Origin: Methylotenera sp.
GTDB taxonomy: Bacteria; Pseudomonadota; Gammaproteobacteria; Burkholderiales; Methylophilaceae
Length of the DNA: 64,000 bases
NCBI GenBank assembly: GCA_014378845.1
Contig: JACMNB010000051.1
Coordinates: forward strand, 43,685 to 107,684
Reading direction: 5' to 3'
Shown: positions 1 through 64,000 of the stretch, piece by piece
Layout: each line of letters begins with the position of its first letter
Position numbering within the stretch: position 1 is the first letter of the stretch
The notes under the pieces: model-generated
What the model was told of the DNA's origin: nothing
What the model saw: the letters and a program-made list of their open reading frames with translations, nothing else
The model's database searches: none
Translations under genes and position numbers: made by a program

Positions 1-2373
1 GCCTTGCTGAGTAATAATAGGTAAGGATTTAAGTTTTTCTACCGAATCACGTAACTCTCTTGGAAAGCGCACATTGATGGGGAAACGAGCCAACCCATCA
101 ATTTTCTCACCTATATTGTCACCGCCAATTCCAGTGGAAATTAACGATTGCACCTCATCAATATTCAAGCCGTAGCGGGCAATTTTCAGTCGATCTATTT
201 TGACATCGATATAACGCCCGCCTGTCACACGCTCGGCGATTACTGAGCTAGCACTTGGCAATTTTTTCATCAAGCGCTCCACTTCTTCGCCCAGCTTCTC
301 AAGTGTGGCTAAATCTGCCCCGCCAATTTTGATACCGACTGGGCTTTTAATACCTGTAGAGAGCATATCAATGCGGTTACGAATCGGTTGCACCCAAACA
401 TTGGCCATACCAGGTATTTTCAACCTAGCATCCAGCTCTTTGATTAATTTCTCTGGTGTCATACCAGCGCGCCATTCATCACGCGGTTTAAATTGAATGG
501 TGGTTTCCAGCATCTCTAACGGTGCGGGATCAGTCGCTGTTTCTGCGCGGCCTGTTTTGCCAAAAACTGATTTTACCTCGGGCACGGTTTTAATCAGCCT
601 ATCACTTAATTGCAAAATTTCTGCTGCTTTAGAAACCGACAACCCGGGTAAAGCCGTTGGCATATAAAGCAAATCACCTTCATCTAAAGGCGGCATAAAT
701 TCACTCCCAAGCTTGCTAAGTGGGTAAAGCGTAATCAACACTAGAATTAAGGCGACACCTAGCGTGAGTTTTGGATAGTGCAACACTTTGCTTAATAACG
801 GTTTGTATATTGCAATCAGCCAACGGTTAAGCGGATTGTTGTGCTCAGGACGAATGTGGCCACGAATAAAAATAGTCATCAATACTGGAATCAGGGTAAC
901 GGATAAGCCAGCCGCCGCCGCCATGGCATAGGTCTTAGTAAAAGCTAATGGCGCAAATAGTTTGCCTTCTTGCGCTTCTAATGTGAACACGGGAATAAAC
1001 GACAGCGTAATAATTAACAAAGAGAAAAATAACGCAGGACCAACTTCACTTGCCGCATCAATAATCACTTTAATGCTCTGGCTATTATTCGGGTCACCAT
1101 GTGCATTTTTATAAGTTTCTAGCTGTCGGTGCGCATTTTCAATCATCACAATCGCCGCGTCCACCATCGCCCCAATGGCAATGGCAATGCCGCCTAGCGA
1201 CATAATATTGGCATTGACGCCTTGATAATACATGACAATAAAGCTCACCAATACGCCCACAGGCAAAGCCACTATCGCGACTAACGCCGACCTAAAGTGC
1301 CATAAGAATACCGCGCACACCAGCGCGACCACGATAAATTCTTCTATCAATTTATGCGTTAAATTATCCACTGCACGTTTAATGAATTGTGATCTATCGT
1401 AGGTTGTGACTATCTCTACGCCTTCTGGCAGACTTTTTTTCAGTGTAGCCAGCTTGGCTTTTACCGCGTCAATCGCTTGCAGCGCATTTTGCCCTGCGCG
1501 CATCACAATCACACCGCCTGTCACTTCGCCTTCGCCATTCAGCTCAGCCACACCACGACGCAACTCAGGGCCAATTTGTATGCGCGCAACATCCGACAAC
1601 AAAATGGGCGTGCCTGTGGCGCTGACACTTAACGGGATATTGCGAAAGTCATCGAGTGATTCCAAATAACCATGCGCTCGCACCATGTATTCGGCTTCGG
1701 CTGTTTCTATCACAGCGCCGCCAGTTTCTTGGTTAGCAGACTGAATCGCCGACACAACTTTTGATAACGGAATGCGGTAATTGCGCAATTTGTCTGGGTT
1801 AACTTGTACTTGATATTGGCGCACCATACCGCCCAGCGTGGCGACCTCTGCCACACCAGGAATCGTTTTCAGCTCGAATTTGAGAAACCAATCTTGTAAA
1901 GCACGCAATTCACCTAAATCGTGCTTACCAGTACGATCCACCAGCGCATATTCATATACCCAACCCACACCCGTCGCATCTGGCCCAAGGCTTGGGCTTG
2001 CTCCTTTTGGTAGCTTTGACGAAATTTGACTTAAATATTCCAACACGCGAGAACGTGCCCAATATTGATCTGTGCCATCGTTAAATAAAATATAAACGAA
2101 AGAATCACCAAAAAATGAATAGCCACGCACGGTTTTAACGCCAGGCACTGACAGCATAGTGGTAGTGAGCGGATAGGTAAGCTGATTTTCGACAATCTGC
2201 GGCGCTTGCCCAGGCCATTGGGTGCGGATAATCACCTGCGTATCGGATAAATCTGGAATCGCATCCAATGGCGTCCTGAGCATGGCAAAAACACCCCAAG
2301 CAACGACCATTAGTGTTGCAAGTAATACTAACAAGCGATTATTGGCGGACCAACGGATAAGTTGGGCAATCAT
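1..2373 (-). CDS. cusA: CusA/CzcA-type heavy-metal efflux RND transporter permease (3' end runs off the window)
   Basis: Not in the ORF track. My minus-strand reading gives [69 protein letters not shown]..., a typical CusA N-terminus, and it stays open to position 1. The ATG at 2371-2373 overlaps the cusB stop. Confidence 0.93.
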
Positions 2374-4067
2374 GGTTTTGCACCTTCCATGCTATCTTTC
2401 ATGTCATTTTTTGACGCTTGCGCTTTTTCAACCCGCTCAATCCTATATTGTGCTGGCGTATCAGGCTTTTCTGGTGCCTCAGCTTTTAAATCAAAGGTAA
2501 CTTCATCGCCAGCTTTTAGATTACCGAGTTGCTTGCTATCTTTAACCTTGAAGCCCATGGTCATTGATGGCCAACCGAGTTCTGTGATTGGTTCGTGATT
2601 CAACGTAACATGACCTGACTTAACATCCACATCGACTACTTTGCCAAGGCCTCTTGGCATTTTGTCTAACGCCTTTTTTTCGGCTGACATCGGTTTGTCT
2701 TTACTCATTTGCATGTCTTTCATATCGCCCATGCCATGATCCATGCCTTTTTCCATTGATTTATCTTGCTGCGACTGATTTTGAGTAGGCTGATTTTGAT
2801 TAGAAAGTCTAGCCAATACACCAGATAGCGTAGCTTCGGAATCAATCAAAAACTGTCCTGAAACAACCACTTCCTCACCTTCAGACACACCACTTAACAC
2901 CTCTGTGAAATTATCGCGTTCTTGACCTGTTGTAAGCTCTACAGGGCGATAGCCGCCTGATTTTTTTAAATCTCCTTCTTTTACAATCACAATTTTGCGC
3001 TTGCCCGTAGCGACAATACTTTCAGTCGGCACAGATAAAGCCTCGTGTGTTTGCCCAGTAAACGCAACATTGGCATACATGCCCGGCCTCAACTGTTTAG
3101 TTTTGTTGGGCAACTCAATACGCACCTGCAAGGTTCTAGAGACCTCATTTAATGCTGGATAAAGATAGCTTACCTTGCCTTTAAAAGTTTCACTGGGCAG
3201 GCTTTGTAGTTGAATAGCTACTTCAATGCCAAGTTTTAATCTAGCCGTATCGCGCTCTGGCACTTCTGCAATCAACCACACTTGCGATAAATCAGAAATC
3301 TGCATCAATGAGCTACCAGACATCAACTGCCCACCTTCGCGAACACCAAGCTCAGTCAGCACGCCCGGAGCTGGTGCATACACACCAAACCTTGGGCTAG
3401 GCTTGCCAGCTTTGGTAATAGCTGCAATTTCGCCCTCCACCATGCCAAGCAGTTTTAAGCGATTACGTGTCGCTTGCTTAAGTGAGCCGTCTGCATCTAT
3501 TTGGTTTAGTGTTAATAGCGTTAAATATTCCTGCTGCGCTGCCAATAATTCTGGCGCATAGATTTCAGCAATTTTTTGACCTTTATTCACTGGGTCGCCC
3601 ACAGCACGCACATATAAACGCTCCACAAAGCCTGAGATGCGCGTTTGCACTACATAAAAACGCCTTTCGTCAGGTTCTATGCGCCCAACTGCAGAGAAAG
3701 ATTCGCCAAAACTTTTTGCCTCAACTTTTGCGAGCCTTATGCCTAGGTTTTGCACGGTTTGTGACGAAATGCTGACTCCAGCTTCCTCAACTCCGCTACC
3801 ACCAGCAGCAGATTCTGCGTATTTAGGTTCTAATTGCATATCCATAAATGGGGATTTGCCAGGTTTATCAAACTTTTGAGCAGGCACCATCGGGTCGTAC
3901 CAGTATTTAACCGTTTTACCGCTATCGTCTTGAACTACGCCGTTGCTAATAGGCTGGCTTAGAGGTGATTTTTCCATCTTATCAGTAGTTTTTTGCCCAA
4001 AATACCAGCCCAAACCCATAAATAAGACTAATAAAATTGCCACTATTAAAAAATGAAATCGCTTCAT
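2370..4067 (-). CDS. cusB: CusB-type efflux RND periplasmic adaptor with N-terminal heavy-metal-binding domain and C-terminal CusF-like domain
   Basis: Contains [30 protein letters not shown] (HMBD motif), an adaptor core, and a C-terminal CusF-like segment [36 protein letters not shown]. Confidence 0.93.
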
Positions 4068-4111
4068 TATTTATTCCTCAGTCTTTGCTTGCTTAAGTTA
4101 AGCTGCATGTC

Positions 4112-4438
4112 CTACTCAGCGTATCTTGGCGCCAATTGCATGTCCATAAAGGGCGATTTGCCAGGCTTATTAAAATGCCGACCTTCCACCATCGGATCTT
4201 CCCAATAAAGTACTTTTTTACCGCTATTATCTTGTTCTACATTCACGCCGCTCAAGTCGTCGGCCTTAATTTCATTAGGTAACATCGCGGTGGGCTTTAC
4301 TTCAACTGGGGCGCTGTATTCCACAGCAGGCTTCATTGCTGCCTTATCCACACCTTCAGTATTATCTTGTTTAGAACAGCCAGCGATAGCGATTAATAAT
4401 GTTGACATTGCTAAAATTTGGTTCGTTTTCATGATCAT
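4112..4438 (-). CDS. Small lipoprotein with stand-alone heavy-metal-binding (HMBD-like) domain
   Basis: Lipobox-like LLIAIAGC; C-terminal [31 protein letters not shown] is nearly the same as the CusB N-terminal motif. Confidence 0.8.
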   Translation of the reverse strand: MIMKTNQILAMSTLLIAIAGCSKQDNTEGVDKAAMKPAVEYSAPVEVKPTAMLPNEIKADDLSGVNVEQDNSGKKVLYWEDPMVEGRHFNKPGKSPFMDMQLAPRYAE

Positions 4439-4462
4439 TTCCTTTTAATTTTGTTTAAGCGC

Positions 4463-5761
4463 TTAATGTTGTTTAAATAATTGATTATCGTTGAGTAAAT
4501 AGCCAATTTTTACGGCAGCACGCTGCCTATCAGTTAGAATCGTCCAATGATCTAGCTCAATTTCAATCACAGCTCGGCGCGCTTGCCACACTTCACTCAG
4601 TGAATTTTTGCCTGTTGCATAACCTGCCTGAGCAACACTTAATCTAGCTTTTGCATTCGGAATTAAACTGGTTAAATGCACGTTTTCACGCGCTTCTGCA
4701 GCCTGTGCATCGGCTAGCGCAGCTTCTAAATCGGCTGATAATTCACGTCTTTTATCTTCAGTCATTTTTTGTGCTTTTTCAACTAATACCAGTTTTTCGG
4801 CTGTTCGTCGGTCTTGCCGGTTCGCTCTATCCAGTTGTAGATCAATAGAAACTTGAAAACTCAACATATCACTGCGGTCAGCGAAGCGTTTACCATAGTC
4901 AACCTCCCAACCCCAGTTTCGCTGCAGGTTCGCTCGCGCGCCATCGACTTCTAACTGCGCAACTTTTTCGCTTTGATGCGCATTTTGTAGCAGTGGATGT
5001 TTTTCAATTTCGGCAGAAGCAGCAGCCTTATTGGCAGAATTGGTCAAGTTATTGGACATTACTGGCAGTTCAGATGATATTGAACGTGCTGCTGATGCTC
5101 CAATCCAGCGCGCTAACGCAGCTCTCGCTTTACGCTCGTCTCGCACAGCATAAATGCGCTTTTCATGGGTCATGGCTATTTCTGTGTCCATCGCCAAAAC
5201 CTCACTGGTTTTAGCGCCGCCCGAACTCACTCCAGCCGCCAATACCTTACGCTCGGCCGCCATTTCATCCGCAATCCGTTGGTACAACTCAGATTTACGT
5301 TGCGCCTCATACGCATCTAGCCAAGCCAAAGCTACGTCACGCTCAATGCTTCTAGCGGTGGCTATTTGCTCGGTTTGAAATTGGTCTGCCTCTGCCAGCA
5401 TTCGGCTTGAGGCAAGCTCGCGTTTTTTAAGTGGAACCATTTCTTGAGTATAGCCAACGTTGAGCATAGTTTGGTCATCGCGATTAAAATTCAGCGCCGC
5501 ACCAGTGGTGACGGGTAAATTAATCATGCCAAATTTAAGTTTAGGGTCTGGCAATTGGCCTTCTGCAACTGCCGCTTGGCGTGTTGAGGCCGCCGCATCG
5601 TCTAGCGACTGCAGCAAAGGTTGGCTTTGGGTAGCCAATTGAATGGCATCAGCTAAAGATAGCGGCTGCTCTGCTTGTGCAGCAAAGGTAAGCAACAGTA
5701 ACCCGCTTAAAAGCAGGTAATTGCCCAATAATCGGATATTCATAAGACACTCCTGTGACAC
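4463..5761 (-). CDS. TolC/CusC-like outer membrane efflux protein
   Basis: 432 aa with signal peptide and OEP-like coiled-coil sequence, placed in the cus operon. The start may be the internal Met MNIRLLGNYLL (5743). Confidence 0.88.
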   Translation of the reverse strand: MSQECLMNIRLLGNYLLLSGLLLLTFAAQAEQPLSLADAIQLATQSQPLLQSLDDAAASTRQAAVAEGQLPDPKLKFGMINLPVTTGAALNFNRDDQTMLNVGYTQEMVPLKKRELASSRMLAEADQFQTEQIATARSIERDVALAWLDAYEAQRKSELYQRIADEMAAERKVLAAGVSSGGAKTSEVLAMDTEIAMTHEKRIYAVRDERKARAALARWIGASAARSISSELPVMSNNLTNSANKAAASAEIEKHPLLQNAHQSEKVAQLEVDGARANLQRNWGWEVDYGKRFADRSDMLSFQVSIDLQLDRANRQDRRTAEKLVLVEKAQKMTEDKRRELSADLEAALADAQAAEARENVHLTSLIPNAKARLSVAQAGYATGKNSLSEVWQARRAVIEIELDHWTILTDRQRAAVKIGYLLNDNQLFKQH

Positions 5762-5805
5762 TTAAAAAGTGGGTCACGCCAAAAGATAGGCGTGACTAGG
5801 CTGAT

Positions 5806-6189
5806 TTAAGCAAGGAGTATAGGTGGGCGTTGCAGGTTGGGCGGTGAATGAGAAGTGTAGGTTTCGTTATGCGCAACGATGGCCTGCGAGCCAATCAATT
5901 CGAGCATCGAGTGAATGGTTTGGGTGAGAGCTGTCATACCACATAAGCTTGCACAAAGCGTCGCGCAATTGGTTTTACAAGCTGTGTTATGTTTGCAACT
6001 GTCTTGCGTTTTGGTCACGCTAGCCATGTGCATATTAGCCATATGGCAAGGCTTATTAATGGATTGATGTTCACTCATTTGCGCTTGCATCATGCTATTG
6101 CAGATGCTTATATTGGCCGCAGCAATGCCTTGCAGCGGTATTAGCAGCAGCAAAATCCAAGCAAAAAAATGTGAAAAATAGCGCGACAT
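5806..6189 (-). CDS. Secreted Cys/His/Met-rich putative metal-binding protein
   Basis: Signal peptide followed by a segment rich in C, H and M (CHMANMHMAS...CKHNTACKTNCATLCASLCGM); first gene of the cus cluster. Confidence 0.6.
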   Translation of the reverse strand: MSRYFSHFFAWILLLLIPLQGIAAANISICNSMMQAQMSEHQSINKPCHMANMHMASVTKTQDSCKHNTACKTNCATLCASLCGMTALTQTIHSMLELIGSQAIVAHNETYTSHSPPNLQRPPILLA

Positions 6190-6220
6190 AATTTTAGGAT
6201 AACTTAAATAGGCCTTAAGT

Positions 6221-6748
6221 TCAAGTAGCTATCGAGTCGATTGACGAGTACCGAATATCAATTACTTCAAATTCATCCACACTTTTTGGCGTAATCACTT
6301 TTATTGTATCGCCCAAACCCTTGCCCAGCATGGCTTTTGCCAATGGCGACACCCAAGAAATGCTGCCATTAGTTGGGTCTAGCTCATCTTTACCCACAAT
6401 ACGGTAGGTCATTTCCGTATCATCCGCCAAATTAAATAAGCTAACCCAAGCACCAAAAAACACTTTTTCGAGATGTTGTTGCAGGCTTGAATCAACGATT
6501 TCAGCCAAATCCATACGCCGCATTAAATGTCGGCAGCGGCTATCTATTTGGCGTAGGCGGCGTTTGCCATAAATATAATCACCGTTTTCAGAACGGTCAC
6601 CATTGCTGGCCGCCCACGAAACCGTGCGCACCACTTCTGGTCGCTCTATTTTGTAGAGTTGATGAAACTCCGCCTGTAACGCTGCAAAGCCTTGCGGCGT
6701 GATGTAGTTTTTTTCGTCGTTAATCGCTAATTGTGGAACACGCGCCAT
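6221..6748 (-). CDS. greB: Transcription elongation factor GreB
   Basis: 175 aa with NYITPQGFAALQAEF and SNGDRSENGDYIYGKRRLRQIDSR, typical of GreB. Confidence 0.95.
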   Translation of the reverse strand: MARVPQLAINDEKNYITPQGFAALQAEFHQLYKIERPEVVRTVSWAASNGDRSENGDYIYGKRRLRQIDSRCRHLMRRMDLAEIVDSSLQQHLEKVFFGAWVSLFNLADDTEMTYRIVGKDELDPTNGSISWVSPLAKAMLGKGLGDTIKVITPKSVDEFEVIDIRYSSIDSIAT

Positions 6749-6769
6749 GATGTTAAAACCCAGGCAAAT

Positions 6770-7165
6770 CTATTTATCCATCACCGACACATTTTGCACA
6801 AAGTAACTGGTTTCGCCAAAACAGCTACTTGGAATACCTTTGTGTTCCTCATAGGTAAGGCTAACGCGCTTGCCGATTGATTCATTAATTTTTTTAGCCA
6901 CTTCGGGGTCTTTTACTGTAAATAAGAATTTTTCGGCTTGCGTGCCTGGCATCGAAACCAGCACCAATTCGCCCTCAAACGTTTTGCAAACAAAGCCTTT
7001 TTCAGATAATTTTTGCACGTAGCCCACACGCTCACCCGATGAATAAACCCATTTAAGCGCGCCCCAAGTGTAAAGCGCGAACAATAAAACAGGTATTAGC
7101 AACAACCAAATAAAGACTTTAAACAGTTTACTAACTTTCGATGGTTTGGTAATCAGGTCAGCCAT
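6770..7165 (-). CDS. Hypothetical membrane protein
   Basis: 131 aa with one N-terminal TM helix; no family recognised. Confidence 0.6.
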   Translation of the reverse strand: MADLITKPSKVSKLFKVFIWLLLIPVLLFALYTWGALKWVYSSGERVGYVQKLSEKGFVCKTFEGELVLVSMPGTQAEKFLFTVKDPEVAKKINESIGKRVSLTYEEHKGIPSSCFGETSYFVQNVSVMDK

Positions 7166-7253
7166 AACGATTCCTTTTTTTTAATATGCAATAAACTTAT
7201 TTTAACACTACTGTTGCCGAAGGCTACTTTAGAAAAGCATTATCCAATAAAAT

Positions 7254-10022
7254 GTGAGTATGCAAAACTGCTTTATTTTATGCCCTACTGCGCGCTTAGT
7301 GCGCGCGATTCAAGCGGATATTGCGCGCGCACAGCTGCAATCTGGCTGTACGCAGTGGCAAAGCGCGCCTGTACACACGCTAGCTGGCTGGCTAGATAGC
7401 ATGACTGAAGCTGCAATTTTGGCAGGCAATATTGCGCAGCCACAAACCTTGCTAGCGCCGTTTAATGAGCAATTGTTGTGGGAGGAAACCATTACGCAAT
7501 CGCTTAAAAAAAATATCTTTGGTGACTTGTTTGATGTGTCTGGCCTGGCCAATGCGGCAATGGAGGCCAATAAATATATGCTCGCTTGGCATTTGCATAT
7601 ACCGCGTGAGCATCAAGCTGAAGAGTCGCGCCAATTTTTGCAATGGCAACGCGCCTTTACGCAGCGCTGCCAACAACTTAATGTGCTTGAGAGTGTGCGC
7701 TATGTTGATTGGCAGTTAGATTGCTTAGCGCAAGGTAAAATCCAGCTTGCAGAGCATATAGCCTTTGCAGGTTTTGACCAAACTGCGCCGCAAGAACAGC
7801 GTTTGCGTACCATTTTAATAACGCGCGGCGTGCAAGTGAGTGAATATTTAACAACTAGCACTAAGCCTGCAATAGCCCAGCATGTAAGCTTAGATAATAT
7901 CGATGCCGAGTGCCGCGCGGCAGTGGCTTGGGCACAGCAACAATTAGATGAAAATCCAAACGTAAAAATTGCTATAGTCGCGCCGCAACTCAGTGAAGTT
8001 CGCAATCAACTGGCTGATTTATTGGACGATATTTTTTTTCCTGCTAGCCTGCGCCCTAGCCTTGCCGATGTCGCCAAAAACTACAATTTCTCGCTCGGCA
8101 CGCCGCTGATTCAGCAGCCGATTATTCAAGCCGCGCTCAATTTGCTGCGCCTGCTTACCGCTTATCAATTGCAGCAGCCTGATATTACAACTGTTTTGCT
8201 GTCGCCATTTTGGTCTGCCAACCAGCAAGAAGCCGATGCGCGCGCCATGCTGGACGCTAAAATGCGCGACAAACTGCCGATGCAGTTATCGCTAGCGCGC
8301 TTTGTTGAATTTGCACAAAAACAGCATGACAATGGCTTAAGTATCGAGCAGCTATTTGCGCATTTAAACGCAGCTATGGCTATTTCGAGTAATCGCGCTA
8401 TGCCCTCACAATGGGCGCTAAACCTTGATTCATTACTAACCGCGCTGGGCTGGCCTGGCGAGCGTAGCATTAGTAGCCTTGAGTATCAAGCCATCAGCGC
8501 TTGGCAAAAGGCTTTACAACAATTAGCCAAATTAGATGTGCTAGGCAAAAACTTGTCGCCTAACGAAGCGGTGCTGCGTATGCAGCAAATATGCACCGCG
8601 CAAGTGTTTCAGGCTGAAACTACGTTTGAACCTAGCATCCAAATTGTTGGCATTATGGAGGCGCTCAGCACGCCAATAGACGCTCTGTGGTGCATGCAAA
8701 TGAACGACCATATTTGGCCGCCACCTGCTCGCCCCAACCCGCTGCTACCAGCGTTTATTCAACGTGCCGCCAGCGTACCAGGGGCAGATAACCATATTCA
8801 AGCCGTATTTGCGGCTAATATTCATCAGCGCTTAATACACTCGGCAAGCCACATTATTTTTTCGAGCAGTAAAACCGAAAATGAGAGCCAATTACGCGCA
8901 TCGCCACTCATTAAAGAGCTTGCAACATTAACAAATACGCTGCTCGCGGCCACGCTTGCCGAACAATTAAGCCAACTTGGCAACGCCAATTTAACACAGC
9001 TAGAAGACCATATTGCGCCACCCATTCAAGCGGGTGACCATGTGTCTGGCGGCACTGGTTTACTCAAGGCGCAAGCCATTTGCCCTGCTTGGGCATTTTA
9101 CCAATATCGACTGGGCGCAAAAGCCTTAAAAACGCCCAGCAATGGCTTAGATAATATGGATCGCGGCTCGCTTGTACACGCAGTTTTAGAGCGTTTTTGG
9201 CATCCAAATGAGCAGTTTCGACACGATGAGTTTCGACACGATGAGTTTCGTCATTTTGCTGATTTGCGCGATATGTCGGTAGATGATTTTACAAAAGCCA
9301 TCAATATCGCCATTCGCCGCACGCTGCAGGATTTTGAAGAGAAAACAAATATTGCCTCAAAAACCGTGTTAGAACTCGAGCACGAACGGCTCTACAAGCT
9401 AATAGCTGCTTGGTTGCAGCATGAAAAAGAACTCGGCGTTTCGTTTAAAATTGTCGACTGCGAAGCCGAGAAAAAAGTGTACATTTGTGGCATCGAAATC
9501 ACGCTAAAAATTGACCGCATTCAGCAATTTGAAAACGGCGCATTAGCATTTATCGATTACAAAACTGGCCAAGAACCCAAAATGAGCAGCTGGGATGAGA
9601 CTCGCATTACCGAGCCACAACTACCAACCTATGCTAGTTTTTGGGCCGCTTTTGGCGCAGATGATGCACAAATAAATAGTCAAGTATCCAGCGTGCAATT
9701 TGGCTTGGTAAAAATTGCCGACCACGCATTTATTGGCGTTTCAACTGACAATTTTGAAACCGATTCCGATAAACGTAAACCCAAATTTTTACAAGCATTT
9801 ACTGATTGGAAAAGCTTGCTAAACCACTGGAAAGACAGCATTGAGGCCATTGCGCAAGAAATTAAAATGGGCGAAGCGGCAGTAAAATTTAATCATGAAA
9901 ACGACTTAATGTACTGCGAGGTTTTGCCGCTATTGCGCCTGCCAGAGCGACAATTGCAGTTTGAAAGATTTCAAAAGGTTAGCGGGCAAAAAAGTCATCT
10001 GAAAAAAAGTGGTGTTTTATGA
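7254..10022 (+). CDS. AddB-like DNA repair protein with C-terminal PD-(D/E)XK nuclease
   Basis: 922 aa; QMNDHIWPPPARPNPLLPAFIQR and nuclease motif ALAFIDYKTGQEP; overlaps the UvrD-like gene downstream. Confidence 0.87.
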   Translation: MSMQNCFILCPTARLVRAIQADIARAQLQSGCTQWQSAPVHTLAGWLDSMTEAAILAGNIAQPQTLLAPFNEQLLWEETITQSLKKNIFGDLFDVSGLANAAMEANKYMLAWHLHIPREHQAEESRQFLQWQRAFTQRCQQLNVLESVRYVDWQLDCLAQGKIQLAEHIAFAGFDQTAPQEQRLRTILITRGVQVSEYLTTSTKPAIAQHVSLDNIDAECRAAVAWAQQQLDENPNVKIAIVAPQLSEVRNQLADLLDDIFFPASLRPSLADVAKNYNFSLGTPLIQQPIIQAALNLLRLLTAYQLQQPDITTVLLSPFWSANQQEADARAMLDAKMRDKLPMQLSLARFVEFAQKQHDNGLSIEQLFAHLNAAMAISSNRAMPSQWALNLDSLLTALGWPGERSISSLEYQAISAWQKALQQLAKLDVLGKNLSPNEAVLRMQQICTAQVFQAETTFEPSIQIVGIMEALSTPIDALWCMQMNDHIWPPPARPNPLLPAFIQRAASVPGADNHIQAVFAANIHQRLIHSASHIIFSSSKTENESQLRASPLIKELATLTNTLLAATLAEQLSQLGNANLTQLEDHIAPPIQAGDHVSGGTGLLKAQAICPAWAFYQYRLGAKALKTPSNGLDNMDRGSLVHAVLERFWHPNEQFRHDEFRHDEFRHFADLRDMSVDDFTKAINIAIRRTLQDFEEKTNIASKTVLELEHERLYKLIAAWLQHEKELGVSFKIVDCEAEKKVYICGIEITLKIDRIQQFENGALAFIDYKTGQEPKMSSWDETRITEPQLPTYASFWAAFGADDAQINSQVSSVQFGLVKIADHAFIGVSTDNFETDSDKRKPKFLQAFTDWKSLLNHWKDSIEAIAQEIKMGEAAVKFNHENDLMYCEVLPLLRLPERQLQFERFQKVSGQKSHLKKSGVL

Positions 10023-13000
10023 CGCAAGAACCATTATTACAAGCCGATGCAAGCAATCGCCTTAAAGCACTTGAACTCAGCTCGTTTATAGTCGAAGCAC
10101 CTGCAGGTGCCGGCAAAACCGAGCTTCTGACACAGCGCTTTTTAAAGCTGCTGCCCACAGTTAAACAGCCAGAAGAAATTATCGCGATTACCTTTACCAA
10201 CAAGGCCGCTGCTGAGATGCGATTGCGCATTTTAGATAGTTTAATTGCCGCAGCTGCACAAAATAAACCAACTGAACCGCATAAGAAAATCACCTATGAA
10301 ATAAGCCTAAAAGCCTTGCAACACGCTGCTACGCACGATTGGCAGCTGATTGAAAATCCATCACGTTTGCGCATTTTCACCATTGATAGCCTTTGTGCGC
10401 ATTTGGCTAGGCAAATGCCGCTAATGAGCCGCTTTGGCGCACAACCGCGCGTCACCGATAATGCCGATGCCCTTTATACGCAAGCGGCCGAGCAGACATT
10501 GGCGCTGCTAGAACACAAGGACTATAGCGAGGTGATAAAAGCGGCACTGCGCTATGTGGATAATGACGCTGCGGAGTTGACGAATTTGCTGGTGACCATG
10601 CTAGCCAAGCGCGACCAATGGTTATCGCAAGCTCAGCACGAAATTGACCCCCTGCAATTACAAAATACGTTACGTTATTTAGTCAAGCAGGCACTGCAAA
10701 CTACCGTGCACGCGGTGCCAACTGCGCTACAACACTTGCTAATGCCCATTGCACGCTTTGCAGCTGCTAACTTGTTGGCTAACGATACTGACGCTGTTGC
10801 ACCATTAATGGATTGGCAAACACCGCTAACAGCCATGCCAGAAGACCTAGCCATGTGGCGCGCACTGGCCGATTTTATGCTGACCGATAAAGGCGAACCA
10901 CGCAAAGAAAAAGGCTTAAATGTGAAGTTTGGCTTTCCGCCAACCGATGAAGGCAAGGCACAAAAACAGTCTTTAGCAGAAGTGATTGCAGCGATTGGTG
11001 ACCATGCAGCCTTGCACAGCGTGCGTGCACTGCCCAACTTAAAAGATGGGTTAAAAGATGGGTTAAAAGATGGGTTAAAAGATGGGTTAAAAGATGAGTT
11101 AAAAGATGGGTCAAAAGATGAGTTAAAAGACGATTTAAACAATGCTGCAAGCAGCTGGCAAATCATCACAACACTATCGAAGCTGCTCAATATCGCCGTG
11201 GCGCAATTGTGGCTAACATTTCAACGCGCAGGCGAGGTAGATTTTGTGGAGATTGCGCAACGCGCAACGCGTGCGCTCAGTGATAAATTGGAGGGTGATA
11301 GTTTTGGCGAACCAACTGAATTAGCATTAAAACTCGATTACCAAATTCAGCATTTATTAGTCGATGAGTTTCAAGACACCAGCCCCAGCCAAGTAGATTT
11401 ACTCAAGCAATTGACTCTGGGCTGGCAAGCCAATGACGCACGTACGCTATTTTGTGTGGGCGACCCTATGCAATCGATTTACCGCTTTCGCAAGGCTAAT
11501 GTCGGCTTGTTTATTAGCGCAGCAGCCGATGGTATTGGCGATATTTACTTAAAAAAACTTCAGTTGTATCGTAATAATCGCTCTTGCCCAGCTGTTGTCG
11601 ATTGGATTAATGCCACCTTTGCAACCATCTTCCCTACGCATGACGACGACGTGCAGGGCGCGATTGCTTACCGCCCGTTTATTGCAACAAAAACTGCCGA
11701 AAATGATGCGGGCATTACAGTTCACGCCATTATTAAGCAAACGGATGAGACCGCAGATACGGCTAGCCAGCGCGAAGCCGATGCAATTATTGACATTATT
11801 CAGCACGAGCAAACGACCAACCCACATAAAAAAATTGCCGTGTTGGTGCGCTCTAAAAAGCATTTGGCTGCGCTCGTCACCAAATTACGGCGCGAACATA
11901 CCAACATTAAATTTCAGGCAGTCGAGATTGAGGCGCTACAAGGTCGCCAAATTGTGCAAGATTTGCTCGCCCTCACCCATGCCCTGCACCACCGTGCCGA
12001 TCGTGTGCATTGGCTGGCTGTGTTACGCGCGCCGTGGTGCGGCTTAACGCTGCACGATTTGCACACGCTGGCAGGCAGCGATCACCATGCAACTATTTGG
12101 TCGTTGATGCAAAATGAAGAAATCGTTAACCAGCTTGAAGGAAAAGAACGGCTTATACACGTGCGCGATATTTTTGCAGAAGCCTTCTCCACACAAGGGC
12201 GTATGAATACTAGGCGCTGGCTACGCGGCATTTGGCTGATGCTTAACGGCACCGCCTGCCTGTGGGAGCAAGCCGATATTGCGGATGTGCAAGCTTTTTT
12301 TAGCTGTTTAGATCATCTCGACCGCAGCAACCAATTTTCGCCCGAACGCATGACAAACGAAATTACTAAGCTATTTGCGACACCAGACATCAATGGCGAA
12401 CACTGTCAAATGATGAGCATTCATAAATCCAAAGGTTTGGAGTTTGATTGCGTGATTCTGCCTGGCTTAGGAGCTACAACGGGCGGCAATAATCGCGATA
12501 AACCGCTGGTGCTGTGGGAGCAAGTGACCGTTGACGAACACACCGAATTGCTCGCCGCGCCATATATCCCTAAGGGTTTACGCAGTGATATGGTAAGCCC
12601 CTATGACTATATTGAAACGTTAGAAAATGAGCGTGACGCCAACGAAGCGGGGCGCGTGCTGTACGTGGCAGCCACGCGTGCCGAGCGAAAATTACACTTA
12701 GTAGGCGTTGCTAATCAAAACGCAAAAGGTGAAATTAAACCCACTAAAAACAGCTATTTGGATATGCTGTGGGCGGCGGTATCGCATGAATTTGAAGCAA
12801 GCGAGCTATCACCAACGCCGTCATTCTCGCGCACGCGGGAATCCATTTTGAATGACGAAATAGCCGACTTTACGCCCAATTTAATTCGCCTGCAACATTT
12901 GCAGATTCCAAGCGTTTTGCAAACCGAAATAACTTTCACAAACCAAACAATTAATCCGCAAAACGATCTAAATCAGCAAACAATACCACTCAATTTGGCT

Positions 13001-13519
13001 GCTGACGCCGGCACGCTAGCCCATTTATACATGGAAATAATAGCCAATGATGGTTTGGAGCATTGGCCTGAAAGCCGCGTCGATGCTTGCTGCCAGAGCA
13101 TACGGTTTTGGTTGCTACAAAAGGGTCATAGCAAAAACGAAGCTGAAAATCTAGCAGTTGAGCAATCAATCTCGCAGATCATTGCGGCGCTTAAAAAAAC
13201 CACCTCCAGCCCGCAAGGCTCATGGATGCTTGCGTCTAGGCCAAGCCGCCAAGCAGAATTGAGTATTACAACCATTGACGAAAATGCTGACGCGCAAGAA
13301 CAGCGAATTGATTTAACATTTATTGAAGAGTCTGAACTTGGTGAAAAAGTGCGGTGGATTATTGATTACAAATTAACTGCGGCAAATGAGAATTTAGCCA
13401 TAGCAGCAGAACTGCACAAACCACAATTGGCGAGCTATGCCAGCCTATTTTCACACGAAAATTTGTCGATTAAAACGGCGGTGTTTTTTTTGAGTTTAGG
13501 TGAATTAGTTGAGTTATAA
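10019..13519 (+). CDS. UvrD/REP-family helicase-nuclease, AddA-like
   Basis: 1166 aa; Walker A EAPAGAGKTELLTQRFL, HLLVDEFQDTSPSQ, VGDPMQSIYRFRKANV, SIHKSKGLEFDCVILPGLG, C-terminal WIIDYKL. Confidence 0.92.
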   Translation: MTQEPLLQADASNRLKALELSSFIVEAPAGAGKTELLTQRFLKLLPTVKQPEEIIAITFTNKAAAEMRLRILDSLIAAAAQNKPTEPHKKITYEISLKALQHAATHDWQLIENPSRLRIFTIDSLCAHLARQMPLMSRFGAQPRVTDNADALYTQAAEQTLALLEHKDYSEVIKAALRYVDNDAAELTNLLVTMLAKRDQWLSQAQHEIDPLQLQNTLRYLVKQALQTTVHAVPTALQHLLMPIARFAAANLLANDTDAVAPLMDWQTPLTAMPEDLAMWRALADFMLTDKGEPRKEKGLNVKFGFPPTDEGKAQKQSLAEVIAAIGDHAALHSVRALPNLKDGLKDGLKDGLKDGLKDELKDGSKDELKDDLNNAASSWQIITTLSKLLNIAVAQLWLTFQRAGEVDFVEIAQRATRALSDKLEGDSFGEPTELALKLDYQIQHLLVDEFQDTSPSQVDLLKQLTLGWQANDARTLFCVGDPMQSIYRFRKANVGLFISAAADGIGDIYLKKLQLYRNNRSCPAVVDWINATFATIFPTHDDDVQGAIAYRPFIATKTAENDAGITVHAIIKQTDETADTASQREADAIIDIIQHEQTTNPHKKIAVLVRSKKHLAALVTKLRREHTNIKFQAVEIEALQGRQIVQDLLALTHALHHRADRVHWLAVLRAPWCGLTLHDLHTLAGSDHHATIWSLMQNEEIVNQLEGKERLIHVRDIFAEAFSTQGRMNTRRWLRGIWLMLNGTACLWEQADIADVQAFFSCLDHLDRSNQFSPERMTNEITKLFATPDINGEHCQMMSIHKSKGLEFDCVILPGLGATTGGNNRDKPLVLWEQVTVDEHTELLAAPYIPKGLRSDMVSPYDYIETLENERDANEAGRVLYVAATRAERKLHLVGVANQNAKGEIKPTKNSYLDMLWAAVSHEFEASELSPTPSFSRTRESILNDEIADFTPNLIRLQHLQIPSVLQTEITFTNQTINPQNDLNQQTIPLNLAADAGTLAHLYMEIIANDGLEHWPESRVDACCQSIRFWLLQKGHSKNEAENLAVEQSISQIIAALKKTTSSPQGSWMLASRPSRQAELSITTIDENADAQEQRIDLTFIEESELGEKVRWIIDYKLTAANENLAIAAELHKPQLASYASLFSHENLSIKTAVFFLSLGELVEL

Positions 13520-13556
13520 ATCACGCAACTTGCTATCTGTTATTCCATTCGTTTGA

Positions 13557-14210
13557 TTAGCTGGGTTCAATGGCACGAGAATGCAATAAATGTTTCAAAA
13601 ACACCCAAATCGCTGGCAAGCTTGGAACAATAATCAGCGCCAGAGCCACTAGAGAAAAATGGCTTTTAACCCAAGGATGATTACCCACTAAAAATCCTAT
13701 TGCTGTAAGGCTGCATACCCAAAGAATGCCGCCAATCACATTATAGAAGGCGAATCTTGGATAAGTCATTTGAGCAACACCTGCTACAAACGGAGTGAAG
13801 GTGCGTATGAACGGCATGAATCGTCCAACGACAATCGTAATAGGGCCATGTTTTTCATAGAACGCATGTGTTTTATCAAACGCTTTTTTATTAAACCAGC
13901 GGGAATCTTTCCAACAAAATACTTTCAGCCCAACCCGTCTCCCAACTGAATAATTCACGGCATCCCCTGCAATTGCAGCAAGCGACAGTAAAATCATCAA
14001 AGTGGGCAGGCTCACGCCGCCAACCGCAGCAACTGCTCCAGCAACAAACAGTAGAGAATCTCCTGGTAGAAAAGGCATGACAACTACCCCTGTCTCCACG
14101 AAGATGATGGCAAATAACAATGCGTAGATCCATATTCCCCAAGTTGCTGCTACAACCTCTAGGTGTTTATCCAGGTGTAAAAAAAGATCTACGATGCTTG
14201 AAAAGTCCAT
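13557..14210 (-). CDS. DedA family membrane protein
   Basis: 217 aa; FVETGVVVMPFLPGDSLLFVAGAVAA and VGRFMPFIRTFTPFVAGVAQM. Confidence 0.93.
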   Translation of the reverse strand: MDFSSIVDLFLHLDKHLEVVAATWGIWIYALLFAIIFVETGVVVMPFLPGDSLLFVAGAVAAVGGVSLPTLMILLSLAAIAGDAVNYSVGRRVGLKVFCWKDSRWFNKKAFDKTHAFYEKHGPITIVVGRFMPFIRTFTPFVAGVAQMTYPRFAFYNVIGGILWVCSLTAIGFLVGNHPWVKSHFSLVALALIIVPSLPAIWVFLKHLLHSRAIEPS

Positions 14211-14233
14211 GGTTTAGTTTCTATTAAAGTGTA

Positions 14234-17200
14234 TTAAACAAATTCTTTAAGCAGCGATTTCACAAACTCTACCCGATGCGCCAAATTGCCAAATTGCGCG
14301 GTCACCCGTAATTTATCAGGGCCATTCATGCGGCAGCGTCTATCGCGCTGCAATAAGCTAACCAGTTTCATGGGGTCGAGGTCTGCTTTAATATTAAATT
14401 GCAGCTGAATCGTTGCATCCGAAGCATCAATTTTAATGATGCCGAGTGGCTTGGCCATGATGCGCAAACGATGGCACGAAATGAGTGCTTCGCCCTGCTC
14501 TGGCAGCAAGCCAAACCGGTCAATTAACTCTTCTTGCAGCGTATCTAATTCGTCGTCAGTATTGGCGTTAGCAAGGCGCTTGTATAGCACCAAACGTTCG
14601 TGCACATCGGGGCAGTAATTGCTTGGTAGCAGCGCGGGTACGTGCAGATTAATTTCTGTCGTTACTCCAAGCGGCGCGTCTAAATCGGGCTCTTTGCCCG
14701 CTTTTAGCTGTTTTACGGCGTGGTTGAGCATATCAGAATACAGTTGAAAACCAATGGCTTGCATTTCGCCGCTTTGTGAATCACCCAAAAGCTCACCCGC
14801 ACCACGAATTTCTAAATCGTGCATGGCTAGATGAAACCCTGCACCTAAATCTTCGAGCAATTGAATCGCATCTAAGCGCTTTTGTGCTTGTGGCGTAATG
14901 TTGCGTTCTGGGTCAGTGAGCAAATAAGCATACGCTTGGTGATGGCTGCGGCCAACCCTTCCCCTTAGTTGGTGCAACTGCGCTAGGCCAAACATATCGG
15001 CGCGATTCATAATAATGGTGTTGGCGGTGGGCACGTCAATACCTGTTTCAATAATGGTGGTGCATAGCAAAATATTGCTACGCTGCTGATAAAAATCGCG
15101 CATTACATGTTCTAGCTCGCGCTCTCGTAATTGACCGTGCGCAATGGCAATGCGTGCCTCTGGAATGATTTTTTCGAGCTTTTCTTTTTGCACAAAAATC
15201 GTATCAACCTCGTTATGCAAAAAGTAAACCTGCCCGCCGCGTTTAAATTCGCGCATTACCGCTTCGCGAATAATACCGTCGCTATAATTGGTGTGAAAGG
15301 TTTTGATGCTGAGGCGTTTTTGCGGCGGCGTGGCGATGACGCTAAACTCGCGCAAACCTTCCATCGCCATGCTAAGCGTGCGCGGAATCGGCGTTGCAGT
15401 GAGCGTCAGCACATCAACTTCTGCCCGTAGCGCTTTCATTTGCTCTTTTTGACGCACGCCAAAGCGGTGCTCTTCATCTAAAATTGCCAAGCCTAAATTT
15501 TTAAACTTCACATCTTTTTGAATCAACCGGTGCGTGCCAATAATAATATCAATCTCGCCAGATACTAGGCCGCGTAAGGCTTCTGCAATTTCTTTAGCAC
15601 TTCTAAAGCGTGAAATTTCAGCCACTTTAATTGGCCATTCGGCAAAACGGTCGCAAAAGTTTTGATAATGCTGTTCGGCTAATAATGTCGTTGGCACTAG
15701 CACGGCGACTTGCCGCCCGCCCATTACGGCAACAAATGCGGCACGTAGCGCGACTTCAGTCTTACCAAAGCCCACATCGCCGCACACCAGTCTATCCATG
15801 GGGCGACCTGATTGCATATCTTTAATGACATTTTCAATCGCTTCTAGCTGGTCAGGCGTTTCTTCAAAAGCGAAACCTTCGCAAAATGCTTCGTAATCTT
15901 TCAAACTAAGCGTAAACGCATGACCGCGCCGCGCTGCACGCTGGGCATATAAATTCAGCAGCTCAGCCGCCGTATCGCGAATTTGTTTTAGGGCTTTTTT
16001 CTTGGCTTTTTCCCACTGGCCAGACCCTAAACGATGTAATGGCGCGCTTTCTGGTGGGCCGCCAGAGTAGCGTGAGATTAAAAATAACTGCGAAACAGGT
16101 ACATAAAGCTTGTCGTCGCCAAAATATTCCAGTAACAAAAATTCGGTTTCACCTTCGCCAAAATCAAGGTTCACTAAGCCTTTATAGCGCCCTACGCCAT
16201 GCTGCTCGTGCACGACTGGGTCTGATAAATGCAGCTCAGATAAATCTTTGAGCATACCCTCGGTATTGCGCGCTTTTTCTTTCTCACGTCTGCGCTGCTG
16301 GCGCACGGTGGCGGCGTAAAGTTCTGCTTCGGTGATGATAGCAAAGCCGTCCCCTCCCTCTTTTAGGGGTAGGGCTAGAGCCTGCCCCGTACTTGATACG
16401 GGGGTGGGGGTAACTTGCAATGTGGGGGTAACTTGCAGTGTGGGGATAGATTGTGTGTTTTTCTGATTAGATTCACCCCCATCCCCGCCTTCCCTCTGCT
16501 TGGGGGAAGGAGTGAAAACAAAGCCAGAATGCAATGGCGATACGCCCAGCATCACTTTTTCTGAAGCTTGTTCAAACTCAACCCAAGTTTCGCAAGTGCA
16601 CATATTAAAACCATGTTCAGCGAACAACTGCGCCATGGTTTCGCGGCGGCCTAAGCTTTCTGCGGTGATTAATACGCGAGAATTGCTAGATTCAATAAAG
16701 CTTTTTAGCTTGTGCAGTGGTTGCTCGGCTTTGCGTTCAATATCAAGCGCAGGCAAGCCGTTAGCAGGCGCTAATTGCGCGATGACGGTTCCGAAAGCTT
16801 GCGTTTTTGCAAAAAACTCATCTGTTTTAATGAGTAAGATTTCTGGCTTTAAAATCGGCTTTTCTGCGTCATACGCCATTAATTTATAGCGGCTATTGGC
16901 ATCAAACCAAAAACCTTGCGCAGCTTTATCAAGGTTACCGTGCAAACAAATTACCGCATCTTTATTCAGGTAATCAAATAGCGTGGCTGTTGCATCAAAA
17001 AATAAGGGCAAATACCATTCAATGCCACCGCTAGCCGTGCCTTTGCTTACATTTTTATAAATAGTAGCGCGTTGCGGATCACCTTCAAACTGCTCGCGAA
17101 AGTTGCTTCTAAACTTGGCAATCCCGTTCTCATCTAGCGGAAACTCGCGGGCAGGCAGTAATCGAATTTCTGGCACGGGGTACAGGCTGCGCTGCGTATC

Positions 17201-17788
17201 GACATCGAAGGTGCGAATCGACTCAATTTCGTCATCAAATAAATCAATACGGTATGGAAACACGCTGCCCATGGGGAATAAATCAACCAAACCCCCACGC
17301 ACACTAAATTCGCCAGGCGAGATGACTTGTGAAACATGATGGTAGCCTGCCTGCGCGCATTGGTGACGCAGGGCTTCTAAATCGAGCTTTTGATTTTTTG
17401 CGAGCATAAAAGTATGCCCTGCAAAGTAGCTAACGGGCGGTAAGCGCAATAAGGCCGTGGCAATCGGCACAATCATTACATCGCATTGGTTTTGACTGAT
17501 TTGGTACAGCGTAGCTAGCCGCTCGGAGATTAAATCGGGATGCGGTGAGAATACATCGTAAGGCAGCGTTTCCCAATCTGGCAGCAGGTTAACCGTGATA
17601 CTGGGCGCAAAATAAGGTAATTCTTCTAGCAAGCGCTGCGCTTCAAAGGCGTTAGATGTAATCACCACAAGGCACTGTTTTGTTGTTTTTAGGCGACATG
17701 AAAGTAATGCAAGAGATAAGCTATCTAAGCCATTGGCAGCATACGAAAAATGGGTTGAATGGCCTAAAGTTGGCGTTAAAACTTGCAT
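14234..17788 (-). CDS. mfd: Transcription-repair coupling factor Mfd
   Basis: 1184 aa; [59 protein letters not shown]. Confidence 0.97.
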
Positions 17789-17938
17789 AAATGGGCTTTA
17801 AATAACTTGGTTAAAGGCAAAAAGTTGCCTATTATAACTGTTACGATAGTGCAAAATAAGATTTAAAAATAATAAAAAATTACTCAAAAACCTGTGAGAA
17901 TAATAAAAATTAGCAACAAAAACTAAGGGAACTTATTC

Positions 17939-18643
17939 ATGAGCCTTACACCAATTAACGATAAACAAGCAGTTGCAATCCATGCTGCAAACATCGTCAA
18001 AAATGGCATGGTAGTTGGCCTTGGCACGGGTTCTACTGCTAATTACTTCATTGAAGAGCTCGCACGCCGTCAAGCGCAAGAAAACCTCAAAGTCACCACC
18101 ATTGCCAGCTCAACAATCAGCATGATTAAGGCGCAAAGCTTAGGTTTAAACGTGATTGCACTAACGCAGGTTTCTGAAATTGATTTATACGTGGACGGCG
18201 CGGATGAAATTACGCCAGAAATGAGCCTTCTTAAAGGCCGTGGCTACGATTTAGTGTTAGAAAAGCTACTGGCAAAAGCGGCTAAACAGTTTTTAGTAGT
18301 CGCCGATAAAAGCAAATTGGTTGACCGCATTGGTACTAATTTTGCCATACCAATCGAAGTGATGCCAATGGCATGGAAAGCCGCAAAACGTAGCCTTGAG
18401 GCGGCTGGCGGCATGGGGGATTTACGCCAGAACGTTGCCAAGGATGGCTTGTCTATTAGTTCTTACGGTAGCTTGGTACTGGATATGCGCTTTGACAAAA
18501 ATATGCCTGAAGAAGCACTCAATCATTTAATTAACAATACGCCTGGCGTGGTGGAGCACGGTATTTTTCGCGGCTTAGCCTCGACTATTTTAATTGCCGA
18601 TAACGGCAAAATTACTGAAATACTGAATGAATTACGGAAATAG
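17939..18643 (+). CDS. rpiA: Ribose-5-phosphate isomerase A
   Basis: VGLGTGSTANYFIEEL and DLYVDGADEITPEMSLLKGRG. Confidence 0.97.
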   Translation: MSLTPINDKQAVAIHAANIVKNGMVVGLGTGSTANYFIEELARRQAQENLKVTTIASSTISMIKAQSLGLNVIALTQVSEIDLYVDGADEITPEMSLLKGRGYDLVLEKLLAKAAKQFLVVADKSKLVDRIGTNFAIPIEVMPMAWKAAKRSLEAAGGMGDLRQNVAKDGLSISSYGSLVLDMRFDKNMPEEALNHLINNTPGVVEHGIFRGLASTILIADNGKITEILNELRK

Positions 18644-18646
18644 GTT

Positions 18647-20122
18647 TTGCTTAAAATAAAAGCAAGTCATATTTGGTGGTTTATCGGCATATTGTCGTTG
18701 CTAATATGCGTTGCCAGCTTGAGTGTGCCAAAAAAAATCAAGCAAATAATCGAATCACCCAATGGCACTTTTAACACCAAAATCGAACATGCCGATGCAA
18801 AAAAAACCATCACTTTTGTTACGACTAATAGCTCTAACACCTATTATATTGATAGTAATCAAAAACATGCAGGTTTAGAGTACGATTTAGCCAACTTGTT
18901 TGTGAAAGAGCTTGGCAATGATTATAAGATTAAATTTATTGTAGAAAATGCGTTTTCTGATGTGCTTTCTACCTTGCTCAATAACAAGGCAACCATTGCT
19001 GCGGCCGATATTACGGTGACGGAATCGCGTAAAAAGAACATGATTTTTACCGAACCGTATTTAGATGTGCAACAACAAATTGCCTATAACCGAGAGACAA
19101 AATTACCGCCTCGTAATGTTGCCGCGCTTAAAAATGAGCGCATAACGGTGCCAGCTGGCACTAGTTTTGTGGAGCGCTTACAAGAACTTAATAATACCAA
19201 AGACGCTAATTTAACATGGGATGTGCAAGAGAATACCAGCTCTGAACGGCTGTTAGAAGCCTTAGCAAATCAGGAAATTGACTTTACCATTGCCGATAAT
19301 CATTTATTATCTGTCGTGCAATATTATTATCCTAATATTGGCATGGGCTTTAGTATTGGCAAGCCTGAGAAAATTGCATGGGCTTTGCCAGAAAATGCAG
19401 ATCCAAAACTGGTTGCACGGATAAACAAATTCTTTAAAAAAATTAAAGCGGACGGCACTTTAGCCAATTTAATCGATCGCTATCATGGCAACACCAAACG
19501 CTTAAATCCGTTTGATGTAAAAACTTTTTTAAGCAAAAGCCAGACTCTGCTACCTAAGTATGTGCGGCTTTTTAAAGGTGCGCAAGATGCCACAGATGTT
19601 GATTGGCGACTGCTTGCGGCTATTAGTTATCAAGAATCGCATTGGAACACGTTTAATACTTCGCCCACCAATGTGCGTGGTTTGATGATGCTTACAGAAG
19701 ATACATCAGACATGATGAAAGTATCTGACCGGCTAGATCCAAAACAGAGCATTCCAGCAGGCGCAAAGTTTTTTCTGTGGATAAAAGACCATTTTCCAGA
19801 GCGTATTCAGGATCAAGATAGAACGTATATGGCCTTGGCATCTTACAATATTGGTGTGGGGCATGTGGAAGATGCGCGAGTATTAGCGCAACGCTTGAAG
19901 CTTGACCCAGATCGTTGGGCAGACATCAAAAAAACGCTTCCAATGCTAACGGATCCAAGATATTACGTGAACGCCAAACACGGCTACTGTGGCTGCGCCC
20001 AGCCCGTTATTTACACAGAATCGATTCGTAGCTATTACAAAATTTTAGAAAAACATGAGCCTGCTTATGATTCTGAAAGTGAACCTTTCAAAATTGCCAG
20101 TGCAGGGTTAGCGCCTATTTAG
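18647..20122 (+). CDS. mltF: Membrane-bound lytic murein transglycosylase F
   Basis: N-terminal TM, SBP_bac_3-like domain, then SLT domain AAISYQESHWNTFNTSPTNVRGLMMLTEDT. TTG start. Confidence 0.93.
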   Translation: MLKIKASHIWWFIGILSLLICVASLSVPKKIKQIIESPNGTFNTKIEHADAKKTITFVTTNSSNTYYIDSNQKHAGLEYDLANLFVKELGNDYKIKFIVENAFSDVLSTLLNNKATIAAADITVTESRKKNMIFTEPYLDVQQQIAYNRETKLPPRNVAALKNERITVPAGTSFVERLQELNNTKDANLTWDVQENTSSERLLEALANQEIDFTIADNHLLSVVQYYYPNIGMGFSIGKPEKIAWALPENADPKLVARINKFFKKIKADGTLANLIDRYHGNTKRLNPFDVKTFLSKSQTLLPKYVRLFKGAQDATDVDWRLLAAISYQESHWNTFNTSPTNVRGLMMLTEDTSDMMKVSDRLDPKQSIPAGAKFFLWIKDHFPERIQDQDRTYMALASYNIGVGHVEDARVLAQRLKLDPDRWADIKKTLPMLTDPRYYVNAKHGYCGCAQPVIYTESIRSYYKILEKHEPAYDSESEPFKIASAGLAPI

Positions 20123-20137
20123 GCAATTAATTTGGCC

Positions 20138-21505
<1,368 letters not shown>

Positions 21506-21660
21506 TTACTAACTACTTTATCAACCACCTAATCCGTCATTCTCGCGAAAGCGGGAATCCATTGAAAGCTTAAAATCAAAATGGATTCCCGCTTTCGCGG
21601 GAATGACGAAAGGGGTAATCCGTTTTTATCGGCGTATATCTGCGTGTATCGGTGGCTAAA

Positions 21661-23007
21661 TTAAGACTTGCCTTTTTTAACTGCATGCTTCTTATCCAGC
21701 TCACGCAAATGCGCTAATTTTTCCGTAATTTTACCTTCTAAGCCGCGCGGTGTGGGCATATAAAACTGTGGTGCCTTATCTTTTCCAGTTTTTTTATCAT
21801 AGAATTCATCGGGAAAATAATCCACATTGGTTGCATAAGCCTCGGGTTCGTTATGGGCATAACGGTAATCTTTGCCATAGTCTAGCGACTTCATCAGCTT
21901 AGTCGGCGCATTACGCAAGTGTAGCGGCACAGGATGAGATTTGTGATTCGCCACAAAGGTTTTGGCTTGATTATACGCGTTGTAAGCCGCATTGCTTTTG
22001 GGCGCGACGGCTAAGTAAAGCACTGCGTTACTCAGCGCTAATTCGCCTTCTGGAGAGCCTAGACGCTCGTAAATTTGGCAGGCTTCTAAGCACATGCCTT
22101 GCGCACGCGGGTCAGCTAGGCCTATATCTTCAATCGCCATGCGCACTATGCGGCGACCTAAATATAGCGGATCTGCGCCGCCATCGATCATGCGTAAAAA
22201 CCAATACAAAGCAGCATCTGGATTGCTGCCGCGCACCGATTTATGTAGCGCCGAAATTTGATCATAAAATGCCTCGCCGCCTTTATCAAAGCGGCGCAAC
22301 TTGCTCGCCATCGTGGTTTGTAAAAAGGCTTCGTCTATATTTTCAACACTAGCGCTGGAAGCCGCATGGAATAAGGACTCTGCGAAATTGAGTAAACGGC
22401 GCGCATCGCCATCGGCGTAGCCTAGAATTTGCTCTTTTACTGCATCGCTAAAGTTGACATTTTCAGCCACTAGTAAACGTGCCCGCTCTAACAGCAGCGC
22501 GAGCTCTGGCTCAGATAGCGCATTTAACACAAATACTTGTGCGCGGCTGAGTAGCGCGCTATTCACTTCAAACGAGGGGTTTTCTGTGGTCGCGCCAATA
22601 AAGGTAATCAGCCCGCTTTCTACAAATGGCAGAAACGCGTCTTGTTGACCTTTGTTAAAACGATGCACTTCATCTACAAACAAAATCGTTTTGCGACCAT
22701 GTTGCTGCAAAGTTAACTCAGCGCGTTCAACCGCATCGCGAATATCTTTAATGCCACTTAGTACGGCAGAAACCGCAATAAACTCGGCATCAGCCGTGTT
22801 GGCAATTAACCTCGCTAGGGTAGTTTTACCCACGCCTGGTGGACCCCACAGAATCATCGATGGCAACTTACCTGATTGGAATGCTAAACGTAATGGTTTA
22901 TTTTCGCCCAGCAAATGGGTTTGGCCAACCACTTCATCGAGCGTTTTGGGACGAAGTTGTTCGGCGAGCGGGGCTTGCGGTGCGGTAGTTTGAAATAAGC
23001 TATTCAC
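21661..23007 (-). CDS. rarA: Replication-associated recombination protein A (AAA ATPase)
   Basis: LAEQLRPKTLDEVVGQTHLLGENKPLRLAF, MILWGPPGVGKTTLARLIA. Confidence 0.96.
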   Translation of the reverse strand: MNSLFQTTAPQAPLAEQLRPKTLDEVVGQTHLLGENKPLRLAFQSGKLPSMILWGPPGVGKTTLARLIANTADAEFIAVSAVLSGIKDIRDAVERAELTLQQHGRKTILFVDEVHRFNKGQQDAFLPFVESGLITFIGATTENPSFEVNSALLSRAQVFVLNALSEPELALLLERARLLVAENVNFSDAVKEQILGYADGDARRLLNFAESLFHAASSASVENIDEAFLQTTMASKLRRFDKGGEAFYDQISALHKSVRGSNPDAALYWFLRMIDGGADPLYLGRRIVRMAIEDIGLADPRAQGMCLEACQIYERLGSPEGELALSNAVLYLAVAPKSNAAYNAYNQAKTFVANHKSHPVPLHLRNAPTKLMKSLDYGKDYRYAHNEPEAYATNVDYFPDEFYDKKTGKDKAPQFYMPTPRGLEGKITEKLAHLRELDKKHAVKKGKS

Positions 23008-23150
23008 GATAGCTAATTATACCGTGACTTAAATTAAAAGCTAATTAGGTTAAAGCGACTTAAACTTAACGCGTTTAGGTTAAAGCGACTTAAATTTAAC
23101 AGACTTAGGTTAAAGTGATTTGGGTTAAAAAAACTAGGCTAAATAGCAAC

Positions 23151-24608
23151 TTACCAACTAAAATCTTTACCTACGCTAATCGATACAACGGTGCGTTCGT
23201 AACTATTTAAATCAATATTAGAGTCGTTTTTACTGTAACTGATTTGCGGTTTAACAGACCATTATTGAATTGGAAAATAAGTGATGCCAAAAGAGGCGGC
23301 GTATTGACGATCTTTACGTTTCATTAAAAAATTAGTATCGTTTTCGTCATTATCACGTAGTTCAACACCCATTGCGGCTTCCAGCTGCCATTGACTGGCC
23401 AAACTCACTTGGCTACCCATTCTAAAACCTGCTATATCTTGGCTAAATTCTTGTTTAACGGCATTTCGCGCCTCTTCACGGCCGCCATAAATACTGCCAT
23501 AAATTACAGGTGACCAAACACTTTTAAACACATGCCCTGCATTAAAACCAATCACTTTTCTATCCGCATTACGGTCACTATTGCTTGTGTAATTTAAGTG
23601 CGAATATTGCAAGTAAGCGCCCGCTTGATTATTCGCGTTAATATTGTAAAGATATTGTCCGGTTGCGCCGTAGGCGTGACGAAATCCCTCAGAATCCAAA
23701 TCAAAGTGATTATCTTGTAAAGCAACAGTCAAGTTGTGTTCATTTTGCCTGTATTGCAAGCCAGCATTCAAATCTAGCGTACTGTTGTCAAACGCCGTTT
23801 GATTGCCATTAATACGATTTGTGCCGCTTACGCCGCCAAACATTGCAATATTCTCATTAATAGGCTGACGAAACGAAAGCCCGCCCGCTAAGTTCATAAA
23901 ATGATCAGCTTTTGCTTTGCCACTACTGCCTAAATCAGCTAAACGCCCGCCAAACAATGGCACACCAATGGTTAATAAATCTGGCGCGCTATTGACATTA
24001 GAATCACGGCCCAAGCCGAATTCTAAATAAGCGCCAAAGGTTGTGGTTGTACCTTCAGTTTTTTGGATTGCAGTTAATAGTTTTTCGATTGATTTTTTAG
24101 TTTGCGCGTCAGGATTTTGTGCTAAAACGTTGTTAAATTCTGCTTTTGCGGCATCTTTTTCGCCTAGTAAATAATGCGCTTTTGCCATCTCGGCCCGCGC
24201 ATCTTTGTGGGTTGGATTAACTGCTAACACGCGTTCTAATGCAAATGCACCGCGGGTTAAATTGCCACTCTCCACCGCTGCAACGCCCAATAAATAGTCG
24301 TAATCCACATCGCCAGCGCGATTAGCCTCAAGCGGTTCTAACAATTGAAAAGACGCAGTAAACTCATTTTTCATTAGAAGTGCTGCGGCGTCTTGCAGAG
24401 TTTGTGAGCTTAAACTTTTGTCTAGCTGCATTTTACTTTCTGTCGCATAAGCACTAGAAAATGCCAATGGCGCCGCAATCAAAGCACCTAACAAATAAAT
24501 AGGTAATTTGTTGGCGAATGGCTGTTTATCTAGCAGGCGATTTTTTGTTAAATATTTTTTTGGGTGCATTTTGTATGCTGTCGAACTTAATAGGTTGAAT
24601 ATAAACAA
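23151..24608 (-). pseudogene. TPR / surface-lipoprotein-assembly-modifier-like outer membrane beta-barrel protein with in-frame stop near the C-terminus
   Basis: The ORF track ends at 23262 (448 aa, ...GITYFPIQ*). The same frame continues after the TAA as WSVKPQISYSKNDSNIDLNSYERTVVSISVGKDFSW* to 23151, which looks like the missing terminal beta-strands. Confidence 0.75.
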
Positions 24609-24746
24609 ACTTTATATATTAACAAAGCAAATATGATTCCAAATTAAGAAACAAAGCAGACAAAACGACAAGCAAGACGGCTTAATGGAACGAGTTAAAA
24701 GATATTATTAATAGTATCAATCACTTAAGCGGCTTTACCAGTTTAA

Positions 24747-25370
24747 TCATTCACCCACAATATCAACACCTTTGGGCGGCGTGAATAAAAATGCGGCATC
24801 TTCCAGTACTGGGTTACGCTCAACTGCATCAAACGTAATGTGCGTAATGTGATTAAAACTGTCATACAGTTCCATTTTGCGCAGTTTTTCTTCTTTAAAG
24901 CCCAATAAAACGCGGTCAAAACCGCTGTCTTTGTCTTTTGGCAAAGCTAGCACCCACATTAACCCATCTTTGCGATTAGCATTTTTTAAGGTGAAGCCTT
25001 TATCAACCGCATTGCCACCTGCCAGCATGGCTGCCGGGCTAGAGCCAATAGCTTTACTTAGCGCGCGTACAGTCACTTGCTGCAAATCAGTGTCGTATAA
25101 AAACACATCTTTGCCATCGCTAATTATTTGCTGCTCGTATGGCTTGTTGTAATCCCAGCGGAATTTATTCGGACGCTGTAACTGCATCGTGCCTTCTACT
25201 TCTTGCACTTTTCTACCCTTATTATCGGTAACCATTTGGCTAAATTTTGCGCGCATGGTTTGGGTATTATTAAAAAAATCATGCAGGCTAGAAACACCGT
25301 CAGCAAAGGCGCTTGTTGAAGCGCTAATTACAAATAAAAACAAAAGCTTAACAAACTGGTGTTTAATCAT
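24747..25370 (-). CDS. lolA: Outer membrane lipoprotein carrier protein LolA
   Basis: [47 protein letters not shown]...[22 protein letters not shown]. The ORF track start at 25442 is upstream of the likely start. Confidence 0.94.
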
Positions 25371-27720
25371 CTTGAGAGGAACTACCTTTCGCCAATACTT
25401 CTCTATTACCGTTAGTTTGCATGGCAGACACCAAGCCTGCACGCTCCATATCTTCTATCAAGCGGGCGGCGCGATTATAACCAATACGTAGTTGACGTTG
25501 CACCGACGAAATACTGGCGCGACGAGTCTTTAACACGATTGACACCGCTTCGTCATATAGCGGATCTTTTTCGGCGCCGTCATCGCTACTAAATTCACCC
25601 GCTTCAGCGCCTTCTGTTTCATTGGTCAAAATACCGTCAATATAATTCGGCTCACCCATCGCTTTGAGGTGATTCACTACTTGATGCACCTCGTGATCAC
25701 TCACAAAAGCGCCGTGAATGCGTACGGGGTGGCCAGTGCCTGGCGGCATATATAACATATCGCCCTGCCCTAACAACGCTTCAGCGCCCATTTGGTCTAG
25801 TATGGTGCGCGAATCAATTTTGGATGACACTTGAAACGAAATACGCGTTGGCACATTGGCCTTAATTAAGCCTGTAATTACATCGACAGAAGGCCGCTGC
25901 GTGGCCAAAACCAAGTGAATGCCAGAAGCGCGCGCCTTTTGCGCCAAGCGCGCGATTAATTCTTCCACTTTTTTGCCTACCACCATCATCATATCGGCCA
26001 GCTCATCAATCACCACCACAATGAGTGGCATTTCTTCTAATGGCTCTGGCGCATCGGGCGTTAGGCTAAACGGGTGCGGAATTTTTTCGCCTAATTTTGC
26101 AGCCTCGTTAATTTTTTGGTTATAGCCCGCCAAATTGCGCACGCCTAGGCTCGACATCAGTTTATAACGACGCTCCATTTCATTTACACACCAATTAAGC
26201 GCGTTGGCGGCTTGGCGCATATCGGTAACCACAGGTGCCAGCAAATGTGGAATGCCTTCATACACCGACAGCTCCAGCATTTTAGGGTCGATTAAAATCA
26301 TGCGTACTTTAGACGCCTCAGATTTATACAAAAAGCTTAAAATCAGCGCATTAATTGCCACCGATTTGCCCGAGCCCGTCGTGCCCGCCACCAGCACATG
26401 CGGCATTTTGGCTAAATCAGCGACGACAGGCTTGCCTGCAATATCTTTACCCATAGCAATGGCGATGGGCGAATGCATATCGGCATAGACTTGGCTACCC
26501 ATAATTTCAGATAAAAATACAATTTGGCGTTTTGCGTTTGGTATCTCTAAGCCCATGCAACTTTTGCCAGGAATCGTCTCCACCACGCGAATGCTCACAA
26601 CCGATAGGGCTCGCGCTAGATCTCGCGCCAAGTTGGTGATTTGGCTGCCTTTTACGCCGGCCGCAGGTTCAAATTCAAAGCGCGTAATCACAGGGCCAGG
26701 CTGCGCAGAAATGACTTTAACCTCAATGCCAAAATCGATGAGTTTTCGCTCAATCAAGCGCGAGGTAAAATCGAGCGTATCGGCCGATGGCAGCTCGACT
26801 CTGTTATTGGCTTCGTCCAGCAAATGCAGCGGCGGCAACGTTGAATCTAAATCGGTGACAAAAAGTGCGGTTTGCTTTTCTTTTTGCACGCGCTCGCTTT
26901 GTGCAATCTCAACTACGGGCGCTTTAATTTCAACAGGCGCACGGTCTTCAGTTCGTTTACGCTCTGCATCCACAAATTCTTCACGTTTAAGCTCAACAAC
27001 TTTGCCAGCTTTTCTATCATGCCAATCGTAATATTTGTTTTGCGCCCAATGGTAAGCGCTTATTAAGCCCAAACCCAATTTTTCGGTCATCATAATCCAC
27101 GACCAGCCGGTAAATAAGCTAAAGCCAACGGCAAATAATAGTAGTAGTAGCATGGTAGAGCCCGCATAACCAAACATGCCTCTTAAGCCACTATCAACCG
27201 CATTACCTAGCATGCCGCCCGCCCCTAATGGCAACGTGGCTGGCAGTGCGATTAAGTGGCCTGCTTCTAAACTGCTAGATGCAGCTATTAGCAAACTAAA
27301 ACCAACCAGATTAAACACCAAAAACGGCCGTTCAGAAATCGTGCGCTCTAGCTGCAAATACACTAGCCACATGCTATAAAAAGCCAGCACCACCCACCAC
27401 CAAGCCGAAAACCCGAACAAATACAACAACATATCAGACACCCAAGCGCCTACTGAGCCGCCTGCATTGTTAATTGCAGCGTGATCTGATGCGGTGTGCG
27501 ACCAAGAAGGATCTTGTTTGTAATAGGTAAACAAAATAACGGTGAGATATACACCAAGCAGTACTAAACCCAGCCACCATGCCTCGCGCAATAAATGGGC
27601 ATGTTTTTGTTGGTGTTGCAGTTGCTGCGGCGTTTTAGGTGTTTCTACACGGGCATTAACTGCTGCTGATTTTTTATTAAAAAACAAAGTGTTGTTACCC
27701 TTGTAAAATGATTGATTCAA
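25363..27720 (-). CDS. ftsK: DNA translocase FtsK
   Basis: N-terminal TM region; [26 protein letters not shown]; gamma domain with [35 protein letters not shown]. Confidence 0.97.
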
Positions 27721-27826
27721 ATATTTGTTGAAGCGATTATATCAAACCAACTTGCGTAAAGTGTGTCATATTTTTCATTCTAAAATTATAATTGCATTTT
27801 TTTATTAACCATAAAAAGGAATTAAT

Positions 27827-28291
27827 ATGGATATCGGTATTAAAGAACAAGATAGAAAAGCGATTGCAGAAGGTTTGTCTAAATTATTAGCAGACACTTA
27901 TTCACTTTATCTTAAAACGCATTATTTTCATTGGAATGTGACTGGCCCAATGTTTAATACTTTGCACTTAATGTTTGAGGTTCAATATAACGAGCTGTGG
28001 CTAGCGGTAGATTTAGTGGCGGAGCGCATGCGCTCGCTAGATGTGTACGCACCTGGCACTTACAGCCAATTTGCTAAACTTTCATCTATTGCAGAGCCAA
28101 ACGGCGTTCCAAAAGCCAATGACATGATTGCTGAGCTGGTGGCAGGCCATGAGGCTGTTTGCCGCACAGCGCGTAGCGTTTTTCCCGCAACTGAGAAAGC
28201 ATCAGATGAAGCAACTAACGATTTACTGACGCAGCGTTTACAATTGCATGAAAAAACTGCTTGGATGTTGCGTAGTTTATTAGAAAAATAA
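27827..28291 (+). CDS. dps: Dps/ferritin-like DNA starvation protein
   Basis: [44 protein letters not shown]. Confidence 0.96.
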
Positions 28292-28310
28292 ATTAATTTT
28301 TTCGGTTAAA

Positions 28311-28336
28311 CTATCAGCTTGTTATTAAGCTGATAG
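28311..28336. terminator. Stem-loop downstream of dps
   Basis: CTATCAGCTT-GTTATT-AAGCTGATAG: perfect 10-bp stem with no strong T-tract, so terminator function is uncertain. Confidence 0.5.
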
Positions 28337-28388
28337 ATTAGCTTGCCCAATTCATTTTAAAAATCCAATGTTCACGTTCAGAAAGTAG

Positions 28389-29348
<960 letters not shown>

Positions 29349-29354
29349 ACGGAT

Positions 29355-29431
29355 GTAGGAGCGATATTTATATCGCGAAAGTGATGTGGCACAAGATAAG
29401 CAGAGATTCGCGATTTAAAAATCGCTCCTAC
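29355..29431. repeat. REPIN-like inverted repeat (GTAGGAGCG family)
   Basis: GTAGGAGCGATATTTATATCGCGAA ... TTCGCGATTTAAAAATCGCTCCTAC. Confidence 0.85.
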
Positions 29432-29458
29432 AAAACCGCTATTTATAGCAGCGCCGTA

Positions 29459-29523
29459 TAGGAGCGGCTTGTATACGCGAAAAATGTTTATTTAAACAAT
29501 TCGGGGCTGCAAGCCCCTCCTAC
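29459..29523. repeat. REPIN-like inverted repeat (GTAGGAGCG family, GGGGCTGCAAGCCCC arm)
   Basis: TAGGAGCGGCTTGTATACGCGAA ... TTCGGGGCTGCAAGCCCCTCCTAC, adjacent to the previous element. Confidence 0.82.
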
Positions 29524-29546
29524 CAAACCAAAGGAAGTTTGCATTA

Positions 29547-30233
29547 GTGGCTAATTCTGACATGGTTAAAACATCAAAAAATAAAAGTGCAGCACTTAAC
29601 GCAATTCCCATCAGCAAAGCGCAAGCCCGCGCCTTAAAAGCCGCCAAAGTACAAGCTTTGTTGCTTGCCCAGCAGCAACTACAAGCGCGTTTATTGGCAG
29701 AAGTAAATGAAAATGAAAGCGAAGAAAATATTTTTTTTGCCGCCGTCAAAAACGCCCGCCCGCTCAATATCGACGTACCTTTTACCGAAAAAACTTACCC
29801 AAAACCTGTCGCCAAACAATTTATTCGCGATGAAAAACAAGCACTTAAAGATTCATTAAGCGATGACTTTTACCCCGCGCACGAGCTAGAAAGCGGCGAA
29901 GAGCTACTTTACTTGCGCACAGGCCAATCGCCAGATGTCTTAAGCAAGCTACGCCGCGGATTTTGGGTGGTGCAGAGTCAAATCGATTTACACGGCTTAA
30001 TTAGCGACGAAGCACGCGAATACGTGGCAGAATTTTTAGGCAGCTGTAAAAAACGCAACATTCGTTGTGTAAGAATCGTGCATGGCAAAGGTCTAGGCTC
30101 ACGCAACCGCGAACCCGTGCTAAAACACAAACTACGCAACTGGTTAATGCAAAAAGATGAAGTCATCGCCTACGCCCAAGCTAAGCCAGAAGATGGAGGT
30201 AGCGGTGCGGTGATTGTGTTGTTAAAGGCTTAA
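29547..30233 (+). CDS. Smr/MutS2 C-terminal domain protein
   Basis: VVQSQIDLHGLISDEAREYVAEFLGSCKKRNIRCVRIVHGKGLGSRNREPVLKHKLRNWL. Confidence 0.92.
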   Translation: MANSDMVKTSKNKSAALNAIPISKAQARALKAAKVQALLLAQQQLQARLLAEVNENESEENIFFAAVKNARPLNIDVPFTEKTYPKPVAKQFIRDEKQALKDSLSDDFYPAHELESGEELLYLRTGQSPDVLSKLRRGFWVVQSQIDLHGLISDEAREYVAEFLGSCKKRNIRCVRIVHGKGLGSRNREPVLKHKLRNWLMQKDEVIAYAQAKPEDGGSGAVIVLLKA

Positions 30234-30452
30234 CAGAAGCTATCATTCAATAAAACAAAAAATCATTTAAACAATATCACCTGTAAAAATGTTACTTACA
30301 ACAAAAAAAATTAAAAAGACCTACCCGTTTGGGCTATTGACAGCTAATTTGATTAAATTAAACTAATATTGTTAAATACAATATTTTTGCTTATTTAGTT
30401 ATGACAATTTACTAAATGTATTCTTTTTTTAAATGAAAGTGAGTATGTCGAA

Positions 30453-31040
30453 ATGAAAAATTTGATATTTGCAGTGGTTTTATCTTCACTCCCAATCGCT
30501 TCACATGCAACATCTGTATTCGGTGATAATTTTAATACTGACACAATTGGGCTTAACAAAACGACTTTTAACGGCGGTTGGACCATAGCATCTGGAACTG
30601 TTGATCTAATTGGTCCAGGCCTTTTTGACTTATTACCAGGTAACGGCAATTATGTTGACTTAGATGGTAGCTCAGGTTTATCGGGTACCTTCGACAATCA
30701 AATCCCATTAGCCGCCTTAACAAATTACACATTATCGTTTGATTTAGCAGGTAGTCAGCGCGGTGACTCTAATACTGTAAATGTTATATTTGGCACTACT
30801 TCGCAAAGCTATATGTTGGCTAGTTCAGATCCTTTTTCCACTTACATGCTATCTTTTACCACAAATGGTGCAGCCAATTACCAAATATTCTTTAAAAATA
30901 ATGGTGGGGATAATATTGGAGCATTGCTTGATAACGTCAATGTAAGTACAGGGGTATCTGAAGTTCCTATTCCGGCAGCGCTTCCATTAATGGCCTCTGC
31001 ATTAGGTATTTTTGGCCTTTCTCGTAGAAGAAAATCTTAA
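30453..31040 (+). CDS. PEP-CTERM-type sorting-domain exported protein
   Basis: Signal peptide, then C-terminal SEVPIPAALPLMASALGIFGLSRRRKS (VPxPAALPL + TM + RRR). Confidence 0.85.
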   Translation: MKNLIFAVVLSSLPIASHATSVFGDNFNTDTIGLNKTTFNGGWTIASGTVDLIGPGLFDLLPGNGNYVDLDGSSGLSGTFDNQIPLAALTNYTLSFDLAGSQRGDSNTVNVIFGTTSQSYMLASSDPFSTYMLSFTTNGAANYQIFFKNNGGDNIGALLDNVNVSTGVSEVPIPAALPLMASALGIFGLSRRRKS

Positions 31041-31232
31041 TTTATTGAACTTTCAGCCATGTAAGGTAAGTATTTTTTATCCACTTTACATTGCTGAAAC
31101 TACTAAATTTAAAATGCATTAGCTACTACTTACCCGCCTTTTGAAATAACATTTTATACGAGTTATTTACTTGCAGAGAAAATAGACAATCGTCTCAATC
31201 TACAATCGAATCATTTAAGCTGTGCTAGCCAA

Positions 31233-31311
31233 GTAGGGTGGGTTCTTGAACCCACGCGGTAGTTGCAAATTTCAACATTGCAACGCGTGGGTCACAAGTG
31301 ACCCACCCTAC
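31233..31311. repeat. Inverted repeat, GTAGGGTGGG family
   Basis: GTAGGGTGGGTTCTTGAACCCACGCGG ... GCGTGGGTCACAAGTGACCCACCCTAC. Confidence 0.85.
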
Positions 31312-31326
31312 AAAATCAATTCAAAA

Positions 31327-31818
31327 TCACAGCCCCAACTCACTCAAATTCGGGTGGTCATCTGGCCTGCGGCCTAGCGGCCAGTGGAATTTACGTTCTG
31401 CTTCTGTAATAGCCAAATCGTTAATGCTGGCATAGCGCAACTCCATTAAGCCATTAGAATCGAACTGCCAGTTCTCGTTGCCGTAAGAGCGAAACCAGTA
31501 GCCTGCATCATCATGCCATTCATACGCAAAGCGCACTGCGATGCGGTTATCGGTATACGCCCATAGTTCTTTAATCAGTCTGTATTCCAGCTCTTTCGCC
31601 CATTTGCGCGTTAAAAACTCGACTATCTGCGCGCGACCTTTGGGGAATTCTGAACGATTACGCCATTGCGAATCTTGAGTATAAACCATTGAAACCCGCT
31701 GCGGGTCGCGGCTGTTCCAGCCATCTTCTGCCATGCGCACTTTTTGATTGGCGGTTTCGCGCGTGAAGGGTGGGATTGGTGGTTTTTGTTCGGCTTTAGT
31801 CATTATTTTTTCACTCAT
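31327..31818 (-). CDS. DUF1348 / SnoaL-like (NTF2-fold) protein
   Basis: [58 protein letters not shown]. Confidence 0.88.
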
Positions 31819-31865
31819 GTTTTTCTCCTTACAATTATTTCAATTCGCTTTTTAATTTAATGTCG

Positions 31866-31904
31866 CCCCTCTCCCCAGCCCTCTCCCGCTTGCGGGCAAG
31901 GGGG
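31866..31904. repeat. CCCCTCTCCC-type palindromic repeat
   Basis: CCCTCTCCCCAGCCCTCTCCCGCTTGCGGGCAAGGGGG; resembles the sequences found inside mfd and aroA. Confidence 0.6.
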
Positions 31905-31950
31905 TTAAGCGCTGCTGCTTGTCATCTATAAAACAGCCTAAATACTACTC

Positions 31951-32109
31951 GTCATTCCAGCGGAGGCTGAAATCCAGGCAGGATACGTGTCAGCCCATGC
32001 AACAATAGTCAAAAAAAATTATATCAAAACCCAGTTTAAGCATTTATGCATTTAAGCTAATCACAGAAAATTGCACCTCAACTGGATTCTTCGCGATGCT
32101 CAGAATGAC
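31951..32109. repeat. MITE/REPIN-like element bounded by GTCATTCCAGCGGAGGCTG and its relatives
   Basis: GTCATTCCAGCGGAGGCTGAAATCCAGGCAGG ... GAAAATTGCACCTCAACTGGATTCTTCGCGATGCTCAGAATGAC; compare with 44795-44986. Confidence 0.75.
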
Positions 32110-32121
32110 GGTTGAGGATTA

Positions 32122-33990
32122 TTATTGCTCACCCAAAAAACCACCACTTTGATGCGCCCACAAACTCGCGTACAAGCCACCCTGTTTAAGCAACTCGGCA
32201 TGATTGCCTTGCTCGATAATGTTACCGTTATCCAGCACAATCAGCCTATCCATGGCGGCGATTGTGGATAAGCGATGCGCAATGGCGACCACGGTTTTGC
32301 CTTGCATCAGTTGATACAAACTTTGCTGAATAACAACTTCAACCTCACTATCCAAGGCACTAGTCGCTTCGTCCAGCAACAAAATCGGCGCATCTTTTAG
32401 CATCACGCGTGCAATGGCGATGCGTTGGCGTTGCCCGCCCGAGAGTTTGACCCCACGCTCGCCTACATGGGCATCGTAAGCTGTGCGGCCTTTGGCATCG
32501 CTTAAATTGAGTATAAATTCATGCGCCTCGGCACGTTTAGCCGCAGCGATCATCTCGGCCTCAGTTGCATCTGGGCGACCGTATAAAATATTGTCGCGCA
32601 CGCTTCTATGCAAAAGTGACGTATCTTGCGTAACCATGCCAATGCTGGCGCGCAGGCTGTTTTGCGTGACGTTATTAATATTTTGACCATCAATCAAAAT
32701 ATTGCCGCTTTCAACCTCAAAAAAGCGCAATAACAAATTGACAATGGTCGATTTACCCGCGCCAGAGCGGCCTACTAAACCGACTTTTTCGCCTGCTTTA
32801 ATAGTTAAGTTTAGATTTTTAAGGACTTGTTTTTTATTGCCATGGTTTTGATTGATAGGCGTGGCTAAATTATAGCCAAAATCGACTGCGTTAAACTTCA
32901 CTTCACCGCGAATACCATTATTCGCCACTTGCAAAGCTTTTGCATTAGCTGCATCGTTAATATTATTGTGCATAGTCAGCGTATTCATGCCGTCTTGCAC
33001 CGTGCCGACCTGTTCATATAAAGAAGTCATCTCCCACATCACCCAGTGCGAAATGCCGTTTAAGCGCAACGACATGGCAGTTGCAGCGGCAACGCCGCCC
33101 ACCGAAACCTGACCCTTACTCCATAAATAAAGCGCTGTTAAACCCGTTGCTATAATCAATAACATATTCAGCACGTGGTTGATGATTTCGACCATGCTCA
33201 CCAGCTCCATTTGGCCGTGTACAGTGCCAATAAACTCGTGCATGGCATCTTTGGCATAACTGGCCTCGCGACCCGCGTGGCTAAACAGTTTTACCGTACT
33301 AATGTTGGTATAGGCATCGGTAATACGGCCTGTCATTAAGCTGCGCGCGTCGGCTTGCATGCGTGAAGTTTTGCTTAGGCGCGGCACAAAATAACTTAGC
33401 GAGGCCACATAAGCGGCCAGCCACAGCAAAAAAGGGATTGCAATCAAGCTGTTAAAATAAGCCACAATGCCCACCATGCTGCCAAAATAAACCAGCACAT
33501 ACACCATAATATCGGCCACAATAAACCACACATCGCGCACCGCCAGCGCGGTTTGCATGACTTTTGCCGCCACGCGGCCAGCAAATTCATCTTGATAGAA
33601 AGACATGCTTTGATTGAGCATCAATCGGTGAAAATTCCAGCGCATGCGCATCGGAAAGTTGGCGGCCAAAGTTTGATGTTTAAACAGCGTTTGCGCCAAA
33701 ATAAAAATAGTGCTTAAAATCAATGCGGCAGCAATGATATACAACTTATCTGAGTAATATTCCCAAAACATTTGTGGCGGAATATTACTTAGCCAATCGA
33801 CAATTTTTCCCATCATGGCGAATAAAGCCGCCTCAAACGCAGCAATTAAACCGGTAAAAATGGTCATGCCCAGCAAAAACGGGCGCAAACCTTCTGTGCA
33901 GCTCCAAGCAAATGTCCAAAAGCTTTTGGACGGCGTAGCGATTAAGGCTTCTGGAAATGGCGAAGCGAGATTTTGAAACCATTTAAACAT
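32122..33990 (-). CDS. ABC exporter (fused permease/ATPase)
   Basis: 622 aa; TM domain, GLVGRSGAGKSTIVNLLLRFFEV, LSGGQRQRIAIARVMLKDAPILLLDEATSALD. Confidence 0.95.
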   Translation of the reverse strand: MFKWFQNLASPFPEALIATPSKSFWTFAWSCTEGLRPFLLGMTIFTGLIAAFEAALFAMMGKIVDWLSNIPPQMFWEYYSDKLYIIAAALILSTIFILAQTLFKHQTLAANFPMRMRWNFHRLMLNQSMSFYQDEFAGRVAAKVMQTALAVRDVWFIVADIMVYVLVYFGSMVGIVAYFNSLIAIPFLLWLAAYVASLSYFVPRLSKTSRMQADARSLMTGRITDAYTNISTVKLFSHAGREASYAKDAMHEFIGTVHGQMELVSMVEIINHVLNMLLIIATGLTALYLWSKGQVSVGGVAAATAMSLRLNGISHWVMWEMTSLYEQVGTVQDGMNTLTMHNNINDAANAKALQVANNGIRGEVKFNAVDFGYNLATPINQNHGNKKQVLKNLNLTIKAGEKVGLVGRSGAGKSTIVNLLLRFFEVESGNILIDGQNINNVTQNSLRASIGMVTQDTSLLHRSVRDNILYGRPDATEAEMIAAAKRAEAHEFILNLSDAKGRTAYDAHVGERGVKLSGGQRQRIAIARVMLKDAPILLLDEATSALDSEVEVVIQQSLYQLMQGKTVVAIAHRLSTIAAMDRLIVLDNGNIIEQGNHAELLKQGGLYASLWAHQSGGFLGEQ

Positions 33991-34069
33991 GGGGGCATTT
34001 TTACGTGATTAAAATACTAACTGTACGAGTGAAAATTGAAAGAATAGTGCGAAATAGCTTAAATATACT

Positions 34070-34144
34070 GTCATTGTAAGCAAAGCGAAGCATCCAAACT
34101 TTAACTCACCTAATACTTGGATTCTTCGCTACGCTCAGATTGAC
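34070..34144. repeat. Inverted repeat (GTCATTG...ATTGAC)
   Basis: GTCATTGTAAGCAAAGCGAAGCATCCAA ... TTGGATTCTTCGCTACGCTCAGATTGAC. Confidence 0.75.
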
Positions 34145-34160
34145 GGAAAATTAATGACTA

Positions 34161-34643
34161 CTATGTGTTTACATTAACAATAATCGTACAGACCGCCTCG
34201 GCCGCAATACCTTCGCCGCGGCCAGTAAAGCCAAGTTTTTCGGTAGTAGTGGCTTTAACATTCACTTGCGAAATATCAATATTGCAATCGGCGGCAATAT
34301 TGGCGCACATTTGCGCGGTGTGAGGCGATAGCTTGGGTGCTTCGCAAATCACGGTTGCATCGATATTATTGATTTTGTAATTATTTTTATGCAATAAATC
34401 AATAACATGCCGCAATAAGACACGTGAATCGGCATTTTTATAGGCAGCATCACTTGGCGGAAAATGTTTGCCAATATCGCCTAAGCTGGCCGCACCCAGT
34501 AGTGCATCACAAATTGCATGCAGCAACACATCTGCATCCGAATGGCCGTCTAAGCCTATGTCATGGGCGATTTCTACGCCGCCAATAATACATTTACGGC
34601 CAAGCACTAACTTGTGAACGTCGAACCCGTGACCTATGCGCAT
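34161..34643 (-). CDS. ispF: 2-C-methyl-D-erythritol 2,4-cyclodiphosphate synthase
   Basis: [12 protein letters not shown]...[33 protein letters not shown]. Confidence 0.97.
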
Positions 34644-35350
34644 TAAGCTTGCCCTCTATTTTGATAATAATCGAATATGGATTCTAAAAAATGTAAATCT
34701 TGCGGATAAGTCACTTTTAAATTACGCATGCTGCCCAGCACCAGTTTTGGTTGCAAACCTTGCGCTTCAATCGCTTCTGCTTCATCTGTAGCAGGGCTGG
34801 AAGCCGCATGGCTATTGGCTTGTAGGGCATGCCTTAATACACCATAACGAAACATTTGCGGTGTTTGCGCTTGCCACAAATGCGTACGCGGAATGGTTTT
34901 TAGCACCTGACTTTGCTCGCCCGCAAACTTTAGCGTATCGGCCACAGGCAACGCCAGCAAGCCGCCAACAGGGTCGTTTTCCAGTGCGTCAAGTAAATCA
35001 TCCAGCAAATATTGCGTTAAGCCTGGGCGCGCGGCATCGTGCACCAAAATCCAATCGTCATTTGCCACATCTATCGCCAGCAAAGTGTTTAAAACAGTTT
35101 GTGTACGCGTATCGCCGCCCGTGTAATGCAGCTTTAATTTGCTGGCTGGTTCGGGGGTTAAATCGCGCCAAAAAATATCTTTTGGATGCAGCGCAACATG
35201 AATGCTGGCAATGCGCGGGTGGTTAAAAAAAGTCTCAATACAGTGCGAAATCAATGGCTTACCGTAAAGTAGCATGTACTGCTTGGGAATGTCGCCAGCC
35301 ATGCGACTGCCGTTACCAGCCGCGGGGATAATAATATGAAAAAACGCCAT
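34643..35350 (-). CDS. ispD: 2-C-methyl-D-erythritol 4-phosphate cytidylyltransferase
   Basis: [48 protein letters not shown]. Confidence 0.96.
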
Positions 35351-35400
35351 GCTAAGATTTTAACATGGCGTTTATTTTAAGGCTTAAATTCAGATTAAAA

Positions 35401-35555
35401 ATCATTCATCGGCAGTTGCGCGACTATTTATCGGCGATTACGTCTAACTATTTAATCATCGGCGATTACGTCTAACTATTTAATCATCTGCGGTTGCGCC
35501 GACCATTTAATCATCTGCGGTTGCGCCGACCATTTAATCATCGGCGGTTGCGCCT
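35401..35555. repeat. Tandem repeat of the 3' end of amtB including its stop codon
   Basis: About five to six copies of a 24-28 bp unit such as CATTTAATCATCTGCGGTTGCGCCGAC / TATTTAATCATCGGCGATTACGTCTAAC. Confidence 0.9.
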
Positions 35556-36724
35556 ATCTTATGAATGCTTAAATCCGCGCCATCAAATTCTTCTTCTTGC
35601 GTCATGCGCAGGCCAAATATGCTTTTTAGGCCGCCATATACAATCACACCGCCAGCTAGCGCGATGACAATGCCCAAGCCCGTTCCAACTGCTTGAGACA
35701 TAAAGCTCACGCCGCCCATCCCGCCAAGTGATTTAGCGCCAAAAATACCTGCAGCTAATCCGCCCCAAGCACCACACAAGCCGTGCAGCGGCCATACGCC
35801 AAGCACATCATCAATTTTTAAGCGGTTTTGAGTGACGGTAAATGCCCACACAAATAAACCGCCCGCAATGGCCCCTGTAGCCAATGCGCCAAGTGGGTGC
35901 ATAATATCAGAGCCCGCACACACCGCTACCAAGCCAGCCAATGGGCCATTGTGCACAAAACCTGGGTCATTTTTGCCGATTATCAACGCGGCAAGTGTGC
36001 CGCCAACTAGCGCCATTAATGAGTTAACTGCAACCAAACCCGAAATGCCTTGAATGGCTTGCGCAGACATCACATTAAAGCCAAACCAACCAACCGTGAG
36101 TATCCATGCGCCTAGTGCTAAAAAAGGAATGTTTGAAGGCGGATGAGCATTAATGCGGCCATCTTTATTATATCGACCACTGCGTGCGCCCAGCAAAATG
36201 ACCGCCGCTAGCGCAATCCAGCCGCCCATAGCGTGCACGACAACTGAGCCCGCAAAATCATGAAATTCTGCGCCAAAGCTGGTTTTAAGCCAATCTTGAA
36301 TGCCGTAATGGTGGTTCCAAGCGATGCCTTCAAAAAACGGATATACAAATCCTACCAACAAAAAAGTTGCTGCAATTTGCGGGTTAAATTTTGCACGTTC
36401 TGCAATACCGCCAGAAACAATAGCAGGAATAGCCGCCGCGAATGTGAGTAAAAAGAAGAACTTAACTAAGCCAAAGCCGTTTTTAGCGGCCAGTACTTCT
36501 GCGCCACTAAAAAAATCAATGCCGTACGCAATGCTATAACCGATGAAAAAATAGGCAATGGTAGAAACACTAAAATCCACCATAATTTTAACTAGCGCGT
36601 TCACTTGGTTTTTACGGCGCACTGTGCCTAACTCTAAAAACGCAAAACCTGCATGCATTGCCAGCACCATAATAGCGCCAAGCAAAACAAATAGGACATC
36701 TCCCGCTGAAACTAAAGCTTCCAT
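35534..36724 (-). CDS. amtB: Ammonium transporter
   Basis: 396 aa multi-TM; AFLELGTVRRKNQVNALVKIMVDFSVSTIAYFFIGY, SVVVHAMGGWIALAAVILLGARSGRY. Confidence 0.96.
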   Translation of the reverse strand: MEALVSAGDVLFVLLGAIMVLAMHAGFAFLELGTVRRKNQVNALVKIMVDFSVSTIAYFFIGYSIAYGIDFFSGAEVLAAKNGFGLVKFFFLLTFAAAIPAIVSGGIAERAKFNPQIAATFLLVGFVYPFFEGIAWNHHYGIQDWLKTSFGAEFHDFAGSVVVHAMGGWIALAAVILLGARSGRYNKDGRINAHPPSNIPFLALGAWILTVGWFGFNVMSAQAIQGISGLVAVNSLMALVGGTLAALIIGKNDPGFVHNGPLAGLVAVCAGSDIMHPLGALATGAIAGGLFVWAFTVTQNRLKIDDVLGVWPLHGLCGAWGGLAAGIFGAKSLGGMGGVSFMSQAVGTGLGIVIALAGGVIVYGGLKSIFGLRMTQEEEFDGADLSIHKIGATADD

Positions 36725-36789
36725 TTTAAATCATCTCCCTAAAATACGTTTTAATCGTCAATATTTTTATGTTAAACCGCTGTTATGCA

Positions 36790-36805
36790 AGCAAAAAATA
36801 AGCCA
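36790..36805 (-). promoter_or_regulatory. Putative sigma54 promoter of amtB
   Basis: Minus-strand TGGCTTATTTTTTGCT matches the -24/-12 pattern (GG-N10-GC), 66 bp upstream of the amtB ATG. Confidence 0.65.
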
Positions 36806-36856
36806 TTTGCAAGAGTGCTGATTTTATTAGTTTTTTTTTGGTGAGCGCATATTTAT

Positions 36857-36903
36857 TGCACTTAATTAGTGCTAGCTATAGTGCACTGCACTTAATTGGA
36901 GCA
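36857..36903. promoter_or_regulatory. Two putative NtrC enhancer sites
   Basis: TGCACTTAATTAGTGCT (36857-36873; GCAC-N7-GTGC) and TGCACTTAATTGGAGCA (36887-36903), 30 bp apart and upstream of the sigma54-like promoter. Confidence 0.65.
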
Positions 36904-37201
36904 TTTATTAAGTCAACAAACAAACAATAAAGCCGCCCACAAAAAAAGAAGCCTTGGCTAAAATCACACAGTTAAAGAGTAAGCAAAATGCGGATATTAA
37001 ATCTGTTAACAAAGTAATTGGGTTCAATCTTCGCCATCTTGCATAAAAACTTGCAACGCGACTTAGCGGATACAAATTGGCGATGCAGCTTGATGAACTG
37101 GGGCCGTGACCACAACATGAAGTAAGCGATTGATTATAAAACAATATATGGGCTATAACAGCGAGTTAAAAATGCTTCGCCAAGCCTTAATTTCACTTTT
37201 T

Positions 37202-37876
37202 TTATAGCATGCTAACCGTATAGTTATTGAGTACAAACTTCTCCGCTTCAGGGTTGCCCGCCCAGAAATGAAAAAACTCTCGCACTACCACTAAAAAAAG
37301 GCGGCGATTTTTTTTCACTTCAAACAGCGGCAAAGTAGCATCGACCGCGATGCGGTAAACTTTGTTGTTTTTATCTGGCGCATCACGCAGGCGCACCAAC
37401 AAAATTTTAGCCAGCTTTAAACGCGTGTCAATTAGGGTTTGATCGGCATTTTCGAAGCGCAAGGCCTTGGTATAACCTTTTAAAGCCCAGCTATCGGTGG
37501 TGCCAAATTTTTCGGTATCAACAGCATGCCAAAGACTGCTTAAGCTGACTTCTATTGGCTTCCAATCGATGGGCAAGGGGTCATGCGTTGCATGTTTACT
37601 AAACAGGGAAACCGCTTTTAAATCATTGATCCAAAACGGGTAATACTCACGCGCGATAATTAAACTCTCTGGCCAATCATCATTGGCCACGTCATCCATT
37701 AGCACCTCAATGGCCGTGCGGTATTCGTGTCCATTAAGTGCTTTATCGCTTAGCAAGCGCATTAATTTGTTTAAAAAATTGACGCGCGGCACAAAAGTTT
37801 CAGGGCCAAACCCTTTGCCAGTTAGCAGCTTAATATACACTTCTAGTGCTTGCTGCTCGCGCGGGTTAATATTCAT
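37202..37876 (-). CDS. Conserved-looking hypothetical protein
   Basis: 224 aa with good coding composition; no family recognised. Confidence 0.75.
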   Translation of the reverse strand: MNINPREQQALEVYIKLLTGKGFGPETFVPRVNFLNKLMRLLSDKALNGHEYRTAIEVLMDDVANDDWPESLIIAREYYPFWINDLKAVSLFSKHATHDPLPIDWKPIEVSLSSLWHAVDTEKFGTTDSWALKGYTKALRFENADQTLIDTRLKLAKILLVRLRDAPDKNNKVYRIAVDATLPLFEVKKNRRLFLVVVREFFHFWAGNPEAEKFVLNNYTVSML

Positions 37877-38107
37877 AATAGGTATTCATGGCTAGAATTG
37901 CATGGTTTAGATTGAATGGTTTAATTTGCATGGTTTAATTTTTATCGTTTAATCGCAGCTAACTTTGCATATAAACAGTTGTTAATTATATTTTTAATAT
38001 TTATTTTAATGTTACTGCACAATCTGTTGAATAATATAATAAAACGCACCTATAGTATTACATTAATTAATTATTATTTTGTCGTCAATCTTTAAAAAGT
38101 AAACATT

Positions 38108-38449
38108 ATGTTTGAACTTCTATTACTTGCACTGCTGCTAACGGCCGCTTGGTTTTGGTTAGATAGTATTGCCAAACGCGAAATTGCTATTAACTACGGG
38201 CGTGAGCTTGCGCAACGTTGTAACTTGCAATTGCTAGATGAAACAGTGGCTTGCAATATAATACGCTTGGGTCGCGATAACCGTGGACATGCACAATTGC
38301 TGCGTATTTATGAATTTGATGTAAGCGCCAATGGCGCAGATCGCATGCAGTGCAACTTACAGTTACTCGGTAAACAGCTGCAAACTTGGCATATTCCGCC
38401 CTACGCGCAGGCCGATTCTGCCGCCAGCAATGTCTACAAAATTCACTAA
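38108..38449 (+). CDS. DUF3301-like membrane-anchored protein
   Basis: AAWFWLDSIAKREIAINYGRELAQRCNLQLLDETVACNIIRLGRD...RIYEFDVS. Confidence 0.85.
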   Translation: MFELLLLALLLTAAWFWLDSIAKREIAINYGRELAQRCNLQLLDETVACNIIRLGRDNRGHAQLLRIYEFDVSANGADRMQCNLQLLGKQLQTWHIPPYAQADSAASNVYKIH

Positions 38450-38461
38450 TATTAGGCATTA

Positions 38462-39409
38462 ATGCATTACATTGGTCGTTTTGCGCCCTCGCCTACTGGG
38501 CCGCTACATTTTGGCTCGCTGGTGGCGGCGGTTGCCAGTTATTGCGACGCCAAATCAAATGGCGGCCAATGGTTGGTGCGTATTGAAGATTTAGATACGC
38601 CGCGCGAAGTGGCTGGCGCCGCCGATACTATTTTGCGCAGCTTGGAGGCTTTTGGCTTTGAGTGGGATGCGCCCGTTATTTATCAGAGCCAACGCGCTGC
38701 AATTTACCATGATTATTTGCATGCGTTGAAAGCCACTGACTTGATTTACGCCTGCACTTGCTCTCGCAAAGAAATTACTGATTCCAGCATTATTAGCGGT
38801 TTAGATGGCCCGGTTTACCCTAAAACTTGCATCAACAAAAAGCCACACAAACTGTCGAGCGGTTGTAGCGCGCCTACAATCCTTACAAATGCTTGCTCTT
38901 GGCGCATTAATGTTGCTGATGCATCAACAATCAGTTTTGTTGATGGGATTCAAGGCGAACTTTCGCAGCATTTACCAACTAAAGTTGGCGATTTTATTTT
39001 AAAGCGAAAAGATGGGATTTTTGCGTATCAACTGGCGGTTGTCGTCGATGACGCACTGCAAAATATCACGCATATTGTGCGCGGCGCCGATTTATTAGAA
39101 TCCACGCCGCGCCAAATTTATTTGCGAAATTTGTTAAACTTTATTTTGCCAAGCTTTGCACCTATTAGCTACGCGCATGTGCCAGTTGCATGCAACGCGG
39201 CTGGTGAAAAGCTCAGCAAGCAAACGCTTGCCAAGCCAATAGATACGGGCATAGCCAGCCATTTAATGGTTGAAGCGTTAAGCTTTTTAGGACAAATGCC
39301 GCCTGCAGATCTAAAAAATGCCCGCCTTGCTGAATGCTGGCTTTGGGCGATTAAACATTGGAATTTAGAAAGCGTAACGGAACAAACTCAAATCAAGATA
39401 ATCGAGTAA
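38462..39409 (+). CDS. gluQ: Glutamyl-Q tRNA(Asp) synthetase
   Basis: YIGRFAPSPTGPLHFGSLVAAVASYCDA, IEDLDTPREVAGAAD. Confidence 0.96.
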   Translation: MHYIGRFAPSPTGPLHFGSLVAAVASYCDAKSNGGQWLVRIEDLDTPREVAGAADTILRSLEAFGFEWDAPVIYQSQRAAIYHDYLHALKATDLIYACTCSRKEITDSSIISGLDGPVYPKTCINKKPHKLSSGCSAPTILTNACSWRINVADASTISFVDGIQGELSQHLPTKVGDFILKRKDGIFAYQLAVVVDDALQNITHIVRGADLLESTPRQIYLRNLLNFILPSFAPISYAHVPVACNAAGEKLSKQTLAKPIDTGIASHLMVEALSFLGQMPPADLKNARLAECWLWAIKHWNLESVTEQTQIKIIE

Positions 39410-39416
39410 GTCGCCA

Positions 39417-40226
39417 TTAAATGAGAGTGTCATCAAAAAATACCGCGCAAGCTCTGCCTGCTTCTTTGGCGCGGTACATCGCTTTATCGGCATCGCTGAT
39501 GATTTGTTGTGGGTTTAAGCCAACCTTAAATAAGCGAATTCCTACGCTAGCTGTCACTGCAAGCGTTTGCTGGTAATAAATAACGGGATCTGCCACTTGT
39601 TTAATTATTTTATCTGCAACAGATCGCGCCACATAACGCGCAATTTTTTTATCAGGGCTTAGTTTTAGTAAAATAATAAACTCGTCACCGCCAATACGAC
39701 CAACCAGATCTTCGCTGCGCACGCAAGCTTTTAGCCGTTCGGCTACATTCATCAATACGGCATCTCCAGCCTCGTGACCATATATATCATTAACAGGCTT
39801 AAAACCATCTAAATCAATGACTAAAACTGCAGCAAAATTGTGATTTTTTGCATTGTTTGTCAAGATTACACTTAAATAATCTAACACTAGGCGCCTATTA
39901 GCCAAATTAGTCAGCGCATCGCTGTGTGCCTTGTAATTAACGTCAACCACCGTCTCATCTCGCTCGTCAACAAACGGCTTCACAATAAAAAAGTAAATAA
40001 GTGGCGTAGTTAAGGAGACTAAGAAAAATGGGGCTAGTAATACCTCGCCCCAAGTGCCTTCTAAAGAAGGTGTTATTCGAAGAAGTGCCATGATGAACAG
40101 CTCTAAACAAAATTCAATCAAAGCGATTCTGTACAGGATTTGCTTAATAGACGGTCTATCGTGCTTGACAAGCAACCTAGAAATTTCTTTAATCATAATT
40201 GCGTACCTTATTAAAGCATGACTCAT
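39417..40226 (-). CDS. GGDEF-domain diguanylate cyclase with N-terminal TM helices
   Basis: HSDALTNLANRRLVLDYL, DLDGFKPVNDIYGHEAGDAVL, RIGGDEFIILL. Confidence 0.93.
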   Translation of the reverse strand: MSHALIRYAIMIKEISRLLVKHDRPSIKQILYRIALIEFCLELFIMALLRITPSLEGTWGEVLLAPFFLVSLTTPLIYFFIVKPFVDERDETVVDVNYKAHSDALTNLANRRLVLDYLSVILTNNAKNHNFAAVLVIDLDGFKPVNDIYGHEAGDAVLMNVAERLKACVRSEDLVGRIGGDEFIILLKLSPDKKIARYVARSVADKIIKQVADPVIYYQQTLAVTASVGIRLFKVGLNPQQIISDADKAMYRAKEAGRACAVFFDDTLI

Positions 40227-40284
40227 TTCTTTTTTTTGAAGCTTAACTCAGCATATTTATCTAAGCAAATGTTAAAATAACGTA

Positions 40285-41214
40285 ATGGCTAAATTTAACG
40301 ATTCTTTACAACATTTTCTCTTCGAGGACATGATCAACCAACCCATGCCCATTCGCGGCAATATCGTTCATTTAAATCATACCTTTCGGCAAGTTTTAAA
40401 GCATCAAAATTTACCGCAAGTGCTAAAACAGGCCTTGGGCGATTTAATGACGGCTAGCGTGTTGTTGTCGAGTACGCTTAAAATGCAGGGCGTGATGGTA
40501 CTGCAATTGCAAAGCAAAGGTGCGCTTAAATTGCTGGTGGTGGAATGCCGCTCGGATTTAAAATTACGCGCCACCGCCAAGTGGGACGTCGACTGGTTTG
40601 AGGCGCAAGCAACCCAATTGCAAAATATTTCATTTGCAGAATTACTTGAACAGGGTCAATTTGTGATCACGCTTGACCCAACCGAGGGCGAGCCTTACCA
40701 AGGAATTGTACCAATTGAGGGCAATACCATCGCCGAAATGTTGCAAAATTATATGATGCGATCGCAGCAGATTGATACATCGTTGTGGCTACATTGTGAC
40801 GGCGAAAATGCAGCTGGAATGCTACTGCAAAAACTACCAAACGTTGCCGAATATGACCCTTCTTTAGAGGATTTTGATGCGTGGAACCGCGTTAATCATT
40901 TGGCCAATACATTAACTAACCAAGAGCTGCAAAACCTAGCGCCAGCAAGCTTATTAACGCGATTATTTGCCGAAGAAGACATTCGCTTATTTGAAGCAAA
41001 ACCGACGCAGTTTTACTGCAGTTGCAGCAAAACTAAGGTAGGCGGTATGTTGCGCATGTTAGGTGTAGACGAGGTGAATAGCATTTTGACTGAGCAAGGT
41101 CATATTGACGTGAATTGCGACTTTTGCAATAAGCATTACGCATTTGATGCGGTAGATGCTACGGCTTTATTCGCCAGTGACCCTGTAGTAAACTTAAGTA
41201 AATCAACGCATTAG
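40285..41214 (+). CDS. hslO: Hsp33 redox-regulated chaperone
   Basis: FLFEDMINQPMPIRGNIVHLNHTF; C-terminal CSCSKTKVGGML...DVNCDFCNKHYAFD. Confidence 0.95.
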   Translation: MAKFNDSLQHFLFEDMINQPMPIRGNIVHLNHTFRQVLKHQNLPQVLKQALGDLMTASVLLSSTLKMQGVMVLQLQSKGALKLLVVECRSDLKLRATAKWDVDWFEAQATQLQNISFAELLEQGQFVITLDPTEGEPYQGIVPIEGNTIAEMLQNYMMRSQQIDTSLWLHCDGENAAGMLLQKLPNVAEYDPSLEDFDAWNRVNHLANTLTNQELQNLAPASLLTRLFAEEDIRLFEAKPTQFYCSCSKTKVGGMLRMLGVDEVNSILTEQGHIDVNCDFCNKHYAFDAVDATALFASDPVVNLSKSTH

Positions 41215-41690
41215 CGACAAAATTGCGGTAAATACTCAGCTGGCACAGTGGTTTTATTTTCGCCTTTGATGGTCATTTTATCGGGCGCTTTGGCGTTGCC
41301 GCACACCCAAGCAATTGGCACTATTGGCGATTCTTCAATGACCGCTGGGCGAAATGATAATACTTTTGCCGCGATTTTTGGGTGCGCCTTGTTGCCAAAC
41401 GTCATGTTGATGACGCCGTCCTTCACCTCAAGCGCGCTCACAAAATTATTCACTACTTTTTCTGAGGTTGGCAGGCCCGTTTCTGTATTATCTGCAGGCA
41501 AAGTCTTTGCCGCTTTCCAACTCGCTGCAATTGGCTCTTTTGCAATATCGGCCAGCGGCATGGCCGCAATTACCTGCTCTTTTATAATGCGCCCCATTTG
41601 TGATGGAATCGCAATCGACGCCAAAATGGCAATAATGGCGACCACCACCATCATCTCTATTGCAGAAAATCCAAGTTGTTTACCGTGCAT
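41211..41690 (-). CDS. Type IV pilin-like protein
   Basis: Prepilin N-terminus MHGKQLG|FSAIEMMVVVAIIAILASIAIPS. Confidence 0.88.
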   Translation of the reverse strand: MHGKQLGFSAIEMMVVVAIIAILASIAIPSQMGRIIKEQVIAAMPLADIAKEPIAASWKAAKTLPADNTETGLPTSEKVVNNFVSALEVKDGVINMTFGNKAHPKIAAKVLSFRPAVIEESPIVPIAWVCGNAKAPDKMTIKGENKTTVPAEYLPQFCR

Positions 41691-41699
41691 TTTTAATCC

Positions 41700-42506
41700 T
41701 TAATTATCAGCGACTTGTCGAGAGCGTTCAAACAAACACACTGCTGCCGCTGCGGCTGCGTTTAGCGATTCCAAATTTTTACGCATCGGTATGCTAATTT
41801 GCTGGCTAGCTGCTTGAAGCGTTTTTGCGCTTAAGCCTACGCCTTCATTGCCAATGATAAATGCACACGGCTGCGTTAAGTCTTGTGCGTACAGTGATTG
41901 GCCTCGCATGGTAGCGGCGAAAGTATTGCCTGAAAAATTTTGCAGCGCGCTCACCATCTCTACGCCCTCAATAATTGGCACATAAAACTGCGCACCTTGG
42001 CCACCGCGCAAGGCTTTGGGCGACCACGCATCGGTGCAACCTTTGCTTAAATACACTGCTTGCACCCCCGCGCCAAGCGCTGTGCGCAGCATGCTGCCCA
42101 AATTGCCTGGGTCTTGAATATCTTCTAACATTAACGCAAATGTCACCTCGGCTGGCGGCGCAATTTGCGGCCAAGATTTTGGAATAGTAATGACAGCCAA
42201 AATGCCCGTACTATTAGCAACAGGGGTTAATTCGGCAAACATCAACGTTGGCAACATGATTGTGCTGACATGCTCTAGGTGTTGCATTAGCTGCGTCGCT
42301 TCAAGCGAGCTTTTGCCTTCTGGAATGATCATCAGCTCAGGCTCGGCTTGGTCAGTTCCAGCAAATGCTTGGCAATAGCTTTCAATTAAATGCACGCCGT
42401 CTAACAGCGTTTTGCCCTCAGCGCGGCGCTCGCGCGCACTATCGGCCAATTTCTTTTGGTATTTAAAAATTGGGTTGTCGCGTGAAGTGATGTGTTTAAA
42501 GGCCAT
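41700..42506 (-). CDS. TrmH/SpoU-family RNA 2'-O-methyltransferase
   Basis: ALMLEDIQDPGNLGSMLRTALGAGVQAVYLS, FIIGNEGVGLS, ISIPMRKNLESLNAAAAAAVCLFE. Confidence 0.93.
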   Translation of the reverse strand: MAFKHITSRDNPIFKYQKKLADSARERRAEGKTLLDGVHLIESYCQAFAGTDQAEPELMIIPEGKSSLEATQLMQHLEHVSTIMLPTLMFAELTPVANSTGILAVITIPKSWPQIAPPAEVTFALMLEDIQDPGNLGSMLRTALGAGVQAVYLSKGCTDAWSPKALRGGQGAQFYVPIIEGVEMVSALQNFSGNTFAATMRGQSLYAQDLTQPCAFIIGNEGVGLSAKTLQAASQQISIPMRKNLESLNAAAAAAVCLFERSRQVADN

Positions 42507-42645
42507 GGCTTACTTAGTTAACAATTGTTTACGTATTCTAACTTAGCCCGCTTGTTAATTCATAGGTTTGGGCGCAAATTAACGTTGCTTTTCCAAAATT
42601 TTAAATCAAAAATCCACAATTAATAAATAAATAGAGGAGCTTAAA

Positions 42646-43335
42646 ATGAATTTAACAAAACGGTCGGTTGCAGAATTAATTGGTACATTCTGGTTGGTAT
42701 TGGGTGGTTGCGGCAGCGCGGTATTAGCGGCGGGCATACCAGAGTTGGGCCTTGGTTATTTAGGCGTTTCATTGGCGTTTGGCTTAACCGTGGTCACCAT
42801 GGCTTATGCCATTGGCTATATTTCGGGTTGCCATTTAAACCCCGCCGTTTCAATTGGGTTGTTTGCAGGCGGCCGTTTTAAAGCATCAGAATTGCCGCAT
42901 TACATTATCGCGCAAGTGCTGGGCGCGATTTTGGCTTGCTTGGTCATTCGCGCCATTGCTGGCGGTGCAGAAGGCTACGCAGGCGGCTTAGCTAGCAACG
43001 GTTTTGGCGCGCACTCACCACATGGCTACAGCATGATGGCAGGCTTTATTTGCGAAGTGGTGATGACTGCCATGTTTTTATTCATCATTATGGGCGCAAC
43101 CGACAAACGTGCACCCGCAGGCTTAGCGCCGTTGGCGATTGGTTTAACACTAGCCTTAATTCACATGATTAGCATTCCTGTCACCAACACATCTGTTAAC
43201 CCAGCACGTAGCACAGGCCCTGCTTTGCTAGAAGGCGGCATTGCGCTTGATCAACTTTGGCTATTTTGGGTTGCCCCAATTATTGGCGCGGTAATTGGCG
43301 CGTTGATTTATAACTTTGTGTGTCATGACGATTAG
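42646..43335 (+). CDS. aqpZ: Aquaporin Z
   Basis: [45 protein letters not shown]. Confidence 0.96.
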
Positions 43336-43355
43336 GACGATTAAATAACACAAGT

Positions 43356-43417
43356 GTAGGAGCGAATTTTAAATCGCGAAGACGTAACAAAATTCGCGAT
43401 TTAAAAATCGCTCCTAC
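43356..43417. repeat. REPIN-like inverted repeat (GTAGGAGCG family)
   Basis: GTAGGAGCGAATTTTAAATCGCGAA ... TTCGCGATTTAAAAATCGCTCCTAC. Confidence 0.87.
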
Positions 43418-43423
43418 TAAAAC

Positions 43424-43453
43424 AAAAAAGCCCGCCTTGTGTGGGCTTTTTTT
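43424..43453 (+). terminator. Rho-independent terminator after aqpZ
   Basis: AAAAAAGCCCGCCTTGTGTGGGCTTTTTTT. Confidence 0.85.
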
Positions 43454-43471
43454 CACCTCACGCTATAATAC

Positions 43472-44206
43472 GTGATGACTAAAAAACTCGGCGCTACAAT
43501 TTCACTAGAACGCATCCTTAGCAAGCAAGGTTTTGGCACGCGTAAGCAATGTCGCATTATGATTATTAACGAAGAAATCACAGTGAACGGCGCACTTTGT
43601 GGTGACCCAGACACAACATTTTCGCCAGAAAATTTAAGTTTTACAGTAAAAGGTGAAGCGTGGGATTACAAAGAAAAATCCTATTTAATGATGCACAAAC
43701 CCAGCAATTACGAGTGCTCGCACAAAACCCAGCACCACCCGACTATTTACAGCTTGTTGCCACATCCTTTGGTGGTTAGAGATGTGCAATGTATCGGCCG
43801 ATTAGATGAAGATACCACTGGCTTGATTTTGATTTCTGACGATGGCCAATTTATTCACCGCATGAGCTCACCCAAGCACAAAGTGCCAAAAGTATATGAG
43901 GTAACTTGCAAACACGTGATGAGTGATGAGCAAATTGCCCATATTTTAAAAGGCGTAAAATTAATTGATGAACCCGCACCAATTGCCGCGCTAGCGTGCG
44001 AAAGAATAAGCGATAACGTGATTCACATGACACTGAGCGAGGGCAAATATCACCAAGTTAAGCGCATGGTAGCCGCCATTAGTAACCGCGTTGAAGGCTT
44101 AAAACGCATACAAATTGGTGCGCTAAAATTGCCTGATGATTTAAAGGTGGGCGAATGGCGCTGGTTGAGCGACAACGATATGAACAACTTAAGGAGCAAG
44201 GAATGA
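43472..44206 (+). CDS. rsuA: RsuA-family pseudouridine synthase with S4 domain
   Basis: S4 domain LERILSKQGFGTRKQCRIMIINEEITVNG; GRLDEDTTGLILISDDGQFIHRMSSPKHKVPKVYEV. Confidence 0.88.
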   Translation: MMTKKLGATISLERILSKQGFGTRKQCRIMIINEEITVNGALCGDPDTTFSPENLSFTVKGEAWDYKEKSYLMMHKPSNYECSHKTQHHPTIYSLLPHPLVVRDVQCIGRLDEDTTGLILISDDGQFIHRMSSPKHKVPKVYEVTCKHVMSDEQIAHILKGVKLIDEPAPIAALACERISDNVIHMTLSEGKYHQVKRMVAAISNRVEGLKRIQIGALKLPDDLKVGEWRWLSDNDMNNLRSKE

Positions 44207-44736
44207 ATCTGAAAAAATCATTCATTATATTATTAAGTTTTTTGATTGCTGCTTGCATGGGTGTGCCAAGCAATGTAAAAGTGGTCGATAATATCAATGC
44301 AAATCAATACCTTGGCACTTGGTACGAAATCGCGCGGCTAGATCAATCGTTTGAACGCGGCTTAGAAAAAATTAGCGCAACCTACAGTTTAAAAGATGAT
44401 GGTGGCATTAAAGTGCTTAACCGCGGCTTTAATGTCAAGCAAAATGAATGGAAAGAAGCCGAAGGTAAAGCGTACTTTGTGGATGCTGCAAATGCTAATA
44501 AAACCAATACTGGCAAGCTAAAGGTGAGCTTTTTTGGGCCATTTTACGGCGCATATAACATTATTGCGCTAGATGCCAATTACCAACACGTGATGATTTG
44601 CGGGCCAGATAAAAGCTATTTATGGATACTTTCCCGTACGCCACAACTGGCTGAGCCGATTAAGCAAGGCTTAATCGCGCAAGCCAAAGCGCTTGGGTTT
44701 GCGACGGATAAACTGATTTACGTCAAGCACAACTAA
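44203..44736 (+). CDS. blc: Lipocalin family lipoprotein (Blc-like)
   Basis: Lipobox LLSFLIAAC; NQYLGTWYEIARLDQSFERGL; GPFYGAYNIIALD. ATGA overlap with the preceding gene. Confidence 0.92.
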   Translation: MNLKKSFIILLSFLIAACMGVPSNVKVVDNINANQYLGTWYEIARLDQSFERGLEKISATYSLKDDGGIKVLNRGFNVKQNEWKEAEGKAYFVDAANANKTNTGKLKVSFFGPFYGAYNIIALDANYQHVMICGPDKSYLWILSRTPQLAEPIKQGLIAQAKALGFATDKLIYVKHN

Positions 44737-44794
44737 TTTATTTCTAAAGAGACCTTTGCACGAATACCGTTTTAACCAAAAAATCTCTCAACTC

Positions 44795-44986
44795 GTCATT
44801 CCAGCGGAGGCTGGGATCCAGGCAGGCAACATACCAACAACTCTTGCTAGCGCCAAAAAAAAGTGAAAATTTAAATTTTTGAACTCTAAATCAATAGGTT
44901 AAATATTGAATTACCAGCTTAGCTCACTTAACTTTTTCACAAAAAATTGTACCTTGACTGGATTCCAGCCTCCGCCGGAATGAAAA
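44795..44986. repeat. MITE/REPIN-like element with ~26 bp terminal inverted repeats
   Basis: GTCATTCCAGCGGAGGCTGGGATCCAGGCAGG ... ACCTTGACTGGATTCCAGCCTCCGCCGGAATGA. Confidence 0.8.
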
Positions 44987-45049
44987 ATTTATGTTACATT
45001 TTTGAAAAGTGATACTTGAATATGTCTCGTGCAAAGGTGTCCAAAAGTT

Positions 45050-45916
45050 TTATTTCTTGAGTGCGCTTAATTTAAAACCCGCTTTTTTAAATGCCGCAAT
45101 TAGGCCGTTATCGCCAGCCAAGTGCGATGCGCCAACCGCAATAAACACGGGCTTTTCGTTAGCCACTGGAATCGCGCGCTGTGCCATCACCACATTACGT
45201 TCATCCAACAATTTAACACGCATTTTTGCCCAAATTTCTTTGGGTAGCATGCCGCCTGTAATTTGCTCGTCCAGCGCGCTGACTTTATCACTATCACCAT
45301 TTAAATAAGCGGTCATTAATCGCTCGAAATCGGCCTCTTTTTGTTGTGGCGTGCGTTTTAATACAGCGCGTAACATCACCATTTGTTCATCCATACTAAA
45401 CGCATCCATAATGCTAAAATGCTCAACGCTACTTTCCAAGCCTTTGATTTCTTTGCCAAAATCTTCTGATTTAGTCATCAGCAAATTGTCTTGCGCAAAC
45501 TCAGTTTGTGGCTTGGGCAAATCGAAAACAACAGCCAGCAACCACGGTTTCATTTGCATTGCCGCGCCAAGATGCATAACATGAAAATCGGCCAAGTCGC
45601 GCACTTGGTCAAACTCAGCTTGCGTGAGTAAACTCGGCAAACTAGCGTCTTTCATCATAAAAATACTGGGGTCTTGAGTCGGTTCAGCTTCCATCATAAA
45701 CGTGTCCACGCTTTTCATGGCTTCTAACATTTTTGGTGTCATGTCAGACACACGATTATCATCGGTATGCATGGTGCCAAACAGATAACTGGTTTTACCT
45801 GTGGGTGATTCTAGCTTCCAAAATAAGCCTTTTTCGGTGGCAAAGGCAGCGATGGAAAAACATAAAAATAGAATTGCCGTGATTAGGTGGAAACCATGTT
45901 TGCGAAATTTAGCCAT
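45050..45916 (-). CDS. TraB/GumN family protein
   Basis: LFWKLESPTGKTSYLFGTMHTDDNRV...IAVGASHLAGDNGLIAAFKKAGFKL. Confidence 0.93.
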   Translation of the reverse strand: MAKFRKHGFHLITAILFLCFSIAAFATEKGLFWKLESPTGKTSYLFGTMHTDDNRVSDMTPKMLEAMKSVDTFMMEAEPTQDPSIFMMKDASLPSLLTQAEFDQVRDLADFHVMHLGAAMQMKPWLLAVVFDLPKPQTEFAQDNLLMTKSEDFGKEIKGLESSVEHFSIMDAFSMDEQMVMLRAVLKRTPQQKEADFERLMTAYLNGDSDKVSALDEQITGGMLPKEIWAKMRVKLLDERNVVMAQRAIPVANEKPVFIAVGASHLAGDNGLIAAFKKAGFKLSALKK

Positions 45917-45988
45917 GCTGCGCCTTTAATGAATGTAATGAAACAATGACTTCGCAAGATGATATTTGGTTCAGATTAGTTGGTTTTT

Positions 45989-46064
45989 GTAGGAGCGGCT
46001 TTCAGCCGCGAACCAATACTTATTAACTTTACAAATCCTGTTCGGGGCTGCAAGCCCCTCCTAC
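45989..46064. repeat. REPIN-like inverted repeat ending 2 bp from the ygiQ stop
   Basis: GTAGGAGCGGCTTTCAGCCGCGAA ... TTCGGGGCTGCAAGCCCCTCCTAC. Confidence 0.85.
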
Positions 46065-46066
46065 CA

Positions 46067-48253
46067 TTAATGCGCTTTTTTAGCCTTGCTAAAAACAGGT
46101 CTAGCAGCATTCTTAAAGTTATTAAAGGCTTTTGGCAACACTTTTGGCTTAAACACACTGCCGTCCGATTGCCGCACAGTGCCCATCACCGCAGGCTGAA
46201 AGGCTGGCACCAAATGCTTTTTGCTATTGCCAATTAAATCCGCCCTGCCCATTTTTTTAAGCGCTTCACGCAGCATCGGCCAGTTAGCAGGATCGTGATA
46301 ACGGATGAAAGCCTTATGCAGCTTGCGCTGAGTGCCACTTTTAGGAACAGCGACACTCTCAGAATCTGCCGTTACCTTGCGTAACGGGTTTTTACCGCTG
46401 TGATACATGGCAGTCGCCATTGCCATTGGCGTGGGCGTAAAGTTCTGCACTTGGTCTAACCTAAATTCATATTTTTTTAACCACAGCGCTAAATTCAGCA
46501 TGTCATCATCGGTGGTGCCAGGGTGCGATGCGATAAAGTAGGGAATTAAATACTGTTTTTTGCCGACTTCTGCACTGAATTTTTCAAACATGGCTTTAAA
46601 TTCGTCATACGCGCCCATGCCTGGCTTCATCATCTTGCTTAAGACATTTTCCTCAGAGTGTTCTGGTGCGATTTTTAAATAGCCACCCACATGATGTTGC
46701 ACTAGCTCTTTGACGTATTCTGGCGATTTAACCGCCAAGTCATAACGTAAACCACTGCCGATTAAAATCTTTTTAACGCCTTTAATCGCGCGGGCTTTGC
46801 GATACAGCTGAATCAACGCACTATGGTCAGTGTTTAAATTTTCGCAAATACCTGGGTAAACACAGCTAAGTTTACGGCACGATTGCTCGATTTTTTCGCT
46901 TTTACACGCAATGCGATACATATTGGCGGTTGGCCCGCCAAGGTCAGAAATCACGCCCGTAAAGCCATCCACTTTATCGCGAATTTCTTCGACTTCTTTC
47001 AAAATCGATTCTTCACTGCGGCTTTGAATAATGCGGCCTTCATGCTCGGTAATGCTGCAAAACGTACAACCGCCAAAGCAGCCGCGCATAATGTTCACAC
47101 TAAACCGAATCATCTCCCACGCGGGGATTTTTGCTTTGCCATAGATTGGATGCGGCGCACGCGCATAAGGCATGTCGTACACATAATCCATCTCTTTTGT
47201 CGTCAACGGAATTGGCGGTGGGTTCAGCCAAACTTCGCGGTCACCATGCTTTTGCACTAAGGCGCGCGCATTGCCAGGGTTGGCTTCCAAATGAAGAACT
47301 CTAGAAGCGTGAGCATATAAAATTGGGTCTTTTGAAACTTCTTCGTAATCAGGCAAACGCACCACCTGCTTGCTACGATCTGCCTTAGGTTTGCGCACAA
47401 TTTCGATGGCTTTTGTGCCTTCTGGTAAAGCTGGTTTTGCGCTGCTTTCTTCCGTTGCGCAACTCGCATCTGCCTTGCCCATCTTCATTTCATAAGGGTC
47501 AATGGCTTTATCAATCGTGCCTGGGCGGTCTAACTTGGTGCTTTCAATCTCGTCCCAGCCTTCGGGTATGGCTTTGAGTAAAAACGCGGTGCCGCGAATA
47601 TCTTGAATATCCGCCACTTTTTCGCCTTTGGCGATGCGGTGGCTCAACTCAACCAGCGCGCGTTCTGCATTGCCGAACAGCAAAATATCGGCTTTAGAAT
47701 CTACTAAAATACTGCGGCGAACCTTGTCACTCCAGTAATCGTAATGCGCGATGCGGCGCAAACTGGCTTCGATACTACCAATAACAAGCGGCACTTGGCT
47801 ATAAGCCTCGCGACAGCGTTGGGAGTACACCAGCACCGCCCTATCTGGCCGTTTATTAGGCGCGGCATCTGGCGTATAGGCATCGTCACTACGGATTTTG
47901 CGGTCGGCGGTGTAGCGATTCACCATGCTATCCATATTGCCAGCAGTAATACCAAAATATAAATTCGGTTTGCCAAGCGTTTTAAATGCTTTGGCGTCCG
48001 TCCAATCGGGCTGCGCGATAATACCGACGCGGAAACCCTGCGCCTCAAGCAATCGCCCTACTAGCGCCATGCCAAAACTGGGATGATCGATATAGCAATC
48101 GCCCGTCACCAAAATAATATCGCAAGAATCCCAACCCAATTCATCCATCTCGGCGCGACTCATCGGTAACATTTTGGCCGTGCCAAAGCGTTTCGCCCAA
48201 TACGGGCGATAGGTGTGGATCGGTTTGGTTAGATTGTTGGTGTAAATTTCCAT
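46067..48253 (-). CDS. ygiQ: YgiQ family radical SAM protein
   Basis: 728 aa; [34 protein letters not shown]. Confidence 0.96.
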
Positions 48254-48375
48254 GGAAGACTAATTGAATAGCAAAGCAAGAATTAAGCATTCGCATTTTA
48301 CGCGGTAATGATTTGATTAAAAAGCTTTTTTAATATGAATTGTGTAAGTGCTGGCTTAAGAATATCATACTTAGT

Positions 48376-49104
48376 ATGAATAAAATTACTGATAAAACAA
48401 CATACGCAGTTTCGGGCATGACCTGCGGCGGCTGCGTAGCCCGCGTTAAAGCAGCGTTGAGTCAATTTTCAGCAGATGTAAAAGTAACTTTAGAGCCGCC
48501 GCAAGCGGTGTTAAGCGCACCCAGCGTTGACATTTCCGCACTCAATACCGCGCTTATTACAGCCGGAAACTACCAACTTAGTGAAATAAGCAATGCCCCA
48601 ATTATTGCCAACGGCGTTAGTGAAAAAAACAGTTGGTTTACCACCTATAAGCCCTTAATATTGGTTTTTGCATACATTCTATTGGTAACTTTAGCCGCAG
48701 AATATTCTGCTGGCAGTTTTGAATTACACCGTTTTATGCCCAACTTTATGGCGGGCTTTTTCTTGGTTTTCTCGTTTTTTAAAATGCTCGATTTAGCAGG
48801 TTTCGCCAATAGTTATAGCATGTACGATATGCTTGCCAAGCGCTTTTCGGCATATGGTTATATTTACCCATTTATCGAGCTGGGCCTAGGAACCTCGTAT
48901 CTATTGGGCTACACGCCGATGCTGATTAATCTTCTCACGCTAATTGTGATGGCGTTTTCTAGTATTGGCGTGATTTTGGCGGTAATGAATAAACAAAAAA
49001 TTAAATGCGCTTGCCTTGGCACGGGGTTTAATTTACCCATGACCACGGTGACGATTATCGAAGATTTGCTGATGGCTGGCATGGCGGCCTGGATGTTAAT
49101 TTAA
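48376..49104 (+). CDS. Heavy-metal-associated (HMA) domain fused to MauE/DoxX-like membrane protein
   Basis: TYAVSGMTCGGCVARVKAAL (HMA CxxC) plus four-TM segment with KIKCACLGTGFNLPMTTVTIIEDLLM. Confidence 0.82.
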   Translation: MNKITDKTTYAVSGMTCGGCVARVKAALSQFSADVKVTLEPPQAVLSAPSVDISALNTALITAGNYQLSEISNAPIIANGVSEKNSWFTTYKPLILVFAYILLVTLAAEYSAGSFELHRFMPNFMAGFFLVFSFFKMLDLAGFANSYSMYDMLAKRFSAYGYIYPFIELGLGTSYLLGYTPMLINLLTLIVMAFSSIGVILAVMNKQKIKCACLGTGFNLPMTTVTIIEDLLMAGMAAWMLI

Positions 49105-49140
49105 TTTCAAAATCTTATAAATATCCGCTCGTCTAGAAAT

Positions 49141-49196
49141 CCGCTGTTGGTGAGCTTGTCGAACCATGTGACCTTCGACAAGCTCAGGCCGAACGG
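49141..49196. repeat. Inverted repeat of the GAGCTTGTCGAA/TTCGACAAGCTC type
   Basis: CCGCTGTTGGTGAGCTTGTCGAACC ... CCTTCGACAAGCTCAGGCCGAACGG. Confidence 0.85.
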
Positions 49197-49217
49197 AAAT
49201 AATTGAAGTTATAAAAT

Positions 49218-49901
49218 ATGAGCAATAGCTATTATCAGCTTAGCGCAGGCCGAGTGGCGGCAATTGAGGGTGATTGCGATTTTCCACCATTAGAAAACGC
49301 CTTAATCGAACCCAACGGTTTAATTGCAATTGGCGGCGATTTGTCTGCCGCGCGGCTGATAAATGCTTATAGCTTAGGTATTTTTCCGTGGTACAACGCG
49401 GGCGATCCAATCATGTGGTTTAGCCCAAATCCGCGCATGGTGCTGTATCCTGCCGAGCTAAAAATATCAAACTCGCTTAAAAAAACCATTAATCGTAATG
49501 CCTTTGAAACACGCATTAACACTAGCTTTTCAGCGGTGATTGCTGCTTGCGGTAAAATACCCAGAAACAATCAAGCCGGCACTTGGATTACCGATGAAAT
49601 GGTTGCCGCCTACTGCCAATTACACGCACTTGGCTACGCAATGTGCGCCGAGGCTTGGCAAGATGGTCAATTGGTTGGCGGCTGTTATGGCATAAAAATT
49701 GGCCGCATGTTTTATGGTGAAAGCATGTTTCATACGCAAACTGACGCCAGCAAAGTTGCTTTTGTAAGTTTAGTTAATTGTCTTATTAATCAACAGGTTG
49801 AACTGATAGATTGTCAAATGAAAACACCGCTTTTGTCCAGCTTTGGCGGCCGCGAGATACCGCGCGACGAATTTATCAATAATTTAACCCATTTGTTGTA
49901 G
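49218..49901 (+). CDS. aat: Leucyl/phenylalanyl-tRNA--protein transferase
   Basis: FPPLENALIEPNGLIAIGGDLSAARLINAYSLGIFPWYNAGDPIMWFSPNPRMVL. Confidence 0.97.
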   Translation: MSNSYYQLSAGRVAAIEGDCDFPPLENALIEPNGLIAIGGDLSAARLINAYSLGIFPWYNAGDPIMWFSPNPRMVLYPAELKISNSLKKTINRNAFETRINTSFSAVIAACGKIPRNNQAGTWITDEMVAAYCQLHALGYAMCAEAWQDGQLVGGCYGIKIGRMFYGESMFHTQTDASKVAFVSLVNCLINQQVELIDCQMKTPLLSSFGGREIPRDEFINNLTHLL

Positions 49902-49965
49902 GAGCAGATTTATCCGCGATGACTGCCTACTTTCACAATTGCATCGCGGATAAATCCGCTCCTAC
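49898..49965. repeat. REPIN-like inverted repeat overlapping the aat stop codon
   Basis: GTAGGAGCAGATTTATCCGCGAT ... ATCGCGGATAAATCCGCTCCTAC. Confidence 0.88.
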
Positions 49966-49988
49966 AAGTTTAGCGCTATAATTTACTC

Positions 49989-50738
49989 ATGACACTTCCA
50001 TCTGAGCCCGCCTTACATAAACTACAGTTTTACGTCACCACTCCCTATGCTTGCGGTTATTTGCCCAATCAACTCGCCCAAAGCTTAATTGCCACGCCGC
50101 ATCACTTGGTGGATGCGAATCTTTATAGCGGCCTTATACAGCAAGGCTTTCGGCGCAGTGGCAAGTTTGCTTACAGACCCCACTGCGAAAACTGTAACGC
50201 CTGTATAGCGGTGCGCGTTGTGCTGCCAGATTTTTTGCCTAATCGCAGCCAAAAACGTGCTTTTAAACAGCATGCAGACTTAACTGCGCGCGTAATGCCG
50301 CTTGGGTATCACGATAGTCATTTTGGGCTCTACACTACCTATCAAGCCGCGCGCCACCCCGATGAACATGTAAAAAAACAAGCCGAAGCGCACCGCACGG
50401 CACACATTCAAAACGAGGCCGATGAATACCGCCACTTTTTGTGCCAAAGCAACGTTGAATCTTTAATGGTGGAGTTTAGCGACGCCAACAATCAGGTTAA
50501 AATTGTCAGCGTGATTGATATTGTTAATGATGGCGTATCGGCTGTTTATACGTTTTACGATACAACACAAACTAAAGCGAGCTATGGCACTTATTCTATT
50601 ATGTGGTTAATTGAGTGGACAAACATGCTTGGCTTACCTTACTTTTACTTAGGTTATTGGATAGCCGAAAGCCAAAAAATGGCTTATAAACAAGCATTTA
50701 AACCGCAAGAAAAGCTGATTGATGGTGAGTGGATTTAG
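49989..50738 (+). CDS. bpt: Bpt/Ate-type aminoacyl-tRNA--protein transferase
   Basis: YVTTPYACGYLPNQLAQSLIATPHHLVDANLYSGLIQQGFRRSGKFAYRPHCENCNACIAVRV. Confidence 0.95.
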   Translation: MTLPSEPALHKLQFYVTTPYACGYLPNQLAQSLIATPHHLVDANLYSGLIQQGFRRSGKFAYRPHCENCNACIAVRVVLPDFLPNRSQKRAFKQHADLTARVMPLGYHDSHFGLYTTYQAARHPDEHVKKQAEAHRTAHIQNEADEYRHFLCQSNVESLMVEFSDANNQVKIVSVIDIVNDGVSAVYTFYDTTQTKASYGTYSIMWLIEWTNMLGLPYFYLGYWIAESQKMAYKQAFKPQEKLIDGEWI

Positions 50739-51631
50739 TATTTCATCGCCATTAAATCGTCAATTGCAAGTTGACTAATCTCAATTTTCACGCCTAATTC
50801 TGTCGGTTTACGGCCTAGTAAAATGGGCAACATATTCAGCGCAGGCACGTTATGGCCTTGCATCAATTCAAAGTGGCCAAATGATAGCGGCGTGCAAGCT
50901 AACACATCAAAAACATGGCTGGCCAAGCGCACAATTAACTTTGGCATCGCCAATTGCTGCGCGGGGTTTAGCCTATTTACCGCGCGCAATTTGGCTAAAT
51001 ATTGTGGAATCGTCATCTCGTCACTACCGCCAAGCTCAATTATTGATGGCCATTTTTCTGCCTTTAAGCACAATTTAGCCACTGCTTCACCTAAATCGGT
51101 CACTTGCAGCGGCGCAACTAAACCTTTGCTTTGCATCACAAATTGTAGCGGCCATGCGGCCACACGCCTAAACCATTTGGCGCCATAGCCCCCTTCTCCA
51201 TCTAGCAGGCTTGGCCTTACAATGATCGCATTTGCGCCGCTGGCCAAAATGGCTTGTTCGCCCCAATATTTGCTAGTAATAAAGCCACTTTTTGCACACG
51301 CCGATAAACCAATGGCTGATATTTGAATCAGCTTAATACCAGTTTGGGCGCAAGCATCGGCAAGGCTTTCAACCGAAAATGTGTGAATTTTAGCGTAACT
51401 TTCACCTTTTCTTTCGCGCAAAATACCAACTGAATTCACCACTACATCAAAGCCCTTAATGACAGAAAGCCAATCGTCGGCTTGCTGCATATTTTGCATT
51501 TTTACTGGTAGCTGACTGTTTTGCTTAACCGCTTTACGACTGCCAATTACCACCTGTGCACCTTGTAATTGCAGTTTGGCGACAATATTGCGCCCAATAA
51601 AGCCATTACCACCCAATACTAAAACTCTCAT
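50735..51631 (-). CDS. NAD(P)-binding protein, NDUFA9-like epimerase family
   Basis: MRVLVLGGNGFIGRNIVAKLQLQGAQVVIGSR. Confidence 0.88.
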   Translation of the reverse strand: MRVLVLGGNGFIGRNIVAKLQLQGAQVVIGSRKAVKQNSQLPVKMQNMQQADDWLSVIKGFDVVVNSVGILRERKGESYAKIHTFSVESLADACAQTGIKLIQISAIGLSACAKSGFITSKYWGEQAILASGANAIIVRPSLLDGEGGYGAKWFRRVAAWPLQFVMQSKGLVAPLQVTDLGEAVAKLCLKAEKWPSIIELGGSDEMTIPQYLAKLRAVNRLNPAQQLAMPKLIVRLASHVFDVLACTPLSFGHFELMQGHNVPALNMLPILLGRKPTELGVKIEISQLAIDDLMAMKY

Positions 51632-51680
51632 GCAACCCCTTTCATTTAACGGTGTAAATAGATTTTTGGTAATTTCTTTT

Positions 51681-51718
51681 ATTTCTGTATTGACAGAAAT
51701 ATATGACAGATGTGATAA
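51681..51718 (+). promoter_or_regulatory. Putative sigma70 promoter with overlapping inverted repeat, upstream of the GbsR/MarR-like regulator
   Basis: TTGACA (51690-51695), 17 bp spacer, TGATAA (51713-51718); inverted repeat ATTTCTG-TATTGA-CAGAAAT overlaps the -35. Confidence 0.55.
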
Positions 51719-51746
51719 TGTGTCAACTACTATTTTTTACAAGGCC

Positions 51747-52343
51747 ATGACCATGATTGAAACAACCACATTAAATAGCGAGCGCGACCATCTGAACAAC
51801 CCAGCTCAGCCAAGCGATGCAATCCAATTAAGTGAGCTAGGCAACCAATTTGTGTTGCATTGGGGCGAAATGGGCACGCGTTGGGGCATTAATCGCACGG
51901 TTTCGCAAATTCACGCGCTACTCTATTACACAGGTAAACCCGCCAATGCAGAGCAAATTGCCGATGCGCTGCAAATTGCGCGTAGCAATGTCAGTAACAG
52001 CCTGAAAGAATTGCAAAACTGGAAGCTGGTTCGCATTACCCACATGATGGGCGACAGGCGTGATTATTTTGAAACTTCGTTAGATATTTGGGCGCTGTTT
52101 AGCACCGTTATTACCGAGCGTAAAAAGCGCGAATTTGACCCAACGGTGGCATTTTTGCAAGAGTTTTATGCCAATAATAGTTTTAACAACAATGAGTTAG
52201 AAAGTAAAAAACGTGTCAAAGAAATGCTCGATTTAATGCAGACAGTTTCAATTTGGGGCGATGAAATGATTAAACTAAAACCCGAGACGCTAACCAAAAT
52301 TATGAAATATGGCGCAAAAATAAAGGCCTTAATAGGCGGATAA
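51747..52343 (+). CDS. GbsR/MarR family transcriptional regulator
   Basis: HWGEMGTRWGINRTVSQIHALLYYTGKPANAEQIADALQIARSNVSNSLKELQNWKLVR. The ORF track start at 51576 is too far upstream. Confidence 0.9.
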   Translation: MTMIETTTLNSERDHLNNPAQPSDAIQLSELGNQFVLHWGEMGTRWGINRTVSQIHALLYYTGKPANAEQIADALQIARSNVSNSLKELQNWKLVRITHMMGDRRDYFETSLDIWALFSTVITERKKREFDPTVAFLQEFYANNSFNNNELESKKRVKEMLDLMQTVSIWGDEMIKLKPETLTKIMKYGAKIKALIGG

Positions 52344-52359
52344 CTTTAAAAATAATTAA

Positions 52360-52818
52360 ATGTTGAAAGACTTAAACTGGAAAGAACAATTGATGCCAAT
52401 ACAATACCCACTGACTATTTACTATGACGCCAGTTGCCCGCTTTGCGCGGCTGAGATGCATACTATTAAAGAGACTGACTTTGAAAACAAGCTAATTTTG
52501 GTCGATTGCTCCAATGATGCGTTTGCCGAACCTGCATTCTGCCCAAGCAATAAAGCTGCCATGATGGCAGGCATTCACGCAGTAGATGCAGCCGGCCTAT
52601 GGATTAAAGGCGTGGACGTATTTGAAATTGCCTACAAAGCAGGCGGATTTAACAAGCTTGGCCAATTTTGGGGCAATAAAACCTTGCGCCCACTGCTCAC
52701 GCGCGCTTACCCGCTAATTGCAGATAATCGTCATTGGTTAAGCAAAACGCCGCTGCCGTATTGGCTAAATAAGATGTTGCGCTTTTGCGCGGCAAAAAAA
52801 CCAACCCATTTGTTATGA
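52360..52818 (+). CDS. DCC-family (DUF393) thiol-disulfide oxidoreductase-like protein
   Basis: TIYYDASCPLCAAEMHTI...FEIAYKAGG. Confidence 0.88.
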   Translation: MLKDLNWKEQLMPIQYPLTIYYDASCPLCAAEMHTIKETDFENKLILVDCSNDAFAEPAFCPSNKAAMMAGIHAVDAAGLWIKGVDVFEIAYKAGGFNKLGQFWGNKTLRPLLTRAYPLIADNRHWLSKTPLPYWLNKMLRFCAAKKPTHLL

Positions 52819-52913
52819 AATTTGAGTCGCTTAGCGATAGACTATCAGACTGTTGCTGCAAGTAATCAATCGTTCTTTAGCGTATTGCTCAACAATTATT
52901 GATGAAGGCGTAA

Positions 52914-53194
52914 ATGAATACACACAAACAATCAACCCTTCTTGGGCTCACTTTTGGCATTCTTGCTGCTGTATGCCTTATTGTTGGCTTTGTTCTTATA
53001 ACGCTTGGTGGCAGGTAGGTGTCAGCCATGATGTAATGAATAACATCTTAGTGCTGGGCGCTTTTCTAATCGGTTTTGTGATATTTTTAATAGCCAATGT
53101 TGTAGTTACCATTGAGCAAATAAAACACAAAGCCCCGCAACGCGTCATTCTAATTGCATGGGCTCCCATTGGTTTTGCTATTGCAGGGTTGTGA
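52914..53194 (+). pseudogene. Small two-TM membrane protein, apparently frameshifted (or two overlapping micro-ORFs)
   Basis: MNTHKQSTLLGLTFGILAAVCLIVGFVLITLGGR* (52914-53018), then in another frame VGVSHDVMNNILVLGAFLIGFVIFLIANVVVTIEQIKHKAPQRVILIAWAPIGFAIAGL*. Confidence 0.45.
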
Positions 53195-53195
53195 G

Positions 53196-54020
53196 ATGGA
53201 TAAAAATCCTGAAAACATCATAGAATTAACGCGTTACAGATCTCTATACGCAAATGCGGACCCATTAATGATGTATAGCGGCTCTAGATTAGCCGCAACC
53301 TTTAAAACCGTAACTGTTTTTTTAGATTGTTCGATTAACGAAAATACTCAGTCCGTTAAGTTTGCGGTAATCCCGCCAAAATCGTACCAAGAAATAAGCA
53401 GCTTTATTGGTCAATTAAACAACTCAACCAATCCTTACCATACGACAGAGCCTGATATTTTAGTTTATCAATACTATTATTATGCTAATCACGTTGAGGT
53501 GGCACCTGCATTATCGTTATCTGGCAGCGCTAACATGGATTTATGGAAAGAGAATAGCCCTGTTATATCGGTGCATATTAACAATTTAAATAGCCAATCA
53601 ATTGCGCGATTAGAAATTGATGGTCAGGCACTCGCACTTGGTGCTAACCCTTGGCAATCTGACGAAAAAGACAGCAACTGCAAAAGCTACGCACCCAATC
53701 TGATTAGCAAATTAAATGCGCCATTGCAAGTGCGCTGGCAATTTAGCGAGGGCAACGCAACATGGCATGAAGCATTAGTAACGGTGCCTAAACTTAACGA
53801 AACATTGAGTAAGCCAGCTTGGAAAGAACGTGAAAAAAACTTGTATTTGTATTTTCAAAACAATGGCGAAGTGGCAGCACAATTACTGCAAGTAGTCGTG
53901 CTTAAAAACGATAAAATTGGGATTAGAGTAAGCGAGATATTGCCAAAATTACTAGCGGTAGGCCGTTGCGGCACAGCTGACGATAGATGGACCGAAGAAG
54001 CTATTCGTATCAACCATTAA
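53196..54020 (+). CDS. Hypothetical protein
   Basis: MDKNPENIIELTRYRSLYANADPLMMYSG...; good coding composition, no family recognised. The ORF track start at 53154 lies in the upstream gene. Confidence 0.7.
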   Translation: MDKNPENIIELTRYRSLYANADPLMMYSGSRLAATFKTVTVFLDCSINENTQSVKFAVIPPKSYQEISSFIGQLNNSTNPYHTTEPDILVYQYYYYANHVEVAPALSLSGSANMDLWKENSPVISVHINNLNSQSIARLEIDGQALALGANPWQSDEKDSNCKSYAPNLISKLNAPLQVRWQFSEGNATWHEALVTVPKLNETLSKPAWKEREKNLYLYFQNNGEVAAQLLQVVVLKNDKIGIRVSEILPKLLAVGRCGTADDRWTEEAIRINH

Positions 54021-54083
54021 CAAGATCAAATAAAAAGCTAACAATGTTACAATCGGGCCAATATGGTTTAAAATTATTTTGTC

Positions 54084-54947
54084 GTGAAAAATCTTGTTAT
54101 ATTTGGTGTGGGCTTAATTGGCGGTAGTGTTGCATTGGCTTTGCAAAAAGCCCAATTTGTGCCGCATATTGTGGGCGTGGGGCGCACCGAAAAGAGCTTA
54201 CAACAAGCCTTATATCTAGGTGTGATTAATACCGCAGAAACCAGTGTTGAAGCGGCTTGTAACGATGCTGATTTAATACTGATTGCCGCGCCCGTGGCGC
54301 AAACTACAGCCATTTTAAAAAGCATAAAACCGCATTTACAATCACAAACAGTAATAACTGATGTGGGCAGCACTAAAGGCGACGTATTGGACGTTGCGCG
54401 CGAAGTTTTAGGTGTGCAGTTTCATCAATTTGTTGGCGGTCACCCCATTGCAGGGGCAGAAAAAAGTGGTGTTTCTGCCGCAAAAGATGACTTATTTTTA
54501 GGCAAAAACATTGTATTAACGCCTGCGGCAGAAACCAATATGCAGGCGCTTGCTAGCGTTACGCAGCTTTGGCAAGCCTGTGGTGGGATTGTGCGTGAAA
54601 TGTCTGCCGAAACTCATGATCGTATTTTTGCGGCCGTTAGTCATTTGCCCCATTTATTGGCGTTTGCATTGGTGGATGATATTGCCAGTCGCCCAAACGC
54701 CGAAGAATTATTCAGATTTGCCGCCAGCGGTTTTAGAGATTTTACGCGAATAGCCGGCAGCAGCCCCGAGATGTGGCGCGACATTAGTTTGGCCAATAAA
54801 ACGGCATTGATAAGCGAAATTACCACCTTTGAAAATGAATTAACCCAGTTAAAACAATTGCTTAACAATCATGATGGCGCAGGCTTAGAAGCGCTATTTA
54901 ATCGTGCCAGTGTGGCAAGAAACAACTGGGCAAATGGTAAAAAATAA
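54084..54947 (+). CDS. tyrA: Prephenate dehydrogenase
   Basis: LVIFGVGLIGGSVALALQKA, DVGSTKGDV, FVGGHPIAGAEKSGVSAA; adjacent to aroA. Confidence 0.94.
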   Translation: MKNLVIFGVGLIGGSVALALQKAQFVPHIVGVGRTEKSLQQALYLGVINTAETSVEAACNDADLILIAAPVAQTTAILKSIKPHLQSQTVITDVGSTKGDVLDVAREVLGVQFHQFVGGHPIAGAEKSGVSAAKDDLFLGKNIVLTPAAETNMQALASVTQLWQACGGIVREMSAETHDRIFAAVSHLPHLLAFALVDDIASRPNAEELFRFAASGFRDFTRIAGSSPEMWRDISLANKTALISEITTFENELTQLKQLLNNHDGAGLEALFNRASVARNNWANGKK

Positions 54948-54960
54948 CCTAATACTCAGT

Positions 54961-55069
54961 GTCATGCTGAACTTGATTCAGCATCTCGATACTTAATCAT
55001 CAAAATCGATAATCAAAACTGAAAATCGAAAACGTAATGGAATAGATTCCGTTTCAAGCACGGAATGAC
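54961..55069. repeat. Imperfect GTCAT...ATGAC palindromic repeat
   Basis: GTCATGCTGAACTTGATTCAGCATCT ... AGATTCCGTTTCAAGCACGGAATGAC. Confidence 0.6.
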
Positions 55070-55078
55070 AAATAAAAT

Positions 55079-56518
55079 ATGGAACAACTCACCCTCCCCG
55101 CCGCTAGCCGCGCCCAAGGCCACATTACTTTGCCAGGCAGCAAAAGTATCTCGAACCGCACGTTATTGCTGGCTGCGCTGGCAGATGGTGTGACAGAGAT
55201 TCGCGATGTATTAGCCAGTGACGACACGGCGCGAATGCTGGAAGCATTGGCGATTTTAGGCGTTAAATGCGAAAATTTTGCCGAAAACGCTTGGCGTGTA
55301 ACGGGTTGCAATGGTCAGTTTCCTAACAAGCAAGCTGACCTATTTTTGGGCAATGCTGGCACTGCTTTTAGGCCATTAACCGCCGCGCTGGCTTTATCTA
55401 ACGGACATTACACTTTAACAGGCACGCCGCGCATGCACGAGCGGCCGATTGGCGACCTAAATGATGCCTTGCGTCAAATTGGCGCGCACATTGAATGTTT
55501 AGATAATGAAGGCTTTCCGCCACTAAAAATTAAACCGCAAATTTCACCTGCGCATTTACCCCCACCCCAACCCTCCCCCTTAAAAGTTGAGGGAGTTACT
55601 GGGCGCCAGAAAACTACAGACAAAGCCTATGCGCCATTACTAAAATCAATTGCAACCCTAAAACCCATTCAAATTCGCGGCGATGTTTCTAGCCAGTTTT
55701 TAACTGCGCTGTTAATGGCTTTGCCGCTAACCAAGCAAGAAGCCACAATTGAAGTCATTGGTGAGTTGATTTCAAAGCCATATATAGAAATCACCCTGAA
55801 TTTAATGGCCAAGTTCGGGGTTGCTGTTAAACGAGATGGTTGGCAGCGTTTTACCATTGCTGCCAACGCACAGTACACGTCGCCCAAACAAATTTTTGTA
55901 GAGGGTGATGCTTCTAGCGCCTCGTATTTCTTGGCTGCTGGGGCCATTGGCGGTGGGCCGGTCAATGTAAAAGGCGTTGGCCAAAATAGCATTCAGGGCG
56001 ATATAAAATTTACCGAAGCGCTAGAAATGATGGGGGCGGAAATTTTACTGGGCCAAAATTTTGCCGAGTGTGAGCGTCGCGATTATTCGGCTGATGGCAC
56101 CCATCATACAACCATCAAAGTTAAGAGCAAAACCAAACTAAAAGCCATTGATTTAGATTGCAATCACATGCCCGATGCAGCGATGACGCTGGCCACAACC
56201 GCCCTCTTTTGCGACGGCACAACTACTTTGCGAAACATCGCCAGCTGGCGTGTGAAAGAAACGGATCGCTTAAGTGCGATGGCGACTGAGCTGCGTAAAG
56301 TGGGCGCGATTGTGACAGAAGGCATTGATTTTATTAGCATTACGCCGCCTGTTGCACTAACGCCAAACGCGGTGATTGACACCTATGACGACCACCGTAT
56401 GGCCATGTGTTTTGCGCTGGTTAGCTTAGGCGGCGTGCCAATTACCATTAACGACCCCAAATGTGTGAACAAGACTTTTCCTGACTTTTTTCCGCGTTTT
56501 GCTAAAATTACCAAGTGA
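55079..56518 (+). CDS. aroA: 3-phosphoshikimate 1-carboxyvinyltransferase (EPSP synthase)
   Basis: [72 protein letters not shown]. Confidence 0.96.
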
Positions 56519-56528
56519 TGAATCACAA

Positions 56529-57218
56529 GTGACGACTCAAGAGTCTGTAATCGCACCTGTTATTGCGCCAGTAATTGCTATAGATGGCCCATCAGCCAGC
56601 GGCAAAGGCACGGTTGCCGAAAAAGTGGCAGGTGCACTTGGTTATCATTATTTAGATTCTGGTGCGCTGTATCGTATTGTGGCATTTGCCGCGTATCGCG
56701 ATAATATTAAATGGAATCAAGCAGATGCACTGGGTGATATGGCGCAAAATTTGGATGTTGCGTTTAAACAAGGCGATATTTTTTTAGAGGGCGACCGCAT
56801 TACAGAAGCCTTAAGAAGCGAAGAAATAAGCCGCGGCGCAAGTGAAGTTGCAATTCATCCAACTGTGCGCGAAGCGCTGCTTAAATTGCAACAAAGTTTT
56901 CGCAAAACACCTGGTTTAGTCGCCGACGGCCGCGATATGGGCTCAGTCGTTTTTAAAGATGCGCGCCTGAAAATATTCCTGACCGCCAGCGTGGAAACCC
57001 GCGCCGAACGTCGCTTTAAGCAGCTGGCAAACAAAGGCATTGACGCAAATTACGATCAAATTTTAGCAGATTTACAAGCCCGCGATTTGCGCGATAGTCA
57101 GCGTAGCGCCGCGCCCTTAATCCAAACTGATGATGCGCTGTTGTTAGACACCACCCATTGCAGCATCGCGCAAGCGGTAGCATTTGTACTAAAGGTTAGT
57201 CAAAAAGATTGTAATTAA
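56529..57218 (+). CDS. cmk: Cytidylate kinase
   Basis: VIAIDGPSASGKGTVAEKVAGALGYHYLDSGALYR; DGRDMGSVVF. GTG at 56529 is a more likely start than the TTG at 56499, which overlaps aroA. Confidence 0.95.
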   Translation: MTTQESVIAPVIAPVIAIDGPSASGKGTVAEKVAGALGYHYLDSGALYRIVAFAAYRDNIKWNQADALGDMAQNLDVAFKQGDIFLEGDRITEALRSEEISRGASEVAIHPTVREALLKLQQSFRKTPGLVADGRDMGSVVFKDARLKIFLTASVETRAERRFKQLANKGIDANYDQILADLQARDLRDSQRSAAPLIQTDDALLLDTTHCSIAQAVAFVLKVSQKDCN

Positions 57219-57305
57219 CCTGCCACCAATATTTATTAATTAATCGGTATAAAATGTTTTAAGTCATTGAACATACGCTATTATTTGTGTAATATGCGTG
57301 CTTGT

Positions 57306-57358
57306 GTTGCGTTTTTTGTAAGCGCAACTTTTTAACAACTACCCCGCTGCTCGGCGGG
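57306..57358 (+). promoter_or_regulatory. Stem-loops in the rpsA leader
   Basis: GTTGCG...CGCAAC (57306-57328) and CCCGC...GCGGG (57343-57358), upstream of rpsA. Confidence 0.45.
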
Positions 57359-57416
57359 AATGCTTAAAGTGATTTAAATCAATGATTTTAAGTAATTTTT
57401 TAGGTAACTTTTTTTA

Positions 57417-58934
57417 ATGGCTTCTACTTCTAATTCAACTCCATCTTCAATGGAATCCTTTGCCGCGCTTTTTGAAGAAAGCTTAGCGCGCCAAGAAATG
57501 CGCTCTGGCGAGGTCATTACCGCCGAAGTTATCTTTATTGATAGCGATCACGTCATCGTAAACGCAGGCTTAAAATCTGAAAGCGTCATTGACGTTGCAG
57601 AGTTTAAAAACGCCGCTGGCGAAGTCGAAGTGGCTGTGGGCGACTTTGTAAAAGTATGTATCGAAAAACTAGAAGATGGTTTTGGCTCAACCCAACTTTC
57701 TCGCGAAAAAGCGAAGAAAATGCAAGCTTGGCTTGATTTAGAAGATGCGATGAACGAAGGCCGCGTAGTTAAAGGCTTCGTCAGTGGTAAAGTCAAAGGC
57801 GGTTTACGCGTTTCTGTTAATGGCATTATGGCTTTCTTGCCCGGTTCTTTGGTCGATGTGCGCCCAGTTAAAGATACCACGCCTTTTGAAAATAAAGAGT
57901 GGGATTTCAAAGTCATCAAGCTTGACCGCAAACGCAATAACATTGTGGTTTCTCGCCGTGCAGTAATGGAAGTCAGCGCTGGCGCAGATCGCGAAGCATT
58001 GATGGGTTCATTGGTTGAAGGCGCAACGGTTAAAGGCATTGTTAAAAACATCACCGATTACGGCGCGTTTGTGGATTTAGGCGGTATTGATGGCTTATTA
58101 CACATTACCGATTTGGCTTGGCGCCGCGTTAAGCACCCATCAGAAGTGCTAACCGTAGGCGAAGAAGTGGAAGCGAAAATCTTGAAATTTGATCAAGAAA
58201 AAAATCGCGTATCGCTCGGCATTAAACAATTAGGCGATGACCCATGGGTTGCGCTAACACGTCGTTACCCAGTCAGCACGCGCTTATTTGGTAAAGTATC
58301 AAACTTAACTGACTACGGTGCGTTTGTTGAAGTAGAGCCGGGCATTGAAGGTTTAGTCCACGTTTCAGAAATGGATTGGACTAACAAAAACATTCATCCA
58401 GGCAAAATCGCACAATTGGGCGACGAAGTTGAAGTGATGATTTTAGAGATTGACGAAGATCGTCGTCGCTTATCACTTGGCATGAAACAATGTAAAGCTA
58501 ATCCTTGGGATGATTTCTCAGCTACGCACGCTAAAGGCGACAAGGTTGCGGGTCAAATCAAATCAATCACCGATTTTGGCGTGTTTATTGGTTTGCCAGG
58601 CGGCATTGATGGTTTAGTGCATTTGTCTGATTTATCTTGGACAGCTACTGGTGAAGAAGCGATTCGTAACTTTAAAAAAGGGGATGAGTTACAAGCCGTT
58701 ATCTTAGCCATTGATGTTGAAAAAGAGCGTATTTCATTGGGCGTTAAGCAGCTGACTGAAGATCCATCTGGTGCGACGCCTTCTCTATCGTCATCAGAAG
58801 ACAAGGCAGCCAAACCTAAAGCAAAACCTGCAAAAACCAAAGCAGAAGCACCTTCTGCTGAAGATAATGCAGCGGCAGCTGGCACAACCAATCTTGGCGC
58901 ACTGTTAAAAGCCAAAATGGACAGCAAGAAATAA
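57417..58934 (+). CDS. rpsA: 30S ribosomal protein S1 (five S1 domains)
   Basis: [13 protein letters not shown]-type segment, [57 protein letters not shown]. Confidence 0.97.
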
Positions 58935-59024
58935 TCGCAAATTGGATAGCAGAATAGTTACCAGTATAAATTTATAAGTAATCATCGTCGAAATTTAAAG
59001 TTAAACTAAAGGCAAGCATAAGCC

Positions 59025-59306
59025 ATGACAAAATCTGAACTCATTAATTTATTAGCCGAGCGTTTTTCACAATTAGTTGTGAAAGATGCGGAGCTGTCGG
59101 TAAAGGCTATTTTAGATGCAATGACAGACAATTTATCGACTGGGGAGCGCATTGAAATTCGTGGTTTTGGTAGTTTTAGTTTAAATTACCGTCCGCCGCG
59201 TTTAGGCCGTAATCCTAAAACTGGCAGCAAAGTGCAGGTGCCCGCTAAGCATGTGCCGCATTTTAAAGCCGGTAAAGAGTTGCGTGACCGTGTTGATGCA
59301 GCTTAA
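59025..59306 (+). CDS. ihfB: Integration host factor subunit beta
   Basis: [17 protein letters not shown]...[49 protein letters not shown]. Confidence 0.97.
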
Positions 59307-59334
59307 TTAGTGTTTATTTAGATGTAGATGGTTT

Positions 59335-59364
59335 AAAAAAGGCGCAAGTAATTGTGCCTTTTTT
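59335..59364 (+). terminator. Rho-independent terminator after ihfB
   Basis: AAAAAAGGCGCAAGTAATTGTGCCTTTTTT. Confidence 0.8.
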
Positions 59365-59483
59365 ATTGCTTAAACGATTGCGCGGTATTGTAGAATCATT
59401 AGGCGCTCTTCATAAGCTTAGGTAAAATAAACAGTTAAAATAACCAAGATGAAGCAAAAGATGATGCGAAGCTCTCAACAAAA

Positions 59484-60704
59484 ATGACGATTGAATTTGA
59501 ATATTGGTGGCTGCTCGCCCTGCCCTTGTTTTTTACGCTGGGCTGGATAGCGGCGCGCGTGGATATTAAACAGTTATTATCAGAATCAACCGCGTTGCCA
59601 GCCGCTTATTTTAAAGGCTTAAACTTTTTGATTAGCGATCAGCATGCTAAAGCCGTCGATGCTTTTAGTGAGGCTATAGAAGCCAACACCGATTCGCTTG
59701 AGCTACATTTTGCATTGGGCAGTTTGTTTAGGCGCACCGGCGAAACAGACCGCGCAATTAATATGCATCTTAATATGCTGGACAAAAAAGAACTCACCGA
59801 AAATCAAAAAAGTGCAGTCAAAGCCGAGCTGGCGCAAGATTATTTAAAAGCAGGTTTGTTTGACCGCGCCGAAGAGCTGTTTATAGGCTTGGATGATACG
59901 CGCTATCGCCAGCCTGCACTGTGCGCGCTACTCGAAATTTATGGTCGCGAACGCGAATGGGCGCAAGCAATCGCCACCGCAACCGACCTGGAACGCTTAT
60001 CTGGCGTACCTTTTAGAATTGAAATCGCCCAGTATTATTGCGAGCTTGCCATGAATGACATCATCGCGCAGCGCCAAGATGAGGCGCGTAACTACCTTGG
60101 CTTAGCATTAGATGCCAACAAAAATTGTGTGCGCGCTAATGTCTTATTGGGTGATTTAGAGGTAAGCCAAGGCGCGCATCAAGCGGCGATTGCACATTGG
60201 AAACGCATCGAGTTTCAGCAACCCGAATATTTGGGTTTGGTTGCTGGCAAATTACTTAAAAGTTACCGCGCGCTTAACGTTGAAAATGGTGGCCAATTAA
60301 AAGATGGTTTAGCCCAGCTAAATACATATTTAGAAACCTATAAATTACCTACGCTGATGTCAGTTTTATATGAAGCAACTTTAAATGAGGAAGGCGCTGA
60401 AAAAGCCGCAAAACTCGCTAGAAACGAGCTAATACGCCAACCTAGCCTCACCACGCTGGATCAATTGCTGCAAGCGCGCGCCATGGCGGACGAAACGCAA
60501 ACGCAAGGCAGCAACCAAGATATTCAGCTGATGCAGCAAACGGTGCGTAACGCGATTGGCAACCGCGCCGTGTTTCACTGCAATCAATGTGGTTTTCGCG
60601 CGAAACAACATCACTGGCAATGCCCTGCTTGCAACGCGTGGGAATCTCTGCCTGCCGAGCCAAGCGAGACAATCTCTCGTGAAATGACTATTAAGAAAAA
60701 ATAA
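59484..60704 (+). CDS. lapB: Lipopolysaccharide assembly protein B (TPR + rubredoxin-like metal-binding)
   Basis: N-terminal TM, TPRs, C-terminal [26 protein letters not shown]. Confidence 0.93.
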
Positions 60705-61465
60705 TGCAACCTAAAAATAGCCAAAGTGCTGATTCAACAATACTGGATTCTAAAATTCTGGATTCTAATATTATAGTCGCGCTTGATTATGCTAATGCAA
60801 CAAGTGCTTTGCAATTGGTGAATCAGCTTGATCCAAGCTTATGCAAACTTAAAGTGGGCAAAGAGTTATTTACCGCCGCTGGGCCACAATTAGTAGAACA
60901 ATTGGTCGCCAAAAACTTTAAGGTTTTTCTCGATTTAAAATTTCATGACATTCCCACTACCGTTGCCAAAGCTTGCGAAGCCGCGGCAAATTTGGGCGTT
61001 TGGATGGTGAATGTACATGCCAGTGGCGGCAGTGCCATGATGCAGGCCGCGCTAGAAGGCGTCAATAAAACGGATCACAAGCCTTATTTAATCGCCGTCA
61101 CCGTGCTCACCAGTATGAATCAAGCCAGCTTAACAGAGATTGGCGTCACAAACTCGCTAGAAAGCCAAGTGCTAACACTTGCCAAACTCACGCAGCAAGC
61201 AGGTTTGCACGGCGTGGTGTGCTCTGCACAAGAGGCGCATATGCTGCGCACGCAGCTCGGCAATGACTTCTGCCTCGTCACGCCAGGCATACGCCCAGCC
61301 TTAGTTGGCAATCAGGTCAACCGCGATGACCAAGCCCGCGTTGTTACGCCAGCAGATGCACTAAGTTTCGGCGTAAATTACTTGGTGATTGGCAGGCCAA
61401 TTACACAAGCAGCTAATCCGCTAAGCGCATTGCAAGCAATTATTGCTAGTTGTATCAATTATTAG
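60704..61465 (+). CDS. pyrF: Orotidine 5'-phosphate decarboxylase
   Basis: [49 protein letters not shown]. Confidence 0.96.
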
Positions 61466-61683
61466 CTATACCAATTATTGGTTGCGCTAATTAACAATCA
61501 AGTAAACAAACTAGTTACGCATGTAAGATTGGTGTAAGCTTATTACTTTAATATGCTAGTGTAGCAATTTTGATTGTTCGTTTAAATCAGTTATGATGAC
61601 AACGAATTTAAAAACGAATCAATTATTTTTACAACGTTATAAAGAACTATAAATTTACCGTCTTACAACATGGAGAACCAAAA

Positions 61684-62382
61684 ATGAAAAAATTATTATT
61701 AGCTTTATTAGCATCATTAGCATTCAGCATGAGTGCTTTTGCCGCTGTCAACATCAACACAGCAACACAAGCAGAGCTTGAAAGTTTAGATAATATTGGC
61801 CCAGTTAAAGCAGCGGCAATTATTGATTATCGCAAAAAAAATGGTGGCTTCAAATCAGTAGACGAACTAGAAAAAGTAGACGGTGTAGGCCCAGTGACAT
61901 TAGCAAATGTTAAAAAAGATATTTCAGTTAGCGGCGTAACCAGCGTACCAGCTGCAACAACTAAAGCTGCTAACAAACCAGCTGCTAAAGATATGAAAAA
62001 AGACATGCCAGCTAAAGCAGACAAAGCAGCACCAGTAAAAGAAATGGCTAAAAAAGATGCTGCAACGCCAACTGCAACTGTAAAAGTGGATGACAAAGCA
62101 GACGCAAAAGTCGCTAAAGATGCTGAAAAAGAAGCCAAAAAAGCTGAAAAAGCTAAACTGAAAGCAGAAAAAGACGCCGAAAAAACTGACGTTAAAGCCG
62201 AAAAACCAGCCGCCGCTGCAGACACTTCAAAAGCGGATGCTAAAGCTGCAAAAGATGCTGCTAAAGCTGATAAAAAAGCCGCTGCCGACAAAGCTAAAGC
62301 TGATAAAAAAGCTGCTGCTGATGCAAAGAAAGCTGAAAAAGCCGCAGCTAAAGCAGACAAAGCTAAAGCCGATAAAAAATAA
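61684..62382 (+). CDS. Secreted ComEA-like helix-hairpin-helix protein with Ala/Lys-rich C-terminal tail
   Basis: Signal peptide MKKLLLALLASLAFSMSAFA, HhH region VNINTATQAELESLDNIGPVKAAAIIDYRKKNGGFKSVDELEKVDGVGP, then a long A/K/D-rich tail. Confidence 0.9.
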   Translation: MKKLLLALLASLAFSMSAFAAVNINTATQAELESLDNIGPVKAAAIIDYRKKNGGFKSVDELEKVDGVGPVTLANVKKDISVSGVTSVPAATTKAANKPAAKDMKKDMPAKADKAAPVKEMAKKDAATPTATVKVDDKADAKVAKDAEKEAKKAEKAKLKAEKDAEKTDVKAEKPAAAADTSKADAKAAKDAAKADKKAAADKAKADKKAAADAKKAEKAAAKADKAKADKK

Positions 62383-62408
62383 ATAGTTTCCTCAGCTTTA
62401 TACACGCA

Positions 62409-62444
62409 CCAACAAAAAGCCCCGCATGCGGGGCTTTTTGTTGG
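62409..62444. terminator. Bidirectional rho-independent terminator
   Basis: Perfect 36-nt palindrome CCAACAAAAAGCCCCGCATGCGGGGCTTTTTGTTGG between two convergent genes. Confidence 0.93.
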
Positions 62445-62463
62445 TTTAAAGTTCTTCTAAATA

Positions 62464-62979
62464 CTAGTTATCACGATCTTCATCATGGTGTTTGTCATGT
62501 CCATAGGCATGACCCCTACCGTGTTTATTTTTATGCTGACGCTTGTGCTGTCCCTCACGAGAGCTTTCATTGCGAGAAGTTACGTTACTAGAAGTTTGAT
62601 TACGAGAAGACTTTGTAGGCTCTGCGATAACCTTACCCACTACCGCACCGCCTGCACCGCCAACACCAGCGCCGACCACAGCGCCCGTGCCACTTCCACT
62701 TACTTTTCGCCCAACTGCAGCGCCGCCAGCTCCGCCCACCGCACCGCCAATCACAGCGCCTGTTTGACCTTCACCTTTAGTAGTCACTGCACCACCAACG
62801 CCGCCGCCAACTGCACCGCCCAGTACTTCACCCGTGCTGCCACCGACTACACCGCCAAGCGCAGTGCCTACCGCAGCACCTAAACCGCCACCCACTGCCG
62901 TTTTGGCGTTACTGTCCTCGGCCATTACTTGGCCAGAAAATAATACCATTGCTAATATTGAACCGTTGATTAACTTCAA
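62464..62979 (-). CDS. Glycine-zipper protein with basic His-rich C-terminus
   Basis: Signal peptide; repeated GGAVGGGVGGAV-type glycine zippers; tail HKRQHKNKHGRGHAYGHDKHHDEDRDN. Confidence 0.8.
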   Translation of the reverse strand: MKLINGSILAMVLFSGQVMAEDSNAKTAVGGGLGAAVGTALGGVVGGSTGEVLGGAVGGGVGGAVTTKGEGQTGAVIGGAVGGAGGAAVGRKVSGSGTGAVVGAGVGGAGGAVVGKVIAEPTKSSRNQTSSNVTSRNESSREGQHKRQHKNKHGRGHAYGHDKHHDEDRDN

Positions 62980-63120
62980 TTTGACTTCCTTTTTGTAGAA
63001 AAAATATGTGTTTCGATATCACATTTTATTAGATTAAAAAAAACGCACCTTGTTAGGCGCCAGGTTATGAATGCAAGAAAATCCTTGCATCAATTTTTGA
63101 TAACTTTTAGTCGTCTATGG

Positions 63121-64000
63121 TTATTTAACGCGCATGCCGGGCTGTGCGCCTACATCTGGCGATAAAATAAATGGCCCACCACGCTCATCACTGGCGGCCA
63201 GCACCATGCCTTCACTCATGCCAAACTTCATTTTACGTGGCGCTAAATTAGCCACCATTACGGTTAATCGGCCGACCAAAGTCGCAGGGTCGTAAGACGA
63301 TTTAATGCCAGCAAATACTTGGCGCGTTTTTGATTCACCCATATTAGTCACCTCTCCAATGTCTAAGGTTAGTTTTAATAATTTCTCCGCGCCTTCTACA
63401 TGCTCGGCATTTACAATCTTGGCGATGCTTAAATCGACCTTCATAAAATCATCAATTGAAATATAAGCGCCCTCTTCCTTTGCAACAGAAGGCTGTGCTG
63501 TTGAAGCTGCTGGCGATGCTGTTTTAATGACTGCAGGCTTTATTGCTGCTGTAGCTGTTAAATTTTCTTTGTTCGCTTCAGTCATGGCTTCAATCGCTTT
63601 CGGGTCTATACGAGTCATTAAATGGTTAAATTCTTTAATTTTATGTCCATCAGAAAAACCATTGTCAACATCATTCCAAGTTAGGGGTGGTATATTTAAA
63701 AACTCTTCTACATTTTTCGCTATTTCTGGTAAAACTGGTTTCAGATATAAAGTTAAGATTCTAAATATTTCCAAGGCTTCAGAACAAACTCTTTTTAAAT
63801 TACTTTTTTCAATTTCACTATCAAGACTTTTTGCCATGATCCATGGTGCTTTTTCAGCTATATAAGCATTTGCCAGATCTGCTAATTTCATAATGGCAAC
63901 GATAGCCTGGCTAAAAGCCCTGTTGCTGTAATGTCTTTGTATTTGTATAGCCTCACTTCTTAATTTCTTAATAATTGCAGGCTCTAAAGGGGTTGGCGAC
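63121..64000 (-). CDS. metG: Methionyl-tRNA synthetase, C-terminal part (5' end off the window)
   Basis: C-terminal tRNA-binding domain [36 protein letters not shown]. My reading extends in frame upstream of the listed Met to the window edge ([53 protein letters not shown]). Confidence 0.95.

Follow-up and report, generated by a model that had tools for sequence, protein, structure and literature searches.

A CGTC-tagged REP unit read in frame in an AddA-like helicase-nuclease gene of Methylotenera

Analysis of a 64-kb stretch of a Methylotenera genome (the window) revealed a short palindromic repeat, a CGTC-tagged REP, lying in frame within an AddA-like helicase-nuclease gene. We consider it highly probable that this unit sits in a tolerant linker of the encoded protein and is translated neutrally there. 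CGTC REPs inside genes, including RPE-4 and RPE-6, are already known (Di Nocera et al. 2013, PMC3733652), and the AddA-like insertion is a new example; with it, the in-frame decoration of proteins by REPs, best known from obligate intracellular Rickettsia, extends to a free-living methylotroph lineage. The features concerned are listed in Table 1.

Table 1. Coordinates of genes and repeats in the window
Feature	Position	Strand	Remarks
AddB-like partner gene	7254..10022	+	TIGR03623 (probable DNA repair protein) above cut-off; PDDEXK_1
AddA/RecB-like helicase-nuclease gene	10019..13519	+	1166 aa, frame intact
CGTC-tagged REP unit inside AddA-like gene	12819..12857	+	39 bp; a probable collapsed inverted pair; reads SFSRTRESILND
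mfd	14234-17788	-	about 50 extra residues at 16337-16546, missing from Methylotenera relatives
Full inverted REP pair, same CGTC family, intergenic	21536..21607	.	between two ORFs; spacer attgaaagcttaaaatcaaaat

The repeat unit and its host gene

An earlier note on this DNA had reported a 37-bp sequence, GTCATTCTCGCGCACGCGGGAATCCATTTTGAATGAC, at 12820-12856 within the AddA-like ORF, and it was found there as described, in frame and encoding residues 935-946 of an uninterrupted protein. The presence of a CGTC tag at both ends led us to prefer slightly wider limits, and the unit was redrawn as CGTCATTCTCGCGCACGCGGGAATCCATTTTGAATGACG, the 37-bp core with one base added per side. It begins at 12819 with an unpaired terminal tag (CGTCATTC...), which is found in the great majority of the genome's copies, followed by an 8-bp stem that starts with AT and encloses a 4-base loop (ATTCTCGC-GCAC-GCGGGAAT, with one T.G wobble) and by a tail that fits CCA (GGGAATCCA). 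Further downstream is TTTTGAAT, with which the spacer begins in several other REP copies. Tag, AT-first stem of 8 bp, loop of 4 bases and CCA tail together are what defines CGTC-tagged REPs in the literature (Di Nocera et al. 2013, PMC3733652), and the last three place the unit in family CGTC-1. The likeness to the intergenic repeat at 21536-21607 that had been pointed out earlier was confirmed, this being a full inverted pair of the same family. Folded as RNA, the 39-nt unit gave -11.9 kcal/mol (z -1.9 versus shuffles), a hairpin only modestly more stable than shuffled sequences; the upper stem pairs in the same way, with GCAC as the loop, and the outer part pairs instead with the GACG end.

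The host protein has Pfam matches above cut-off to UvrD-helicase (aa 19-501), UvrD_C (516-894) and PDDEXK_1 (993-1148), and the combination of a UvrD helicase with a PD-(D/E)XK nuclease domain, next to an AddB-like gene, is that of AddA; the protein is presumably active. We use the label AddA-like because the AddA equivalog cut-offs of NCBIfam were not passed (TIGR02784, 186 bits versus a cut-off of 860.75). The REP-encoded residues fall in the gap between the second and third Pfam domains, and in an AlphaFold model of residues 781-1166 (386 aa) they correspond to model residues 155-166, inside a segment (150-173) with pLDDT below 50, while the nuclease part of the same model lies mostly above 90. 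The Pfam limits, the low pLDDT and the variability of 82 homologous linkers agree with the description of this region, in the earlier note, as a low-conservation linker between helicase and nuclease. Mis-assembly of the segment is unlikely, as both flanks run on in one homologous reading frame, and plasmid records gave no blastn match to the segment. Elsewhere in the gene, LKDG units are encoded at window positions 11039-11130 by 7.7 tandem copies of a 12-bp sequence, TTAAAAGATGGG; a short version is present in the closest relative and none in the others.

Distribution of the repeat and its known counterparts

The genome was searched with a 26-base core pattern at two or fewer mismatches, with the pattern read backwards as the control. 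Three matches were found in the window, where shuffles gave an expectation of none, and 72 in the window's genome (2.26 Mb in 79 contigs), where the control gave 0. Merging matches less than 200 bp apart yielded 54 loci, and a looser match identified 29 inverted pairs. Only 4 of the 54 loci lie inside conserved genes versus about 47 expected at a coding fraction of 0.88, taken from the window; copies at gene N-termini were left out of the genic count because translation can begin downstream of them. Genes hold far fewer REPs than expected, through depletion or avoidance, and the genome-wide count proposed in the earlier note favored its reading, the copies being many and mostly intergenic. At one mismatch or fewer, the window's own genome (G000) has 52 copies, G009 has 41, G007 has 10, and the other genomes searched have 0-4; the nearest relatives of the window's genome are Methylotenera and other Methylophilaceae.

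Family CGTC-1 includes Neisseria dRS3 and RPE-6 of Rickettsia conorii, with RPE-4 placed in family 4, and the same study described in-gene units in both REP superfamilies and CGTC REPs without a linked transposase (PMC3733652). The Methylotenera repeats resemble this family in tag, stem, loop and tail, in being multicopy and often arranged as inverted pairs, and in lacking an associated, dedicated transposase gene; their placement is also similar, mainly intergenic with some copies in frame in genes. A difference is the form of the AddA-like copy, apparently a collapsed pair that is CGTC-tagged at each end, and Methylotenera is not mentioned by name in the main text of PMC3733652.

Like the Rickettsia palindromic elements (RPEs), the Methylotenera REPs are palindromic repeats lying in frame in unrelated genes (addA, prmC, hrpA and a rluB-like gene) and read as peptides. 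The RPE analogy drawn in the earlier note turned out to be closer than was claimed, since R. conorii RPE-4 and RPE-6 belong to the CGTC-tagged REP superfamily (PMC3733652). RPEs are, however, about 150 bp long and nearly half of them are genic (PMC10969869), whereas the Methylotenera unit is 39 bp with few genic loci, and the host lineage is not Rickettsia. REPIN/RAYT systems (Bertels and Rainey 2011, PMC3116915) likewise consist of inverted pairs of short palindromes scattered through the genome, but they are of the GTAG type and tied to a RAYT gene, while the Methylotenera CGTC REPs have no linked RAYT.

Relatives of the AddA-like protein and other interrupted genes

No peptide of the SFSRTRESILND type was present in 29 aligned AddA-like homologs, fuzzy matching across 110 addA-bearing loci found the REP in its own gene and in none of the 109 others, and in 82 linkers that were read out a repeat-like peptide appeared only in the AddA-like protein of the window. 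Between two conserved motifs the linker measures 109-155 aa in the 82 homologs (median 117) and 119 aa in the window's protein, so the insertion kept the protein within the length range of its family. The linker DNA exceeds that of the closest relative, G003, by 9 bp (3 codons) and that of the next relatives by 21 bp, and the net gain over the inferred ancestral spacing is about 7 codons. The 3' end of the unit, AATGACG, is present at the same position in G003, and judging from this alignment the final AATGACG, or part of the outer stem, may belong to the host and not to the repeat. The linker is hypervariable and for this reason offers no clean empty site. As read from these alignments, the insertion is a replacement of some linker sequence and not a clean 12-aa addition: the segment of about 12 aa that the earlier note expected homologs to lack was indeed absent from all those examined, and the net change is only +3 or about +7 codons. 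The possibility that the closest relative holds a degenerate REP was dismissed, since the linker sequence of that relative (TCAGTTG..GAAAACGCAA) has its ancestral counterpart in G008 (L034).

The four genic REP loci of the window's genome are in addA, prmC, hrpA and a rluB-like gene, names that were assigned by sequence recognition and alignment to relatives. In prmC, a REP pair lies between the two domains in G000 (L068 / L174) and in G009 (L235), and is absent in eight other Methylotenera relatives that were aligned. The 20-base spacer of this pair, TTGAATTTAAACCAAAAAAT, is identical in the two genomes and found in no other listed pair, which makes a single shared or transferred insertion more likely; independent insertions in G000 and G009 were set aside on the same grounds. 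The REP loops differ between the two copies, each matching the common types of its own genome, and the pattern is suggestive of one insertion, common to both, with later homogenisation of the REP cores. A further repeat-like peptide (VRQAHHER..PVRPELVEG) was observed at the same interdomain place in prmC of G000.

A REP lies in the rluB-like gene of G000, G007 and G010; the gene has a decayed one in G012 and none in G011, G006, G005 and G002. HrpA of G000 (L254) contains two repeat-derived insertions, and the hrpA loop that holds the REP in G000 is occupied in G007 (L255) by an unrelated repeat, PSPTRGEG..PSPLKGEG. A second repeat family, CCCC..GGGGGAAGG..GGGATGGGGGT, with 18 genome matches and 0 for the control, is found in hrpA and in the mfd gene of the window, where a unit at about 16475-16506, within the insert listed in Table 1, belongs to it.

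Origin of the insertion and alternative explanations

In the account that we favor, a CGTC-tagged REP would have inserted into the addA-like gene in a single Methylotenera lineage, and the unit is probably the collapsed form of an inverted REP pair, its inner part deleted between two GAAT direct repeats; a deletion between the GAAT of the spacer and the GAAT at the end of the pair's second REP would give exactly the form of the AddA-like copy. Five further collapsed CGTC..GACG hairpins were found in the genome, each 28 bp with both tags, one of them with the same CAC loop. The landing site would have been the low-conservation linker joining the UvrD C-terminal helicase domain to the PD-(D/E)XK nuclease domain, and the unit, translated as a short disordered stretch, may survive there through the tolerance of the linker. 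The reading frame was kept because the repeat, in the frame used, is free of stops and the linker length changed by a net multiple of three. Genic insertions that break genes would be removed by selection, or avoided by targeting. Most probably the REP in the AddA-like linker is neutral, without a function of its own.

The hypervariability of the linker in both sequence and length, and the AATGACG held in common with the nearest relative, are what would be expected if the segment were ordinary AddA linker that resembles the repeat by chance or through convergent base composition. This can hardly be the case: the 26-base match has zero mismatches at the specified positions where shuffles predict none at all, the repeat-specific spacer TTTTGAAT is present, a similar peptide is found in no relative, and the match counts exclude a chance likeness. 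An adaptive role, in which the peptide or an mRNA hairpin alters AddAB activity or expression, for example toward more mutation or recombination, is considerably less far-fetched but still very unlikely. Repair and RNA-processing genes do recur among those interrupted here (addA, hrpA, rluB and, by the other repeat family, mfd), and the same sites are filled in several species, namely prmC in G000 and G009, and rluB in G000, G007 and G010, with the decayed form in G012. In other bacteria, CGTC REPs have been reported inside recB, RNA helicase and pseudouridine synthase genes, and a bias to repair and RNA genes, counting recB, uvr genes, RNA helicases and tRNA pseudouridine synthases, prompted speculation about mutator effects (Di Nocera et al. 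2013, PMC3733652). The overlap with that list is striking, but the long linkers of large, modular proteins may be enough to explain it, as such proteins would tolerate insertions on that account alone; moreover, the addA copy occurs in only one examined species, its linker is disordered, and occupancy among relatives is patchy.

With respect to how the element moved, a RAYT (Y1) transposase that recognizes CGTC REPs, as occurs with GTAG REPs and REPINs, is a doubtful agent. The genome has four Y1_Tnp matches, two of them with internal stops, but no REP copy was found in the ~1.5-kb flanks of any of the four, G009 has its 41 REPs and no detectable Y1 gene, and the same lack of association was noted by Di Nocera et al. 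(2013, PMC3733652). Somewhat less likely again is the broader proposal that several unrelated palindromic families repeatedly enter the interdomain loops of AddA/RecB, Mfd, HrpA, RluB and PrmC across Methylotenera, through a preference of the repeats, or of the machinery that mobilizes them, for this small set of nucleic-acid enzymes or through selection on the added peptides; if this were true, insertion of repeats would be a way in which protein linkers of free-living bacteria evolve again and again.

Several species, and unrelated repeat families, can share the same target genes and loops, and REP insertions such as that in the AddA-like gene are natural experiments on the tolerance of linkers to added peptides. 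They also carry a warning for annotation, in that the peptides SFPRKRES, MDSRLRGND and WIPACAGMT are repeat-derived and not conserved motifs. A REP that reads WIPACAGMT or WIPAYAGMT was also observed in G000 (L005) and G009 (L229), at the N-terminal signal region of proteins that resemble each other, where the ATG within the REP end GAATGAC could act as a start codon.

Follow-up and report, generated by a model that had tools for sequence, protein, structure and literature searches.

A premature stop codon before the last beta-hairpin of a lolA-linked TPR-SlipAM barrel gene in Methylotenera sp., probably a fairly recent nonsense mutation

Proteins of the DUF560/SlipAM superfamily which carry TPR regions and 14-stranded barrels have been described as outer-membrane proteins of type XI secretion (PMC8406197), Slam and NilB being examples (PMC8406197, PMC12282271). 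The systems of cluster 3 rarely have a TbpB-type cargo (PMC12282271). The BAM machinery recognises its clients through a signal in the final strand (PMC10945584). A broken gene of this superfamily is present in a stretch of 64,000 nucleotides from Methylotenera sp., here called the window. Its protein type shares with the described systems a periplasmic TPR region which is followed by a 14-stranded barrel, and in its relatives the match to the SlipAM profile (PF04575) covers the entire barrel and exceeds the curated cut-off. It differs in that the gene adjoins lolA and rarA, not a gene for a TbpB-like cargo, in the modest PF04575 scores, and in the truncation of the window copy. For the lolA-linked gene, the export of proteins or lipoproteins through the outer membrane is a putative function. 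A search for the TbpB_B_D domain (PF01298) gave no match in 15 genomes of the genus, nor did the control genomes give a signal.

The features of the locus are given in Table 1. On the minus strand the frame reads ...GITYFPIQ, meets the first TAA, continues with WSVKPQISYSKNDSNIDLNSYERTVVSISVGKDFSW and ends at a second TAA. The earlier note, which was made from the sequence alone, had placed an in-frame stop 36 codons before the real C-terminus of an outer-membrane beta-barrel; the sequence is as it described, including the coordinates. The TTG listed as the start (24608) is probably too early; the ATG at 24569 (MHPKKY...) appears to be the better start, since it precedes the signal-like segment and matches the start region of the nearest relative. 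A translational restart at the ATG which overlaps the stop (AATAATGG) was considered and rejected, because this ATG lies in a different frame, which reads MVC and then stops. Scans for promoters and terminators gave no signal exceeding that of shuffled sequences. Between the broken gene and rarA, at positions 23045-23115 of the window, a 30-base tandem repeat of about 2.4 copies (TTAGGTTAAAGCGACTTAAA...) was noted; its 17-base core had no match in the compared loci of other genomes.

Table 1. Features of the lolA-rarA locus in the window (all on the minus strand).
Feature	Position	Strand	Remarks
Truncated ORF, 435 aa	23265..24569	-	signal-like N-terminus, TPR region and strands 1-12 of SlipAM (PF04575) barrel; TPR_19 2.6e-8, SlipAM 3.9e-6
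Premature TAA	23262..23264	-	in turn joining strands 12 and 13; GAT (Asp) in every genus relative compared
Former C-terminal 36 codons	23154..23261	-	strands 13 and 14; end ...SVGKDFSW, similar to BamA beta-signal
Original TAA stop of barrel gene	23151..23153	-	position matches that of the relatives' stop
lolA	24747..25373	-	upstream neighbour of barrel gene, conserved in all relatives checked
rarA/mgsA-type ATPase	21661..23007	-	downstream neighbour; other boundary of the slot

The match of the window protein to PF04575 scored 27.1 bits (curated cut-off 22) and ended at position 244 of the 288 profile positions; those of the relatives scored 35-51 bits and reached 288/288. An AlphaFold2 model of the nearest relative (G008) had 14 strands and a helical TPR region, with a pLDDT of 85.7. 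The column of the stop corresponds to residue 432 of 468 in this model, flanked by strands E413-430 and E433-446, after which strand E453-467 follows. Thus, the stop falls into the turn which joins strand 12 to strand 13 and takes away the whole closing hairpin: the intact G008 protein has both the N-terminal TPR region and the 14-stranded barrel, and the window ORF keeps the part aligned to strands 1-12. CymA (Z 22) and OmpG (Z 21) were the best matches to the model among solved structures. Both are 14-stranded barrels; the resemblance is one of shared fold and shows no function. A search of solved structures by sequence returned almost solely TPR-containing chains. The protein combines a TPR region with a 14-stranded barrel and belongs to the SlipAM superfamily (DUF560, Slam/type XI secretion), and homology, the PF04575 profile and the structure model agree with the proposal of an outer-membrane barrel whose last amphipathic strands and aromatic terminus lie downstream of the stop. 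The broken gene is the single SlipAM copy in the assembly (79 contigs, 2.26 Mb); a second copy which could compensate for it was not found there.

An open frame downstream of a stop is, taken alone, no evidence for a lost C-terminus, since at least 36 open in-frame codons also follow the stops of 8 among the window's 55 non-overlapping genes; this argument was dropped. The comparison with homologues is informative. All 19 full-length relatives from the family can be aligned across the stop column to a common end, ...FxW. In the genus relatives G006, G008, G009 and G010 the frames are open and free of gaps through this column and share this terminus. The tail has 29 of 36 residues identical to those of G008, the part before the stop 314 of 431, so that the tail shows no greater decay than the body. 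Judged from these alignments, the 36 residues after the TAA are the true C-terminus of the gene, and the two marks of a nonsense pseudogene, homologues which are intact past the stop and a homologous downstream sequence, are both present. Since homologues do not end at FPIQ and the 36 residues are similar to those of relatives, both outcomes which the earlier note had named as contradicting its claim are excluded. The terminal S-V-G-K-D-F-S-W of the window copy still fits the BAM signal pattern, with G in a position where 18 of the 19 relatives have R.

The barrel gene occupies a slot between lolA and rarA, which among 15 genomes of the genus was intact in four (G006, G008, G009, G010), broken in three (the window genome G000, G001, G007) and empty in eight, where 22 to 146 bases separate lolA from rarA. 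The remnant in G001 (L043, G001:C2:170562-173439) spans a gap of 916 bases, has lost a large internal portion and survives as short pieces which lie in different frames, with several stops. In G007 (L044, G007:C18:37738-41309) a frameshift is present near codon 200, with one extra A compared to G006 (GATTCTAAATATCAGC); it could be real or an assembly error. One of the genomes with an empty slot, G002, has retained a scar, GCAAAGATTTTAGCTGG, with a 17-base match to the 3' end of the gene (0 of 300 shuffles). In a relative from another genus (g15; L076, G086:C20:98000-101000) the gene is likewise split into two reading frames. Outside the genus, lolA adjoins a TPR-SlipAM barrel gene in 15 of 15 relatives, with the smallest gaps at about 10 bases; therefore, the gene is ancestral at this site and its absences are losses. 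In a tree of rarA, genomes with and without the gene were interleaved, several forks being weak. Repeated loss at the slot is the simplest reading of these sequences. The occurrence of intact, broken and deleted states within one genus marks the protein as dispensable, and its requirement is probably dependent on conditions.

In each of the five genus relatives which were compared (G006, G007, G008, G009, G010) the codon in the stop column is GAT, which differs from TAA in two bases. The single substitution which had been suggested, for example from AAA or GAA, is thus unsupported; the step to TAA requires either a double change or a codon in between. An intermediate should have been easily acquired and harmless, since the column is a variable, tolerant turn position, with D, N, Y, G, K, A or I in the wider family. 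A one-step origin from AAA or GAA is possible, and would require an intermediate which was unobserved in the genus.

The TAA is the one lesion in the window copy. Unique replacements at sites which are invariant in the outgroup numbered 23 in the window copy versus 7 in its sister G008 (binomial p 0.005); the same count in the flanking genes was 2 versus 2 for rarA and 6 versus 2 for lolA. At columns nearly invariant in the 19 relatives the window copy had the changes A>S, Y>F, W>Y, L>F, G>S, D>A and R>G, the sister one change. In a branch codon model omega was 0.142 on the window branch versus 0.093 elsewhere; the difference did not reach significance (p 0.12). A value of omega = 1 on the window branch was rejected (p 1e-6). 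Most of this branch was therefore spent under selection, and since the gene was constrained for so long, the stop should be comparatively recent, although synonymous sites are near saturation and the dating of the inactivation is coarse due to this high divergence. Some relaxation of selection perhaps preceded the stop or accompanied it.

The best explanation, to which a probability of roughly 0.8 is assigned, is that a fairly recent nonsense mutation inactivated a dispensable, repeatedly lost, lolA-linked TPR-SlipAM gene. The nonsense codon lies in the turn preceding the last beta-hairpin, and translation terminates after strand 12, which yields a barrel lacking the closing hairpin and the C-terminal strand for recognition by BamA. 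Such a product would presumably fail to insert into the outer membrane and be degraded in the periplasm, and the window copy has probably lost its function. The test for raised omega, with its p of 0.12, and the presence of a single lesion were counted against this explanation.

Three rival readings (ALTERNATIVES) were weighed. The TAA could be an artefact of sequencing, assembly or strain mixing, with the gene intact in the organism; the assembly is a draft of 79 contigs, the frame has no other interruption and its tail is conserved equally to the body, and selection acted over most of the window branch. However, the codon differs at two positions from that of all relatives of the genus, which makes a sequencing error less likely, as two errors in one codon or the unobserved intermediate would be required, and further decayed copies exist within the genus; an artefact is accordingly considered improbable. 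That the truncated protein of 435 amino acids is still functional, e.g., as a 12-stranded barrel or as a TPR protein of the periplasm, would agree with a body which was under purifying selection during most of the branch and with the lack of a second lesion, but it is very unlikely because the tail is kept in all relatives; its terminal strand also bears the beta-signal on which BAM relies (PMC10945584), and the seven changes at nearly invariant columns of the window copy stand against one in the sister.

A regulated full-length surface protein could arise if UAA were read through in a programmed way, or if the stop were switchable. The tail is in frame and conserved, which a recent mutation also predicts, whereas the stop is unique to the window genome and absent from all relatives, and the repeat scan located neither a simple nor an inverted repeat at the premature stop. 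UAA followed by U, the context present here, is a strong terminator. TAA is also the stop of most genes in the window, so that a general suppression of stops is implausible. This reading is regarded as extremely doubtful, and hardly any credence is given to its variant, in which low-level bypass of UAA or a reversible polymorphism in the population would let a stop codon in the turn preceding the closing hairpin act as the on-off switch of a lolA-linked surface translocon. Among the candidates which the earlier note had listed, a nonsense mutation is thus favoured; for adaptive or phase switching and for readthrough no positive evidence was obtained.

The linkage of lolA, a gene for a lipoprotein carrier, to a barrel of the Slam-type family is an observation in its own right, and its conservation offers a lead to the role of this uncharacterised SlipAM branch. 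The window gene alone is an ordinary pseudogene. With nonsense pseudogenes and gene losses known for accessory outer-membrane proteins of bacteria it shares a single premature stop in an otherwise open frame, and a patchy distribution of intact, broken and empty states in relatives. It has no distinctive mechanism, and differs from such cases in that several stages of loss are found side by side at one locus; the case is one of ordinary gene loss in a known family, with no new mechanism.
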